Part shown: positions 1-64,000 of the stretch, one piece after another | Layout: the number at the start of each line of letters is the position of its first letter | Numbering within the stretch: position 1 is the stretch's first letter | NCBI RefSeq assembly: GCF_017377715.1 | Contig: NZ_JAFVMF010000002.1 | Span: 62,001 to 126,000 of the forward strand | Source of the DNA: Acetobacter sacchari | GTDB lineage: Bacteria > Pseudomonadota > Alphaproteobacteria > Acetobacterales > Acetobacteraceae | DNA length: 64,000 nt | Reading direction: 5' to 3' | Notes under the pieces: generated by a model | Told to the model about the DNA's origin: nothing | The model's database searches: none | What the model saw: only the letters and a program-made list of their open reading frames with translations | Translations under genes and position numbers: made by a program

Positions 1-430
1 CACGCGGCGGCGGCATGGCGGCCGCAGTGGCCGTGGCGCTCGCCCGCAACCCTTTGATGGCGTCAGCGACGAAACCGGGCAATGGCATGATTCTGAAGGA
101 GCTTTCGTCCTCCTGCAGATCGACGACCAGCTCATAGCCGCCAGCCTTGATTCGATCTCCACGACCCAACCTGAGCGGCGCAGCGCCGACAGGGGAGGAG
201 CCGCCCCCCTGATCGAACGAGACACCGTTGCGGCTCATATCCGACAGCGACCAGCCGTCTTCGTCCTGCTGGAACAGGCAGTGCCGCCGGGAAAGCTGAC
301 GATGAGGGTCAGCCAACACCCAATCGTTCGTCGCGTCGCGACCGATAGAGAAATATCCGCTGGAAACACAGCGGGTTTCAAGCTGCACCCCTTTAGGAGC
401 GCTGGTCATGGACAGGACAAGCATCGTCAT
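1..430 (-). CDS. FHA-domain protein, T6SS-associated (3' end outside window)
   Basis: Reading leftward from an ATG at 430, about 143 residues are visible before the window ends. Residues about 25-95 form a forkhead-associated domain: an SIGRD strand, an RRHC segment and a SRNGVSFD segment, the phosphothreonine-binding pattern. The C-terminal part is missing. The start overlaps the stop of the upstream kinase gene as ATGA, so the two are translationally coupled. In threonine-phosphorylation-regulated T6SS loci an FHA protein is the substrate of PpkA, and this gene could play that role. A second FHA protein (TagH-like) lies at 13375-14898, so which one PpkA phosphorylates is open. Confidence 0.85.
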   Translation of the reverse strand, partial: MTMLVLSMTSAPKGVQLETRCVSSGYFSIGRDATNDWVLADPHRQLSRRHCLFQQDEDGWSLSDMSRNGVSFDQGGGSSPVGAAPLRLGRGDRIKAGGYELVVDLQEDESSFRIMPLPGFVADAIKGLRASATATAAAMPPPR

Positions 431-2031
431 GACGCCTCCCTCCGACCGCCGGTCGGCGCTTGTCCGATCGTCCGACGCACATCGGCCGGTCCTTTCCCGA
501 TCAGACGCAGAAACTCGTCCCGCTCATTTTGATGGCGGATAAATCCGGCGCACTCACTGACCAGCGTCAGCGGCGAGTTGCTTCGCGCAGCCATGCGCGC
601 GACGACAGTGGGTCCGATGGGACCGAGCACGTAGGTCAAGCAGCGGGCAGTCCACTCACAGCACCGTTGCCACCCGGCCTCATCAAAACTCTCTACTGGC
701 GTCGGAGATTCGGAGACCTCCTCGACGGCAGGCTCGACAACGGTCGGCGTCTCTACAACCGACTCATAGGCGTAGTCCACGATATCGCCGGTCGTATGGA
801 TTATCTCATCCTGCGCAACAAGAGTGTGCGTCTCCGAATCCTGCGTCGGAGCCTCTGCATCCCCCCCCCCCGCAGACCAGTCGGATGCACCTTCCTCGCT
901 CTCGAACACCGTCTCAGACGGCCCGGATTCCGGAGCCGCTTCATAGGCTGGTGTTTCGGCAAGCTCGACTGCCTCGTGGTGCGTGTAGTGCTGGTATTCC
1001 TCAGGCGCACTGACGGCCGGCCTGTAGTCGCCAGAGCTATACGCGCCAGAAGTCCCTCCAGAAGTTCCCAATGTCGGATCAAGAGGCGGCGCGACGATAG
1101 TTTCGTCCGAATCATGCCCCAAGCCGGACGTATGCCCAGCAACGACGCTTTTCAGTGTCTGCGCTAGAGGCGGCGGGCTTGGAGAGCGGATGTTGCTCGC
1201 ATCATGCAACGCCTGCGAGAAAGCGTCAGCGTCCGCGAAGCGGTCTTCCGGACGCTTGGCCAGCGCGCGGTCTATCGCCTCGCTCAAGCCCTGCGGCAAA
1301 TCGTCTCGCAGGGAGGACAGCGGCACATGCGGCTTGTTGATAATGCTCAGGATCGTGTCGGTGTAATTCGAACCGGTGAATGGCCTCTGCCCGGCGAGCA
1401 GTTCGTAGACGACACACCCTAAAGAAAACAGATCCGAACGGCCGTCGAGTGCGGAGCCCATGCACTGCTCGGGCGACATGTAGCTCGGCGTGCCGATCAA
1501 CAACGGCGTCAGCGTCATCTCCGCGCTGGTCAGGCGCGAAATTCCGAAATCGGTGATTTTCAACTTTGACTGCGGCGTCAGCAGAATGTTCGCAGGCTTG
1601 ATATCGCGATGAACAATGCCGCGCTCGTGTGCGTATTGCAGCGCGTCGAGCACCTGCAGCGCTATCGGCATCACCTCTTCGACAGGGCGTTGCGAGCCGC
1701 GTGGAATGGCCTGCTGCAGACCAACCCCGTTGACGTACTCCATGACGAGATAAGGATTGTTCTCGTGAAGCGAGAAATCGTACAAACCGACGATGTTCGC
1801 GTGAACGCATCGCCCGGCGATCTTCGCTTCATTACGAAAGCGCTTGAAATAGCTTTCACGTTCCGCGCTATCGAGAAGATCGGCGCGTATCAGCTTGATC
1901 GCGACCGGACGGTCGATTTCCTCGTCATGCCCCTTGTAGACGACGCCCATGGCGCCGCGACCCAGCATGGACTGTAGCCGGAAACGCCCGATGCGTTCCG
2001 GCATATGCGTCGTCGTCGCGGCCGCAGTCAT
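427..2031 (-). CDS. ppkA: Serine/threonine protein kinase PpkA of the T6SS
   Basis: A 534-residue Hanks-type kinase. Visible motifs are the glycine loop GRGAMG (24-29), the VAIK lysine (46), the catalytic HRDIKPAN (141-148), DFG (161-163) and an SPE in the APE position, so the kinase should be active. After the kinase domain (to about 275) comes an acidic, Pro/Ser-rich linker of about 160 residues and a C-terminal domain of about 90 residues. No transmembrane segment is evident. PpkA phosphorylates an FHA protein to license T6SS assembly. The gene overlaps its neighbours on both sides by ATGA. The linker contains 11 consecutive G (coding strand) at 871-861, around codons 387-390, a slippage-prone tract. 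Confidence 0.93.
   Translation of the reverse strand: MTAAATTTHMPERIGRFRLQSMLGRGAMGVVYKGHDEEIDRPVAIKLIRADLLDSAERESYFKRFRNEAKIAGRCVHANIVGLYDFSLHENNPYLVMEYVNGVGLQQAIPRGSQRPVEEVMPIALQVLDALQYAHERGIVHRDIKPANILLTPQSKLKITDFGISRLTSAEMTLTPLLIGTPSYMSPEQCMGSALDGRSDLFSLGCVVYELLAGQRPFTGSNYTDTILSIINKPHVPLSSLRDDLPQGLSEAIDRALAKRPEDRFADADAFSQALHDASNIRSPSPPPLAQTLKSVVAGHTSGLGHDSDETIVAPPLDPTLGTSGGTSGAYSSGDYRPAVSAPEEYQHYTHHEAVELAETPAYEAAPESGPSETVFESEEGASDWSAGGGDAEAPTQDSETHTLVAQDEIIHTTGDIVDYAYESVVETPTVVEPAVEEVSESPTPVESFDEAGWQRCCEWTARCLTYVLGPIGPTVVARMAARSNSPLTLVSECAGFIRHQNERDEFLRLIGKGPADVRRTIGQAPTGGRREAS
861..871 (-). repeat. Poly-G (11) homopolymer inside ppkA
   Basis: The plus strand shows 11 consecutive C, equal to 11 G in the ppkA coding strand, encoding part of Ala-Gly-Gly-Gly-Asp in the linker. 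The present length keeps the reading frame open. Gain or loss of one base would shift the frame after the kinase domain and remove the C-terminal domain. Tracts of this length are known contingency loci in other bacteria. Whether it varies here is not known. Confidence 0.9.
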
Positions 2032-2885
2032 GATTCGAGCAGAGCCATGGCGCTCTCCATGCTGCGCCGCAAGCGATTGAACGACGCAGTCAGAATGCTC
2101 AACTCGCCCGCCTTCGGAACATCGAACTCAACGACGCCCGCGCGACCGAGAGAGACGCTTTCAGCAATGGCCGAAACCCGCGCGATCGGGCGAAGCACAA
2201 GCAACTCCAGAACGACGTTCGCGGCGACCCACAGAGCGAGAATGATGCAGGCGACAGCGCCGAAAGTCCAATAGAAAGCAGATGACGTTGGCGGGAGCGA
2301 CACGGTGGCGATCGTGGCGCCGACGATTTCGCCAGCCTGCCGATTGAATCCCTTGGCTCCGCCAAAAGCGTCGCGCACGCCAGCCGGAGCGGCGTCCAGC
2401 GAGGAATAACACGTCGCACATACGCCGGGACGCATCCTCAAAGGCGTCACGAGAGCAATGCTTCCGTCCGGAGTGACCTCGGTGAATTGCTGGCCGTCGC
2501 GCGGGCCGCGCAATTCGGAGATCGCATCACGCTCCCACTCGTCAGGAGTGTCGTCCGCATTGGTCGGGTCAAGCACGACCCGGCGAAGACGCACGCCCGG
2601 CGCCAGCTTCTCGAGGAGTTTCGCGTTCGCTTCAACAGCGTAGAACGACGCCGCTGGCGGGAGAAAAAGCGCGCCGCCCCGATCTGCGCCACTCAGAAGC
2701 GGTGCGACTTCCTTGTCCGTATATTGGGCGATCGCGTCAGCCTGCGCCGTCAATATACGCGCTTCACGCGTGGCCTCCGTGATGCGGTCTCCGCTCAGGC
2801 TATACCCGAGCACAAACCACAAAAGGACCAGTCCTGCCGCCGCAATGGCGGCGAATGCGATGTTAGCCTTGAGACGCAGGGTCAT
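2028..2885 (-). CDS. Membrane sensor: Tll0287-like (DUF3365) periplasmic domain plus HAMP
   Basis: A 285-residue protein with an N-terminal membrane anchor (about 8-30), a periplasmic domain (31-200), a second membrane helix (about 204-231) followed by RPI, and a HAMP-like segment to the C-terminus. The periplasmic part matches the Tll0287-like/DUF3365 family and keeps a Cys-x-x-Cys pair at 156-159. The residue after it is Tyr160 instead of the His of a c-type haem motif. There is no kinase, cyclase or methyl-accepting domain after HAMP. It overlaps ppkA by 4 bp and is likely a sensor that talks to PpkA, analogous in position to the TagQRST input of Pseudomonas. That partnership is inference. 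Confidence 0.75.
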   Translation of the reverse strand: MTLRLKANIAFAAIAAAGLVLLWFVLGYSLSGDRITEATREARILTAQADAIAQYTDKEVAPLLSGADRGGALFLPPAASFYAVEANAKLLEKLAPGVRLRRVVLDPTNADDTPDEWERDAISELRGPRDGQQFTEVTPDGSIALVTPLRMRPGVCATCYSSLDAAPAGVRDAFGGAKGFNRQAGEIVGATIATVSLPPTSSAFYWTFGAVACIILALWVAANVVLELLVLRPIARVSAIAESVSLGRAGVVEFDVPKAGELSILTASFNRLRRSMESAMALLES

Positions 2886-2889
2886 TATG

Positions 2890-4086
2890 TCACTCGCCCA
2901 TCAGTTGCTGGGACTCTTCGGGCGAGAGCTTTCCTGTCACGGGGTGCCCGAGCACGGCTTGCAGCCGCTTGATCGCAGCGTGCGTCGCAGCGCTGTCGTA
3001 ACCGGTCACCTGACCGGAATAGAAACCCTTGGCGAGCAGCGCCAATTGCGCATTACGCACAGCCGGATCCGTCTTCGGCGGCACGACGCGTTTCGGCGGC
3101 GGGGCTACCGGCGCAGCAGCTGCAACCGAGGGCGCGCTTGCTGCAGAACCTTCTGCTGCAGCCGCTGGTTTTTCTTCAGCAGCTGCAACAGGGACTGGCG
3201 AAGGCGCTGGAGCTGGCGGCGGAGTAATGACCGCCGGCTTCGTAGCGCCCGCGACCGCCTCTGGTGATGACGTTACGGGAGGCGGCGCGACGACAGGCGT
3301 CGCCGGTTTAGCCGGGGCTGGAGCACCCGATGGCGCAACTTGCGAAGGCGTTGTCGCGCCCTGCGAAGTAACCGCCGCAGCGGCAGGCGCACCGGCCAGA
3401 GCGCCACCTGCCGCGGAACTACCCGCAGCGTATGGCTGGGGGGAGGCCGCAGCCGGGAGGAACACGCCCGGGAAGAATGCGTCGGCGCCGCGCAGCGCCG
3501 TGGTGATGAGGGTATCTATGACGCTGGCGCCGTTGGCGTCTTCGTCAACGCCCCCGAGCTTCCGCCCCCCGATCGCAGGATCGGAGCGCCACTGGGCGAC
3601 GGCGTTTCCTAGCGGCGGATCAGCCGAAAGCGGGTGTAGATCAAGAATGACGCCGCCGTTCGGCTGAACGATTCTGGAAAACGCCGTGGCGCTCATCGCG
3701 CCGCGAGACAGGTCTTCGGTAGCGATCGGCGTGCCGCTCGGAAGCAGAAACAGGCGGCCGCCGCGGACGGCCCCGTATCCACAAACCACCAGCAGTTGCG
3801 GCGTGCGGCTCGCATCAAGGGATGCGGCCATCATCGCGGCGCGGACCCCGTTCGCGTCGGGCGATTCAAGAAGGCGAGTCGGCACCCCGGCAGCTTTTAA
3901 ACTCGCCTGCAGCAGTGGCATTTTTGCAGCGCAACCGCTGAGTTTCGGCAGAGTTTCAACAGTAGGCAGGTTGATCAGCGTGGCGGAGACGGGCTCGGCG
4001 TAAGCGGAACCTCCCAAAGCCGCACCCAGCAGAAGCGCTGCAAAAGACGCCCGGCGAGGGAGGCGCGAAAGGGGACGAAACATCAT
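2890..4086 (-). CDS. Secreted pseudo-caspase-like protein with C-terminal peptidoglycan-binding domain
   Basis: A 398-residue protein with a signal peptide ending near SAYA (30), a caspase/peptidase C14-like core (about 50-215), a long Ala/Pro linker (about 225-340) and a C-terminal repeat (344-398) of PG-binding-1 type. In the core, VCGYG (about 101-105) sits where active caspases have GHG, and ILDLH (about 147-151) sits where they have the DAC cysteine. Both catalytic residues would therefore be missing. The ATG at 4086 is preferred because GGAGG lies 11 nt upstream. The gene precedes the HAMP sensor by 4 bp. A periplasmic wall-binding accessory of the T6SS signalling operon is the best guess. 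Caspase kinship is judged by eye. Confidence 0.6.
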   Translation of the reverse strand: MMFRPLSRLPRRASFAALLLGAALGGSAYAEPVSATLINLPTVETLPKLSGCAAKMPLLQASLKAAGVPTRLLESPDANGVRAAMMAASLDASRTPQLLVVCGYGAVRGGRLFLLPSGTPIATEDLSRGAMSATAFSRIVQPNGGVILDLHPLSADPPLGNAVAQWRSDPAIGGRKLGGVDEDANGASVIDTLITTALRGADAFFPGVFLPAAASPQPYAAGSSAAGGALAGAPAAAAVTSQGATTPSQVAPSGAPAPAKPATPVVAPPPVTSSPEAVAGATKPAVITPPPAPAPSPVPVAAAEEKPAAAAEGSAASAPSVAAAAPVAPPPKRVVPPKTDPAVRNAQLALLAKGFYSGQVTGYDSAATHAAIKRLQAVLGHPVTGKLSPEESQQLMGE

Positions 4087-4230
4087 GAGTCGAAAAGCCT
4101 CCGTCAAACCTGTGCGAACCACGCAATAAATAAATCGAAGCCCACGCCCGCCGGAGACAAAAATCGTCCAGCTCCTGAGTATAGGTTTTCAGTATCACGC
4201 AAACAACCGTTCACTCGCGTATGAAACACC

Positions 4231-5925
4231 TCACTCACGCCCTGCCCCTCTCGATCCATCGCCCGAGCTGAACATCAATCGCAACGCCGCTGCAATTGAG
4301 GTGCTGCTGTCTAGTCCGGCAAGCCAAACCTGCCGCCCGGACACGCCGCCCAACAACGTTGGCGGCGTCCGGCCAGGCGTCAGTATAGTCAGCGGCAGTG
4401 TCGGGCATACGGAGTGAAAGCGTTCCGCAAGAAAAAAATAATCATCCAGCTCTATAAGGTCGGTGCAAAGGAACACGGCGTGATAGTTATCGGGATCCCC
4501 CTCGATGACCCTCAGCGCCTCACGTGGGTGCGACAGGCCCAGAGGCTCGTAACCCAGCGCAGCAACGACATCCTCGATTCTTTCACGGACTGCACGTTCG
4601 GCGACGACGAGGACCGGCTCCCCCTCTCCCCTTGGCAGGAAGACGGTCCGGGCAGCCTCGTCATGCGTCAGAAACCAGACCTCGAACACGCTACCGCCGC
4701 CTGGCGCATCCAGCACGCGCAGGGCTCCTCCATGCTCCGAGACAATGTCCGCCACAGTGGAGAGGCCGAGCCCGGTGCCGGCGGGGCGCGTCGTATAGAA
4801 TGGTCGGAAAATTTCCAGGCGCGCGACCGCGTCTATCCCGATCCCTGAATCCCGAACTTCCAGAACGACATATTCGCGCAGAGCCAAAGCCCCTATCTGC
4901 ATGGCGAGCGAAGGGTCGCCGCTGCGCGTCTCCAGCGTCAATACGACTTCGCCCTCGTTCGCAATCGCCTGCGCCGCATTTCGGATGAGATTGAACAGGA
5001 CCTGCTGGATCTCCTCGACCCGACCTATCGTTTCCGCTCCGTCACTACGTTCGCGAAGTTCGAGACGGATGCGGGTTGGAATCGACGGCCGCACGAGGAG
5101 AATCGTCTCCTCGCACAGTGACCCAAGCTGAACCACTTTCTCGACGAAGTCCCGTCGACCGACACCGAGAAGATTCTCAATCAGCTCGCCAGCCCGCTCG
5201 CCGGCGTTCTTGATCGACAGCACAGCGTTGTAGACGGCCGCGCTCCCCCGCGACGCCTCCAGCGCCGTTTCCGTATGTCCCAACATCGCCGCAAGCACAT
5301 TGTTCAGATTATGCGCCATACCAGCCGCCGTGGCGCCGGCAATTTCGAGACGTTGCGACTGCCGCAGGCGGCGCTTCACCTCACCCCGCTCTTCCGAAAG
5401 TCGGTTGCGCTCCAGCGCAAGTCCGATCAGTTCGGCGATCTGCCGCGCTTCGGTCGGCGCATGCGGACCGCCAGGCCCGAAACGATCTCGCCATGGCCGC
5501 GACGACCGGCACAGCAACAAAAGACCCGCTACATCGTGTCGACCGCGGACGGGAACCAGATGCACGTAAAGAAGCCCCAGCCGCGCAAGCTTGCGTTCTC
5601 CTTCCCCCTTTGCTTCCGGATCCAGAACCAGCGCACGCTCCGCGACCGCGTCCTTCGCGCGCTCCGCCGCGAACGCACGTAGAGCCTCTCCAAGCTCGGC
5701 TGGCGCCGGTGTTTCCGGCGCCAGCCATGTTTTTCGTATCGGGCGTCCCGGAGAGGTTAGAGCGACGCTTCGTGCGGAGCAGCACGCCCCGAGCACGCAA
5801 AGCGCGTCGTCAATAGCATCGGCGAGTTCGGCTGAATGCGCAGCCGCCAGACTGGCCGCCACACTCTGATAAGCGCCACGACCACCCTTGGCCGCAATCA
5901 GTCCTGAAGGAATCCGGGTCGACAT
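4231..5925 (-). CDS. Histidine kinase with GAF-like input and degenerate receiver
   Basis: About 564 residues from the ATG at 5925; an upstream TTG at 5931 is less likely. An N-terminal region (to about 180) resembles a GAF domain. An H-box GMAHNLNN has its phospho-acceptor His at about 205. An ATP-binding domain follows, with LIRNAAQ, DSGIGID and GTGLGLS. The last 120 residues look like a receiver, but the phosphoacceptor position in VFLCTD appears to be Cys. No membrane segment is seen, so the kinase is probably cytoplasmic. The layout recalls the VirA family. No response regulator is encoded nearby. It heads the minus-strand T6SS signalling block and is divergent from a lipoprotein gene. 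Confidence 0.8.
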   Translation of the reverse strand: MSTRIPSGLIAAKGGRGAYQSVAASLAAAHSAELADAIDDALCVLGACCSARSVALTSPGRPIRKTWLAPETPAPAELGEALRAFAAERAKDAVAERALVLDPEAKGEGERKLARLGLLYVHLVPVRGRHDVAGLLLLCRSSRPWRDRFGPGGPHAPTEARQIAELIGLALERNRLSEERGEVKRRLRQSQRLEIAGATAAGMAHNLNNVLAAMLGHTETALEASRGSAAVYNAVLSIKNAGERAGELIENLLGVGRRDFVEKVVQLGSLCEETILLVRPSIPTRIRLELRERSDGAETIGRVEEIQQVLFNLIRNAAQAIANEGEVVLTLETRSGDPSLAMQIGALALREYVVLEVRDSGIGIDAVARLEIFRPFYTTRPAGTGLGLSTVADIVSEHGGALRVLDAPGGGSVFEVWFLTHDEAARTVFLPRGEGEPVLVVAERAVRERIEDVVAALGYEPLGLSHPREALRVIEGDPDNYHAVFLCTDLIELDDYFFLAERFHSVCPTLPLTILTPGRTPPTLLGGVSGRQVWLAGLDSSTSIAAALRLMFSSGDGSRGAGRE

Positions 5926-6093
5926 TCTCAATTCATGGCACGGGCTTCACAGCCCGCCCATCCGCTCACACGTCCAATATTCAGATATAACGAAAAATTC
6001 TTGAAACTGAGCACTCATTACCGGCCAATTGACCGCAATATTTCCTTGTGTCATCTCTCCCGAGTATTCATCGTCCTTGAGGCCAATACAATC
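5926..6093. promoter_or_regulatory. Divergent intergenic region, kinase versus lipoprotein
   Basis: These 168 bp separate oppositely oriented genes and must hold both promoters. The middle part (5975-6050) is AT-rich compared with the flanks. A TTGACC near 6027 could be a -35 box, but no convincing -10 partner is seen, so no promoter is assigned. Confidence 0.4.
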
Positions 6094-6714
6094 ATGACAA
6101 CGTCCAGTCGTTCCAATCATCTGGTCCATAACGGCTGCTGGTCCGGAGCGCTGCTTCTGGCCCTGTCTCTCGCCGGATGCGCGGATGACGCGAGCAAGTC
6201 GGCTCACCAAGAAAAAACCCCGCAGACCTGGCGCGTCGCCGTTACCGGCGCCAGCGACGCCGACGCCGCGGCCATTGCCGGTCCGCTGAGCGCGGCGCTG
6301 GTGTCCAGCGGCGTCGCCGCCTCCGTTGTGACGGACGCCTCGCCTGTCGATCACGTGCTCGAGGCCGAAGTGCAAAGCGTGCGTCATTCGCAGATTTCGA
6401 CCCGTCTTCGTAACGGGAAGCGCCACTGGACGCCGGGACCGGCGACTGCCGTCATCGCGCATGAGACCGTAAGGAACGGGCACGCCACGGATCTCTCGAT
6501 CGAAAAATCCTTCGACGTTTCCGTCTCCGTCACGCCGCCGAAAACGAAGCCCAAGAACGCCCCGGACACCAGTCAGACGACCGAACCCTCGGTTTTCGAT
6601 CTTTTCGCACAACGGACTGTCGAACACCTTCAGGACGCCCCCGCCGACGCGACCGCTCCTGCGGCTCCGGGCGAGACCGCGTCTGGAAACGCCCCTGCTT
6701 CCAGCGCGCAGTAA
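6094..6714 (+). CDS. Lipoprotein of unknown function inside the T6SS locus
   Basis: A 206-residue protein. The open frame extends further upstream, but the ATG at 6094 is chosen because it gives a proper lipoprotein signal: a hydrophobic stretch ending in LSLAGC, with Cys about 29 residues in. The mature part (about 175 residues) starts with a charged linker, then a mixed alpha/beta region with several Val/Ser/Thr-rich strands, and ends in an Ala/Pro/Thr-rich tail. I do not recognise a family. It does not show the usual TssJ motifs, yet the locus has no other candidate outer-membrane lipoprotein. It lies between the signalling operon and the tagF end of the structural operon, on the opposite strand to both. 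Confidence 0.7.
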   Translation: MTTSSRSNHLVHNGCWSGALLLALSLAGCADDASKSAHQEKTPQTWRVAVTGASDADAAAIAGPLSAALVSSGVAASVVTDASPVDHVLEAEVQSVRHSQISTRLRNGKRHWTPGPATAVIAHETVRNGHATDLSIEKSFDVSVSVTPPKTKPKNAPDTSQTTEPSVFDLFAQRTVEHLQDAPADATAPAAPGETASGNAPASSAQ

Positions 6715-6742
6715 TACGACCACCAACGCTCGACGCTCACGA

Positions 6743-7294
6743 TCACCGCCCTCTGTCGGGGGTCGTGAGCAACCAGTCGAACGCCTGATCGACCGGAAGC
6801 GCGCAACGCAGCGTGATCGGCGGTCCCGACTGCGTCTCCAGCCACCAGATATCTCTCTCAGGCGGAGCCGACGGCCAAGGGTAACCGCAAAGCCGAGTTA
6901 TCTCCTGATCGACGACATCGGGGTCTTTCCCTGAAGCGATCGCATCCCTTACGACGTCGCTGAACGGCGTCAGCGCGCGATACAGCACGTCTCGCGGATC
7001 ATGAACGATCGCCAGAACGAACGGGAAGCAACGACCGACCTTGTCGACGCTAGGGGCCCATACGCCAGTCACGGCGCAATTCGGACTCAGCTGCCCCGAC
7101 GTGATCGTAAAGTGCCAGAACGGCGCGGCGTGCCAGACTTCTTCGAACGCTTCCCCCAGCCTCTCACGAGATCCGGCGATCTGCCGGGTAATCCAGTCAT
7201 GCAGCCGGTCGTTCATGTCGTCCGGCAGACCGCCCCGCAAAAAATCGCCTCTGGAAGGCAGCTTTCCGTAATATCCGACATAAGGCGTAATCAT
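6743..7294 (-). CDS. tagF: TagF, T6SS-associated protein
   Basis: 183 residues from the ATG at 7294; the longer open frame to 7546 overlaps tssM and is not used. The N-terminus (YYGKLPSRGDFL) is the family signature of TagF. Further marks are the PFWHF and WAPSVDKVGR motifs and a WWLE segment near the end. In Pseudomonas and Agrobacterium TagF is a post-translational repressor of T6SS assembly that acts around the FHA protein. Here it stands alone, without a fused PppA phosphatase domain. The start overlaps the tssM stop by one base (TAATG), so it is the last gene of the clpV-to-tagF unit. Confidence 0.92.
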   Translation of the reverse strand: MITPYVGYYGKLPSRGDFLRGGLPDDMNDRLHDWITRQIAGSRERLGEAFEEVWHAAPFWHFTITSGQLSPNCAVTGVWAPSVDKVGRCFPFVLAIVHDPRDVLYRALTPFSDVVRDAIASGKDPDVVDQEITRLCGYPWPSAPPERDIWWLETQSGPPITLRCALPVDQAFDWLLTTPDRGR

Positions 7295-10200
7295 TACGGA
7301 ACCGCCGGGCAGGAGAATCCGCGCAGAAGATCGAAAACGAAGGCCCCATCCGACGGAACTGTAACGTGCACTTCCTCGCCGTCCGGGAACAGGAACACTC
7401 GCTGACCGCCTTCGGCTGGTTGCTGAAAGCCCTGCTGCAAAAGACGGAACGGCGCCCACGGGCCCTGCGCCTGCGCCAAAGTCTGCGCGCCGTCCTTTCG
7501 CGTGCGCGTGATGGTCGCCGGCGAGAGACCGTCGGACCCAGGCCAAGTCAGATGCGCCGTAGCGTCAGGATGTACCGTCGCAGCACCGAGTGAGAGCGAA
7601 AATTCGGGCGAACTTTTCAGACTTATCGGGAACGATACGAACGGCGCGCCTCCCGCCGGGAAAAACGCCTTGCGGATCGCGGCGGCACGCTGGAAAGCGG
7701 CCAGTTGCTGCGCCGTGAACGGCGGCGTGACGCCGCCTGTCGGATGGAGCCGCCAAGTGGGGCCGCTCTGGTCCGTGTACGGAGCGACAGACGTCTGAAA
7801 ATACTGATCGAGCAGACCGCCCGGCGCGAATACCCGCACGAAACCATCCAGCGGCGCGTCCGTCGTAGCTTCCACGTCGAACGGAAAGTGGTTTTTAACC
7901 AGCGCGGTGCAAGCCTTTCCCGGCCCCTCGGCTCCGTTAAATGCCCCGGACGCCGATTGCCGCGCCGCCTGACCAAGCGCCGAGCCGCCGGATTCGGCGA
8001 TCTGCTGCAACCATGTCGCGACCGGTTCGGGCTGGCGCGACGCCTCTGTACGCAGCCGCTGCGCAGGGTCCAAAGACGCGCCCGCCGTCATCGGCAGGGC
8101 GCCGGGCGAAGCGACCCCCCGCGACAATTCATCGCTGAGCTGCCCGATAAGCCTGAGAAGCGTTTCGATCGCCGGGGCTCCCGAGCCCTCAGGATGAATC
8201 AGTGAAAAAAGCGGCTTGTTGCTGTCATTCCATGACGCGGCGACAACATCCATCGGATCAAGCGGAACCTGCTGGATCGCCGCCGCACCAGCGCCCTGCT
8301 CCTTACTCTGGGGCGGCTTGGGCATCGGTACGGTCTGCGCATCGGCAATGGACGCCACCATATCGCGCAAGGGCGATTGCGGCGAAGACAGCATATACAG
8401 GCTACTCTCCACCTGTGAACGGTCCCCCGTCAGCCGCAGCGAAAGATCGTTCAGGACGCGATCCCAATGCTTGCGCGCGTCGTCGACCCAAAGCTGCGCA
8501 ACTTCGGACTCCAATCCCCCAACAGCCGATCCGTTGACAGTCACGTCAGGATCGCGACCGACCACCCAGGATTCATCCGCTACCGCACGGGCCGCAGATG
8601 GCAGGTCCTTTCTGACCGCGACCGCGAAGCCCTGACCGGTATAGAAAGCGGGCACGCCGTCCGTCATAGGCGCGCCGCTACGCCGGGAGAAAACAGTATC
8701 AGCCACAGCGCCCAGCACGCCTGCGGGCGACCACGCGTGAATATCGGCAGGCAGCGCACCAGCGCGGAGACGCCCGTAGATTCTTTCCGCAGGAGTCACG
8801 TGACCGAAGGCGATGCGCGCCTGACGGATAAGATCCCCGTCGAGATGCGCCTCCGCTGGCGGCGGCAGCGCCAGAAGCGCGTCCAGATGATGGTCGAGCC
8901 GCTCACGTAACGCGACATTGAGGGAACCCGGGAAAAGTCCGCCCCATGCCTGGCGGAACCAATCCTCGACGATACCCGGCTCCCGCGGACCAAGGCCACC
9001 GAGCAGCAGATAGACACGCGTCGCTTCGTAAAGCACGCCAGGGTCGTGCATGTGCTGGCGCATCTCGTGCTCTACCCGCCAGACCAGCCGCGGATAAAAC
9101 TGCCGCCGCAAGGCGTTCTCGTACGCCGACCGGCCCGCGTCGTCGATCGCACCGCGCGGCGCCAGATGAAAAAATCGGGCCAGACGATCCGGTTGCGGCT
9201 GCTGCGCCGCTGAAATTTTGTCCAGCACGTCGCAGACCTGCACCAGATCCGCGTCGCTATCCACCGCCTTACCCGCGAGCGGCGTCACCGCGTCGCGATA
9301 AGCCGCAAATATCTCAAGACGCTGCTGCACCATGGCGCGCGCCTCCATTTCTGCGCGCCAGATCAGCACAAGACCGACGACCGTGCAGAAGACGAGCGCC
9401 GCGAGAGCCGACGACCGCACCATTCGCCTGAGCCTGTAGCGATCCGGCGCCTGCGAGACGAGCAGCGCCTCACCGAGCACCACTTCGCGAATAAGCCGGG
9501 TGAGGAAGTAGGCTCTGCCCCGGTTACCTTCGGGCGCACCCACACGTTTCTGGTCGATCCCAAACGACTTGACGAGCGCGCCTGCAAGCCGGTCGAGCGG
9601 AGCGCCGACCTGCGTCGCTGACGTGAAATAGACGCCGCGCACCAAAGGGGCCTGATCGACGCGACTGCCGCTAAAACCGATCTGCAGAAACGACGCCAGC
9701 GGCTCGAGAAGGCTTGCGACTTGCAGCGGAAAGCCGCTGATCAACGCGCGCCTGTCGGCGCCGCGCTCGGCCTGCAGACGCTCAATCAAACGCGCCTCCA
9801 GCCGTCCGAGCAACAATCGAAACTCCTCGAGAAACGCGTCCTGCCCCTGCTCCAGTCGGAAGGTCATGCCCCAGACCTGCTCGCGGGATTTGCTGTCGAG
9901 ATCATCGAAAAACGCGTCGAAGCCCGCGAGGCGATCCGCCTTGTTAAACATGAGATAGACCGGAATCCTCATGCCTAGCCGTTCGGTCACCTCGTTGATT
10001 CGAAGCCGAATCTGGCGCGCATGGGCCTCAAGCGTCTCAGGCGTCGCCTCGATGATCTCGACCAGCGAAATCATCACCAGCAACCCGTTGACCGGCTGAC
10101 GCGGACGCGCCTTGCGCAAGGCGTCAAGAAAGCCGAGCCAGCCCGCACGATCGACGGCGCGGTCAGAATCCTGCGTGGTATAGCGGCCAGCGGTGTCGAT

Positions 10201-10722
10201 CAGCACCGCCTCCTCGGCGAACCACCAGTCGCACAGGCGCGTGCCGCCAACGCCGCGAAGCGCCTCGTCCCCATCCTTTTCAAGCGGGAAATGCAGGCCC
10301 GAGTGACGCAGCGATGTGGTTTTGCCGGATCCCGGCGGTCCGATCAGGATATACCATGGTAGTTCGTAGAGGCGGCGCACGCCGCGCCGACGCAGTGCGA
10401 CGATCGCCTCCTGAAGTTTCTTTCGCAGGGCCCGGACTTCATCGTTCGCCGCCTGCTCGTCCTGCTGCCCTTCCTTCTTGTCGATCAGCGCGTCCCGGAC
10501 CTTGCTTTCCTCTGTACGGCGGCGGCGATGAAGCACATACGTAACCGCTGCAACGATCAGGCAAGCGACCGCGACAGCTATCGCACGACGCAATGTCGGT
10601 GCGAAAAATGGCACGAAAGGCAGATAGAACCACAGCATCGTGCCGATCATCACGGCTATGCCGAAGGCGGTGGACCAGCGGTTGCGAAACAGCATCCGCA
10701 GCAACGACAAAACCTGACTCAT
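7294..10722 (-). CDS. tssM: TssM (IcmF-family) inner-membrane T6SS protein
   Basis: A 1142-residue IcmF-family protein. Two N-terminal membrane helices lie at about 18-65. A cytoplasmic GTPase-like domain has an intact Walker A (GPPGSGKTT, 128-136) and a DTAGR motif. A third membrane helix lies near 430-450, followed by a large periplasmic region with the VI_IcmF C-terminal domain. TssM spans the envelope with TssL (and TssJ where present) and anchors the baseplate. An intact Walker A suggests ATP binding, as shown for the Agrobacterium protein. The gene overlaps tssL by ATGA. Confidence 0.96.
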   Translation of the reverse strand: MSQVLSLLRMLFRNRWSTAFGIAVMIGTMLWFYLPFVPFFAPTLRRAIAVAVACLIVAAVTYVLHRRRRTEESKVRDALIDKKEGQQDEQAANDEVRALRKKLQEAIVALRRRGVRRLYELPWYILIGPPGSGKTTSLRHSGLHFPLEKDGDEALRGVGGTRLCDWWFAEEAVLIDTAGRYTTQDSDRAVDRAGWLGFLDALRKARPRQPVNGLLVMISLVEIIEATPETLEAHARQIRLRINEVTERLGMRIPVYLMFNKADRLAGFDAFFDDLDSKSREQVWGMTFRLEQGQDAFLEEFRLLLGRLEARLIERLQAERGADRRALISGFPLQVASLLEPLASFLQIGFSGSRVDQAPLVRGVYFTSATQVGAPLDRLAGALVKSFGIDQKRVGAPEGNRGRAYFLTRLIREVVLGEALLVSQAPDRYRLRRMVRSSALAALVFCTVVGLVLIWRAEMEARAMVQQRLEIFAAYRDAVTPLAGKAVDSDADLVQVCDVLDKISAAQQPQPDRLARFFHLAPRGAIDDAGRSAYENALRRQFYPRLVWRVEHEMRQHMHDPGVLYEATRVYLLLGGLGPREPGIVEDWFRQAWGGLFPGSLNVALRERLDHHLDALLALPPPAEAHLDGDLIRQARIAFGHVTPAERIYGRLRAGALPADIHAWSPAGVLGAVADTVFSRRSGAPMTDGVPAFYTGQGFAVAVRKDLPSAARAVADESWVVGRDPDVTVNGSAVGGLESEVAQLWVDDARKHWDRVLNDLSLRLTGDRSQVESSLYMLSSPQSPLRDMVASIADAQTVPMPKPPQSKEQGAGAAAIQQVPLDPMDVVAASWNDSNKPLFSLIHPEGSGAPAIETLLRLIGQLSDELSRGVASPGALPMTAGASLDPAQRLRTEASRQPEPVATWLQQIAESGGSALGQAARQSASGAFNGAEGPGKACTALVKNHFPFDVEATTDAPLDGFVRVFAPGGLLDQYFQTSVAPYTDQSGPTWRLHPTGGVTPPFTAQQLAAFQRAAAIRKAFFPAGGAPFVSFPISLKSSPEFSLSLGAATVHPDATAHLTWPGSDGLSPATITRTRKDGAQTLAQAQGPWAPFRLLQQGFQQPAEGGQRVFLFPDGEEVHVTVPSDGAFVFDLLRGFSCPAVP

Positions 10723-12056
10723 TGACCGGAAGTTCCGTCCACCGTGATCTCGACGCGACGGTTCGCCCGTCGTCCTTGTTCGTTGCTGTTGTCGCCTATC
10801 GGAGACTGATCGCCCATGCCAATCGCCGTAACGCGATCTCCGCCGATATACGGCGAGAGAATTTCCGCCGCAGCCCGCGCGCGCGCCAGAGCGAGATCAT
10901 AGTTGGAAGGGAAGACAAGCGAATGGATCGGTTGGGTGTCGGTGTAGCCTTCGACCCGCGTCTTACCTTCGTTGCGCCCAATCGCGTCGCCGATGCGCCG
11001 CAGCACAGCGACATATTGCGGCAGAACCGTCGCCTGCCCGGATGCGAACATTCCCTGACTTTGCAGGCGAACAATCGGAACTGACTCCGTTCCCTCGACC
11101 GACAGATGCCCCTGTTGGATGTCACCCTGCAGCGCCGCGATAAGGCGGGAGCGCAGACCCGGACGCTGAGGCGTCGGCGGAGGCGGAGTCTCCGGCCCGG
11201 CGCGGGTGATCGTCGCCATCGTCGCTGGCGGCAGATGCGCGGCGGCCGAAAGCAGGTCGTCGGAAGAACTGCCTATTCCAAAGGACGCGAAGGCGTAGAC
11301 AACGCTGAGCAACCCGACGCCGACAATCCCGGCCAGCCATAGCGGCGTCTCGAACCGCGGCGCGCGGAACGGACGAGCGAGCCCCATCCAGTGCGGAGAC
11401 AAGTCTCGGGGCGCCGAGCCCTTCAGGCGCATGATCGTCGCGTAGGTCTCCTCCCGCGCCTGATCCAGCTCGGCGGGACCACGTGGCGAAAGGCGGTATT
11501 GACCCTGCATGCCCAGCGACATGCAAAGATACATCAACTCCAGCAACGGCAGAAACGCGTTGGGGCTGCCGAGAAGCTTTCGAAGTATCTGAAAGAACCG
11601 CTCACCGCCTTTAACATCACGGTGGAATGCCGAGGTAAGCGACAGATCGGCCCACGGCCCACGGCTGCCCCAGGGCGTGCATTGCACGACATCGTCCAGG
11701 CTGGCGCAAAGCACGTAATGAGCGATCCGGATCATATCAGGATCGATCCGCTCCTCGCGCAACGCGGCCTCGTAGCTCCGGATTTCACCGACCGTGCGTT
11801 CCCGCAGGGTGCCGGGATCAGGAACGGTCAGCGTATTGCGCAGCCGCGCGATCAGCGAAAGCAGCGGACCTGCGAAGGAGATGACCGGCGATTCGCCGGT
11901 GCCTGCGAGAGACGCGAAATCGGCTTCCGGCATGGACGCCGCCGTCTGCGCCGGCGCGTTCGCGCGTTGCGCAAGGGCTGATATGGCGGAGCGAGGCATG
12001 ATGACCGTGCGATCGTCGTCCTCGGGCTCGGCGAAGGGATTTGCGTATTCACTCAT
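10719..12056 (-). CDS. tssL: TssL (DotU family) with fused OmpA/MotB domain
   Basis: 445 residues in three parts: a cytoplasmic DotU domain (about 60-235), a single membrane helix (about 243-262), and a periplasmic OmpA-like domain (about 330-440) with RVEGYTDTQP and QGRRANRRVEI, the peptidoglycan-binding pattern. This is the evolved form of TssL that anchors the membrane complex to the cell wall without a separate TagL. That could compensate for the apparent absence of TssJ. It overlaps tssK and tssM by ATGA. Confidence 0.96.
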   Translation of the reverse strand: MSEYANPFAEPEDDDRTVIMPRSAISALAQRANAPAQTAASMPEADFASLAGTGESPVISFAGPLLSLIARLRNTLTVPDPGTLRERTVGEIRSYEAALREERIDPDMIRIAHYVLCASLDDVVQCTPWGSRGPWADLSLTSAFHRDVKGGERFFQILRKLLGSPNAFLPLLELMYLCMSLGMQGQYRLSPRGPAELDQAREETYATIMRLKGSAPRDLSPHWMGLARPFRAPRFETPLWLAGIVGVGLLSVVYAFASFGIGSSSDDLLSAAAHLPPATMATITRAGPETPPPPTPQRPGLRSRLIAALQGDIQQGHLSVEGTESVPIVRLQSQGMFASGQATVLPQYVAVLRRIGDAIGRNEGKTRVEGYTDTQPIHSLVFPSNYDLALARARAAAEILSPYIGGDRVTAIGMGDQSPIGDNSNEQGRRANRRVEITVDGTSGQ

Positions 12057-13378
12057 GCGCGGATGGCCCAGAGTTCAAGCATCAGATTCGGGAAATCGTT
12101 GGAAACGTGAATGGCGAAGCCGCCTGAGTGCTTCATCGCCTCCCAGTGAGGCGAATGACGCTCAAGTTCGAAATACTGCGCGCCGGGAATATACGGCATC
12201 TGCCGCGGCGCCACCGGCAGCAGACGCAGTTCGATGCCCGGCAACGCGACGTTGACCAGTTCGCGAATATGCTCGACGGCGCCGATCTTCGCGGTTTTCG
12301 GGAAATCCCGACGGAGTGTCTCGCTTGGCACGTCGGCGCGAGCCACGAGCACGATGGAGCCGCCGACAAGGATCGTACGGTCGGTGATCGTCCCGACCCT
12401 GACGCCATGCCGATGCTCGCGCAAAGGAATTTGCACCGCCGTCTGCTCCAGCACGCTCGACAGCGAGCGACGGATGGCGGCGGTCACCGGGGCGAAACTA
12501 CGCTGCAGGTCGTCGTGGCGATATGTCTCGAAACTCTCCGGACGGCGGGACGACTCTGTGAACGTCGCCAATTCCCCGGCCATTTCCAGGAATTTTCGAT
12601 ACAGCTCTTCGGGATGAATGCGCCCGGTATCCGCCAGATGGGATAGCAGCGACTGCCAGCCGTTGATGCGTTGCAGCAACATGAAGTCAGTGACCTCGCT
12701 GTTGCTTTTCGCGCCTATCGCCGTCAGACGCGCGGCGATCGCTTCGCGCCGCTGATGCAGCACCCCCACGAGTTCGACGAGCAGGTTCGCGAGCACTGAC
12801 GACACGTGACAGGAGATGACCGGCGGAATCCAGTTCGGATCCAGAATGACACGCCGATCGGCCGTCACCTCGACGATGCGCGCGACGGGCAGGCAGAGAA
12901 AACCGGCCCGGTCATCCGTATCGAGCATCAGACGCGGCGCCAGACGCCCGATCTGGATCGTCGCCTGCGCAGTGGCTCCGGAATGGGTGTCGTCGATATC
13001 CATTTCCCGGGCCTGAAACCGTACGGGCCGACCTGCGTCCCCAAACTCCGCCCGGCCGGGACCCGCAATGGGAACCGCAAGATGCACCAGCACGTCACGC
13101 GCCGAGTCCGGCGCAAGGAGAGGCTGAGGCAATTCGGACTCATCCGGCGCGAAGAACTGGGTGCCGTCCTCAAAAAGCCCCGCAGCGGAGGCGAGGCCGA
13201 AACGGCCTGATGAAAGCAGATCCCGCGCGATGACGAGTTCGGTGAACCCCCAGGAGTAGGGCCGCAGCATCGTCAGACCCCGACCAAGAGCCTGGCTGCT
13301 CCAGCGGTCCTGCTGCTGAAAATGCTGCGCGCGGAGGAACATGCCCTCCTGCCACACAACGCGATTGGCCCAACTCAC
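12053..13378 (-). CDS. tssK: TssK, T6SS baseplate subunit
   Basis: 441 residues matching the ImpJ/VasE family. The N-terminus reads VVWQEGMFLRAQHFQQQDRW, the family hallmark, and the C-terminal region carries YFEL and FAIHVSNDFPN. TssK trimers link the TssEFG wedge of the baseplate to the TssLM membrane complex. The start codon is GTG, overlapping the tagH stop as GTGA, so translation is coupled. Confidence 0.96.
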   Translation of the reverse strand: MSWANRVVWQEGMFLRAQHFQQQDRWSSQALGRGLTMLRPYSWGFTELVIARDLLSSGRFGLASAAGLFEDGTQFFAPDESELPQPLLAPDSARDVLVHLAVPIAGPGRAEFGDAGRPVRFQAREMDIDDTHSGATAQATIQIGRLAPRLMLDTDDRAGFLCLPVARIVEVTADRRVILDPNWIPPVISCHVSSVLANLLVELVGVLHQRREAIAARLTAIGAKSNSEVTDFMLLQRINGWQSLLSHLADTGRIHPEELYRKFLEMAGELATFTESSRRPESFETYRHDDLQRSFAPVTAAIRRSLSSVLEQTAVQIPLREHRHGVRVGTITDRTILVGGSIVLVARADVPSETLRRDFPKTAKIGAVEHIRELVNVALPGIELRLLPVAPRQMPYIPGAQYFELERHSPHWEAMKHSGGFAIHVSNDFPNLMLELWAIRA

Positions 13379-14898
13379 GATCTTTTATCCTTCGCGTCTC
13401 GCAGAACCCGCTGGTCGGAGGCTCCAATGTCGCGCAAGGCCGCCTCATAAGCCCTGCCGAAAGCCCGCCCGAACACCCCGTCCATATTTTCCTCGAGTGA
13501 ACGCGCGACCTCCCCGTGGGATTGCACGTAGGCGTTCCAGGCTTTCGCCCGCCGAAGAAGCGACAACGGCTTGCCGGGTTCGTAGGCCAGACGCCCGAGC
13601 ACGGCTTCGGGTCCGTTGCTGCGCAGCAACTCCTCGGCGGCGGCCTCCATCGCTCGCGTAACGGCGATTTCGTGCTTGCGAATGTCGTCCATCGTGTCGG
13701 CGATCGCGCCTGACGGACTGACGCCGGTGCGGCGACCGACCCCGAGCAACGCCGCAATCGCGTCGTCATCGTCGATTGCGAATTTCAGCGGGTTATTACC
13801 GTGCGGCTGGATCATGGTCCGGTCGATGCGGAATTCGCCCTTGATCTCGGCCCGCGCGATCATCGCCCGCCGAAGACCCGTCACCATCGCGCGAAACGCC
13901 CGTCCCATTTCTTCCATCAACTGCGCAGGTTGTTCGACCGATGCGCCGTCAATTCCGGCTCCACGAAAAAAAGCGGCGACCACACTCTCATTCTCGCCAG
14001 ATTGTGGGGAAGGCGCATACCCCGATAGCTGCTGCGGCGCATGGGGCGACGGCGGATGCGACGCAGGCGCGTGATGCTGAAGCGGCGTCTCGAACGGCGA
14101 CGCCGCCGAGGGGGCGGCTGTCGGAAGTGGCCCGGACGGCAAAGTAGGATCGAGCGCCGGATGCGGCGACCGCGCCTCGGGCTCCGGCGGAGCAGACGAT
14201 TGCCTCTCTATTGCCGGAGGCCCTTCGCTCAGCGGGACTTCCCAATCATCAGGCAGCAGCAGCGAGGTCGGTCTAGGCGGCGTAAACGAAGCCTCCAGAT
14301 CCGACACCGCATCGCTTGGAGTGAAAGAATCGCCTTTCGTCCGGGACACGGGCGGCGTTTCAATCTCACCCAAGGCGATATCGAAAGGATTAACGATCGA
14401 CAGCGTCCGCGGCTTGTCTGATCGGATGCCTGAGCCTGTCAGGTCGAAGAAAGCGCCCGGCCCGGTCTCCTGCTCAAACACACTTTCGAACGTGGTCTCG
14501 CGGTTCTGAGTCATCGGCTTCGGCGGGTACCGTCCGCCCGCGGCCTTGCCCCCGAGCGTCGCCTCGTCACCTGAGGGGTTCGCTGCCTCGACCAGCTTCG
14601 CGTCGATTTCGTAACTGCCAAAACCTATACGGTCTCCGTCACGGAGTTCGCACGGCACGCCCGGCGGTAACAACCGACCATTGACTGTCATGCCGTTGCT
14701 GCTGAGATCGGTCACCATCCAGCGTGCTTGCTGACGCACGATCTCGCAATGACGTTTGGACAACAGGCGTTGAGGATCCACCAGCACCCAGTCGCACCCG
14801 GCGCCGCGCCCGAGCGTGACCCTGTCGCCCTGAACGTTGAAATCCTGAAGGCTCACACCGGTCGGGACGCGATGCACCGCGAGAATCAGGCTTTTCAT
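13375..14898 (-). CDS. tagH: FHA-domain T6SS protein (TagH/ImpI type)
   Basis: 507 residues. An N-terminal FHA domain (about 25-95) shows VTLGRGAGCDWVL, SKRHC and SSNGMTVN. A disordered Pro/Ser-rich linker with several Thr residues runs to about 300, and the C-terminal domain (about 305-490) is characteristic of T6SS FHA proteins (LMEEMGRAFRAMVTGL, NNPLKF). FHA proteins of this family are phosphorylated by PpkA and then allow recruitment of the machinery. The ribosome site GGAGGAG lies 8-9 nt before the ATG. It overlaps tssK. Confidence 0.93.
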   Translation of the reverse strand: MKSLILAVHRVPTGVSLQDFNVQGDRVTLGRGAGCDWVLVDPQRLLSKRHCEIVRQQARWMVTDLSSNGMTVNGRLLPPGVPCELRDGDRIGFGSYEIDAKLVEAANPSGDEATLGGKAAGGRYPPKPMTQNRETTFESVFEQETGPGAFFDLTGSGIRSDKPRTLSIVNPFDIALGEIETPPVSRTKGDSFTPSDAVSDLEASFTPPRPTSLLLPDDWEVPLSEGPPAIERQSSAPPEPEARSPHPALDPTLPSGPLPTAAPSAASPFETPLQHHAPASHPPSPHAPQQLSGYAPSPQSGENESVVAAFFRGAGIDGASVEQPAQLMEEMGRAFRAMVTGLRRAMIARAEIKGEFRIDRTMIQPHGNNPLKFAIDDDDAIAALLGVGRRTGVSPSGAIADTMDDIRKHEIAVTRAMEAAAEELLRSNGPEAVLGRLAYEPGKPLSLLRRAKAWNAYVQSHGEVARSLEENMDGVFGRAFGRAYEAALRDIGASDQRVLRDAKDKRS

Positions 14899-15066
14899 GT
14901 GCGATCTCCTCCCATTGCTCCGTGTGAAGAACGAATCGCCTGATACACGTCGCTTGCCGTCAGCCGGGCTACTCCCTCTTCCAGAACGCGCCGACCCAGA
15001 GGTTGGCGCTTCAGGGCGTCAGGAACGTTCGCCGCACCATGCGGCTATTTAAGAACACTCACCCGA

Positions 15067-16875
15067 TTACGGCTGAATCAACACCATACCACCTGAAATC
15101 GTCACAGTCGCCGTTCCGTTTATCGTGATTTCGGGCGCTTCGACAGTGATGCCCGCCGGAGTCATGGTAATAATCGACTCTCCGCATTGCAGCTTGATGC
15201 TGGTTTCGGCCTGCATGAGAATGCTGCCCATCTCCGCCGTGGCGCTTATGTTGCCGGTCCGACTGGTGAGCGAATCGTCGTCATGCACGACGGTGTCGCG
15301 TTCGCCCCCTATGCTGTCGCTCTGGTTGCGCTCGACCTCCATGAGGTGGTCCTTCTGCGCGTGCATGAAGAACACTTCCTGCCCGAGACGATCGTCGAAC
15401 GAGAGTTCGTTGTAATCCTGTGTCCCGCCCCCATGCGTCGAGCGGCTGCGAAAACCCATCTTCGTCTTTTCGGATGGGATATCGAAAACGGGTGGATTTT
15501 GCTCGTGATAGAAACATCCCATGACAACGGGGTTGTCGCAGTCGCCGCTCATGAACGAAATACCGACCTCGGTACCCACGCGCGGCAGATGTTGCCACCC
15601 CCACTTATTGCCGGACCAAGGGTGGAGTACGCGCGCCCAGATCGCCATGCTCGCCACCGTCTCCTTACGGTGATCAAACAGCGGTCGCACCTTGATGCGC
15701 CCAAGACGATCCGCGTGGATTTCCTCCCCACCATCGCCCAGCACGATCGCCGAATAGATGCCAGTCATCACCGGCCGATGACAAACCAGCGGCTCACGCC
15801 ACGGCGTCTTGACCAGAAACGCGGAAAACTGCGCTACGTAATCCGCCGGAGCAGTTCCACCCACCCACGTGTCGTCCTGGGCGCTGTGGAAGACTTCCTC
15901 CACGACATATTCGTTATCCGCGCCGTTATCCGTCGGATCGCCCAGCAACATAAAGCGGAAACCGGGGCAGAGGTTCGGATCGTAACCACGGCCGCCGCAC
16001 AATGTCGAACGAACGTCGGACGCCTCAGTGGCGAACCGCGCGCGATCACCCGCAATGCTGTGCTCGGTGGTCATTGATGGCCAGCGATAAACGTCGCGCT
16101 TGCCGGAGTCCGGCCCCGCCAACTGCGCCACGCCACGCCCGGAAACCGGCGTCGTCGGCTGCGTCGGGTCGTAATCCTGCGTCTTTACGACGCCAAAGCC
16201 GGTAGCGGCGCTGGTGCGCCAGTCGTTGAAAATGTCGACGTTGTCGCCCAACTCGATCACGCGGTGATCGGGCTGCTCCATCTTCTGGAACCCCTGATTG
16301 GAATCCGTCACAATCAGGGTGTGCTGGTCCTTCGTATGTTCGAAGTAATAGAAGAGGCCGCTTTCCTGCATGATGCGATGACAGAAAGTCAGGTCGTCTT
16401 CATTGAATTGCGTCGTGTATTCGCGAGGCGTCTGCGCGCCAGTCACCTGAAACTTGACCTTGGTGACGCCATGATCGCTGAAAACCTGACGCAGAATCTG
16501 GACCGCCGTCTTTTTCTGAAAGATGCGGCAATCGACGCTCTGGCTTAGAAACCAGAGCGAGGGTACGGCCTCAATACGGTAATGCCAGCGTCCGCGCTGC
16601 TCTATGCCGAGCGCCACGAACTGCCTGACGACGCCGTGAAAAAATCGGTCGATTCCATTCTTGCGACGAACGGTGATCGACACCGACTGCCCCAGAAACG
16701 TATCAGCGTCGAGGCCCTGCTCTGTGCAGACAGCCTCGATCGACATGACGTAAGGAGCAGAAAGACGCTCGTGAGCACGAAGGCCAACCGCGTGGAGCGT
16801 CCCTTCCTCAAACGGTTGAGTGTCGTCGCCCACAGGCGACTTCATCAACAGAAGACTAGGGAACGCCCCCCCCAT
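15067..16875 (-). CDS. vgrG: VgrG spike protein
   Basis: About 602 residues. The gp27-like N-terminal region has the WHYRIEAVPSLWFLSQS block. The gp5 OB-fold has WARVLHPWSGNKWGWQHLPRVGTEVGISF. A C-terminal beta-helix ends in TVTISGGMVLIQP. There is no C-terminal extension, so it is a structural spike tip and not a toxin-fused form. The ATG at 16875 is preferred over the one at 16881, because GAGG lies 7 nt from the former and only 1 nt from the latter. An 8-G run begins with the last base of this start codon. Adjacent genes encode no PAAR or adaptor. Confidence 0.96.
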   Translation of the reverse strand: MGGAFPSLLLMKSPVGDDTQPFEEGTLHAVGLRAHERLSAPYVMSIEAVCTEQGLDADTFLGQSVSITVRRKNGIDRFFHGVVRQFVALGIEQRGRWHYRIEAVPSLWFLSQSVDCRIFQKKTAVQILRQVFSDHGVTKVKFQVTGAQTPREYTTQFNEDDLTFCHRIMQESGLFYYFEHTKDQHTLIVTDSNQGFQKMEQPDHRVIELGDNVDIFNDWRTSAATGFGVVKTQDYDPTQPTTPVSGRGVAQLAGPDSGKRDVYRWPSMTTEHSIAGDRARFATEASDVRSTLCGGRGYDPNLCPGFRFMLLGDPTDNGADNEYVVEEVFHSAQDDTWVGGTAPADYVAQFSAFLVKTPWREPLVCHRPVMTGIYSAIVLGDGGEEIHADRLGRIKVRPLFDHRKETVASMAIWARVLHPWSGNKWGWQHLPRVGTEVGISFMSGDCDNPVVMGCFYHEQNPPVFDIPSEKTKMGFRSRSTHGGGTQDYNELSFDDRLGQEVFFMHAQKDHLMEVERNQSDSIGGERDTVVHDDDSLTSRTGNISATAEMGSILMQAETSIKLQCGESIITMTPAGITVEAPEITINGTATVTISGGMVLIQP

Positions 16876-16973
16876 GCTCATACCTCACTAAAATAACAAC
16901 AAAGGAGTAAACCTGAGAACATGTCAGCAACGTCAATATGCGCAGACAGCCCCCAGCCCCCCTTTTACAGACT

Positions 16974-17456
16974 TCAGGTCACTTTCGACAGACCAAGATC
17001 GAACGTGACAGTCTTGTTGTTTACCGGCGTACCCGCATCGTCTTCAGTGGTATCCGTAACGGCAATCTGCGTAAAGTTGAACGACAGAGTCTCCGTCGGA
17101 CGATCCTGATTGTGACCAGAATTCACCAAACTGGAAATAATCACGTCCGTCATGACAATTTTACGGAAAGTCAACTCACCTTCCTGGTTCGTACGAGTGA
17201 AGTCGACTTCTACATTCGTCACCGCCGCACCCGTCATGGCGGAAGTCGTCAATTCGTGGCTGGACTTATCAACATACTTGGTAATGGTGAATTCGCTCAC
17301 GTAGGCAGAGGACGATTCACGGTTCGTGCTGGCGCCTACGGCACTGCGGATGCTTCGCGACGTGCTCCACTGCGCATCAAGAACCTCAATCCAACCGGTG
17401 TGCTCTTTCTCAGTGACATCGCCCTGAACACTGTTGAAATTCAGATAAATACCCAT
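16974..17456 (-). CDS. hcp: Hcp tube protein
   Basis: 160 residues of the Hcp family (DUF796). Visible features are the N-terminal IYLNFNSVQGDVTEKEH block, the WSTSRSI region and the C-terminal FDL segment. Hcp hexamers stack to form the secreted inner tube. A good ribosome site (AAGGAGTG, plus-strand 17466-17473) lies 9-10 nt upstream of the ATG. It sits between clpV and vgrG in the same direction. The 266-bp leader upstream suggests its own promoter in addition to read-through from clpV, which would fit its high required abundance. Confidence 0.96.
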   Translation of the reverse strand: MGIYLNFNSVQGDVTEKEHTGWIEVLDAQWSTSRSIRSAVGASTNRESSSAYVSEFTITKYVDKSSHELTTSAMTGAAVTNVEVDFTRTNQEGELTFRKIVMTDVIISSLVNSGHNQDRPTETLSFNFTQIAVTDTTEDDAGTPVNNKTVTFDLGLSKVT

Positions 17457-17722
17457 GACTTTCTACACTCCTTGCAAATGCTCGCCTCGCCGCGCGGTTG
17501 CCGTCTCCTGCGGTCCTTTACACTTAGCAACAGAATTGAGACCACGTCGCCCCAATTCAGGTTACCGATGTAAAATTACAACCAAAAAAATACAGGAAAC
17601 TGGTAGAATCTAGGGGGCGTCGCAACTGTATTCTTCGAATTTTTCACCGCCCCCATGGCGTTCAGTTCGCCGACCCAGCCAAAATCGCGTACGCGTCAAA
17701 TTAATTTACTGAAAAATCAAGA
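17457..17722 (-). promoter_or_regulatory. Leader/promoter region of hcp
   Basis: These 266 bp between the clpV stop and the hcp ATG are AT-richer than the surrounding genes, with runs of A and T at 17580-17650. The hcp ribosome site is at 17466-17473. I looked for a sigma-54 GG-N10-GC pair and saw no convincing one. No strong terminator is seen after clpV. Confidence 0.45.
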
Positions 17723-20365
17723 CTACCTGGAAACGTCAAGCTCCGCGACATACTCCCCGCCTCGCCAGTCAAGCGTCGCACGAGACGCAACGTCATCGCG
17801 CGCGCGGACGAGCAGAAGACGCGACAGCGTCGGCAGAATGCGCCCAGCGATTGTCTGCTCGATCGCACGCGCGCCACTGGCCGAGACCCCAGACTGACGC
17901 AACAATTCTTCGCGCACAGCCTCCGAAATCGTAAGCGCCACGCCATGGACCTGCGCCACCCGGCGCACGACCTTGCCAAGCTGCAACGTCACGATTTTCG
18001 TCAGCGTATCGGGGCCGAGCGGCAGATACGGAACCATCGTCACTCGACCGAGGAACGCCGCCTTGAAGTGCTTGAGCATTTCCTCGCGCAGCGCCTCCGC
18101 GAGCCCAGCGGCGTCCGGCGCAGTATCAGGATCCGAGAATAGCGTGTCTATCAAACCGGTTCCGGCGTTCGTCGTCATGATGATGATGGTGTTGCGGAAA
18201 TCGATGTCCCGCCCCTCCCCGTCCTTCATCGCGCCTTTGTCGAACACCTGGAAAAACACGTCCTGCACGCCAGGATGCGCCTTTTCCAGTTCATCGAGCA
18301 GCAACACCGAATGCGGGCGCCGCCGCACGGCCTCCGTCAACACGCCACCCTCGCCATACCCGACATAGCCAGGCGGGCTGCCCATCAGCAGGCTGACCTT
18401 ATGTTCTTCCTTGAACTCAGTCATGTTGATCGTCGTCAGGCTTTGCGACCCGCCATACAGCAGATCAGCAAGAGCCGTCGCCGTCTCCGTTTTACCTACG
18501 CCGGACGTGCCGACCATCAGGAACACGCCGACAGGTTTGCGCGGATCAGTGAGGCCGGCGCGCGAAACGCGGATCGCCTCGGCGACCGCATGCAACGCGT
18601 GATCCTGCCCGACGACACGTTCCTGCAGCCGCTCCTCAAGATGCAGGATCGCCTCGACCTCGTCCGAGCGCATCCGACCAGCCGGAATCCCCGTCCAGTT
18701 CTCAACAATTTCAGCAACAGCCTGCGCGTCGACCATGGGGAACACCATCGGATGTTCGCCCTGAATGGCCCGCAACTCCTCCGCAGCACGAAGAGCATCC
18801 TCGCGCATCTGTTCGGCGCTCGCTCCATCAACGCCGCTTTCGGCTTTCTCACGCGCCTCGGCGAGCTTGAGAGCAAGCTCGCGCTCCCTTTCCCAACGCG
18901 CCTCCGTCTGGGCCAGCTCGTCGTTCAGTTGCGCCTCTTCGCCAGCCAAAACCTCAAGCCGACCCGAGTGCGGATTTCCCGACAAGCCCTCACGCTCCAG
19001 CATCCGTCGCTCGGCCTCGATCGCAGCAAGGCGACGTCTGCGCCCCTCGATCAAGGCCGGGGTCGTGCTCTGGCTCATCGCCACACGTGCGCAGGCGGTG
19101 TCAATCAGGCTGACAGCCTTGTCTGGCAGCTGGCGATCCGGGATATAACGCGCGGACAGCGACACTGCAGCGGCGGTCGCCTCATCCAGAATACGAACCT
19201 TGTGGTGCTTCTCCAGCACCGGCACGAGACCGCGCAGCATATCGGTCGCAACCGGAACGCTGGGCTCCTCGACCTTGACGACCTGAAAACGCCGCACCAG
19301 AGCAGCATCTTTTTCGATATATTTCTTGTACTCGGCCCAGGTGGTCGCCGCGATCACCCGCAACTCTCCACGCGCCAACGGCGGTTTGAGCAAATTCGCC
19401 GCATCGCCCTGACCCGCCTGACCGCCGGCGCCGATCAACGTGTGCGCCTCATCAATGAACAGGATGACCGGCGTCGCGCTTCCCTGAACCTCGTCTATGA
19501 CGGCGCGCAGACGGTTCTCGAACTCGCCCTTGACGCCTGCGCCCGCCTGCAAAAGTCCAAGATCAAGCGTACGGACGGACACATCGGCCAGCGCCTCGGG
19601 AATGTCGCCCTCCGCGATCCGTAGCGCCAACCCCTCGACCACCGCAGTCTTGCCGACCCCGGCCTCGCCAGTGAGAATCGGATTGTTCTGCCGACGACGG
19701 GTCAGAATATCGACGACCTGCCGAATTTCCGCATCACGCCCCAAAATCGGATCAATCCGCCCGGCTCGGGCGCGCGCCACAAGGTCGGTCGTGAACTTGT
19801 CCAGAGACGGGGTCGCCGACGCGCGGCCTTCCCGGCCACCCTGATCACTTTCCAGATTGTCGCCGCCGGGCGCGTGGGAAGCCCGCTCGACGCTGCCGTC
19901 GGTCAGACGCGCAAAATCCCGCTTGATTACTTCAGGCAACAGCGTCCGCAAATCCGGACAGGCCACATGCAGGCGACGGGCGATGGTTTCGTCAGCGAGG
20001 CACGCACAGAGAAGATAACCGGACCGCAACGCGCCCATGCCCATGTCGATCGAAGCTACAAGCCAGGCGTCCTTCACCACCGCCACCAGATCCGGTGACA
20101 AGGCAGGTCCGCGACCGTTTCCCGTGGAAAGCCGATCCAGCGCATGATTGAGACCGGCCTCAAGGCGCCCCGGATCGATATCCGAGCGCCTGATTATGAA
20201 ATCGACATCCGATCCTTCACTTCGCAGAAGCTGAAGCAACCAGTGCTCGATCTCGACATTAAAGTGGCTGCGGGACATCGCTGCGCCCGCGGCCGCTTCC
20301 AGCGTCCTGCGGCAGAGTTCATCGAATCGGCCGATCAACTTCTGCAAATCGATCGCTACCGTCAC
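17723..20365 (-). CDS. clpV: TssH/ClpV sheath-disassembly ATPase
   Basis: About 880 residues. The N-terminal Clp-N domain starts at VAIDLQKL. The first AAA module has Walker A GEAGVGKT, followed by a coiled-coil middle region. The second AAA module has Walker A GTSGVGKT, and Walker B is visible as LLLDELEKAHP. ClpV binds the contracted TssBC sheath and recycles it. The start is uncertain: the frame opens at a TTG at 20395, and GTG codons at 20377 and 20365 are candidates. The last fits the family N-terminus best. It is the first gene of the minus-strand structural operon, divergent from tssA. Confidence 0.95.
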   Translation of the reverse strand: MTVAIDLQKLIGRFDELCRRTLEAAAGAAMSRSHFNVEIEHWLLQLLRSEGSDVDFIIRRSDIDPGRLEAGLNHALDRLSTGNGRGPALSPDLVAVVKDAWLVASIDMGMGALRSGYLLCACLADETIARRLHVACPDLRTLLPEVIKRDFARLTDGSVERASHAPGGDNLESDQGGREGRASATPSLDKFTTDLVARARAGRIDPILGRDAEIRQVVDILTRRRQNNPILTGEAGVGKTAVVEGLALRIAEGDIPEALADVSVRTLDLGLLQAGAGVKGEFENRLRAVIDEVQGSATPVILFIDEAHTLIGAGGQAGQGDAANLLKPPLARGELRVIAATTWAEYKKYIEKDAALVRRFQVVKVEEPSVPVATDMLRGLVPVLEKHHKVRILDEATAAAVSLSARYIPDRQLPDKAVSLIDTACARVAMSQSTTPALIEGRRRRLAAIEAERRMLEREGLSGNPHSGRLEVLAGEEAQLNDELAQTEARWERERELALKLAEAREKAESGVDGASAEQMREDALRAAEELRAIQGEHPMVFPMVDAQAVAEIVENWTGIPAGRMRSDEVEAILHLEERLQERVVGQDHALHAVAEAIRVSRAGLTDPRKPVGVFLMVGTSGVGKTETATALADLLYGGSQSLTTINMTEFKEEHKVSLLMGSPPGYVGYGEGGVLTEAVRRRPHSVLLLDELEKAHPGVQDVFFQVFDKGAMKDGEGRDIDFRNTIIIMTTNAGTGLIDTLFSDPDTAPDAAGLAEALREEMLKHFKAAFLGRVTMVPYLPLGPDTLTKIVTLQLGKVVRRVAQVHGVALTISEAVREELLRQSGVSASGARAIEQTIAGRILPTLSRLLLVRARDDVASRATLDWRGGEYVAELDVSR

Positions 20366-20642
20366 GCCAACCCCCACAACTGTATCTCTTAGCAAGCAAG
20401 ACGCCGCTTATCCTGCCGCCGATCTTTCCAACTAATCCGGAAGCGCGTCCACCTGCTAAAGGTTTCATTTGTAGCTTTTTATGCACGCGTTTCTTATTGC
20501 CGCGCCCGTGTCCGTTGCTCATAGTCCTCAGGCGGACAAGTTAAGCGTTCGCCAGAACGACCGACGCCAAGAACTGACCAGACCCAGTTCGAAACCAAAG
20601 CTCGGAAGCGAGCGCCACACGCGAAAGGTTCGACACGTCGGC
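20366..20642. promoter_or_regulatory. Divergent region between the two T6SS structural operons
   Basis: About 277 bp separate clpV (minus) and tssA (plus), so both operon promoters should lie here. The stretch 20455-20500 is AT-rich. No -24/-12 sigma-54 element and no clear inverted repeat was found by eye. The plus-strand open frame continues through this segment upstream of the chosen tssA start, but its translation does not resemble TssA. Confidence 0.45.
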
Positions 20643-21770
20643 ATGCTCGATTCCACCCAGGAGCAGCTTCTGGAGCGTGTAGCGGCGCCTTTGGGCGACG
20701 ACGCGCCCTGCGGCGTGGACTTACGCGAAAATCTGGCTCCCCAGTCGCTCTATTCCCGCCTCCGCGACGCTCGCTCCGAGGCGCGCGCTCAGGAACGCAC
20801 GCTGGATGACGATCCTTCAGCCGGAATAGGCGCGGGACCGTCCTGGGCGACTGTCGCGGAACTTGCGGAGGAAGCGTTGACCGGCCTGAGCAAGGACCTT
20901 GAGGTCGGTTGCTGGATGACCGAAGCGCTCACGCGCCAGCTTGGCCTTGTCGGTCTGGCGCTCGGGGCGCGGATCATGACCGCGCTGGTCACGTCATTCT
21001 GGAACAGTGGCTTATATCCAAGCCTCGAGGCGGACGACCCGGAGGTCCGCACCTTTGCCGTTAGCGGATTGAGCGGCAGCGAAAAAGACGGCTCACTGAT
21101 CCAGCCACTGCGTAAAATCGAACTTTTTACGCTTTCCAACGGCGAGCCGCTGACATTCTGGCAATATGAGCGAGCCCGTGAAATTTCGGTTATGGGCGCC
21201 AAGGCAAAGAGCGGCAATTTGCCGACTCTGGAGGCCCTCGAAGCGATCGCAAGAGGTCCTGGGCGACCTCAACTCGCCACCATGGGGCGGGAAGCCGCTT
21301 TCACCAGAATCGCGTGGAGCGAGTTTCAGTCGTCGTTGGAGACAATTCACCAGACGACCGATACACTCCCCGAGACGCCATCAATGACGCGCGTCGCCCG
21401 TATCCTCGATGAACTGGTCCAGATAGCGGCGCGTTATGTTCCCCCCGGCGAACTTCAGCTTGAAAGCGTGGAGGCAGAGGAGGAAGCAGCGCCAGTGACC
21501 GACGACGAGGAAATCGCCGCCTTGTCGGACAACCCGACCGCGTCCGCACACCCCAAACCCTTGACGCGGGAGGATCTTCTTGACGAGGCGCTGAGGATCG
21601 CCGCCTTGTTCCGGGAGCGAGAGCCCAACTCGCCATTTAGTTACACTCTTGAAGACGCCGTCCGCCGCGCGCGGATGACGCTGCCAGAGTTGTTGCTTGA
21701 AATTGTCGCCGACGGCGCGTCACGAGCCGACATCATGACGCGCCTGGGCATCCAGACCCCTGAGGGCTGA
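20643..21770 (+). CDS. tssA: TssA (ImpA-type) cap/baseplate protein
   Basis: 375 residues from the ATG at 20643, where the ImpA-N domain begins (LLERVAAPLGDDAPCGVDLR). The frame is open back to 20481, but the extension is not TssA-like. The N-terminal ImpA domain (about 1-200) includes the GLSKDLEVGCWMTEALTR block. The C-terminal end has the short-type helical tail (LTREDLLDEALRIAALFREREPNSP, shown here only in part by position about 310-375). TssA coordinates tube and sheath polymerisation. It heads the plus-strand operon. Confidence 0.93.
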   Translation: MLDSTQEQLLERVAAPLGDDAPCGVDLRENLAPQSLYSRLRDARSEARAQERTLDDDPSAGIGAGPSWATVAELAEEALTGLSKDLEVGCWMTEALTRQLGLVGLALGARIMTALVTSFWNSGLYPSLEADDPEVRTFAVSGLSGSEKDGSLIQPLRKIELFTLSNGEPLTFWQYERAREISVMGAKAKSGNLPTLEALEAIARGPGRPQLATMGREAAFTRIAWSEFQSSLETIHQTTDTLPETPSMTRVARILDELVQIAARYVPPGELQLESVEAEEEAAPVTDDEEIAALSDNPTASAHPKPLTREDLLDEALRIAALFREREPNSPFSYTLEDAVRRARMTLPELLLEIVADGASRADIMTRLGIQTPEG

Positions 21771-21827
21771 GTTTTAATAACGTCGGCGACCAGACATCAG
21801 GCCGCCGCAAATGAATGGAGCAGTCGA

Positions 21828-22334
21828 GTGAGCGGAAGTATTCACGACAAATTGGCCCGCGTCCGTCGCCCTCGCGTCCACATCACCTATCAAGTGGAGA
21901 CAGAAGGCGCTGAGGTCATCAGGGAACTGCCCTTCGTGGTCGGCGTGGTCGGAGATTTCTCGGGAGACCCGACCAAACCGCTCCGTCCGTTCGCCGAACG
22001 GCGCTTCACCCAGATTGATCGCGACAATTTCGACGAGATCATGCAACGCATGGCGCCCGGTCTGAAGCTGAAAGTGGCCAATACGCTCGCTGGCGGCGAC
22101 AAGGAAATGGCCGTCGATCTGGCGTTCAATAGCATCGAGGATTTCGAACCCGGCCGTGTTGTCGATCAGGTTCCCGCGCTGAAAGCCCTTCTGGAAACAC
22201 GCAACAGGCTTCGCGACCTTATGAGCAAGGCTGATCGTTCGGAAGAGCTGGAACTGCTGCTCGAGCGCATCCTTAAGGACCAGAACGAACTCAACGCCCT
22301 TAGCGCCGAACTTGCAAAGAAGACGGAGGATTGA
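21828..22334 (+). CDS. tssB: TssB, small sheath subunit
   Basis: 168 residues with a GTG start. Family motifs are [13 protein letters not shown] near the N-terminus and [13 protein letters not shown] after it, with a charged helical C-terminus. TssB forms the contractile sheath with TssC. It lies 57 bp after tssA and 3 bp before tssC, so the gene order and tight spacing support co-translation with its partner. Confidence 0.96.
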
Positions 22335-22337
22335 TCA

Positions 22338-23831
22338 ATGTCTGAGACAAACGCCTCGCCCCAATCCGCCCCCGCCAGCACCACAGAAGCGTCATCCAGC
22401 CTTCTTTCGCAGGTTGTCGCCGCCACCCGCCAGACCGAGCCGGACCGTGCAGCGGACCTCGTCCGCACATTGGTCGAAGAGGCCGGAAAAGGCGTCATTT
22501 CCTTCGACCGCAACCTGACCCGCACGATCGAACGCGCCGTGCAGGCGCTCGACGAAGCGATGTCGACGCAGCTCAATGCGATCATTCACGATCCGCGGTT
22601 TCTCAAGCTTGAAGGCAGCTGGCGTGGCCTGCACTATCTGGTCAAAAATAGCGAAACCAGCAACAACCTGAAAATCCGCGTGGTGAACGCCACAAAGCGG
22701 GAATTGCACCGCGATCTTACCCGCGTGGTGGAATTCGACCAGTCCATGCTGTTCCGCAAGATTTACGAGAACGAGTTTGGCACTCCAGGCGGTGAGCCTT
22801 ATGGCGCGTTGATCGGTGATTATGAATGGTCCAACGCACCTGAAGACGTCGAGACGCTGCGCGAAGTCAGCCATGTCGCTGCAGCGGCGTTTGCGCCGTT
22901 TATCTCTGCCGCTGGCGCTGGAATGTTCGGCTTCGACGACTGGACCGAACTGTCGAGGCCCCGTGATCTCGCCAAAATTTTCGATACGGTCGAGTATCTG
23001 AAATGGCGCGGTTTCCGTGACAGTGAAGACAGCCGTTTCGTCTCACTCGTGATGCCGCGTGTTCTCAGCCGCCTTCCGTATGGCGACGGCGTAAAAGCCA
23101 TAGATGAGTTCGATTACGAGGAAGCGCCTCGCGCAGCCGACGGCAAGCCTCTGGCGTTGCCACACAACGAATATTGCTGGATGAACGCGGCCTACGTCAT
23201 GGGCACGCGCCTGACCGAGGCATTCGCGCGGACAGGATTCTGCACGACCATTCGAGGCAAGGAGAACGGCGGCCTGGTTGACGACCTGCCGCAGCACATT
23301 TTTCAGTCGGACGATGGCGACATGGACGCCAAGTGCCCGACAGAAATCGGCATTACCGACCGCCGCGAGAACGAGCTGTCAAACCTCGGCTTTCTGCCGC
23401 TCTGTCACTACAAAAACGAAGACTACGCGGTTTTCTTCGGCGCCCAGACCACGCAGAAGCCAAAAACCTATGATCTTCCCGCAGCGACCGCGAACGCGGC
23501 AATCTCGGCCCGTTTGCCCTACATCATGGCGACCAGCCGTTTCGCGCATTATCTGAAGGTCATGGCGCGCGACAAGATCGGCTCGTTCATGGAAGTCGAA
23601 GATTGTGAAAAATGGCTGAATAAGTGGATACAGCGCTACGTCAACGCTTCTGATGTCGTCGGGGCAGAAAGCAAGGCGAAGTATCCGTTGCGTGACGGCC
23701 GCGTCGCGGTTCAGGAGATTCCCGGACGTCCGGGCGCCTACAACGCCGTGGCGTATCTCCGCCCCTGGCTGCAGCTTGAGGAACTGACCACCAGCATGCG
23801 TCTTGTCGCCCGCATTCCCGAGCGGACCTGA
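22338..23831 (+). CDS. tssC: TssC, large sheath subunit (canonical copy)
   Basis: 497 residues. The core contains LEGSWRGLHYLV, EFGTPGGEPYGALIGDYEW, SEDSRFVSLVMPRVL and WLQLEELTTSMRLVARIP, all standard for TssC. It polymerises with TssB into the contractile sheath. A strong ribosome site (CGGAGG) lies before the ATG at 22338. The adjacent gene encodes a second, divergent TssC. Confidence 0.96.
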   Translation: MSETNASPQSAPASTTEASSSLLSQVVAATRQTEPDRAADLVRTLVEEAGKGVISFDRNLTRTIERAVQALDEAMSTQLNAIIHDPRFLKLEGSWRGLHYLVKNSETSNNLKIRVVNATKRELHRDLTRVVEFDQSMLFRKIYENEFGTPGGEPYGALIGDYEWSNAPEDVETLREVSHVAAAAFAPFISAAGAGMFGFDDWTELSRPRDLAKIFDTVEYLKWRGFRDSEDSRFVSLVMPRVLSRLPYGDGVKAIDEFDYEEAPRAADGKPLALPHNEYCWMNAAYVMGTRLTEAFARTGFCTTIRGKENGGLVDDLPQHIFQSDDGDMDAKCPTEIGITDRRENELSNLGFLPLCHYKNEDYAVFFGAQTTQKPKTYDLPAATANAAISARLPYIMATSRFAHYLKVMARDKIGSFMEVEDCEKWLNKWIQRYVNASDVVGAESKAKYPLRDGRVAVQEIPGRPGAYNAVAYLRPWLQLEELTTSMRLVARIPERT

Positions 23832-23841
23832 CACAAGCTGA

Positions 23842-25464
23842 ATGAGCGCACCCGCCCTCACTGAGTCTCCCCGCACGGGGGCCACGGCCTGCTCCACAGA
23901 GCCGACCGTGGCCCCCTCTCTTCGGGAAGCGCTTCTCGGCGGGGCGCATACGCGGCGGGATTTCGATTTTTCCGCGTTCGAAGACTTTCTTCGCGACGAC
24001 TCGCAGGCGCTGGCGCTGTGGTTCGGCGACGCCCTGCCTCCCGTATCGACGCTACGGGACATGGATCGCGACCAAATCAAGGAGCTGCTCCGGGGCCGCA
24101 TTGATCGCGACGTCGCCGCAATCGACACGGCGCTTCGCCGTCAGACGGACGCCATTTTGCATCACCCAGCCTTTCAACGTCTGGAAGGTTCCTGGCGCGG
24201 ACTACTGTGGCTGGTGTCCTCCATAGAGCCGCACGCTCGTGTCATCGCGCGCGTCTTTTCGGCCAGACGACGCGAAATCTCCCGGGATCTGGAAAGGGCG
24301 CTGGAGTTCGACCAGTCCTCCCTGTTCAAACTGATCTACGAAAGCGAGTTCGGCCATCCCGGCGGCCAACCTTACGGCCTGATCGTGTTCGACTACGAAC
24401 TGGCGCACCGGGCAGGCCCTCGCGGTCTTGCAGGCGACGCGCCCACCGACGACGTCATGATGCTCAAGCGGCTCGCTGCAATCGCCGCCGCCGCATTCGT
24501 GCCGGTCGTCGCCGCCGCATCTCCGCGCCTGTTCGACGTCGACCAGTTCTCCGAGTTGACCCTCGCGCGAGAAATCGCGGTCGTAGTCTCGAACGAAGAA
24601 CATCGACGCTGGAACTCCGTCACGCAGTCGGAAGATTCCCGCTTCATATGTGTCACCCTGCCGCGCATCCTTGCCCGAGCGCCGTGGACGCGCGCAACCA
24701 CTCGCGGACAGCATGTGGAATACGCTCCAACGGAACGCGAGCGTAGCTGGTTCTCGGCCGGTTACGCGCTCGCCCGTAACGTTGTCCGCGCCCAGACGGA
24801 GTTTCGCTGGCCCGCCGACATCCGCGGCGTGACGCCTGGAGCAAACAGCGGCGGCGTGGTGCTCGACGCCCCACGCGACCCATTCGTATTCGGAGCGGCG
24901 ACGCAGCTTTCACGCGCTTCCACCGAACTCTCATTCACCGACCAGCAGGAACGTGCGCTGGCGTTGTCAGGCTTTATGGCGCTCAACACACTTCCCTACG
25001 GCGAAGTCGCGTTCGCCTCGGTCTCCAGCCTGCAATATACGCCTCCGGGTTCCGACCTTCCCACGCCAGCGGCCGCCAACCGGCGTCTTTCGGCGGAAAC
25101 CAATGCGCTATTATGCGTCTGTCGTTTTGCGCACCACATCAAGATGCTTGGCCGCGACATGGTTGGGCGCCATACGTCTCCCCCTGAAATCGAGCGGGAA
25201 TTGCAAAAATGGCTCAACCATTACTGCAATATGAGCACATTGGCCTCCCGCGAAAGCCGCGCGCGTTTTCCACTTCTCGCAAGCGCCGTTCAGGTCTCGG
25301 AGGCGACAAGTCGCCCCGGCGAGTACCACTGCGTCATTCACCTGCAACCCCATTATCAACTTGACGACGTCTCAACGACGTTTCGTCTGGTGACCAGTCT
25401 GGCGCCCGACGGCGGGACGCCAGGCGGCGTCGCCCTCACCACCAAGAAGGACAAACCCGCATGA
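23842..25464 (+). CDS. Second TssC-family sheath protein
   Basis: 540 residues aligned in plan with TssC: LEGSWRGLLWLV, EFGHPGGQPYGLIVFDYE, SEDSRFICVTLPRIL and YQLDDVSTTFRLV. It has an extra N-terminal stretch of about 45 residues and a short Gly/Lys-rich tail. It begins 10 bp after tssC and overlaps tagJ by ATGA. Alphaproteobacterial T6SS loci such as that of Agrobacterium carry two TssC-type genes. The role of the divergent one is unclear; a baseplate-proximal or minor sheath role is possible. Divergence at many positions argues against a recent duplication. Confidence 0.92.
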   Translation: MSAPALTESPRTGATACSTEPTVAPSLREALLGGAHTRRDFDFSAFEDFLRDDSQALALWFGDALPPVSTLRDMDRDQIKELLRGRIDRDVAAIDTALRRQTDAILHHPAFQRLEGSWRGLLWLVSSIEPHARVIARVFSARRREISRDLERALEFDQSSLFKLIYESEFGHPGGQPYGLIVFDYELAHRAGPRGLAGDAPTDDVMMLKRLAAIAAAAFVPVVAAASPRLFDVDQFSELTLAREIAVVVSNEEHRRWNSVTQSEDSRFICVTLPRILARAPWTRATTRGQHVEYAPTERERSWFSAGYALARNVVRAQTEFRWPADIRGVTPGANSGGVVLDAPRDPFVFGAATQLSRASTELSFTDQQERALALSGFMALNTLPYGEVAFASVSSLQYTPPGSDLPTPAAANRRLSAETNALLCVCRFAHHIKMLGRDMVGRHTSPPEIERELQKWLNHYCNMSTLASRESRARFPLLASAVQVSEATSRPGEYHCVIHLQPHYQLDDVSTTFRLVTSLAPDGGTPGGVALTTKKDKPA

Positions 25465-26264
25465 CCACAGAAACCGTCGACGCCCTGTTTCAGCGCGGAG
25501 ATCTGTCTGGCGCTCTGACCGCCGCCGTCGCCGCCGTCAAGGCCAGCCCGGCTGCAGCCGGGCCACGTCTCCTGCTTGCTGAACTCGCCCTGTTCAGCGG
25601 TGATCTGCAACGCGCGGAGACCATGTTGACGGCCATCGAATCCATCGAACCGAAAGCCGCTCTTATCGCCGCTGAATTTCGTCAACTGCTTCGCGCCGAA
25701 ACCCAGCGCCGCGCCGTCTTCGCCGATGGCGCCTTGCCGGAGTTTTTGCAGGAACCGACGGTGGTTCAGCAGGAGTCCTTGCGCGCGCTGACGGCGCTGC
25801 GATCCGGCGACGACGCCAGCGCACAAGGCGCTGTAAAAGCCGCCGAGAATGCTCGCCCACATCCGACGGGTGAACGCATCGTCGGCGCCGACACGACCGC
25901 GTTCGACGATTTCCGCGACGCCGACGACATCATCGGTGGAACGACCGAGTTGCTGACTTCAACCGGGAAATATTTCTGGATTCCGAACGAATCTCTGATC
26001 AGCCTGCATTTTCACGACCCCGTCCGCCCGCGCGACCTCTACTGGCGTCGCTGCACCGCAATGGTGCGTAACGGCCCGGAGGGCGATGTCTATATTCCCG
26101 CAACGTACCCTCTGACCACAGCGTCCGATGACGACGCCCTTCGCCTTGGTCGGTCGACCGACTGGACGGAGAGCGAACCTGTGCGCGGCATTGGCCGCCG
26201 TATGTTCTTGATCGGAGAAGAATCTCTCGACGTCATGGAGTTGGGAACACTCGAATTCTCATGA
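25461..26264 (+). CDS. tagJ: TagJ/ImpE-family T6SS accessory protein
   Basis: 267 residues. The N-terminal half is alpha-helical and TPR-like (DALFQRGDLSGALTAA). The C-terminal half carries the ImpE signature with RRCTAMVRNGPEGDVYIPATYP. TagJ proteins bind the N-terminal helix of TssB or the ClpV-sheath interface and tune sheath dynamics. Overlaps of 4 bp at both ends place it in a tight operon between the second tssC and tssE, as in other alphaproteobacterial clusters. Confidence 0.9.
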   Translation: MTTETVDALFQRGDLSGALTAAVAAVKASPAAAGPRLLLAELALFSGDLQRAETMLTAIESIEPKAALIAAEFRQLLRAETQRRAVFADGALPEFLQEPTVVQQESLRALTALRSGDDASAQGAVKAAENARPHPTGERIVGADTTAFDDFRDADDIIGGTTELLTSTGKYFWIPNESLISLHFHDPVRPRDLYWRRCTAMVRNGPEGDVYIPATYPLTTASDDDALRLGRSTDWTESEPVRGIGRRMFLIGEESLDVMELGTLEFS

Positions 26265-26761
26265 GATCGCCGCGTCCCAAAGCGTCACGCGTCACGTTAT
26301 CGGTACTAGACCGCCTTCTGGATGAGCATCCGGAACGAGAAACCGAGCGCCCGCTAGGAACGGGGGAGAGCATGGCTGCGCTTCAACGTTCTGTGCAACG
26401 GGACCTGGAGCTTTTGCTCAACGCGCGACGCCCGTGGACGCTGTTACCGAAAACGGGCTTCAGCCTTGCTGCCTCTCCAATGGGTTACGGGATGATCGAC
26501 GTCACGGCGAACGTCATGTCCAATCAGGAGGAACGCGACGCCATACGCCGCGAAATCGAGGCGACCATACGCCGCTTCGAGCCCCGGCTGATCAACGTCC
26601 GGGTGTCGCTGCTGCCGGATAATGCGCCGCTGAGCGCGGTGATACCCTTGATGGTGGAAGCCTACCTGCTTGTGGACCCGGAACCTGAATACGTGCGTTA
26701 TGATACGGCGATCTCCCCCTCACGCGAGAACGTGACGTTGACCCAGCAACGCGAAGTCTGA
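26261..26761 (+). CDS. tssE: TssE, gp25-like baseplate protein
   Basis: 166 residues of the gp25/lysozyme-like family. It has LSVLDRLLDEHPE near the N-terminus, a helix with LLNARRPW, and a C-terminal strand region (LINVRVSLLPDN) as in TssE. TssE forms the wedge complex with TssF and TssG and helps start sheath assembly. ATG overlaps the tagJ stop, and tssF follows after 3 bp. Confidence 0.94.
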   Translation: MRSPRPKASRVTLSVLDRLLDEHPERETERPLGTGESMAALQRSVQRDLELLLNARRPWTLLPKTGFSLAASPMGYGMIDVTANVMSNQEERDAIRREIEATIRRFEPRLINVRVSLLPDNAPLSAVIPLMVEAYLLVDPEPEYVRYDTAISPSRENVTLTQQREV

Positions 26762-26764
26762 TCG

Positions 26765-28582
26765 ATGCCGAACGACCTCACCAGCGCCTATCAACGCGAA
26801 CTTGAAGCGATCCGCGACCTCGCCGCGCAATTCGCCGACGACCATCCGAAGATCGCGCAGCGGCTGCGGTTGACGCGCGACACTGTCGACGATCCGCATG
26901 TGGAGCGGTTGCTGGAGGGCGTAGCGTTCCTCTCCGCCAGAACGCAGCAGCGTCTGGACGATGAATATCCGGAACTAACGGACGCCCTGCTGAACATTTT
27001 GTATCCGCATTATCTCGCGCCGGTTCCGTCGTCGTCGGTGGCGCAGTTCTTCTGCATGCCGGATGCGAAAACGCCCCTTCCGGTGGCGGCGGGTTCCGAA
27101 TTGCAGACCGGCGCCCTCGACGATGTGCGCTGCCGCTTTCGCACGACCATGCCGATCGAGGTCTGGCCAATACGCGCGCATGACGCACGCTTGATGGGCA
27201 CGCCGATCGACGCGCCTGCGCATCCTGCCTCCCATCTGGCGACGAGTTGCCTCCGGGTGACGCTCTCCCTGACGGACCCGCAAGCGCAATTCGACGAAAT
27301 TGCGCCGTCTCGCCTAAGATTTTTCATCCACGGCGCCCCTGCGCAAGCCATACAGCTCTATGAACTGCTGTGCCAGCATACCATTGGCATGGCGCTGGCG
27401 GACGGACCAAATGATGTCCGACCCACGCTGCTCACGCCCTCGCAATTGCAACCCGCTGGTTTTTCGCCCGAAGAGGCACTGCTGCCGTGGCCTGAACGCT
27501 CGTTCGTAGGCTTCCGTCTTCTGACGGAATATTTCGCGCTGCCCGAAAAATTCCTCTTCATCGACATCGACGGCCTCGACGCCCGCACGGTGGTCTCCGA
27601 CAAGAACAAGATCGATCTTTTCATTTATTTCGACCGATCATTTCCAGAGTTGCAGCGAAACCTCCGCCCGGACGCGCTCAAGCTGGGCTGCGCGCCGATC
27701 GTCAATCTTTTCCCGGGCCAATGCGAACCGCTGCGTCTGACACACACCCAGACCGACTATCCCATTGACGCCGACCTCGCGCACCCGGAGGCTTACGAGA
27801 TCTGGCAAGTCCAAAGCGTGCGCGAGATTGAACCTGACGGTTCGACGCGTCCCTGGCGCCCGCTTTATCAGGAGCTCGCGCACGACACAGGCGATTCCGC
27901 GGGCGTCTACACGCTGATCCGTCGCGCGTCGGAATTCGTCGCACAGGGCACGGAAACACGACTGGCGCCGATAGACTTGCAACTCGACGCGCCGGAAAAT
28001 GCGGACCGCCTTCTGTCCATCGACGCGCTGCTGACCAACGGCGCGCTCCCTTCGCGCCTGCCATTCGGGGGCTCCAGCCAATCGCTGCAACCGACAGAAG
28101 GGCTTGGCAGTGTTACTGCCATCGACTGCCTGCTCCCACCGACCCAGAGCTGGCGCGCGGATTTGCGCCTGCGCAACAACTGGCGCCTGATCTCGCATCT
28201 GACGCTCGGGCGACTCTCTCTGGTCGGCGGCCCTCAGGCGGCGGCCTCCCTCCGCGAAATTCTCAGCCTTTACGACATGCGTCGCAGCGAACAGACCGCC
28301 GTCGCGATCTCCAGCCTCGTCGCGGTCGACGCGCGAGACGCGATCGCTCGCCCGCCCGGCGGCAAACTCGGCAGCTTTTGCCGCGGGCTTGACGTCACCC
28401 TGACTTTCGAAGCCTCCCGCTGGGCCGAAGACGGGCTGTTCCTGCTGGCGAGCGTGATTGAGCGGTTTCTAGCGCTACATGTCACCGTCAACACCTTCGT
28501 GCGCACCACCGTGCGGCTCACCGGGCGTCCGGACCCGATCGCCCGCTTCCCTGCGCGGGCCGGATACAGGACCCTGCTGTGA
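26765..28582 (+). CDS. tssF: TssF baseplate subunit
   Basis: 605 residues of the ImpG/VasA family. Markers are the N-terminal YQRELEAIRDLAAQFA segment and RLLEGVAFLSARTQQRLDDEYPELTDALLNILYPHYL nearby (positions about 40-85), plus a PPPTQSWRAD-like region later on. Its length is typical. It overlaps the GTG start of tssG. Confidence 0.96.
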   Translation: MPNDLTSAYQRELEAIRDLAAQFADDHPKIAQRLRLTRDTVDDPHVERLLEGVAFLSARTQQRLDDEYPELTDALLNILYPHYLAPVPSSSVAQFFCMPDAKTPLPVAAGSELQTGALDDVRCRFRTTMPIEVWPIRAHDARLMGTPIDAPAHPASHLATSCLRVTLSLTDPQAQFDEIAPSRLRFFIHGAPAQAIQLYELLCQHTIGMALADGPNDVRPTLLTPSQLQPAGFSPEEALLPWPERSFVGFRLLTEYFALPEKFLFIDIDGLDARTVVSDKNKIDLFIYFDRSFPELQRNLRPDALKLGCAPIVNLFPGQCEPLRLTHTQTDYPIDADLAHPEAYEIWQVQSVREIEPDGSTRPWRPLYQELAHDTGDSAGVYTLIRRASEFVAQGTETRLAPIDLQLDAPENADRLLSIDALLTNGALPSRLPFGGSSQSLQPTEGLGSVTAIDCLLPPTQSWRADLRLRNNWRLISHLTLGRLSLVGGPQAAASLREILSLYDMRRSEQTAVAISSLVAVDARDAIARPPGGKLGSFCRGLDVTLTFEASRWAEDGLFLLASVIERFLALHVTVNTFVRTTVRLTGRPDPIARFPARAGYRTLL

Positions 28583-29697
28583 ACGACGGAACGCCCGACA
28601 TCGCTCACGCTTCGGCTGATACGGTTCCAACACCCACCGTCACGCCAGACGCCGAGCGTCGCGACGACCAGACGCCGATCAGCGTCCGAACCCTCGCCGA
28701 CTCGCTGCTTGCTCAGGTTATCGAAGAGCCCACACGCTTTTCCTTTGACGCCGCCGTAGAAATCGTCCGGCGGGCGCACGCCTCTCGCGACGTCCCCGAC
28801 GCCGTCCAGTTCAAGACTCCCCCCGGCCTCGCCACGCCCGCCAGCGACGTTCTCTCCGTCAAGGCGCGCGGGGATGGGCGACACGACGTCACGACCGCGT
28901 TCTCCGGTCTTACCGGCCATGGCGGAACGATGCCCCGCCCCTACACCGCGCTGGTCGACGAGGAACATCGCAAACGGTCTCCTGCGTTGTCGGCGTTCAT
29001 GGAGGTTCTGGCGCAGCGCGGCATGGCCCAGTTCGCCGAAGCTGGCGCCAAATATCATCCACACCGACAGCACGAAGATCCCCGGCTCCGCCCGGAGAAA
29101 GCCGCTTTCGCCAGAGCGCTGTTCGCGCTAACGGGATACGAATCCGACCACGATCGCCAGAGGCTTGCGATCTCGCCTTTGCAATTGCTGTATTTTTCAG
29201 GAACGTTCGCGTCATGGCCGCGATCCAGCGAACGTTTGGCGTCGCTTCTGCGAGAATGGCTGGCGACCAATGTCCAGATAGAGCAGTTCTCCGGCGTCTG
29301 GCGCACGCTCGACCCGGATCAGCAGAGCGCCCTTCCCGCTCCCGGGCGAGATGGACAGTTCTCGCAACTGGGCGTCGACGCGGCCATAGGGCAACAGACC
29401 TGGGACGTTAACACGCGCATTAACATCGTGATCGGCCCGCTGTCCTATACGGACTTCGAGTCTCTTTTGCCTGACAAGAAGAGATTGCAGGAATCGCTCG
29501 GCGTCGTCGCCGCGTATCTGGACGATCAGGCTGAAGCCGCAGTGACTCTCTCGGTTAAGAGCAATGAGGTGCCCGACGCGCGCATCGGTGAGGCGCGTCT
29601 GGGCTGGACAAGTTGGCTCGGCATATCCAGCGGTCGAGAGAACGACGTCTTTGACGTCGTCTTCGACTCGACAGCGCTCGCCGCCGCTCAGGTCTGA
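28579..29697 (+). CDS. tssG: TssG baseplate subunit
   Basis: 372 residues with a GTG start at 28579 overlapping the tssF stop. ImpH/VasB family features include FSFDAAVEIVRRA, FSGLTGHGGTMPRPYT, a central LFALTGYESDHDRQRLAISP block and the C-terminal LGWTSWLGI. It is the last gene of the plus-strand operon. No rho-independent terminator is obvious after it. Confidence 0.95.
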   Translation: MNDGTPDIAHASADTVPTPTVTPDAERRDDQTPISVRTLADSLLAQVIEEPTRFSFDAAVEIVRRAHASRDVPDAVQFKTPPGLATPASDVLSVKARGDGRHDVTTAFSGLTGHGGTMPRPYTALVDEEHRKRSPALSAFMEVLAQRGMAQFAEAGAKYHPHRQHEDPRLRPEKAAFARALFALTGYESDHDRQRLAISPLQLLYFSGTFASWPRSSERLASLLREWLATNVQIEQFSGVWRTLDPDQQSALPAPGRDGQFSQLGVDAAIGQQTWDVNTRINIVIGPLSYTDFESLLPDKKRLQESLGVVAAYLDDQAEAAVTLSVKSNEVPDARIGEARLGWTSWLGISSGRENDVFDVVFDSTALAAAQV

Positions 29698-30398
29698 AAA
29701 ATTCCGTCGGTTTAAAGACCTTCGCCATGCGCGCCGAAATCACCGCGGCCAAACCAGACCAATACTTACGAAGCACTGTGTTGCAGATGAGAGATCTTAC
29801 CTATCCGCACAACTCTCTGAAATTGCGCTCCTTCAGTTGGCGCAGATCACATTAGATCGCATAATCAACGAAGTAACGGATAGTTTTCACAAGACACGGA
29901 TTCAGCGCAATTGCGGCGCCTATGTAGCAATTGCCCCACCGGTTCTGCATCGCCTGAAGCAGCGCTGTCACGTTAACTGCGGTAGTTTGAAGGGTGGCGA
30001 CAATTCAGGCGTTTCATGCGGAGAGCGTGTTTTCGGCATTACATTGGGCGAACGCGGTCAGGCGGTGGAGATGCCGGCGAAGAGTGGAGGCTCCCGAGGC
30101 GATAGGGCTATCTGCATGACAATGACAACGACCACGGCACAGCCTGCGCGCAAACGCCGCCCGAACTTCAGGCTGCACCAGCGCAGCATCTCATATGAGA
30201 CGACAATTCCACGGTGGAGCGACACTTACTCTATCAGCCGAAAGCGATGACGTTTGTAGCTCACAGATCCCGCGCTGACGCCACAAAACTACCACCCCCT
30301 CACTTAACCGTCAGAGTTAATGTGACAACATAGGTGGACGTTTCTTTTGGAACTGGGTTAAGTGAAAAATCCATCATCTGGCAGGATCCAACACACAC
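29698..30398. other. Intergenic region of about 700 bp, partly mobile-element debris
   Basis: No convincing gene is visible. A plus-strand open frame runs through to 30250, but its start lies inside tssG in another frame and its translation resembles nothing. The right part (about 30140-30280) holds a transposase remnant on the minus strand. Base composition falls toward neutral at 29780-30000, unlike the T6SS genes. This marks the border between the T6SS island and the accessory region. Confidence 0.6.
30140..30280 (-). pseudogene. Remnant of an IS6-family transposase N-terminus
   Basis: On the minus strand one frame gives YKRHRF followed by a break. Another frame then gives RGIVVSYEMLRWCSLKFGRR. 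These match the N-terminal zinc-finger/HTH part of IS6-family transposases, where the order is YKRHRF, then about 25 residues, then RG-x-VSYETxRRW. The intervening part is deleted or scrambled and the DDE domain is not recognisable. It is a short decayed relic, called from pattern memory only. Confidence 0.55.
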
Positions 30399-32675
30399 AT
30401 GGATGCGATATCGCGCCTCTCCGTAACGAGCGGGGGGACTGTCTCATCAGGGCAGAACGTCACCCTGAGTTCAGGCAACAGCTCTGGCGTTACTGTGCTG
30501 TCAGGGGGTGTGCTCAGCGTAACTGGTGCAGCCGTCGTCTCCGCAATTTCGGTTCAGAGCGGGGCGAATGTTTATGTCGCAAACGGCGGGATAGTTTCCA
30601 GTGGGGTTGTTAGTGGCCAAGGAGCGCTCCTTGATGTCCGGTCGGGCGGTACAGCCGCCGCAGTAAGCGTGGTCGGCGACACAGGGATTCCCATATTGCG
30701 GGTCGAGGCGGGCGGGACAGCGATCAGTGCTTATGTCTCTGGCGCGAATCCGGTGTTGCAGGTTTATGGCGGCACAGCCATTTCCGCACAGCTCGTTGGG
30801 AGTGGCGCAGGCGTTGATGTCCGCTCAGGCGGCGTAGCGTCGGGCTCGGTCGCATCTGGCGTGGGCGCGAATGTTACCGTCAGCAGCGGCGCCTCGATCA
30901 GTAGCCATATCGGCAGCGGCGGCAGTCTCGTCCTAAGGGGAGCAGGTGTAGACTCAGGCACAGTTGTGAGCGCGGGTGGCGCTGGGGTAATCTACAACGG
31001 CGCCTCCATGAGCAACACTGTCTTTCAGGGCGCCTCCACGCTTCAGGTCAGCGGTGGTACGCTTACGAATGTATCGGTGATGTCCGGTGCGACTGAAAAC
31101 GTTTATTCGGGAGCCTCGGTCAGTAACACGCTGATGGCCGGCGCGACTTTGAATATCGTTGGAGGGGCGTCTGTAGGAACGACTGTTGCAAGCGGGGTCA
31201 CCGAGAACGTCACTTCCGGGTACGCCTCCGGCAATACGATCCAGTCTGGCGGTGTGCTGAACGTGACCTCAGCGGGAACGCTTTCTGGAACAACAACATT
31301 GGCTAACGGGGCGACGGCAAGCATTACAGCCAGCGCTGGTGGCGTCATTAACCTCGCGGGCAGCACAAATGTCGGCCTCACCATAAACGGGCTTGCAAAC
31401 GGCGGCGCAGCGACGACCCAAATTCAGGGGTTTGACGGACAGGGCTCTGGTGCATCCGACGGGATCGTCGTTGCGGGCGTCAAGGCGTCCGACATAACAG
31501 CCGTGTCATACAGCGACGCAAATCATGTGGTTCTGACCACAACGTCCGGCAAGACCATCACGCTGTATATCAACGGCGTGCAAAGCGTCGGCTACTCACT
31601 CGTATCCGACTCATCTGGCAATCTGATTTATGAAACCTGTTTTTTAGCTGGATCAATGATCCGAACGCCGAAGGGCGATCTCCCGGTAGAGGACCTTAAG
31701 ATAGGTGATGAGATCGTAACGCTGTTGGGCGGCGTCGAGGACCTGCGCTCTGTCGTCTGGGTGGGTTCAAAGAAGGTCATAGCCGAAGTCGGACGTCCCG
31801 TAGATCAGGCCGGTTATCCGATACGTATTCTCCGAAATGCGATTGCAGACGGAGTACCTTACAAGGATATGTTGATTACGCCTGAACACGGCTTGTTGTT
31901 TGACGGCAACTTCGTTCCCGCGCGCATGCTCGTGAATGACCGGTCTGTTTTTTATGATCGGTCCATCACAGAGTATGAGTATTATCACGTAGAGACGGAA
32001 AAACATTCTGTCATTGTCGCGGACGGCGCGCCCACGGAAAGCTATTTAGACACCGGTAATCGCCAGACCTTCCGCCAGCATGGCCCTGTCGCCCGTCTCG
32101 GCGGAAAACCGCGCTCGTGGGCGAATGATGGAGCGGCGCCGCTAGAAGTTCGTCGTCACGTGGTTGAGCCGATATTCCGAAGGATCGAGGAGCGCGCGGT
32201 TAAATTCCAGCACGACAAGGTCAGGTACGATCGAGTGCTGACAGGGGACGCAGATCTGCATCTTGTAACCGACAGAGGTCAGATGGTTCGCAAAAGCGGC
32301 GAAGTGGACGGAGTGATATCGTTCAAACTCCCGTCTGACACGAAATCTGTTCGTCTTGTATCCCGAACCAGCAAACCCTCCGACGTCATCGGCCCCTTTG
32401 TAGATGACCGTCGTGAGCTTGGCGTTCTGGTCGGTGAGATCTCCGTATCGACAGGCGCCAGTTCGTATTCTCTGGACGAGCATCTCTTCAATGACGATCT
32501 CTCGGGCTGGGAGGTCGTAGAGACTTCTCCGCGTCGATGGACCAATGGCAACGCCCTGATTCGACTCGCATCGCGTACGGGGCAGGGTGATATTCTATCT
32601 GTGCGTATTCTGGCTGCAGGGCCTTATGTCCTGGAGCCCCGGCACGATGAGGCGCTGATCGCAGCTGTCATTTGA
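30399..32675 (+). CDS. AIDA-like repeat protein with C-terminal Hint autoprocessing domain
   Basis: 758 residues. Residues 1-400 are Gly/Ser/Val-rich imperfect repeats (VSGG, VxSGA spaced about 15-20 residues), as in autotransporter beta-helix passengers. At Cys414 a Hint_2 (Hedgehog/intein) domain begins with CFLAGSMIRTPKGDLPVEDL and continues to about residue 560, with TPEHGLLFDG inside. A charged C-terminal region of about 190 residues follows. No signal peptide, no membrane segment and no autotransporter barrel are seen, so the export route is unclear. Related Hint proteins are common in acetic acid bacteria. The Hint Cys could drive self-cleavage or ester formation. An IS fragment begins just after the stop. 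Confidence 0.8.
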   Translation: MDAISRLSVTSGGTVSSGQNVTLSSGNSSGVTVLSGGVLSVTGAAVVSAISVQSGANVYVANGGIVSSGVVSGQGALLDVRSGGTAAAVSVVGDTGIPILRVEAGGTAISAYVSGANPVLQVYGGTAISAQLVGSGAGVDVRSGGVASGSVASGVGANVTVSSGASISSHIGSGGSLVLRGAGVDSGTVVSAGGAGVIYNGASMSNTVFQGASTLQVSGGTLTNVSVMSGATENVYSGASVSNTLMAGATLNIVGGASVGTTVASGVTENVTSGYASGNTIQSGGVLNVTSAGTLSGTTTLANGATASITASAGGVINLAGSTNVGLTINGLANGGAATTQIQGFDGQGSGASDGIVVAGVKASDITAVSYSDANHVVLTTTSGKTITLYINGVQSVGYSLVSDSSGNLIYETCFLAGSMIRTPKGDLPVEDLKIGDEIVTLLGGVEDLRSVVWVGSKKVIAEVGRPVDQAGYPIRILRNAIADGVPYKDMLITPEHGLLFDGNFVPARMLVNDRSVFYDRSITEYEYYHVETEKHSVIVADGAPTESYLDTGNRQTFRQHGPVARLGGKPRSWANDGAAPLEVRRHVVEPIFRRIEERAVKFQHDKVRYDRVLTGDADLHLVTDRGQMVRKSGEVDGVISFKLPSDTKSVRLVSRTSKPSDVIGPFVDDRRELGVLVGEISVSTGASSYSLDEHLFNDDLSGWEVVETSPRRWTNGNALIRLASRTGQGDILSVRILAAGPYVLEPRHDEALIAAVI

Positions 32676-32678
32676 TGC

Positions 32679-33020
32679 GCCTTTGTTGCAGAATTTGTGG
32701 AGACGGGATTCTCGGGGGTGAATTTGCTCTGATCGCTGGACGGCATGAGCAAGCCACCTCCTACCCATTACCGGACGATGAACTGGCGATCCTATAATAC
32801 GGCTCTGAAGAATCGCTGGTCTCTGACTGTGTGGTTTGATCCTTCGATGATCTGGGAAGGCCTACCGACGGGCCGGCGCGGATGACGGCAGAGGACAGTG
32901 AAGTCGCGATCCAGTCTCGTCCGACGCTGAAATTCTGTTTGGCTTTGCCCTGCGGCAGGCGACCGGTTTTGTCGAAAGCTCGCTGCAGCTGGTCGGTCCA
33001 GGGCGCGTCGTCAGTTAGGA
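32679..33020 (+). pseudogene. Decayed IS5-family (IS903-like) transposase, 5' end
   Basis: The sequence from 32679 (GCCTTTGTTGCA) resembles an IS5/IS903-type terminal repeat. The reading frame from the ATG at 32745 gives HYRTMNWRSYNTALK, then SLTVWFDPSMIWE, and stops at 32883-32885 (TGA). Shifting frame restores LKF and later ALRQATGFVESSLQLVG, so there are a nonsense codon and at least two frameshifts. Everything after about 33020, including the DDE core, is missing. The element starts three bases after the Hint gene stop. Confidence 0.75.
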
Positions 33021-33096
33021 CGCCGCGCCATGAAGCTTGTAATTCCACTTAATCTGCGATGTTTTCTCTCTGTTTTTGGAATGGAGAGAACTGTGA

Positions 33097-33850
33097 ATGC
33101 GTTGGTACGGCCTGGGCGACAGTCAATGGGAGCGGATAAAGGATCTTCTTCCAGATCGTGAAAGTCATGTTGGCGAGACGGCTGCGCATCACCATCTGTT
33201 TGCCGATGCGGTGCTGTATCGTTACCGCGCAGGCATTCCCTTGCGCGATCTGCCGGTCCGCTTTGGTGACAGGAAAAATGTCCACCGACGCTTACGCCGC
33301 TGGTAAGAAGGCGGTGTGATCGAACGGATTTTCCGGCATCTGATCGCCAACCACGACAATGATTACATGATGATCGACAGCACGATTGTCCGCGCTCACC
33401 AGCACAGTGCAGGCGCCCGCAAAAGAGGGGCGCAGATCACCATCGGGCGGTCCCGGGGCACCCTGGCGACGAAGATACCCGCTATTATTGTCGATGCTGC
33501 GAGATTGGCTGTAGCGCTTTCCTGACGCCAGTACAAACGACGGACATCACTGAAGCAGAATCTCCCCTCGATGAAGTCAATCCGGCAACCTTTATTGCCG
33601 ATAAGGCTTATGACGCTGATCCACTCATAGAAAAGCTCGAGATCACACCGGTTACTCCCTCAAGAATGAACCGGCGTCGCCCACAAAAAATCAATTTTCT
33701 CGGTTTTACAAAAACAGAAACACCATCGAACGGTTCTTCGCCAGACCGAAGCAATTCAGGGACATTGCAACACGATACGACAAGCTGAAATCAACATCCA
33801 TGGCACCAATGCAACTCGTCTCGGCCATCATCGGAATTAACTGCCCCCCT
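33097..33850 (+). pseudogene. Decayed IS5-family (IS427-like) transposase
   Basis: The frame from 33097 begins MRWYGLGDSQWERIKDLLP and continues to RLRRW, where a TAA at 33304 replaces a sense codon. The same frame resumes with MIDSTIVRAHQHSAGARK and GRSRG, the first DDE Asp region. After about 33525 the frame shifts, giving ATFIADKAYDAD (second Asp) and later NTIERFFARPKQFRDIATRYDK (Glu region). A full-length but dead transposase is therefore visible, with one nonsense change and several frameshifts. It seems to interrupt or abut the IS903-like fragment. No clean terminal repeats were found. Confidence 0.85.
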
Positions 33851-33994
33851 AATCAACGCATGAACCGCAACACACAACCTCCAGAAACTACCACCCCTGA
33901 ATGCCCGAAAAAACAATAACAAATTCCAGGAGACAATCTAAAGACGCGAAGTAGAACGCCTTCCCACACTGCGAAATCGCCCATCGTGCGAGCA

Positions 33995-34030
33995 AGAAAA
34001 AACCGGCCCACCTTACGGCTGACCGGTTTC
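33995..34030 (-). terminator. Rho-independent terminator of TonB receptor copy 1
   Basis: On the minus strand, 27 bases after the receptor stop, AAACCGG-TCAGCC pairs with GGTGGG-CCGGTTT around a GTAA loop and is followed by T residues. The downstream copy of the receptor has an equivalent hairpin at 36894-36928. Confidence 0.85.
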
Positions 34031-34056
34031 AAATCTGCGGCAGGAACGATGGCGCT

Positions 34057-36690
34057 TCAGAAGGAAGCGTTCACGCGGCCATAGTAGTAGCCGCCCGTCA
34101 TCGGGATCTGCATCGAGAACTGATCGTAAGGCATGGCGCCGAGATAGTTGACGATCTGCGACACGCGACGCGGACGAACGTTGAAGATGTTGTTCACGCC
34201 GACGGCCAGATGCCAGTTCTTGTTGAAACGGTAGCCAACTTCGATATCCGTCAGCCAGTGCGGAGAGTTTTCGAACTTCTGGAACTGATCGACGGAATAC
34301 TGCAGGGCGGTCGGCGCCCAGTCCTCGTAAGTCATCTGGTTTGTGGTCTGACCGTAACGGGTCTGGCGAACGTTCACATCCCAGTTTCCAACGGTATAGA
34401 ACGCATTCAGAATGATCTTGCTGCGCGGATAAGCCGTGGTGATGTAGCCGATGTTCTGCGCGTTCAGGAGCTGCGAACCTGTGGAGCCGATGCCGTTGTG
34501 GTGCAAGCGCGTGCGGTTGAGGTCGAGCGCCATGCTCAGCATCAGGTTGCCGTGCTTTTGCATATGGAACGTGTAGTCGGCCTTGATGTCCAGACCCTGC
34601 GTGCGCGTGCTGGCGCCGTTCGCAAGATAATACGCGCTGACGCTGTTGGCGTTGTAAGCGTTGCCCGGCAGAGAGAAGCCCATGGACTCGATCGCGTCGA
34701 TGGCGGTCTGTCCGTTGACGGTTCCGCCCTGAACGATGCGGTCACGCATGTTGATCTGATAGACGTCGGCTTCGACATGCAGGCCAGTAATCGGCTCCAC
34801 GACGATGCCGCCGCTCTCACTGATCGAACGCTCCGGCTTCAGGCCTGGCGAGCCAAGCGCTTTCGCTGACGCAGAGCTTGCGGCCAGCAGGCCCGAAGCG
34901 CCAGTGGGCGAGACGTTCATCGCGCTGAAGTGCTCTTCGGCCAGGGTCGGGGCGCGGAAGCCGGTGCTGATCGTCGCGCGGACGCCGATGCGCTTGGTGA
35001 AATCGTAGCGCGTCGAGATCTTGCCGGTCTCGGTGTCGCCGACGTCGGTGTAGTGTTCGAAACGGCCTGCGAAATCCATTTCCCACTTCTTGGTGAAGTG
35101 GAAATCGCCGTCCATGTACCACGCCCAGACGTCGCGATACCACTTGCCCGAGTTCTGCGGCGCGAGACCGGCGTAACCCTGCGTCCCGCCCAGCACGTAG
35201 GAAACAGGATTGCCTGCCCATATCTGGTAGGCGTCCATGCGCTGCTCCATGCCGAAGGCGAGCGTCATGGGCACGACATGACCAATGTTGAAGCGACGGC
35301 GGAAGTCCAGATTGTTCGTCCATTGCGTCATCGCGTAGCTCTCAGCCCGCGCGGTGGTGGGGCTGTACCCACAGCCAGCGCTCGAGTAGTAAGCGCTGCT
35401 CGAGTCGGTAGAACAGGTCGACTGCAACATACCCGTGTTGACCGTGTTCTTGTTGCCGACCTTGTCGTAATCCGAACCGTAGGTCGAAGAGACGTCCCAC
35501 TCGAAACCGAGGAAATTGTCGCCCTTGGCGCCGACGGTGGCCGAGTAATCGTTCTCTTCGATCGTCTCCAGCGGCGAGAAGCCGTAAGGAAAGATCGATT
35601 CCGCGACGCCGCCGCCCACGTTCGGCACGCGATAGTTCTCATACGCTTCCGAGTGGCGGTGAGCGTAGGTGATGTTGCCGTAAAACTCGACGTCGTCGTT
35701 CAGCGGCTTGCCCCAGTCCAGACCAAAATTCTCGCGCGTCTCTTCTGGCGTGCTCATGATGTGGTTGGAATTGCTGGGAATCGACTGGCCAGTATAGCTG
35801 GCGGCGTCTGCATAGGATGGCTGGTTACCAGTCAGGCGGTGGTCATGCACGCCGTTCACATAGAAATGGTCCGTGTGCGACACCTGCCCGAACAGATGGA
35901 TGTAGCCGTCCTTGCCCAGCTTCATGCCGCCGTCGAGGTTGAGCTGATACTGCCAGCCCGACCCGGCATAGGCGTTGGCGCCGGTCTGGGCGCTCATGTT
36001 GATGCCGTGATCGGTCTTCTTGGTGATGATGTTGACGACGCCCGCGATGGCGTCAGAGCCGTACATCGCCGCCGCGCCGTCTTCCAGCACTTCGATGTGG
36101 TCGATCATGTTGGCGGGAATCATGCTGAGATCGACCCCGGTCGCGCCGAAGTTCGGCCCCGAATCCGCGGTAAAGTTGCCTGTCGAGTGACGGCGTTTGC
36201 CATCAAACAGAACCAGAACTTCGTTAGCGCTGAGGCCGCGCATGTTGATCGCCGACACGAGCGCCGCAGCGTCCGCGCCCATGGTCGGCACGTTGATCTG
36301 AGGATACGTGCGCACCAACGCATCCCCGAGATTGATCATGCCCGAACGTTGAAGAACAGCGGAAGTCAGGACTGTCACCGGGCTGACGCTCTGACGCGCA
36401 TGGCGATTGGCGCTGTGCGTGCCAGTCACGATGACGGCTTCGTTGGCGTCATTCGTAAAATGCGCCCGTTTCGCCGGAGCCGCAGCCGGCGTCACGCCAC
36501 GCGTCTGAGCGGTCGTGCTCGCCGCTGCCGTCGACGCGGCCTTCGCCTTGACCCCGTGCGCAGACGTCTTGCTGTGGGTTTTCGCATGGGCCGTCGACGC
36601 GGGACGCGTGTCGGCGAAGGCAGACGCGGTGCTTCCCAGCATCGGCACTGCGAGGATAGTGGCGGCGAAAAGTCTGCGTCGAGATGTCAT
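34057..36690 (-). CDS. TonB-dependent outer-membrane receptor, copy 1
   Basis: 877 residues from the ATG at 36690; the open frame extends upstream to 36843 without support. A signal peptide (LFAATILAVPMLGSTASAFA) is followed by an Ala/Thr/His-rich region (about 28-80). A plug domain (AVIVTGT onward, to about 200) has VEVLEDGAAAMYGSDAIAGVVNIITKK-like family features, and a 22-strand-type barrel ends in Phe. No N-terminal signalling (STN) domain is evident, so it probably imports a ligand without transcriptional signalling. The ligand cannot be told from sequence. It is a tandem near-duplicate of the next gene; the most divergent stretch is in the plug (about 130-200). Confidence 0.92.
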   Translation of the reverse strand: MTSRRRLFAATILAVPMLGSTASAFADTRPASTAHAKTHSKTSAHGVKAKAASTAAASTTAQTRGVTPAAAPAKRAHFTNDANEAVIVTGTHSANRHARQSVSPVTVLTSAVLQRSGMINLGDALVRTYPQINVPTMGADAAALVSAINMRGLSANEVLVLFDGKRRHSTGNFTADSGPNFGATGVDLSMIPANMIDHIEVLEDGAAAMYGSDAIAGVVNIITKKTDHGINMSAQTGANAYAGSGWQYQLNLDGGMKLGKDGYIHLFGQVSHTDHFYVNGVHDHRLTGNQPSYADAASYTGQSIPSNSNHIMSTPEETRENFGLDWGKPLNDDVEFYGNITYAHRHSEAYENYRVPNVGGGVAESIFPYGFSPLETIEENDYSATVGAKGDNFLGFEWDVSSTYGSDYDKVGNKNTVNTGMLQSTCSTDSSSAYYSSAGCGYSPTTARAESYAMTQWTNNLDFRRRFNIGHVVPMTLAFGMEQRMDAYQIWAGNPVSYVLGGTQGYAGLAPQNSGKWYRDVWAWYMDGDFHFTKKWEMDFAGRFEHYTDVGDTETGKISTRYDFTKRIGVRATISTGFRAPTLAEEHFSAMNVSPTGASGLLAASSASAKALGSPGLKPERSISESGGIVVEPITGLHVEADVYQINMRDRIVQGGTVNGQTAIDAIESMGFSLPGNAYNANSVSAYYLANGASTRTQGLDIKADYTFHMQKHGNLMLSMALDLNRTRLHHNGIGSTGSQLLNAQNIGYITTAYPRSKIILNAFYTVGNWDVNVRQTRYGQTTNQMTYEDWAPTALQYSVDQFQKFENSPHWLTDIEVGYRFNKNWHLAVGVNNIFNVRPRRVSQIVNYLGAMPYDQFSMQIPMTGGYYYGRVNASF

Positions 36691-36779
36691 GTTCGGCGGA
36701 GGCTCCAGTGTCGCGCAGCTTGGCGCTGCGTCGTGATGCCTCAGGCTTACGGTAAAGAGAGCACCCAGCAAAAGAGAAT

Positions 36780-36828
36780 ATATCGATATCGTGTCATTCC
36801 GAACCCAAACTGTTGCCGGCAAGCAACA
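36780..36828 (-). promoter_or_regulatory. Conserved palindromes upstream of TonB receptor copy 1
   Basis: Two dyads lie 90-140 bp upstream of the start: ATATCGATAT (36780-36789) and TGTTGC...GCAACA (36811-36828). Both are kept at the same mutual spacing of about 31 bp in front of copy 2, while surrounding bases differ. This suggests regulator-binding or promoter elements. Confidence 0.5.
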
Positions 36829-36893
36829 TACCGTTCGCATCACCGAAACATACGGCGTGGAGAATCAGGAAAACCCCAACATTACTTTCTACA

Positions 36894-36928
36894 AAGAAAA
36901 ACCGGCCAACCTTGCGGCTGACCGGCTT
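36894..36928 (-). terminator. Rho-independent terminator of TonB receptor copy 2
   Basis: On the minus strand AAGCCGGTCAGCC pairs with GGTTGGCCGGTT around GCAA and is followed by T residues. It lies 28 bp after the stop of copy 2 and has the same design as the copy 1 terminator, so the duplicated unit includes the terminator. Confidence 0.85.
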
Positions 36929-36955
36929 CAAATCTGTGGCAGGGGCAATAGCGCT

Positions 36956-39589
36956 TCAGAAGGAAGCGTTCACACGGCCGTAGTAGTAACCACCCGTCAT
37001 CGGGATCTGCATGGACGCCGTGTCATAGGCGCGCGAACCGAGGTAGTTGACGATCTGCGACACGCGACGCGGGCGGACGTTGAAGATATTGTTCACGCCG
37101 ACGGCCAGATGCCAGTTCTTGTTGAAGCGGTAGCCAACTTCGATATCCGTCAGCCAGTGAGGGGAGTTTTCGAACTTCTGGAACTGATTGACACTGTATT
37201 GGAGCGTCTTCGGGTAGGCCCAGTCCTGATAGGTCAGCATGTTCGTCGTCTGACCATAACGGGTCTGGCGAACGTTCACATCCCAGTTTCCAACGGTATA
37301 GAACGCATTCAGGATGATCTTGCTGCGCGGATAAGCCGTGGTGATGTAGCCGATGTTCTGCGCGTTCAGAAGCTGCGAACCGGTGGAGCCGATGCCGTTG
37401 TGATGCAGACGCGTGCGGTTGAGGTCGAGCGCCATGCTCAGCATCAGGTTGCCGTGCTTTTGCATATGGAACGTGTAGTCGGCCTTGATGTCCAGACCCT
37501 GCGTACGCGTGCTGGCGCCGTTCGCAAGGTAATACGCGCTGACGCCGCTGGCGCTGTAGCTGTTTCCAGGCAGGGAGAAGCCCATGTCCTGAATTGCGTC
37601 GATGGCGGTCTGTCCGTTGACGGTTCCGCCCTGCACGATGCGGTCACGAATGTTGATCTGATAGACGTCGGCTTCGACATGCAGACCATTGATCGGCTCC
37701 AGCACGATGCCGCCGCTCTCACTGGTGGAACGCTCAGGCTTCAGGCCAGGCGAGCCGAGCGTTCTTGCAGCGCTGGAGTTGGCAGCCAGCAGGCCCGAAG
37801 CGCCAGTGGGCGACACGTTCATGGCGCTGAAATGCTCTTCGGCCAGGGTCGGGGCGCGGAAGCCGGTGCTGATCGTCGCGCGGACGCCGATACGCTTGGT
37901 GAAATCATAGCGCGTCGAAATTTTGCCGTTCTCGGTGTCGCCGACGTCGGTGTAGTGCTCGAAGCGGCCCGCGAAATCCATCTCCCACTTCTTGGTGAAG
38001 TGGAAATCGCCGTCCATGTACCACGCCCAGATGTCGCGATACCACTTACCTGCGTTCTGCGGCGCGAGGCCCGCATAACCCTGCGTGCCGCCAAGCACGT
38101 AGGAGTACGGGTTACCTGCCCAGATCTGGTAAGATTCCATGCGCTGCTCCATGCCGAAAGCGAGCGTCATGGGCACGACATGGCCGATATTGAAGTGGCG
38201 CCGGAAATCGAGATTGTTCGTCCACTGCGCCATGTTGTAGCTCTCGGCGCGCGCGGTGGTGGGGCTGGTGCCGCAACCAACGCTGGAATAGTACGAACTC
38301 GACGCGTCGGTCGAACAGGTCGAAGCCAGAACGCCGGTATTGATCGTGTTCTTGTTGCCGACCTTGTCGTAATCGGCACCGTACGTCGAAGAAACGTCCC
38401 ACTCGAAGCCGAGGAAATTGTCGCCCTTGGCGCCCACCGTCGCGGCGTAGTCGTTCTCCTCGATCGTCTCCAGAGGCGAGAAGCCGTATGGATAGACTGA
38501 CTCCGCGACGCCGCCGCCTACATTCGGCACGCGATAGTTCTCATACGCTTCCGAGTGGCGGTGAGCGTAGGTGATGTTGCCGTAGAATTCGACGTCGTCG
38601 TTCAGCGGCTTGCCCCAGTCCAGACCGAAATTCTCGCGCGTTTCTTCCGGCGTGCTGCTGATATGGTTGGAATCGCTCGGAATCGACTGACCAGTATAGC
38701 TTGCCGCGCCCGCGTAAGACGGCTGATTGATCAATCGATGGTCATGCACGCCATTCACGTAGAAATGGTCCGCGTGCGACACCTGCCCGAACAGATGGAT
38801 ATAGCCGTCCTTGCCCAGCTTCATGCCGCCGTCGAGGTTGAGCTGATACTGCCAGCCCGACCCCGCATAGGCGTTGGCGCCGGTCTGGGCGCTCATGTTG
38901 ATGCCGTGATCGGTCTTCTTAGTGATGATGTTGACCACGCCCGCGATGGCGTCCGAGCCATACATCGCCGCCGCGCCGTCTTCCAGCACTTCGATATGAT
39001 CGATCATGTTGGCTGGCAGCATACTGAGATCGACGCCGGTCGCACCGAAGTTCGGGCCTGAATCCGCCGTGATGTTAGCGGTCGTGTGACGACGCTTCCC
39101 GTCAAGCAGCACCAGCACCTGATTGGAACTCAGGCCGCGCATATGGATGGCTGACACCAGCGCCGCAGCGTCACTGCCCATGGGCTGCACATTGATCTGA
39201 GGATACGTACGCGTCAGGGCGTCGCCGAGATTGATCTGACCAGAGCGCTGCAGCACCGCAGACGTCAGGACCGTCACCGGGCTGACGCTCTGGCGCGCGT
39301 GACGGTTGGCGCTGTGCGTGCCGGTTACGATGACGGCTTCGTTGGCGTCATTCGTAAAATGCGCCCGCTTCGCCGGAGCCGCAGCCGGCGTCACGCCACG
39401 CGTCTGAGCGGTCGTGCTCGCTGCCGCCGTCGAAGCGGCCTTCGCCTTGACCCCGTGCGCAGACGTCTTGCTGTGGGTTTTCGCATGGGTCGTCGACGCT
39501 GGACGCGTGTCGGCGAAGGCAGACGCGGTGCTTCCCAGCATCGGCACGGCCAGAATAGTGGCGGCGAAAAGTCTGCGTCGAGATGTCAT
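36956..39589 (-). CDS. TonB-dependent outer-membrane receptor, copy 2
   Basis: 877 residues, the same length as copy 1 and nearly identical along most of the barrel. Signal peptide, Ala-rich linker, plug and terminal Phe are all present. Differences cluster in the plug (QINLGDALTRTYPQINVQPMGSD against MINLGDALVRTYPQINVPTMGAD) and in a few barrel loops, including a one-residue change of spacing near 315. The ribosome site GGAG lies about 12 nt upstream of the ATG and is shared by both copies. Separate terminators and upstream dyads indicate two independent transcription units. Loop and plug differences could change ligand or TonB interaction. Confidence 0.92.
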   Translation of the reverse strand: MTSRRRLFAATILAVPMLGSTASAFADTRPASTTHAKTHSKTSAHGVKAKAASTAAASTTAQTRGVTPAAAPAKRAHFTNDANEAVIVTGTHSANRHARQSVSPVTVLTSAVLQRSGQINLGDALTRTYPQINVQPMGSDAAALVSAIHMRGLSSNQVLVLLDGKRRHTTANITADSGPNFGATGVDLSMLPANMIDHIEVLEDGAAAMYGSDAIAGVVNIITKKTDHGINMSAQTGANAYAGSGWQYQLNLDGGMKLGKDGYIHLFGQVSHADHFYVNGVHDHRLINQPSYAGAASYTGQSIPSDSNHISSTPEETRENFGLDWGKPLNDDVEFYGNITYAHRHSEAYENYRVPNVGGGVAESVYPYGFSPLETIEENDYAATVGAKGDNFLGFEWDVSSTYGADYDKVGNKNTINTGVLASTCSTDASSSYYSSVGCGTSPTTARAESYNMAQWTNNLDFRRHFNIGHVVPMTLAFGMEQRMESYQIWAGNPYSYVLGGTQGYAGLAPQNAGKWYRDIWAWYMDGDFHFTKKWEMDFAGRFEHYTDVGDTENGKISTRYDFTKRIGVRATISTGFRAPTLAEEHFSAMNVSPTGASGLLAANSSAARTLGSPGLKPERSTSESGGIVLEPINGLHVEADVYQINIRDRIVQGGTVNGQTAIDAIQDMGFSLPGNSYSASGVSAYYLANGASTRTQGLDIKADYTFHMQKHGNLMLSMALDLNRTRLHHNGIGSTGSQLLNAQNIGYITTAYPRSKIILNAFYTVGNWDVNVRQTRYGQTTNMLTYQDWAYPKTLQYSVNQFQKFENSPHWLTDIEVGYRFNKNWHLAVGVNNIFNVRPRRVSQIVNYLGSRAYDTASMQIPMTGGYYYGRVNASF

Positions 39590-39942
39590 GTTCGGCGGAG
39601 GCTCCAGTATCGCGCGGCTTAGGCGCTGCGTCGTTATGGTTGAGATTTACGGTACACAGCGCGCCCGACAAAAGAGAAGATATCGATATCGTGTCATTCT
39701 GAATTCGAACTGTTGCTTACAAACAACAGAATCACCCAACCGACGTCGGTGGCATGGACTGGTATTTGTTTCTACATGGAAATATTTACGGGTCACGAAA
39801 TAATATTTTGATATCGTAATGTCTCTTTGCGATTTATGCGAAGAAATATTATTAAATGTAAAAACTTTTCATATTTTTTCTAGAGAAAATGAAAATTTCA
39901 TGTCGGAAAACTCGCCGCGCCAAAGGCGGAACAGAGCCACAC
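39590..39942. other. AT-rich intergenic region between TonB receptor copy 2 and the POT transporter
   Basis: This 353-bp stretch holds the copy 2 leader, its upstream palindromes and, at 39800-39900, one of the most AT-rich segments of the window. No gene is seen. A weak hairpin (CGCC/GGCG) at 39915-39932 might end the POT transporter transcript, but it lacks a good T-tract. Confidence 0.5.
39679..39729 (-). promoter_or_regulatory. Conserved palindromes upstream of TonB receptor copy 2
   Basis: GATATCGATATC (39679-39690) is a perfect 12-bp palindrome. CTGTTG-N8-CAACAG (39710-39729) is a perfect 6-bp-arm dyad. Both recur in front of copy 1 with the same spacing. Placement 90-140 bp upstream of the ATG fits operator or promoter elements. 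Confidence 0.5.
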
Positions 39943-41466
39943 TCAGCCGCGTATGTAACTGCCCAGCATCCGCCTGAGCACAGGCTGAAGGACCAGAAGG
40001 ACGCAGAGCCCGGCGATCGCCAGAAGGGTGAAATCGCGGAACAACCGTGCGAACACGCCCCTTACGCTCTCTTGCGACGCAACTGCGGCCAGATCGTGCA
40101 ACGCGAACGCATTGGACAGCACGCCGCCCGTGTACATCGCCGTTCCGAGCGCAATGTAAAACAGCGCCGTCGCTACCCCGTTGAAACGCAGAGGCACATA
40201 TTCAGAGACGACAGCAAGCCCGAGGCTGTTCATCAGCAGGCCTGCGACCGAGATCAACGCATAACCGGCGGTCAGCCCCCAGGGAGACAGCAGCGCCCCG
40301 TCCTGACTTCGGATCAACAGCCAGAGCAGCCCGAACGACAGGACGATGAACGCAGAGCCGATCAGATATTTCGTATGAAGCGGAGGCTCCCGACCGATCT
40401 TGCCGAGTCGTTGATACAGACGCGCGAACAACGGCGCCAGCGCCATCGTCAGCCCCGCGTTGACCGCAACGAACTGCGCGCCCGACAAATGCGCGATCGT
40501 AACGCCCCCGACCTGAAAATCGCTCCCGACGTCATGCAGCGCAAACAGAATGAAAGTCGAGGTCGTCTGCTCGTCGAACAGGGCGTAGAACATGGCCTGC
40601 GCGATCAGAAGTAACGCGATCAGGACGCCCCTCCGCTCCCTCTCGTCACAGCGCGCCCATATCGTCGCCCAAAACACTGGCACCGCGCATGCAGTGACCT
40701 GAAACGCGTACCGCCCAAGCCGCAGGTCATTCAGCAGCCAAAACACGCACAGGACGGCGGCCGCGACGACGACCAACCCAACGGCGCCTCTCCAGCGCTG
40801 ACCTCTGTCAGGCTGGCGGTCAGCGCCACTTCGGGGCGCGAATATCCCCAGCACGACCATCCCGACAATGACGCAAGACGCACACAGACCGAACGCTGCC
40901 GCCCATCCCTCCGTACGCGCGAGCCAGGGCGCGACAAGAAACGCCAACGCGGCGCCAAGATTGACCGCAAGGGCATACAACGTGAAGAGGCCGTCCGCGC
41001 GCTCTCCGGGCAACTTAAGGGCGCGCACAAGCGTAGCCACATTCGGCCGCGTCAGCCCGTTCGCCATCGCCACGGCCGCAAGAACGAAGAGAAAATAGCG
41101 CTTATCTGTCGCCATGCTTGCGGCCGCCAGGGCGCACCCCTGCAAGGCCGCGCCGACCAGAGCCGCCGCACGAGCGCCAAACAGCCGCCCGCCGAGGGCG
41201 CCGCCCAGCAGCGTACTGGCGTACGCGACCCCGCTGAAACTTCCCGCGATCAGATTGGCGTCGCTCTCCGGCATGTTCAGCGAGCGCGTCAGATATAGCA
41301 GCAGCAGGCCCTGCAAACCATAAAAGCCGAAGCGCTCGGTGGCTTCGAACATTAGAACGGGAAACAGCGCGCGCCATGGGCGCCCCAAGATCGGAAGCGC
41401 CGCGCGGGACGTCATCGCCGCCGCCTGCGGGCCGCAGCCGCTACCCGACCCACCAGTTGCGTGCAT
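39943..41466 (-). CDS. POT/PTR2-family proton-coupled peptide transporter
   Basis: About 507 residues with 12 or more hydrophobic helices. The N-terminus after a short hydrophilic lead has FEATERFGFYGLQGLLLLYL, matching the ExxERF-x-YG signature of proton-dependent oligopeptide transporters. The family member probably imports di- or tripeptides; the substrate is inferred. Start options are the ATG at 41466 or a later ATG at 41415 (MTSRAALP). Neither has a strong ribosome site. It is monocistronic by position, with the PII gene upstream in the same direction after a gap of over 200 bp. Confidence 0.82.
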   Translation of the reverse strand: MHATGGSGSGCGPQAAAMTSRAALPILGRPWRALFPVLMFEATERFGFYGLQGLLLLYLTRSLNMPESDANLIAGSFSGVAYASTLLGGALGGRLFGARAAALVGAALQGCALAAASMATDKRYFLFVLAAVAMANGLTRPNVATLVRALKLPGERADGLFTLYALAVNLGAALAFLVAPWLARTEGWAAAFGLCASCVIVGMVVLGIFAPRSGADRQPDRGQRWRGAVGLVVVAAAVLCVFWLLNDLRLGRYAFQVTACAVPVFWATIWARCDERERRGVLIALLLIAQAMFYALFDEQTTSTFILFALHDVGSDFQVGGVTIAHLSGAQFVAVNAGLTMALAPLFARLYQRLGKIGREPPLHTKYLIGSAFIVLSFGLLWLLIRSQDGALLSPWGLTAGYALISVAGLLMNSLGLAVVSEYVPLRFNGVATALFYIALGTAMYTGGVLSNAFALHDLAAVASQESVRGVFARLFRDFTLLAIAGLCVLLVLQPVLRRMLGSYIRG

Positions 41467-41683
41467 GCGCAAGTCGCCGGTTCCAGAGACCTGCCGATTT
41501 CGAATTTTGCGAAAATGCGCCGCCGAGGCGCCTGCGGAACTGCGCGGCGGACCTTTATCATCGTCTTGATCGGAAACGCCCCGTCGTCATGAATTCATAC
41601 GAATTTGCAGGAGCGAAGATCGCACGGCGTCGAACCGGCCATCGGGGACCGCATTCGTAGCCCGCACGACAGAAAGTGGATTG

Positions 41684-43474
<1,791 letters not shown>

Positions 43475-43792
43475 CGCGCGTCCAGCGTATTTTTAATAGA
43501 GGATAATATTTACTGAAAATTCCTTCCGTAATGAATTTTCAGTAAATGATGCAAATATGCCCCACACTTTACTGCCATCGTATGGAAAGAACGTCACATT
43601 CAGACGTTCTCACATGATTTCCGGGGGAGGAAATCATTTTCATACAATGAGCGCCCTGAACACCACCCGGGATCAATCACGGTTGAAAAAACGGGAGCGT
43701 GTTCAGAATATTTTATAAAACTATCTTTTATATTTAGAAATTTCATCATACGCCTTCATTTCAGCGCACAACAAAAACATCACAGAACAATT
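43475..43792. other. AT-rich intergenic region of about 320 bp with a strong inverted repeat
   Basis: No gene is seen. The segment is far more AT-rich than its surroundings. It contains a 14-bp perfect inverted repeat at 43508-43547 and further AT-rich sequence (43700-43760) before the stop of the next minus-strand gene. Confidence 0.6.
43508..43547. repeat. Perfect 14-bp inverted repeat (hairpin)
   Basis: ATTTACTGAAAATT (43508-43521) is exactly complementary to AATTTTCAGTAAAT (43534-43547), with a 12-base loop. It lies 34 bp after the UbiH-family gene stop. It may be a bidirectional terminator or a binding site; no clear T-tract follows on either strand. Confidence 0.8.
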
Positions 43793-44359
43793 TTAATTTT
43801 TTGCTGAAATGGCCAAAAGATTGGCGTTACTCCACAGTGAGGCGCCGTCCCCAGGATCACTCGTCGGCAGCGCGCGCATAAGTTGCGAAAGCAGACTGCT
43901 CAGTTGCGACATGGTCATCGTCGCCTCCGCAGCCGCTGCAGCCAGAACGCCATCGAGAATAGACACCGTTTGCCCGGCGATGACAGCCGCGCCGTCAGAC
44001 GCCTGTCCCAACGTTTCTCCCGCCGGGCATATGCCGCGCGCATGAATCAGCAGAGACAGCGACGCCGATGGAACAAGAAATGTCGTTCCCGCCGGCACAT
44101 GCCGCGGTCGTGTTTCCCAGACAGCAACAGGCGACGATGACGCAAGGGCGTCAGGGTACAACGCAAGGCCCGTTACAACGCCCCAATCAGCTTCAGCGAC
44201 CCCGAAACTATACGAAAGGGAAGTCGCAACGCTTCGCGAACCGTCACCCAAAGCGCCAAAGGCCACCAGACGCCGGGCATATCCCGCCCCACTCGCCTCA
44301 AGGCCGGTCTCCGGCGGCCCGCTCACGATCAATCCCAGATATCCAACAAAAAATTCCAC
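43793..44359 (-). CDS. Phage-tail-like orphan protein
   Basis: 188 residues from a GTG at 44359, chosen because GAGGAGAGG lies just upstream; the frame opens at 44380 with TTG. The sequence has GYARRLVAFGALGDGSRSVATS, then ADWGVVTGLALYPDA, then PAGTTFLVPSASLSL. This succession is seen in small tail-fibre-associated proteins of phages and prophages. Ala/Ser-rich helices near the C-terminus (ILDGVLAAAAAEATMTMSQL) do not resemble known domains. No other phage gene is nearby. It is called from pattern only. Confidence 0.55.
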   Translation of the reverse strand: MEFFVGYLGLIVSGPPETGLEASGAGYARRLVAFGALGDGSRSVATSLSYSFGVAEADWGVVTGLALYPDALASSSPVAVWETRPRHVPAGTTFLVPSASLSLLIHARGICPAGETLGQASDGAAVIAGQTVSILDGVLAAAAAEATMTMSQLSSLLSQLMRALPTSDPGDGASLWSNANLLAISAKN

Positions 44360-44462
44360 GCCACCCTCTCCTCGCACCAAAAATGGTCGATCAAACGAGG
44401 GAATTATGGACGTCTCCAGAGCAGTGTCCGAAACAGGGTCCCTGTCGGAAGGTCTGCCCGGT

Positions 44463-45374
44463 TCACCGACTCACTCGCCCAATGCGACCAGCAGCCCACC
44501 GACGTGCATCAAAAAGCAGGCGCGCGGGCGAACGACTGACCCTTTTGGCGTCGATCAGGGTGACCGGCCCCGCCGACGACAGCGTGTGCAGCCCGTCCAC
44601 CCACGGCGCGAACGCGTCCGGCATTGTCACACGCCCTGCGACCGACGCTGAAAAACGCTCAGGCGTCAGTTCGTCGATAGCGAGCAGTGACACGGCGCCG
44701 CCATATGTTCGCGTGCAGTCCTGCGTCGGCAGCACGATGCCCTGTGGCGTGACCAATGGCGTGCCTCCGGGACGCGCCGACATCAGGTCGCGACGCAATG
44801 GATTTCCGGGATGAAGCCGCCACGGACCGGAAAATCTTTCGGCATACGCAGCGCATAACAAAGACTGTTTTTCAACCGATGAGCCGGGCGGAGAGAAAAA
44901 CATCCACCAGAGTCCGTCATGCCAGACCGGGGACGCGTCGATCGCAGCCACAGGAAACGACCAGTCGGGGACAACCTCCCATTTGTCCGGAAACCGAGCC
45001 GCGCGATACAGCCGCAACGCGCCAGAGCGATAGGCTTCCGGCAGCATCCAAATCTCGCCGTCGGCTTCGAAAACGATTGGATAAGACAGATGCCACGGTT
45101 CGTTGAGCACGATCTGGCGGTCGAGAAGGCGGAAATCGGCGTCAAACCGCAGGCAGTCTATACGCCCGCGCTTGTCACGATAATCCAGCGCCTCGGCAAA
45201 AACATGCAGCACGCTGTCACGCCAGTATCCAAAAGGATCCGCCAGAAAGCGGAATGACCGCGTTTCGTTGAGCCAGGTGATTTTCCGGCCAGCCAGTGAT
45301 CCCGCCGCAACCAGATCGGCCATCGGCGCATGAACAACCGCACAACGCCAAAGATCGGTTCGCATGAAAGGCAT
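44463..45374 (-). CDS. GINT1-like N-terminal beta-propeller protein
   Basis: 303 residues from the ATG at 45374, preferred because GGAG lies 9 nt upstream; earlier in-frame starts to 45449 exist. The sequence shows repeated Asp-Pro and Trp motifs of a five-bladed propeller (FLADPFGYWRDSVLHVFAEALD, SYPIVFEADGEIWMLPEA, ASPVWHDGLWWMFF). This matches the N-terminal domain of glucosamine inositolphosphorylceramide transferase 1, also found in bacterial sugar-modifying loci. There is no transferase domain attached and no polysaccharide cluster nearby, so the role is open. Confidence 0.65.
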   Translation of the reverse strand: MPFMRTDLWRCAVVHAPMADLVAAGSLAGRKITWLNETRSFRFLADPFGYWRDSVLHVFAEALDYRDKRGRIDCLRFDADFRLLDRQIVLNEPWHLSYPIVFEADGEIWMLPEAYRSGALRLYRAARFPDKWEVVPDWSFPVAAIDASPVWHDGLWWMFFSPPGSSVEKQSLLCAAYAERFSGPWRLHPGNPLRRDLMSARPGGTPLVTPQGIVLPTQDCTRTYGGAVSLLAIDELTPERFSASVAGRVTMPDAFAPWVDGLHTLSSAGPVTLIDAKRVSRSPARLLFDARRWAAGRIGRVSR

Positions 45375-45712
45375 AGCTGATTGCTCCAACGAAGACATGC
45401 GCCCGCATAAGGCCGCCCCCGGACGCATTGCCGCTGAACATCCGATCAACGGCCGCGCCTCAGGGTCGTTATTTACCGCGCGACGTCACCTCTCCAAACG
45501 CTTTCGTTCGAACGGAATGTGCCGGGAAACCCGTGTCCATGCACACAGACATATGCACAAGAACTGACTTTTTCCTGCCCGCGTCGGGAAAACCGCTCAA
45601 TGATCAGGCCGGAGCCTTATCCGGTCACACAGGTTCACGGATAAGGCTCCGGTTTGTTGTTTTGACGAGCATCTTCAGCCGATCAGCCCATTCCGTCTGA
45701 CCGGATAAGATT
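45375..45712. other. Intergenic region of about 340 bp
   Basis: No gene is supported; short plus-strand frames here have no ribosome sites or recognisable products. The notable element is the perfect hairpin at 45609-45652. It should also hold the promoter of the beta-propeller gene (minus strand, near 45374-45450). Confidence 0.55.
45609..45652. terminator. Perfect 15-bp hairpin, probable terminator after lolD
   Basis: CCGGAGCCTTATCCG (45609-45623) pairs exactly with CGGATAAGGCTCCGG (45638-45652). It lies about 60 bp beyond the lolD stop. The T-rich side (TTTGTTGTTTT) is on the plus strand, so the strongest termination polarity is rightward, although the only adjacent transcription is leftward. 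A bidirectional role is likely. Confidence 0.65.
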
Positions 45713-46408
45713 CTAAAGCGCGACCAGAGCCCCGTCACGCAACGTCACGACGCGATCCATCCGTGCGGCCAGAGCGTCATTATGCGTTGCGATCAGCGCG
45801 CCAAGCCCGGACCGTCGAACGGCGCCCAGCAACTCCTCGAACACCACATCCGCCGTGCGCACATCGAGATTCCCCGTCGGTTCGTCCGCCAGAAGCAACG
45901 AGGGCTCATTGGCCAGAGAGCGGGCGATCGCCACTCTCTGCTGCTCGCCGCCGGACAATTTACCCGGAAGGTGATCCAGACGATGCGCCAGCCCGAATGA
46001 GCCCAGCAACGCGTCGGCGCGCAGGCGCGCCGCGCCACGCGCACGCCTGGCGATCATCTGCGGCAACATCACGTTCTCACGCGCCGTAAATTCGCCGAGC
46101 AAATGATGAAACTGATAGACGAAGCCCACTTCGTGCGAACGGATGACCGTTCTCTCTCCATCCGAAAGGCGCGTGGCGTCCCGCCCTCCTATCTCGACCG
46201 ATCCCCCGTCGGGTGAATCGAGCAGGCCCGCGACATGCAGCAACGTCGACTTGCCCGTGCCGGACGGCGCGACCAGCGCCACGATCTCGCCCGCGTGCAA
46301 AGTGAAGTCCACGCCACGGAGAACGCTCAGACGCTCACCGTCGCCACTGACATAGGATCGCTGCACGCCCTGAAGGCGCAGCACAACATCACCGGGAGAC
46401 TTAGCCAT
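45713..46408 (-). CDS. lolD: LolD, lipoprotein-releasing ABC transporter ATPase
   Basis: 231 residues from the ATG at 46408; a longer frame to 46444 runs into the permease gene. Walker A is APSGTGKST, the signature [13 protein letters not shown] and Walker [13 protein letters not shown]. The family-typical [21 protein letters not shown] confirms LolD over other MacB-like ATPases. It powers detachment of outer-membrane lipoproteins from the inner membrane. It overlaps its permease gene by 8 bp. Confidence 0.95.
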
Positions 46409-47648
46409 GACGCAGCGCCTCCACCGGGTCGGTTTTCGCCGCACGCCATGATGGATACAGCGTCGCCAGCAACGACAGCGCGAGAGCCATCACGATCACT
46501 TCGATCACCTGCCCCCAGACCAGCTTCGCCGGCAGGTGCTCCAGATAATAAACTTCCGGATTAAACAGGTTGGTTCCGGTGATACGCTGCAGAACCTGCC
46601 TGATACGTTCTATATTTTCGCAGAACACGACGCCGAGCAGCGTTCCGAACGCCGTTCCCGTCACGCCGACCGAGGCGCCGCACATCAGAAAGATGCGCAT
46701 GATCGCCCCGCGCGTCGCGCCCATCGTGCGCAGGACCGCGATGTCCACCGTCTTGTCCTTGACCATCATGATCAGGGAGGAAATCACATTGAACGCCGCG
46801 ACCAGAATAATCAGCGTCAGGATCAGGAACATCACGTTCTGCTCGACCTGCACGGCGCCGAAGAACGCGTTGTTGCTGTTCGTCCAGTCCATCACGCGGA
46901 TGCGCGGATCGGCCAGCGTTTGCTGGATCGCACGCGTCACCGGCCGCACGTTGTCGGCGTCCTGCACCATCACCTGAATCTGGGTGACTGCCTTTGGTTT
47001 CTGAAAATAGATCTGCGCCGCCGACATCGGCATGAACACGTAGCCAGCGTTATAATCGTTCACGCCCGCGTCGAAGATCGCGACGACATGATAGGCCCGC
47101 ACACGCGGCACCGTACCGAACGCCGTCGCCGCGCCATTGGGCGACACCAGCGTCAGTTGCGATCCGACCCCAAGCCCCGCTCGCTCGGCCAGAGTTTCGC
47201 CCACCGCGATCGCGTCGTCGCCTTCGAATTTGTCGAGAGAGCCAGCGATGATATTCGAGCTGATCGCCTTGAGGTCGCTCAGCCCCTGCTTCGTCATGCC
47301 ATGCACGACGCCGCCAGAACTGTAGGGACCAGCGCTGAGCAAAACCTGTCCTTCGAGCAGCGGCGTTGCTCCAGTCACGCCCGGAACCCTGCGGACTTCG
47401 GCTGCGACGTCGTCGTAATCCGTGATCGAACGCGTCACGCCATACAGGCTGAGATCGCCGTTCAGACCAAGAATCCGCCCCATCAGATCGGCGCGGAAAC
47501 CGTTCATCACCGCCATCACGATGATCAGCGTCGCCACGCCGAGTCCGATGCCGACGAGCGAGAAGATCGCGATCACCGACACAAAGCGCTCGCCCTTGCG
47601 GGCGCGCAGATATCGTCCCGCAACCGCGCGCTCGAAGGGCCCGAACAT
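46401..47648 (-). CDS. LolC/LolE-family permease of the lipoprotein-releasing system
   Basis: 415 residues. The N-terminal [47 protein letters not shown] region (about 5-50) and three C-terminal helices (about 270-400) match LolC/LolE. Only one such permease gene is present next to lolD, so this may be a hybrid LolF-type homodimer as in several alphaproteobacteria. It starts one base within the proS stop (TGATG), forming the unit proS-lolC/E-lolD. Confidence 0.93.
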
Positions 47649-48964
47649 CAGCGTCCGAGAACTTTCGCCAGCGCCTCTTCGGCGGGCAGTTCAAAACGCT
47701 CGCCCGTGGCGCGGCGCTTCAACTCCACCGTGCCTGTCTTGGCGCCGCGGGGGCCGACGATCATCTGCCACGGATGCCCCATCAGATCGGCGTCGGCGAA
47801 CTTCGCGCCCGCACGGTCCGTGCGGTCGTCATACAGGAACTGCTCGTCACCCGCGGCATACAGGCGTTCGCACAACGCGTCGCATTCCGCGTCCCCGACC
47901 TTCAGGTTCAGGATCGCCGCACGGAACGGCGCCACGCTGTCCGGCCACACTATGCCGCCGTCGTCGTGGCTCGCCTCGATGATCGCGCCGACCAGACGCG
48001 ACACGCCGATGCCGTATGAACCCATTTCCGGGTACAGCAACGCACCGTCGGGGCCAGTGACCGAAATATCCATGGACTTGGTATATTTCGTCCCGAAGTA
48101 GAAAATATGGCCGACTTCGATTCCACGGCCTTCACGACGATTTTCTTCCGGCACGGCGGCCCATGCGGTCTCGTCGTGCTTCTCGTCCGTCGCGGCGTAA
48201 TACGATGTCAGGGTGTTGAAGAAGCCGGCCAGAGACGTGCTGTCGTCAACGTCGATCGGGTCGCTCAGCCAGTCCTTGCTCTCCAGCGCACCGTCGTAGA
48301 ACACGCCGCTTTCACCTGTGGGCGCAAGAATAAGGAATTCATGACTGAGATCGCCGCCGATCGGCCCGGTGTCCGCCACCATCGGCACGGCGCGAACGCC
48401 CAGCCGCTGGAACGTACGCAGATAAGCCAGCATCATGCGGCGATACGTGTCCACGGCCGCTTCATACGACGCGTCGAAGCTGTAGGCGTCCTTCATCAGG
48501 AACTCGCGCCCGCGCATCACGCCGAAGCGCGGACGCACCTCGTCACGGAACTTCCACTGGATGTGATAGAGCATCTGCGGCAGTTCGCGGTACGACTTCA
48601 CCGACTGCCCCAGCAGATCCGTGATCATCTCCTCATTCGTCGGTCCGTAAAGCAGATCGCGCTCGTGCCGGTCCTGAATCCGCAGCATTTCGGGGCCATA
48701 GGCGTCGTAACGGCCGGAACGCTTCCACAATTCGGCGGATTGCAACGTCGGCATCAGCACTTCCTGCGCACCGATACGGTCCTGCTCTTCCCGCACGATC
48801 TGACTGATGTTGCGCAGCACGCGCAGACCCGCCGGCAACCACGCGTATATGCCAGAACTCGTCTGGCGGATCAGACCGGCACGCAGCATCAGTCGATGCG
48901 ACGGGATCTGCGCGTCGGACGGCGTTTCCTTAAGTGTGGGAAGAAAACTGCGTGACAGGCGCAT
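47648..48964 (-). CDS. proS: Prolyl-tRNA synthetase, short bacterial type
   Basis: 438 residues from the ATG at 48964 ([15 protein letters not shown]), which fits the family start; the frame extends to 49021. Class II motifs are visible (motif 2 [27 protein letters not shown], and [10 protein letters not shown] as motif 3). The insertion editing domain found in the 570-residue form is missing, as is usual for alphaproteobacterial ProRS. It charges tRNA-Pro. It leads into lolC/E and lolD. Confidence 0.97.
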
Positions 48965-49292
48965 TGGGGCTTTTCTCAATGATGAAAGGGCGAAACCAGA
49001 ATCCGGCGGGAACAGACCCACGGGAGTGCATCAAACCGGCTCATCACCGGATTAACCGACGCCTATCTCCTACTCATGCAGGGGATGCAAGCGATCCGGG
49101 CGACGGAACTCAGGATGACGGAGCGTCGGCAACGTTTTTGTGAACGCACGAGCGCTTGCCCATACCTAAATTCCCGGATATATATACCTAACAAGAATAA
49201 GAAAAATAACTAAAGCTGAAGAATGAGCGGCGGCCGGGGCGACCCGACCGCCGCTTTTTCTATGCGGGACGGGTAGCCGGAGCCAAGAGTCC
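48965..49292. other. Intergenic region between proS and rnj
   Basis: These 328 bp should carry the proS promoter (minus strand) and the end of the rnj transcript. An AT-rich core lies at 49165-49220, with a TATATATA run at 49177-49185. A GC-rich hairpin is at 49226-49255. No open frame is convincing. Confidence 0.55.
49226..49260 (+). terminator. GC-rich hairpin with T-tract on the plus strand
   Basis: AGCGGCGG (49226-49233) pairs with CCGCCGCT (49248-49255) and is extended inward by CGG/CCG; TTTTT follows on the plus strand (49255-49259). The neighbouring genes run the other way, so it could be the bidirectional end of rnj, or the 3' end of an unannotated plus-strand RNA. Confidence 0.7.
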
Positions 49293-50939
49293 TCAGACCC
49301 TCAGCACATGGACGTCGACCAGTGGACGCTTCTGGATCTTGCGGCCAAGCGCGCGGCGCAACGCGGTCTTCGCGGCCTCACGGAAGGAGTTGTCGTCCAT
49401 CCGCAGTTCGTCCGGAATTTCGTCGATGGCGCTTGCAAATTCTTCCTTGACGCGCACGCTCTCCGGTTCGTCTGCATCGAGCAAACCGGGCGCGCTGACC
49501 TTCGGTTCACCGATCACATAACCCTCGTCGTCAACCGCAAAGCTGCCCAGAACGATGCCGTTGAAGAGCATCTTGCGACGAGCGGAAAGCACATCGCCAT
49601 CCATCGCCAGCAGGCGATTGCCGTCGACCGCCAGACGACCGGTCGGCGCCGTATCCACGACCTCGACCTTGCCGGGCGACAGATTAAGGATATCGCCGTC
49701 CTCAAGCAGGATCGCCGAAATGCCCTTTTCTTGTGCAAGCGCCGCATGAGCGGTCAGGTGACGCCATTCGCCATGCGTCGGCACGGCGTATTGCGGACGG
49801 ATCAGATCGTACATCGTCCGCACATCATCACCCGTCGCATGGCCCGAGCAATGCACCATCGCGTCGCGATCGGTCAGGACCGTCACGCCACGGCGGGTAA
49901 GATTGTCCTGTACCTGCATGATGGCGCGTTCGTTGCCCGGAATCATGCGACTGGAATAGACGACCGTATCACCCTCGCCGAGCGAGACGTTCGGATGCAC
50001 GTCCGAAGCGATTCGAGACAGCGCCGAGCGCGGTTCGCCCTGACTGCCCGTAATGATCATCACCACGTTGTCGTCCGCGAGGTCGTTGACCTCCTGCTCC
50101 GAGAAGAACGGCAGCACGCCCGAGAGATAGCCGCACTCACGCGCAGCAACGTCGAGATTGCGCAGTGACCGCCCCACCAGCACGACGTTGCGGCCCGCAG
50201 CCTGCGCCGCCATGGCGATGGTCTCGACACGCGCGACGTTGGAGGCGAAGCACGTCACCGCGACGCGGCCCTTGAGCGACTGGATCAGCGCCGTCATGCC
50301 TTCACGCACTTCGGCTTCCGAGCGCGATGCGCCGTCCGTCATCACATTGGTGCTGTCGCAGACCAGCGCGAGAACGCCTTCGTCGCCAATTTCCTTCAGG
50401 CGCTTCAGATCCGTCGGCGGCCCGACCAGCGGCGTCGGATCAATCTTCCAATCGCCGGTGTGAACGATCAGGCCATGCGGCGTGCGCAGCGCCAGAGCCT
50501 GCGCTTCCGGCACCGAGTGAGCGACCGGCACGAACTCGATGTCGAACGGACCTACGTTGAAGCGGCCTGCGCATTTGATCGTGTGGATTTTCACCTGCTG
50601 GAGCAGGCGCGCCTCGCCGAGTTTGCGGCGCAGCACGGCGGTCGCGAACGGCGTCGCATAGATCGGGCACCCGAGGCGCGTCCACAGATGAGCGACCGCG
50701 CCGAGGTGGTCCTCATGTGCGTGGGTGATCACCAGACCGACGAGCTTGTCCCGGCGCTCCATAATGTAGGTCGGGTCGGGCGTGAGAATTTCCGCTTCCG
50801 GCGTGTCGTTGCCGGAGAAGCCAATGCCGCAGTCAACCGCAAGCCACTTGTCGCCCAACCTGTACAGGTTGAGATTCATGCCGATCTCACCCGTTCCGCC
50901 GAGAGGCAGAAAGGCCAGACCGTCCTTGTTTTCGTTCAT
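49293..50939 (-). CDS. rnj: Ribonuclease J
   Basis: 548 residues of the metallo-beta-lactamase/beta-CASP family. The metal site reads VITHAHEDHLGA near 75-86. GDWKIDPTP and ITGSQGEPRSAL follow, and HCSGHATGDDVRTM lies in the C-terminal part of the catalytic core. RNase J is a 5'-exonuclease and endonuclease that matures and degrades mRNA and rRNA; alphaproteobacteria carry a single copy. It stands 9 bp after coaX in the same direction. Confidence 0.96.
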   Translation of the reverse strand: MNENKDGLAFLPLGGTGEIGMNLNLYRLGDKWLAVDCGIGFSGNDTPEAEILTPDPTYIMERRDKLVGLVITHAHEDHLGAVAHLWTRLGCPIYATPFATAVLRRKLGEARLLQQVKIHTIKCAGRFNVGPFDIEFVPVAHSVPEAQALALRTPHGLIVHTGDWKIDPTPLVGPPTDLKRLKEIGDEGVLALVCDSTNVMTDGASRSEAEVREGMTALIQSLKGRVAVTCFASNVARVETIAMAAQAAGRNVVLVGRSLRNLDVAARECGYLSGVLPFFSEQEVNDLADDNVVMIITGSQGEPRSALSRIASDVHPNVSLGEGDTVVYSSRMIPGNERAIMQVQDNLTRRGVTVLTDRDAMVHCSGHATGDDVRTMYDLIRPQYAVPTHGEWRHLTAHAALAQEKGISAILLEDGDILNLSPGKVEVVDTAPTGRLAVDGNRLLAMDGDVLSARRKMLFNGIVLGSFAVDDEGYVIGEPKVSAPGLLDADEPESVRVKEEFASAIDEIPDELRMDDNSFREAAKTALRRALGRKIQKRPLVDVHVLRV

Positions 50940-50948
50940 TTTTAGATA

Positions 50949-51761
50949 TTATCCTTCCGTAATCAAATCTTTGTCGTTTGTAAGATGTGGCGCGGGATTC
51001 CTCCCGGCCAGAAACCGAAGACCGTTGATGGTGAGTTCAGGATCGATGTGTTCAAACACACTCGTTCCCTCCGAGAAGAGCGGAGCCAGACCGCCGGTCG
51101 CGAGCACCTTCATCGGCGCCCCGAATTCCTGCCTGATCCTCTCGACGATCCCCTCGACCAGCCCGATATACCCCCAGAAAACGCCCGACCGCATAGCCGA
51201 GTTCGTATCCCGCCCGATGACAAGCCCGCCCGCCGGGCGCCCGACGCCGATGCGCGGCAGGCGGGCCGCCGCCTTGTGCAGCGCTTCAACCGACAGATTA
51301 ATTCCGGGCGCAATCACACCGCCGCAATACGCCCCGTCCACATCCACCACGTCGAATGTCGTCGCCGTGCCGAAATCGATGACGATCAATGGACCGCCGT
51401 AAATCCTGTGCGCCGCCAATCCGTTGAGGAGCCGGTCGACGCCGACTTCTCCCGGATTATCGAGCGCAATACGAAATCCCCAATCCAGACGGGAAGACGC
51501 GATCAGCGGCTCGGTCTGAAAATACTGTCTGCACAACAGGCGCAGGTGATAGAGCGCCGCTGGCACAACGGTGCCGATCACCGCCTGACTGACGTCATTT
51601 ACTGACAGCCCGGCAGCCTGCAGCAAGGTCATCAACCAAACAGCGTATTCGTCCGACGTGCGTTGCGGCTGCATCGAGACGCGCCAGCTCCCGCGCCACG
51701 TTGCGCCGTCATGCACAGCGAAGACGACGTTGGTGTTGCCAGCGTCAACGACCAGAAGCAT
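50949..51761 (-). CDS. coaX: Type III pantothenate kinase
   Basis: 270 residues. The ASKHA-fold motifs are visible: [12 protein letters not shown] at the N-terminus, the [11 protein letters not shown] block and [14 protein letters not shown] in the centre, and ATGGLAPLF near the end. It phosphorylates pantothenate, the first step of coenzyme A synthesis. It overlaps birA by 17 bp. The birA-coaX-rnj order downstream of nuoN is a conserved alphaproteobacterial neighbourhood. Confidence 0.96.
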
Positions 51762-52566
51762 TTTGCGCTTCCATTTTTATTAACGCTATATCGCCGTACA
51801 AAATTTCGCCGGTGACTATGCGCTTCAACTCCGGACCGCAGCGCAGAAGAAGTTCCCCGCCTTCGCCGATCCCCTCGAATTCGCCTTCAACATAGGTTTT
51901 TCCCCCGCTGACCACAAGGGGCGCGCCCCGATGCGGCCCCCGCTCCAGCCAGGCCTGCCTGATCGGGGCGAAACCCTCGCGCTCCCACACTGCGCGCCAG
52001 CGCGTCAGCGCAGCCAGCACACGCCGTCCCACGACCGCCGCTTCCGCCTCGGGATCGTATTGCGCGAGGCACGCCAGCGTGCGGCCCTCCACCTCCGGCG
52101 CGCGCCGGATATTGGCGCCGAAACCGATCACGACCCATCCGCCTTCGCCGCCGCTGGCTTCGACCAGAATGCCCGCCAGCTTGTGTCCATCCAGCAGGAT
52201 GTCGTTCGGCCATTTGACGCGCAGACGCGGCGTCAGCACGCCGTCGGCCAGTGCGTCGTAGTACGCCAGCGCGCTGATGAACGACCATGGCGCGCTGACC
52301 GAGGACACGTTCCTTTCAGGCCTCATCAACACAGAGAGCGCAAGGCTGTCGCCGGGATCGGCCCACGTGCGCCCCCGCGTGCCACGCCCTTTGGTCTGGC
52401 GGCGCGCCAGTAGCGCGAGCCCCTCCGCCTCTCCGAGATCCGCGCGCTCTATGCAGACGTCGGACGTCGAGGGCAGCTCGTCATGCAGCTCGAGCCGCCA
52501 GCCGGAGACGTCCTCCCGGACGAACTCAGCCGACAAGAGCTTTCGCCGCCGCTCCGGCCGCTTCAC
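51745..52566 (-). CDS. birA: Biotin--[acetyl-CoA-carboxylase] ligase
   Basis: 273 residues, the short form without the N-terminal DNA-binding domain, so it is a ligase and not a repressor. Motifs are GRGTRGRTW (biotinyl-AMP binding), [17 protein letters not shown] and an SH3-like C-terminal segment with [16 protein letters not shown]. The start is unclear: a GTG at 52566 lies inside nuoN by 41 bp, and a TTG at 52536 is the alternative. No ATG is available near the N-terminus. Confidence 0.92.
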
Positions 52567-53950
52567 TCACCGGTCCGAGCGCCAGAAGAAAAAGCACCGT
52601 CGCCAGCCCCATGGCGGCGGACACGAACGCGATGGACGGCGCAGGTTTGTCGAACGGCGCGACCGAAGCGTCGAAATACACCACCTTCACCACGCGCAGG
52701 TAATAGAAGGCGCCGATCACCGCAGACAGCGCGCCGACAGCGACCAGCCCGTAGAGGCCCGCGTTCCAAGCTGCGCCGAACACCATGAACTTACCGAAGA
52801 ACCCGGCAAGCGGCGGCACGCCGATCATGCTGAACATGCAGATCGCCATCACCATGGCCATCGCCGGGTTGGTACGGCCGAGTCCTGCGAGGTCAGCGAT
52901 CGTCGTCACCTCACGTCCACGACGGCGCATGGCCGAGATGACGCCGAACACGCCGACATTCATCACCAGATACGTCGTCAGATAGACCAGCGTCCCGCGC
53001 GTTCCCACCGGGGTCGCCGCCGCGAGGCCCATCATCGCGTATCCCATATGACCGATCGACGAATACGCCATCAGACGCTTGATGTCGCGCTGCGGGATCG
53101 CCGCCAGCGCGCCAAACAGCATCGACAACGCCGAAATCACTTCGATCAGAAGCTGCCAGCGCGGCGACATCGCGCCGAACGGCCCCATCATCACCCGCAG
53201 GATCAATGCGAACGCGGCGAACTTCGGAGCGCCCGCCATGAACGCCGTCACAGGTGTCGGCGAACCCTGATAGACGTCAGGCGTCCACATATGGAACGGC
53301 ACGGCCGACAGCTTGAAGGCCAGGCCGACGACGATGAACACGACACCGATGACCAGTCCCACCGGCAAGGCGCCAGCGCCGTTGATTTCGACGGCGATCG
53401 GCGCGAACTCCATCGTGCCCGCGAAACCGTAGGCGAGCGACGCGCCATAGAGCAGCAACCCGGACGCCAGGGATCCGAGGATGAAGTATTTCAGCCCGGC
53501 CTCCGCCGCCTCCACCCGATCCCGCTCAATGGCGCAGAGAATGTAGATCGACAGCGACGACAGTTCGAGCCCGACGAACAGCGTCATCAGGTTCGCCGAC
53601 GACGCCATGATCATCGCGCCAAGCGTGGAAAACAGCATCAGGATCGGCGTTTCGAACGGCAGGGCGCTCTTGCCGTCAGAATACCCGATCGACAACGTGA
53701 TCGATGCGACGCCGCCCGCGATCACCAGCAGCTTGATGAAGCGCGCGAAGGCGTCCACGACGAAAACGTCGCCGTAGCCGAAGCCGCTGGAAGACGTCGT
53801 CACCAGAAACCCGGAGACGATCATCGCTGCGACGCTCAACGTGGCGCTGGGAAGGAACGCCTCCTCCTTGCGCATCAGGACGCCCGCAGCGAGGATCACG
53901 AGACCACTGACCGCCAGCACGATCTCCGGCAGGGCGAGTGTCCAGTTCAT
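52526..53950 (-). CDS. nuoN: NuoN, NADH-quinone oxidoreductase subunit N
   Basis: 474 residues, a proton-pumping antiporter-like subunit with 14 expected helices. The N-terminal LALPEIVLAVSGLVIL is characteristic of NuoN. The discontinuous-helix region (FMAGAPKFAAFALILRV) and the loop with KLSAVPFHMWTPDVYQGSPTPVTAF are present. It starts 9 nt after a GGAG ribosome site. The gene before it is nuoL, not the expected nuoM; the spacer is 148 bp. Confidence 0.95.
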   Translation of the reverse strand: MNWTLALPEIVLAVSGLVILAAGVLMRKEEAFLPSATLSVAAMIVSGFLVTTSSSGFGYGDVFVVDAFARFIKLLVIAGGVASITLSIGYSDGKSALPFETPILMLFSTLGAMIMASSANLMTLFVGLELSSLSIYILCAIERDRVEAAEAGLKYFILGSLASGLLLYGASLAYGFAGTMEFAPIAVEINGAGALPVGLVIGVVFIVVGLAFKLSAVPFHMWTPDVYQGSPTPVTAFMAGAPKFAAFALILRVMMGPFGAMSPRWQLLIEVISALSMLFGALAAIPQRDIKRLMAYSSIGHMGYAMMGLAAATPVGTRGTLVYLTTYLVMNVGVFGVISAMRRRGREVTTIADLAGLGRTNPAMAMVMAICMFSMIGVPPLAGFFGKFMVFGAAWNAGLYGLVAVGALSAVIGAFYYLRVVKVVYFDASVAPFDKPAPSIAFVSAAMGLATVLFLLALGPVSEAAGAAAKALVG

Positions 53951-54098
53951 CGTCTCAACTCCATCGAACGGACGTGCGGCAGAGGCACGCGCCCCATCCC
54001 CTCACGCGCAGGAAAAGCACGCAAAAAACACCCGACGGGACGACCGCCGCTCTCGCCGCCCGGCTTACGGAACGACACGGCCGCAGGCATCGCGCCCG
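53951..54098 (-). other. nuoL-nuoN spacer where nuoM is expected
   Basis: This 148-bp segment sits exactly where nuoM (about 1.5 kb) belongs. A frame from 54090 to 53947 would encode 47 residues and overlaps the nuoN start as ATGA. Its sequence is hydrophilic and rich in Gly and Arg, with no resemblance to a NuoM end. I see no pseudogene trace and no IS scar. Confidence 0.7.
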
Positions 54099-56039
54099 TC
54101 ACTGGAAGAACACCACCGTCGTGACGAGCGCAACCAGACCGATCAGCATCGACAGCGCGTAGATCGCAATGGAGCCGGTCTGCGAGCGCGTGGCCAGCAC
54201 CGCGCCGCCCAGCGTCAAGCGGGCCAGTTCAACCGGCGCTTTCTCGATAACGCCCTCGTCGTTGCGACGCAGAAGGCGGGCGATCACACGATACGGCCCC
54301 ACGAAGATGCGGTCATACAGCTCGTCGAAATACCACTTGTTCAACAGGAACAGGTACAGCGGTCGGAACGACGAGGCCACTGCGGCAGGCAGTTCGGGCT
54401 TCGCTATGTAAAAGACATAGGCCACAGCGATACCCAGAAGCCCAGCGACGCTCGGCAGCAGCGCGATCGGCGTGGGAACCTCCTCGATCATGCTCATGAT
54501 TGTATTGCCTGGCGCGTTGACGATCGCCCCGGCCCAGAACATCGCCTGCTTCGAACCGACATAGAGCGGAGCCAGCACCGCGCCAGCCGCGAGCGCGCCG
54601 ATGGACAGCAGCACGAGCGGCGCGACCATGACCGGCGGGCTTTCATGCGCGCCGTCATGCAGATGCTGGTCGCGTGGTTTCCCGTGGAACACCAGGAAAA
54701 GCAGCCGCCAGCTGTAGAACGCCGTGATGAAGGCCGTGACCGTACCCAGAACCCAGCCATACATGCCGACGCTGCTGCCCGACGCCCAGGCCGCGTTCAG
54801 GATCGCGTCCTTGGACCAGTAGCCCGCGAAGGGAAACACGCCGGCGAGTGCGAGGCTACCGATCCACATCACCACATAGGTGACAGGAATTTTCCGCCAC
54901 AGGCCGCCCATACGGAACATGTCCTGCTCGTCGTGAACGGCGTGAATGACCGAACCAGCGCCAAGGAACAGCAGCGCCTTGAAGAAAGCGTGCGTCGTCA
55001 GATGAAACACACCCGCCTGATACGCGCCGACGCCAATGGCGACGAACATGTAGCCAAGCTGCGAACACGTCGAATAGGCGATGGTCCGCTTGATGTCCGG
55101 CTGCACCATGCCGACCGTCGCGGCGAAGAAACACGTCGTCCCGCCGATCAGGACAATGAACTCCCGCGTGTACGGAGTGAACTCGATCAGCGGCGACATG
55201 CGCGCCATCAGGAACACGCCCGCCGTGACCATGGTGGCCGCGTGAATGAGCGCGGAAACCGGCGTCGGACCTTCCATCGCATCCGGCAGCCATGTGTGCA
55301 GGAACAACTGCGCCGACTTGCCCATCGCGCCGACGAACAGCAGCGTCGCAATCACTTCCAGCAGCGAATGCGGACTGCCGAACAGCATGTAGGCATTGCG
55401 CGCCTGATCGGGGACCAGCGAGAAGATATTGTCGTACTGAACCGTCCCGAAGGTGACGAACAGCAGACCGATGCCGACGATAAAGAAAAGGTCGGCGATA
55501 CGGTTCACCACGAAGGCTTTGATCGCCGCCGCGTTCGCGCTCGGCTTCTGGAACCAGTACCCGATCAGCAGATAACTCGCGAGGCCTACGCCTTCCCAGC
55601 CGAAGAAAAGCTGGATCAGGTCATTGGACGACACCAGCATGAGCATGGCGAAGGTGAACAGTGACAGGTACGCAAAGAAGCGATAGCGCGGCATCGAGTC
55701 ATGGGACATGTACCCGACGCTGTAGATATGGACGAGCAGGGAGACCGTCAGCACCATCGCCGTCATCGTCGCCGACAGCGTATCGAAACGCAGCGCCCAC
55801 GCCGCGTGGAACGACCCGGCGTCAACCCAGTGCGCCAGCAGCGCGACGCCCGGCATCGCGCCGGACGTCATGCCGCCGATCAGCGCGCCATAGCTGCACA
55901 GCGCCGCCACGACCATGAACAGGATCGAGACGAACTGCGCCACGCCGTCGCCAAGACGCCGTCCGAAGAGCCCGGAGATCGCGGCGCCGCCCAGCGGGGC
56001 AAGCACAGCAATCGCGAAAAGGATCAATGCCGCCTGCAT
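54099..56039 (-). CDS. nuoL: NuoL, NADH-quinone oxidoreductase subunit L
   Basis: 646 residues. Markers are the SLLVHIYSVGYMSHD segment, the WEGVGLASYLLIGYW block, the TWLPDAMEGPTPVSALIHAATMVTAGV motif with the pumping Lys/Glu set, and the long lateral-helix C-terminus (about 490-640). It is the distal antiporter-like module of complex I. It is full length, so it has not been fused with nuoM. It follows nuoK by 6 bp. Confidence 0.97.
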   Translation of the reverse strand: MQAALILFAIAVLAPLGGAAISGLFGRRLGDGVAQFVSILFMVVAALCSYGALIGGMTSGAMPGVALLAHWVDAGSFHAAWALRFDTLSATMTAMVLTVSLLVHIYSVGYMSHDSMPRYRFFAYLSLFTFAMLMLVSSNDLIQLFFGWEGVGLASYLLIGYWFQKPSANAAAIKAFVVNRIADLFFIVGIGLLFVTFGTVQYDNIFSLVPDQARNAYMLFGSPHSLLEVIATLLFVGAMGKSAQLFLHTWLPDAMEGPTPVSALIHAATMVTAGVFLMARMSPLIEFTPYTREFIVLIGGTTCFFAATVGMVQPDIKRTIAYSTCSQLGYMFVAIGVGAYQAGVFHLTTHAFFKALLFLGAGSVIHAVHDEQDMFRMGGLWRKIPVTYVVMWIGSLALAGVFPFAGYWSKDAILNAAWASGSSVGMYGWVLGTVTAFITAFYSWRLLFLVFHGKPRDQHLHDGAHESPPVMVAPLVLLSIGALAAGAVLAPLYVGSKQAMFWAGAIVNAPGNTIMSMIEEVPTPIALLPSVAGLLGIAVAYVFYIAKPELPAAVASSFRPLYLFLLNKWYFDELYDRIFVGPYRVIARLLRRNDEGVIEKAPVELARLTLGGAVLATRSQTGSIAIYALSMLIGLVALVTTVVFFQ

Positions 56040-56045
56040 CGCCGG

Positions 56046-56369
56046 TCAGCCCTTCATCAACGCCACGTCCTCGACCTGGATCGAGCCGCGGTTGCGGAAA
56101 TAGACGGTGAGGATGGCAAGGCCGATGGCCGCCTCCGCCGCAGCGATGGTCAGCACGAAGACCGTCAGGACCTGCCCCGACAGATCGCCCAGCGCCGCAG
56201 AGAACGCGACGAGGTTGATGTTGGCGGCCAGCAGGATCAGCTCCATCGACATCATGATGATGATGATGTTCTTGCGGTTCAGGAAAATCCCGAACACGCC
56301 GAGCACCAGCAGCGCCGCTCCGACCGTAAGAAAAGGCCCCAGACCGATCTGGGCGAAAGCGTCGTTCAT
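56046..56369 (-). CDS. nuoK: NuoK, NADH-quinone oxidoreductase subunit K
   Basis: 107 residues with three helices. It carries the [23 protein letters not shown] helix, with the conserved Glu of the membrane proton path, and a second acidic helix [16 protein letters not shown]. The N-terminus is a few residues longer than the usual 101-102. It overlaps nuoJ by 4 bp. Confidence 0.96.
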
Positions 56370-57109
56370 GGCGCGTCTCCGTCAACCTTGCGGACCTCTT
56401 CGCGCGGAGGCTCCGGCGCGGCGGGCACGCCGTAAGAACCCGGAACCGCCGTGTCGTAATACCCCTTCGCCGGACGCAGGAACCCGCCATTGGCGTCGGT
56501 CCCGAAGCCCAGCGGCAGGGTCAGCATCTCCAGCGTGTCCGCGCGCATGCGCTCATGCTGCTTGCCGATCACCTGACGACGCCCCGTCGGCTTTTCACGC
56601 AGCGTCAACGTGATCGCGCCGATCATCGCGACCAGCAGAACGAGGCCGCAGGCCTGAAACAGCAGAATGTAATGGGTGTAGAGCAACGTCCCGAGCGCCG
56701 CCGTGTTGGTCATCGGACCACCCGGCTGGCCAAGGCCGCCCGTAATCGGCTCCGGCATGACCGGCGAACTGGCCCAGTGCGCCGCCGCCATCGCCAGCTC
56801 GGCGAACAGGACGCCTCCAACGGCTGCGCCCAACGGCGCGTAACGCTGCAGCCCCTCGCGCATTCTCGCAAAGTCGATGTCGAGCATCATGACGACGAAC
56901 AGGAACAGAACCGCGACCGCGCCGACATAGACGATGACCAGAATCATCGCCAGGAACTCGGCCCCCGCCAGCAGGAACAGCCCCGCCGCGTTGAAGAAGC
57001 CGAGGATGAGGAACAGCACGGAATGGACCGGGTTCTTCGCGAAGATCACCATGGCGGAAGACGCGATCAGCACCGCCGCGAAGACGTAGAAGACAAGCTG
57101 GATCATCAT
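56366..57109 (-). CDS. nuoJ: NuoJ, NADH-quinone oxidoreductase subunit J
   Basis: 247 residues. The family region [39 protein letters not shown] (about 9-47) and the [19 protein letters not shown] helix with its conserved Tyr are present. The C-terminus (from about 185) is longer than in E. coli and ends in a Pro/Glu/Arg-rich tail, common in alphaproteobacteria. Two adjacent ATG codons start it. Confidence 0.96.
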
Positions 57110-57133
57110 GTCGGACTCTCCACCAGCCGGGGC

Positions 57134-57622
57134 TCAGCGATACGGCGCATCGAGTTCGAGCCTCCGCGCCAGCACGCTCTCCCATCTGTCGCCGTTGGCG
57201 AGCAGCTTGTTCTTGTCGTACATCAGTTCTTCACGGGTCTCGGTCGCGAACTCGTAGTTCGGCCCTTCGACGATTGCATCCACCGGGCAGGCTTCCTCGC
57301 ACAGGCCGCAATAGATGCACTTCGTCATGTCGATGTCGTAGCGCGTTGTCCGGCGCGAACCGTCGTCGCGCGCCTCGGACTCGATCGTGATCGCTTCCGC
57401 AGGGCACGCGGCCTCGCACAGCTTGCACGCGATGCAGCGTTCCTCGCCATTTGGATAGCGCCGCAACGCGTGCTCGCCCCGGAAACGCGGCGAAAGCGGC
57501 CCCTTCTCATAGGGATAATTGAGCGTGACTTTCGGCTTGAACATCGTCTTGAACGTCGCGGTCATGCCGGCGACGATCTCGGTCAGCAGAAACGCCTTGA
57601 GGCTGCGGTCGAGGCCGGCCAT
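57134..57622 (-). CDS. nuoI: NuoI, NADH-quinone oxidoreductase subunit I (8Fe-8S ferredoxin)
   Basis: 162 residues from the ATG at 57622; the frame is open far upstream, but that part is the shadow of nuoH. Two 4Fe-4S motifs are clear: [12 protein letters not shown] (63-74) and [12 protein letters not shown] (102-113). They pass electrons from the NuoG side towards NuoB. The start overlaps the nuoH stop by one base (TGATG). Confidence 0.97.
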
Positions 57623-58644
57623 CAGCTTACTCCCTGAGGCAGATTGCCCGTTGCGAGCAGGAACCCTGCGGTCGCGATCATCCACAGCAGCGAGAACGGC
57701 AGGAACACTTTCCAGCCCAGCCGCATGAGCTGATCGTAACGGTAGCGGGGGAACGTAGCGCGCACCCAGATGAACACGAACAGGCAGAACAGGATCTTGG
57801 CGATCAGCCAGATCGGACCAGGAATCCAGGTCAGCGGCGCAATTCCCAGCGGCGGCAGCCAGCCGCCGAGAAAGAGAATGCTCACCATCCCCGACATCAG
57901 GATCATGTTCGCGTATTCGCCGAGAAAGAACAGACCGAAGGACAGCGACGAGTATTCGACGAAGAACCCGGCCACCAGTTCGGACTCGCCCTCGGGGAGA
58001 TCGAACGGCGCACGGTTCGTCTCGGCGAGAGCCGAGATGAAGAAGATGATGAACATCGGGAACATCGGCACGCAGAACCATATGTGCCGTTGCGCCAGGA
58101 TGATGTCGTTCAGGTTCAGACTGCCCACGGCCAGAAGCACCGACACGATCACCAGACCGATCGACACCTCATACGAGACCATCTGCGCCGCAGAGCGAAG
58201 TCCGCCAAGGAACGCGTATTTCGAATTCGACGCCCAGCCCGCGATCAGGATGCCGTAGACGCCCAGCGAGGAAATCGCGAGCAGATACAGGATGCCAACA
58301 TTGATGTTGGCGACCGCCAGACCATCTCCCGTCGGGATTACCGCCCATGCCAGCATGGCGAGGGAGAACGTCAGGAACGGAGCCAGAAGAAAGAGGAAAC
58401 GGTTGGCCCCGCTGGGGATGATCGTCTCCTTGGTCATCATCTTGATGGCGTCCGCAAAGGCCTGCAGCACGCCGAAAAGACCGTTCACATTCGGGCCGCG
58501 CCGCATCTGCATCGCGGCCATGACCTTACGCTCCATGAGCGTCAGGTAGGCGACCGCGATCAGAAGCGGCACCAGAATCGCCAGCGCTTCGAGCACCAGC
58601 AGGATGACGTTGCCGGTCGTCGTATGGAAGAAGAACTGTTCCAC
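57622..58644 (-). CDS. nuoH: NuoH, NADH-quinone oxidoreductase subunit H
   Basis: 340 residues from a GTG at 58644. I chose it because GGAG lies 7 nt upstream and it clears the nuoG stop by 4 bp; the frame to 58680 would overlap nuoG. Quinone-chamber features are [23 protein letters not shown]-type sequence near 35-60, and [20 protein letters not shown] in the second half. It contains the ubiquinone entry channel. Confidence 0.95.
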
Positions 58645-58648
58645 GTCG

Positions 58649-60688
58649 CTACTCCGCCGCCACAGCCGCGTGCGGGGCATGAACGCTGGCGCATTCCTGC
58701 ATCGTCGCGCTCGCCCGGCAAATCGGGTTCGTCAGGTAATAGCTGGCGCCCGAAGACGCGAACGGCTTCGAAAGCACGCTGTCGGACAGCCCTTCCGTCG
58801 TCGAACGCCGCGCGGTCACATGACGCGCCCCGACCTGCAGCTGCTCGCGCAGCGCCTCGATCGTGTCGTAGGGCAGCGTATGCCCCAGCACGTCGGACAC
58901 CGCGCGCAGGATGCGCCAGTCCTCGCGCGCCTCACCCGGCGGGAACACTGCCTGGAACCCGCGCTGCACGCGGCCTTCGGTGTTCACCCAGGTGCCCTGC
59001 TTTTCGGTGTACGCAGCCCCCGGAAGGATCACGTCCGCTCGGGCGGCACCCGCGTCGCCATGATGCCCCTGATAGATCACGAACGTGTCCGGCCCGATCC
59101 CGTGCACCGGAAACTCGTCCGCGCCGAGCAGCCACAACACATCGACGCCGCCGCTGAGCATGCCGCGCACGCTGCGCCCGCCTTCGGCCGGAAGGAAGTC
59201 GAGGTCCAGGGCCGCCACCCGCGAAGCAGCCGTGTGCAGGACGTTCAGGCCGGACCACTCATCCGTCACCGCGCCCACAGTTTCCGCCAGCAGCGCGCAG
59301 GCCTTGAGCACAACCGGGCTGTCGTCGCGCGTCAGCGCGCCCTGCCCAACGATGATCATCGGGCGCTTCGCCGCCTTCAGCTTTTCGAGGAACGGGTTTC
59401 CGTCCGCCATCAGATCGGCCAGCGCCGAAGCGCCCGCGCCCAGGGATTCGTATGCCCATGTCGGGTCGGAGCCCATATCGCCGATCACACCGATCGGAAG
59501 ACCGCCTCGGCCTGCTTCGAGATATCTTTTACGGATGCGCGCGTTTAGCACCGGCGCATCGTGACGGGGGTTCGCTCCGATCACCAGCAGCGCGTCGGCC
59601 TCGTCGATTCCCGCGATGCCGGACGAGAACGTATAGTTCGCGCGGTCGGACACGTCGTAATGCGCGCCGTCCTGACGGCAATCGAGATTGGGCGACCCCA
59701 TAGAGATCATGAGGTCGCGCAGCGCCATCATGCTCTCGGCGTCACACAGGTCGCCGACGATTGCGCCGATACGCGAGCCGGGAACGCCTTCGAGACGGCG
59801 GGCTATGGCGACGAACGCGTCCTGCCACGACACGGCCTGAAGCTTGCCGTGGACCTTCACCCAGGGGCGATCCAGACGGCGGCGCAGCAGGCCGTCTATG
59901 GCGAAGCGGCCTTTATCGGACAGCCATTCCTCGTTCACCTCGTCGTTGACGCGCGGAACGATGCGCTTCACCTCGCCGCCACGCGCCTGAATCTGGATAT
60001 TGGTCCCGAGCGCGTCCATCACGTCGATGGCGTCGGTCTTCTTCAACTCCCACGGGCGTTGCTGAAACGCGCCGGGCTTGGAGGTCAGGGCGCCGACAGG
60101 GCAGATGTCGATCAGGTTGCCGGAAAGCTCGGACGTCAGAGCCTTCTCGACATAGGTCGTGATCTCCATGTTCTCGCCACGCGACACGGCGCCCAGTTCC
60201 GGCGTTCCAGCCACTTCGGCGCAGAACCGGACGCAGCGCGTGCACTGGATGCAGCGCGTCATGACCGTCTTGACCAGCGGTCCGAGATTCTTGTCCGTAA
60301 CTGCCCGTTTCGGCTCGTCGTACCGCGACACGCCGCTACCGTAACCGTAAGCCTGATCCTGCAGATCGCATTCGCCGCCCTGATCGCAGATCGGACAGTC
60401 CAGCGGATGGTTGATCAGCAGGAATTCCATGACAGAACGACGCGCCTTGCGGACGACCTCCGTATCCGTCTTGATCTCCATGCCTTCCGCAACGGGAAAG
60501 CCGCACGACGCCACCGGCTTTGGCGCGCGCACGACCTCGACAAGGCACATGCGGCAGTTGCCCGCGACCGACAGACGCTCGTGATAGCAGAAGCGCGGAA
60601 TTTCCTTCCCGGCGGCCTCGCAGGCCTGCAGCGCGGATGAGCCCGCCGGCACATCGACCGGCGTTCCGTCGACGATAACCCTCACCAT
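58649..60688 (-). CDS. nuoG: NuoG, NADH-quinone oxidoreductase subunit G
   Basis: 679 residues, the alphaproteobacterial length, shorter than the E. coli protein. N-terminal 2Fe-2S cysteines lie in [15 protein letters not shown], then the HxxxCxxCxxxxxC cluster in [14 protein letters not shown], then [11 protein letters not shown] for a 4Fe-4S cluster. The molybdopterin-oxidoreductase-like remainder lacks a cofactor role. It belongs to the NADH-oxidising arm with NuoE and NuoF. Confidence 0.97.
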
Positions 60689-60693
60689 TCGCC

Positions 60694-62028
60694 TTACTCC
60701 GCCGCGAGGGTCGCGAGGGTCGCGGGCGACGGCGCATCAATCCGTCCCGCGCCGCCATGCAGCCGCTTGTAGTTGTGAATCCGCTCTTCCATCAGCGGTC
60801 GGAAATGCCGGATCAGCCCCTGAATCGGCCACGCGGCCGCATCGCCCAGCGCGCAGATCGTGTGTCCTTCAACCTGACGCGTAACCTGCTCGAGCATGTC
60901 GATTTCTTCGATCTCGGCGCGGCCTTCGACCATGCGGTTCATCACGCGCATCATCCAGCCTGTGCCTTCGCGGCAGGGCGTGCACTGCCCGCAGCTCTCA
61001 TGCTTGAAGAACTGCGAAAAGCGCGCGATCGCCTTGATGATGTCCGTGGACTTGTCCATCACGATCATGCACGCGGTGCCGAGGCCAGAGCGTTCGGCGC
61101 GCAGGCTGTCAAAGTCCATCAGCACCGTTTCGCAGACCGATTTCGGCAGCAACGGCACCGAGCATCCGCCCGGAATGACGGCCAGCAGATTGTCCCACCC
61201 GCCGCGCACACCGCCGCCGTGCTTCTCGATGATCTCACGCAGCGGAACGCCCAACTCCTCCTCGAACACGCAAGGCGTGTTCACGTGGCCGGAAATCGCC
61301 ATCAGCTTGGAGCCGCAATTGTTCGGACGTCCCAGCCCTGCAAACCATGCAGCCCCGCGCCGCAGGATGGTGGACGCCACCGAGATGCTCTCGACGTTGT
61401 TCACCGTGGTCGGGCAACCATACAGACCGGCGCCCGCCGGGAACGGCGGCTTCATGCGCGGCTGACCCTTCTTGCCTTCAAGGCTCTCCAGCAGCGCCGT
61501 CTCTTCGCCGCAGATATACGCGCCCGCGCCGCGATGGATGTAGAAATCGAAATCCCAGCCAGAGCCTGCGGCGTTTGGGCCGAGCAGTCCGGCGTCATAC
61601 GCCTCGTCGATCGCGATCTGGAGGTGCCGCGCTTCGTTGAAGAACTCGCCGCGGATATAGATATACGCCGCGTGCGCGCCCATCGCGAAAGACGCGAGCA
61701 GGGCGCTTTCGATCAGCTTGTGCGGCTCGTGCCGCAGGATTTCGCGGTCCTTGCAGGTGCCGGGTTCGGACTCGTCCCCGTTGATGACGAGGTAACGCGG
61801 CACAGGCCCGTCGCCCTTCGGCATGAACGACCATTTCAGACCAGTCGGGAACCCCGCACCGCCACGGCCGCGCAGGTTCGACGCCTTCATCTCGTTGACG
61901 ATGGCGTCGCGGCCGCGCGCGATCAGTTCGGCCGTGCCATTCCAGTCTCCGCGCGCGCGCGCGCCAGCCAGACGCCAGTCGTTCTGGCCGTAAAGGTTGG
62001 TGAAGATCCGATCCTTGTCGCTGAGCAT
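60694..62028 (-). CDS. nuoF: NuoF, NADH-quinone oxidoreductase subunit F
   Basis: 444 residues. The NADH/FMN region is seen in [17 protein letters not shown] and [15 protein letters not shown]. The 4Fe-4S N3 motif is [12 protein letters not shown] in the C-terminal part. It oxidises NADH and passes electrons through FMN. It lies 5 bp before nuoG. Confidence 0.98.
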
Positions 62029-62040
62029 CGCGTCTTCTCC

Positions 62041-62670
62041 CTATCCCTGACCCGGTTCGCCAGCGTCGAGCAGCACCTTGCGGCCGCCTTCAGGCGCGGA
62101 GTTAAAGCGATCGATCGTAGGCCCATAGGCCGGGCGCTCGCCCTTGCGGAGCGCTTCGATCAACTGCTCCGTACGGGGGCCGTCGAGATCCTCGTAATAA
62201 TCGCTGTCGACCTGAAGTATCGGCGCGTTCGCGCAGGCGCCGAGGCATTCGACTTCCGTCAGCGTGAACATCCCGTCCTCGCTGGTTTCTCCAAAATGCT
62301 GGATGCCTGTGGCCTTCTTGCAGGCCGCGACCACATCGTCCGACCCGCGCAGCCAGCAGGAGGTCGTCGTGCACGCCTGCAGATGGTAGCGCCCGATCGG
62401 CTTCGTGTTGAACATCAGATAGAAGGTCGCGACCTCGTAGACGCGGATCGGCGCGACCTCCAGACGGGCGGCGATGGCGTCCATGGCTGCGACCGGCACC
62501 CAGGCGCTGTCTGTCAGGCGACCCATCTGCCGCTGGGCGACGTAGAGCAGCGGAATCACGCCACTGGCCTTACGCTCCGGCGGATACTTCGCCAGAATCG
62601 TCGCGATTTCCGCTTCGCTGGCCTCGTCGAACGCGAAATGGACCGGTTGTTCCGGCGTCTGAGCGCTCAT
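62041..62670 (-). CDS. nuoE: NuoE, NADH-quinone oxidoreductase subunit E (24 kDa)
   Basis: 209 residues with a thioredoxin-like fold. The 2Fe-2S ligands are in [14 protein letters not shown] and [14 protein letters not shown]. The C-terminal extension after about 170 is Arg/Gly-rich, as in other alphaproteobacteria. The start overlaps the nuoD stop by 4 bp. Confidence 0.97.
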
Positions 62671-63944
62671 CGATCCACCTCACCGAACACGAGATCGAGC
62701 GAACCGATGATGGCCACCGTGTCGGCCAGCATGGAACGTCGTGACAATTCATCTATCGCCTGCAGATGCGAGAACCCGGTCGGACGGATCTTGCAGCGGT
62801 AGGGACGGTTGCTGCCGTCCGCCACCAGATACACGCCGAACTCGCCCTTAGGCGTTTCGACCGCCGTGTAGGTCGCGCCGGGGGGAACGTGATATCCCTC
62901 CGTGAAGAGCTTGAAGTGATGGATCAACGCTTCCATCGACTGTTTCATCTCGGCGCGCTTCGGCGGGGAGAATTTCGGGTCCTGCACCTTGATCGGGCCG
63001 GGTTTGATCTGCGCCAGCCCCTGCTCGATGATTTTCACGCTCTCACGCATCTCGGCCACGCGGACCAGATACCGGTCGTAGCAGTCGCCGTGACGCGCCA
63101 CGGGAATTTCGAACGAGACCTTGTCGTAATTGTCGTAAGGTTGCGAGCGGCGCAGATCCCATGGCACGCCGGAACCGCGCAGACACGGGCCGCTGAAGCC
63201 CCAGGCCAGCGCCTGCTCTGTCGTAAATACGCCGATGCCGACGGTACGCTGCTTCCAGATGCGGTTTTCCGTCAGCAGGCTCTCAAGGTCGTCGATCCAG
63301 GAGGGGAATTCCTTCGCCCAGCTGGCGATGCGTTCTTCGAGACCAGCGGGCAGATCGCGCGCGACGCCGCCGGGACGGAAGTAATTGGCGTGAAACCGTG
63401 CGCCAGAGGCGGCTTCATGGAATTCCAGAAGTTTCTCCCGCTCCTCATACCCCCACAGGGCGGGCGTCACCGCGCCGCAATCCAGACCCATCGCAGTCAG
63501 GTTGAGGATGTGATTCAGGATTCGCGTAATTTCCGCGAAGATCACACGAATCCACTTGGCGCGATCCGGCGCCTCGATCCCCAACAGCTTTTCGGTGGCC
63601 AGCGCGAACGCGTGCTCCTCACACATCGGTGAGACGTAATCGAGGCGATCGAAATACGGCAGCGCCTTCTGATACGTCTTGTATTCGATCAGCTTTTCCG
63701 TGCCGCGGTGCAGCAGGCCGATATGCGGCACCGCACGGGCGACGACCTCGCCTTCCATCTCCAGCACAAGACGCAGCACGCCGTGCGCAGACGGATGCTG
63801 AGGCCCGAAATTCAGCGCGTGGCTGTCAATCTCGACCGTGCGTCGCTCAGCCTGCTCGACTGCCTGTTCGGGCAGAAGAGACACCGGCACGGCCGCTTCG
63901 CCAAGGGCGTGGTCCAACGCTGCCTGCTCGATCGCATTCGTCAT
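62667..63944 (-). CDS. nuoD: NuoD, NADH-quinone oxidoreductase subunit D (49 kDa)
   Basis: 425 residues. After a variable N-terminus of about 40 residues, [21 protein letters not shown] begins the family core, with the quinone-binding His. [14 protein letters not shown] and the [17 protein letters not shown]-terminus are canonical. It forms part of the quinone site with NuoB. A separate NuoC precedes it, so this is not the fused NuoCD form. Confidence 0.98.
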
Positions 63945-63954
63945 GACGGCCCCG

Positions 63955-64000
63955 TCAGCTCAGCTTTTTCATGATCTGGCGCAGTTCATGCGCCTTTTCG
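63955..64000 (-). CDS. nuoC: Probable NuoC, C-terminal end only
   Basis: Only the last 15 codons are inside the window ([14 protein letters not shown] then TGA at 63957-63955), 10 bp before nuoD. Position in the operon predicts NuoC. The visible tail is not diagnostic by itself. Confidence 0.6.

What the first reader, a model, noticed from the sequence alone, without database searches (positions are those of the whole stretch)
53951..54098. Complex I operon lacks nuoM between nuoL and nuoN
In bacterial nuo operons nuoM lies between nuoL and nuoN. Here nuoC(partial)-D-E-F-G-H-I-J-K-L are followed directly by nuoN after 148 bp, and both flanking genes are intact and full length. NuoM is one of three proton-pumping antiporter-like subunits and bridges NuoL and NuoN, so a true absence would imply a modified enzyme with fewer pumping units or a non-functional one. 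The spacer shows no IS, no pseudogene remnant and no recognisable NuoM sequence. The alternatives are nuoM elsewhere in the genome or an assembly collapse (nuoL, nuoM and nuoN are homologous).
Basis: partly seen in the sequence, partly recalled or inferred. Interest (0 to 1): 0.82.

Follow-up and report, generated by a model that had tools for sequence, protein, structure and literature searches.

The report
Complex I gene nuoM moved elsewhere
In this vinegar-type bacterium the gene for one proton-pumping part of respiratory complex I is not missing but sits elsewhere in the genome, an old rearrangement shared with relatives, so the enzyme is most likely complete.

Summary
In detail: nuoL (54099-56039, -) is followed by nuoN (52526-53950, -) after 148 bp, with no nuoM or remnant. 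The main reading (a NuoM-less enzyme) is wrong. The same genome has an intact nuoM on another contig (G000:C72:221729-223246, 505 aa, TIGR01972 550 bits, cut-off 263.8); the other 13 nuo genes form one operon. Collapse is excluded: 24 of 24 other genomes of the genus (Acetobacter) have NuoM apart. The split is in print for A. pasteurianus, where NuoM protein changes with operon-coded subunits.

Trees add history. 20 displaced NuoM form one clade, as do their genomes by NuoL+N and 13 of them by RpoB. In 3 of 397 family genomes, one genus, a displaced-type orphan coexists with an in-operon-type NuoM; the one orphan placed in trees is sister to the displaced copies, not to its own operon copy. 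Best reading: a diverged second NuoM within Acetobacteraceae took over and the operon copy was deleted once. Selection and key residues look normal.

The parts
52526..53950 (-). nuoN, intact, 474 aa
   Evidence: NF004440 571.2 bits, cut-off 519
53951..54098 (.). 148-bp nuoL-nuoN spacer, the former place of nuoM; no remnant detected
   Evidence: In 18 of 19 other displaced genomes the spacer is 4 to 77 bp, measured to the ORF start or, where the ORF start overlaps nuoL (L046, L047, L053), to the homologous N-terminus; the 19th (G126, L055) could not be measured because the nuoN ORF picked starts far upstream
54099..56039 (-). nuoL, intact, 646 aa
   Evidence: NF005141 778.6 bits, cut-off 556
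56046..56369 (-). nuoK, 107 aa
56366..57109 (-). nuoJ
   Evidence: name by my reading of the translation; a homologue lies beside nuoK in 20 of 20 loci L039-L058
57134..57622 (-). nuoI (start approximate; the listed ORF runs further upstream)
   Evidence: translation read by eye
57622..58680 (-). nuoH (ORF as listed; true start may lie inside)
   Evidence: translation read by eye
58649..60688 (-). nuoG
   Evidence: translation read by eye
60694..62028 (-). nuoF
   Evidence: translation read by eye
62041..62670 (-). nuoE
   Evidence: translation read by eye
62667..63944 (-). nuoD
   Evidence: translation read by eye
63955..64000 (-). 3' end of nuoC; the rest of nuoC, then nuoB and nuoA, lie beyond the window (G000:C100 up to about 127605)
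   Evidence: translations read by eye. The displaced nuoM itself is outside the window: G000:C72:221729-223246 (-), L003:1234-2751

Best explanation
The Acetobacter genome encodes a complete 14-subunit complex I as a split locus: nuoA-L plus nuoN in one operon, nuoM apart. Shown: nuoM is present, intact, under purifying selection comparable with nuoL and nuoN, and keeps the charged residues of the proton path. Shown for A. pasteurianus by published proteomics: the separately listed NuoM changes with the operon-coded subunits. Inferred: NuoM is made from its own locus and inserted between NuoL and NuoN as usual. Inferred history (about 0.6, see the section on the most novel reading; the confidence below is for the split but complete enzyme): a diverged second NuoM was present in an ancestor of these bacteria, replaced the operon copy, and the operon copy was cleanly deleted once; in the window's subgroup the gene stands in another neighbourhood (mlaA-mlaC-GST-nuoM-ung) than in relatives where it follows mutL.
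For: Own genome: three PF00361 proteins, the window's NuoL and NuoN plus one on C72; that one scores 550 bits to the NuoM model and is open over 505 aa. Operon otherwise complete. 24 of 24 other genomes of the genus have the best NuoM away from the other antiporter matches; in 23 a match that fits NuoN by its pattern is listed, on another contig or 0.87-2.0 Mb off, and in G010 the one further listed match is a 287-aa fragment that I did not tell apart as L or N. Of 150 family genomes 18 have NuoM and NuoN apart and all 18 have NuoN; G092 (NuoM fragment on another contig than NuoN) and G138 (NuoM row not listed) were not counted. NuoM trees: 20 displaced NuoM 97/92 and 96/84, with the G140 orphan 100/100. 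The same 20 genomes form one clade in NuoL+N (100/100), 13 of them in RpoB (100/99). 66 of 397 family genomes score 798-918 bits to the displaced-type profile, next match 706; 3 of the 66 (G140, G196, G239) also hold an in-operon-type NuoM at 681-682 bits. E144, K223, K254, E396 in 20 of 20 displaced and in the orphan. dN/dS by simple counting, four pairs: nuoM 0.09-0.17, nuoL 0.08-0.15, nuoN 0.04-0.13 (ratios). Literature: nuoA-nuoN operon APT_01737-01725 and nuoM APT_00690 in A. pasteurianus SKU1108 (PMC5158111, passages); NuoM fig_HN.1610 at 0.62, 0.33, 2.16, 1.78 beside NuoN fig_HN.3354 at 0.93, 0.31, 2.22, 2.12 (PMC10742644, passages).
Against: No expression or enzyme data for the window's own strain. 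In the proteomics NuoN did not fall in the first comparison (0.93) where NuoM did (0.62). The displaced NuoM is diverged: it falls just under NCBI's equivalog cut-off (583.3 against 585), the G140 orphan further under (515.3), while G140's in-operon copy scores 795.2. A paper on Gluconacetobacter diazotrophicus names nuoA-nuoN and lao, nuoM among them, as a probable operon (PMC9368920, passages), which does not fit the split unless it means the second type of operon or loose annotation. The replacement history rests on one genus with both copies, only one of whose genomes (G140) was put in trees; its place beside the displaced clade is weak in RpoB (85/68) and unresolved in NuoL+N. The G140 orphan shares no neighbourhood with the 20 displaced loci compared.
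Confidence: 0.93

Rival explanations
1. Plain relocation: the original operon nuoM itself moved out once and diverged afterwards; the G140 orphan is a copy received from that lineage early on.
For: Displaced NuoM lies inside Acetobacteraceae NuoM (100/99 against 14 NuoM of other families of the class), and its inner branching largely follows NuoL+N. The gene stands in different neighbourhoods within Acetobacter.
Against: The G140 orphan branches outside all 20 displaced copies (97/92; 96/84); the displaced clade has a long stem (0.53-0.65) and groups with in-situ NuoM of G063, G136, G108 and G179 rather than with the lineages nearest by RpoB.
Confidence: 0.3
2. The displaced NuoM was acquired from another Acetobacteraceae lineage (near the group of G063, G136, G108 and G179) and then replaced the native copy. 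This is one of the two routes covered by the replacement history above; the other is an old duplication.
For: NuoM trees place displaced plus orphan beside that group (97/94; 98/94), whereas RpoB puts G063, G136 and G108 earlier than G140 and the acetic acid bacteria (96/91 and 95/93; G179 not in that tree); an AU test rejects a clade of displaced plus orphan with G140's own in-situ copy (p 0.0003; group chosen after the tree was seen).
Against: Both groups are on longer branches, so attraction between them is possible; an old duplication gives the same tree.
Confidence: 0.35
3. True loss: the organism has a complex I without NuoM.
For: No nuoM in the operon and no remnant in the spacer.
Against: Intact nuoM on contig C72, a NuoM in 24 of 24 other genomes of the genus, purifying selection.
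Confidence: 0.02
4. Assembly collapse removed nuoM between nuoL and nuoN.
For: nuoL, nuoM and nuoN are homologous; the assembly has 166 contigs.
Against: nuoL directly followed by nuoN in 20 of 20 loci read from as many genomes (L039-L058), among them G053 (1 contig), G161 (2), G013 and G014 (3); nuoM sits inside a 386-kb contig.
Confidence: 0.01
5. The displaced NuoM-like protein serves another complex (an Mrp- or hydrogenase-type antiporter) and complex I runs without NuoM.
For: It stands alone, beside mlaA, mlaC, GST and ung in this genome or directly after mutL in 11 of 20 displaced loci.
Against: NuoM models win by far: 583 and 551 bits against 177 for the best Mrp model, cut-off 542. NuoM protein co-varies with NuoB-I and NuoN in A. 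pasteurianus. Of 150 family genomes 17 lack NuoM and 17 lack NuoN at the thresholds used; 14 are the same genomes, 9 of them at least 98% complete, while the 6 that lack only one are fragmented or incomplete assemblies.
Confidence: 0.03

Closest known systems
Split nuo locus of Acetobacter pasteurianus SKU1108 (PMC5158111; passages seen)
   Same: nuoA-nuoN operon with nuoM at a distant locus tag (APT_00690 against APT_01737-01725)
   Different: In the passages seen it is listed as conserved in three strains, without comment on origin; here it is traced through a clade, with a genus that has both copies
Canonical alphaproteobacterial nuo operon and NuoM (PDB 8qby chain M; that it is Paracoccus is recalled)
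   Same: Alignment over residues 4-486, 436 bits; key charged residues kept
   Different: Canonical nuoM lies between nuoL and nuoN; here it does not
'Split' complex I as a general category (PMC12361115; passages seen)
   Same: Nuo subunits not clustered together, said to occur in the majority of its complex I clades
   Different: Its main text does not name Acetobacter (0 occurrences) and the passages seen do not speak of a replaced NuoM; it reports plasmid-borne Nuo genes in Komagataeibacter saccharivorans
Duplicated NuoM of the Nitrospirales 2M complex I (PMC12342949; passages seen)
   Same: A second NuoM exists beside the first
   Different: There two NuoM belong to one complex; here the diverged copy is coded alone and remote

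Membership tests
NuoM, proton-pumping subunit of complex I (TIGR01972) | Score over the curated NuoM cut-off | tested here: met
   550.7 bits against 263.8; NCBI equivalog NF004499 just missed, 583.3 against 585
NuoM, proton-pumping subunit of complex I (TIGR01972) | Charged residues of the proton path (Glu TM5, Lys TM7, Lys TM8, Glu TM12; roles and helix numbers recalled from E. coli NuoM) | tested here: met
   E144, K223, K254, E396 of P0001, in 20 of 20 displaced NuoM and in the G140 orphan
NuoM, proton-pumping subunit of complex I (TIGR01972) | Coded between nuoL and nuoN | tested here: not met
   148-bp spacer only; a common but not a defining feature of the protein
NuoM, proton-pumping subunit of complex I (TIGR01972) | Protein present in assembled complex I | not testable with these tools
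   Only co-variation of abundance in published A. pasteurianus proteomics
NuoM-less complex I | No nuoM in a complete genome | tested here: not met
   nuoM on C72 of a 99.7% complete genome
Mrp antiporter subunit D | Score over the Mrp-type cut-off | tested here: not met
   177 bits against 542 for NF009306

The most novel reading that the evidence does not exclude
A core proton-pumping subunit of complex I was replaced in evolution: a diverged paralogue or laterally gained NuoM, coded away from the operon, took over in the ancestor of these acetic acid bacteria, and the native gene was deleted; one living genus still carries both, so its complex I may be able to assemble with either NuoM.
Probability: 0.6. 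Interest if true: 0.5.

Novelty: new member of a known kind. Interest (0 to 1): 0.3.

Why it matters
It removes a would-be exception to the three-antiporter design of complex I and warns that operon-based annotation of acetic acid bacteria will report a false gap. If the replacement history holds, the genus with both copies gives a natural test of whether a core membrane subunit of complex I can be swapped, and whether its pumping or assembly differs.

Tried and rejected
Rejected: true absence of NuoM; assembly collapse; NuoM remnant in the spacer; origin of the displaced NuoM outside the family, as far as 14 NuoM of other families of the class can tell; a recent duplication of the operon copy in the G140 lineage (AU p 0.0003).

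Led nowhere: a first RpoB tree was invalid because my script took antisense reading frames for several rows; redone. Of the 80 loci (L147-L178) are cyanobacterial, 1 (L143) an unnamed bacterium and 47 Acetobacteraceae or Rhodospirillales; they were used only to put names to contigs by length, and G140 got no name. Its single 2.7-Mb contig and its place in the tree recall Granulibacter, but nothing here proves that. No shared upstream motif between nuoA and nuoM was sought and no structure was predicted. NuoL+N leaves G140 unresolved. Of three genomes with both copies, only G140 was put in trees.

Paper searches behind statements on print: nuoM with acetic acid bacteria, with Acetobacter plus nuo operon, with Acetobacteraceae plus complex I, with Gluconacetobacter, with Komagataeibacter, two on nuoM outside the operon, one on Granulibacter. 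Seven papers were seen as passages, none as a whole; the rest only in search listings.

Full report
What was claimed and what is there. That is correct: nuoL 54099-56039 and nuoN 52526-53950, both on the minus strand and both over NCBI's equivalog cut-offs, are 148 bp apart. The spacer carries no recognisable NuoM remnant: its best six-frame score against 60 NuoM proteins is 38, below the mean of 40 shuffled spacers at 43.2. The rest of the operon, nuoD to nuoK in the window and nuoA, nuoB and nuoC at and beyond its edge, is present (names other than nuoK, nuoL and nuoN by reading the translations).

The missing gene is elsewhere. A whole-genome search with PF00361 finds three antiporter-like proteins: the window's NuoL and NuoN, and one at G000:C72. 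The third is an open frame of 505 aa that scores 550 bits to the NuoM family TIGR01972 against a cut-off of 263.8 and aligns over residues 4-486 with chain M of PDB 8qby. Glu144, Lys223, Lys254 and Glu396, which match the conserved charged residues of the proton path (roles recalled), are kept in 20 of 20 displaced NuoM proteins compared. Synonymous and non-synonymous differences in four pairs of genomes give dN/dS of 0.09-0.17 for nuoM, 0.08-0.15 for nuoL and 0.04-0.13 for nuoN (ratios computed). It is a gene under ordinary selection.

It is not an assembly fault. In 24 of 24 other genomes of the genus the best NuoM lies away from the other antiporter matches; in 23 a match that fits NuoN by its pattern is listed, on another contig or 0.87-2.0 Mb off, and in G010 the one further listed match is a fragment that I did not tell apart. 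Among 150 genomes spread over the family, 18 have NuoM and NuoN apart, among them G053, a single contig; G092 and G138, where a contig break or an unlisted row hides the arrangement, were not counted. In 20 loci of this kind read as DNA, nuoL is directly followed by nuoN in all 20 (L039-L058).

It is partly in print. [quoted passage not shown] A proteomic study of A. pasteurianus lists NuoM as fig_HN.1610, NuoB to NuoI as fig_HN.3342-3350 and NuoN as fig_HN.3354; NuoM stands at 0.62, 0.33, 2.16 and 1.78-fold in four comparisons, NuoN at 0.93, 0.31, 2.22 and 2.12, NuoB (3342) at 0.39, 0.24, 2.72 and 2.05 (PMC10742644, passages seen). The numbering leaves three slots, 3351-3353, between nuoI and nuoN, which fits J, K and L with no nuoM (my inference). 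So the remote NuoM is made and broadly moves with the operon.

History. In a NuoM tree of 60 rows the 20 displaced NuoM form one clade (97/92), joined at 100/100 by an orphan NuoM of genome G140. With 14 NuoM of other families of the class added, displaced plus orphan stay inside Acetobacteraceae (family split 100/99) on a long stem of 0.65. NuoL+N of the same 20 genomes form one clade at 100/100, and RpoB of 13 of them at 100/99 (of 30 genomes asked for, 28 gave RpoB). The order inside the clade is largely the same for NuoM and NuoL+N, although the places of G041, G126 and G049 differ or are weak.

An intermediate state exists. A profile of the displaced type separates cleanly over 397 family genomes: 66 score 798-918 bits and the next best match scores 706. 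Three of the 66, G140, G196 and G239 of one genus, also hold an in-operon-type NuoM at 681-682 bits; for G140 it was checked to lie beside nuoL and nuoN. That search scored only three candidates per genome, so a further copy could be missed. In the RpoB tree G140 is among the nearest relatives of the displaced clade, but weakly (85/68, with G071). An AU test rejects a clade of the displaced and orphan NuoM with G140's own in-operon copy (p 0.0003; the group was chosen after seeing the tree), so this is not a recent local duplication; the nearest in-situ NuoM are those of G063, G136, G108 and G179 (97/94 and 98/94). Old duplication followed by differential loss, or transfer within the family, fit best; long branches on both sides forbid a firm choice.

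Neighbourhood. In 11 of 20 displaced loci nuoM directly follows mutL (L019, L021-L025, L029-L032, L037); parE-like genes are in the tiling of 14 of the 21 loci compared (names mutL, ileS and parE are my reading of the translations). In the window's genome and in G013 and G020 it follows mlaA-mlaC instead, with a GST and ung beside it in the window's genome, and mutL lies on another contig in all three. The gene has thus stood in at least two places within Acetobacter. In G140 the orphan lies between a protein without a Pfam match and a glutamyl-tRNA-synthetase-like gene, 0.28 Mb from mutL.

Verdict. Observation confirmed; the inference of a reduced or broken complex I not supported. The enzyme is most likely complete, built from two loci. 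What remains of interest is the probable one-time replacement of a core proton-pumping subunit by a diverged copy, for which the genus with both copies is the natural test case. I found no paper that discusses this replacement in the searches, which cover open-licence papers only.

Noticed in passing
G063, G136, G126, G082, G100, G113, G169 and others (loci L080-L082, L086-L098); by scores also G003, G007, G008, G015, G018: Several Acetobacteraceae carry a second, distant type of nuo genes with its own L-M (mostly L-M-N), NuoM 35-43% identical to the window genome's; G086, G125 and G048 gave only this type at the thresholds. For the five Acetobacter genomes the type is inferred from scores only.
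   Followed up: partly
G051 C1:993077-994525 (L083) and G142 C1:2218110-2219552 (L084): Extra NuoM without a listed NuoN beside it in two other genera that also hold an in-operon NuoM; in the trees they are a clade beside G045, so extra NuoM copies arose more than once in the family.
   Followed up: partly
two of the 18 in-operon NuoM rows (rows not identified): The TM8 lysine is Asn in 2 of 18 in-operon NuoM proteins compared.
   Followed up: no
G072, G094, G101, G106, G110, G141, G157, G170, G175: Nine family genomes at least 98% complete, 1.9-2.6 Mb, give neither NuoM nor NuoN at the thresholds used, which suggests loss of this complex I.
   Followed up: no
PMC12361115: Komagataeibacter saccharivorans is reported to carry Nuo subunits on a plasmid; possibly the second type of operon.
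   Followed up: no
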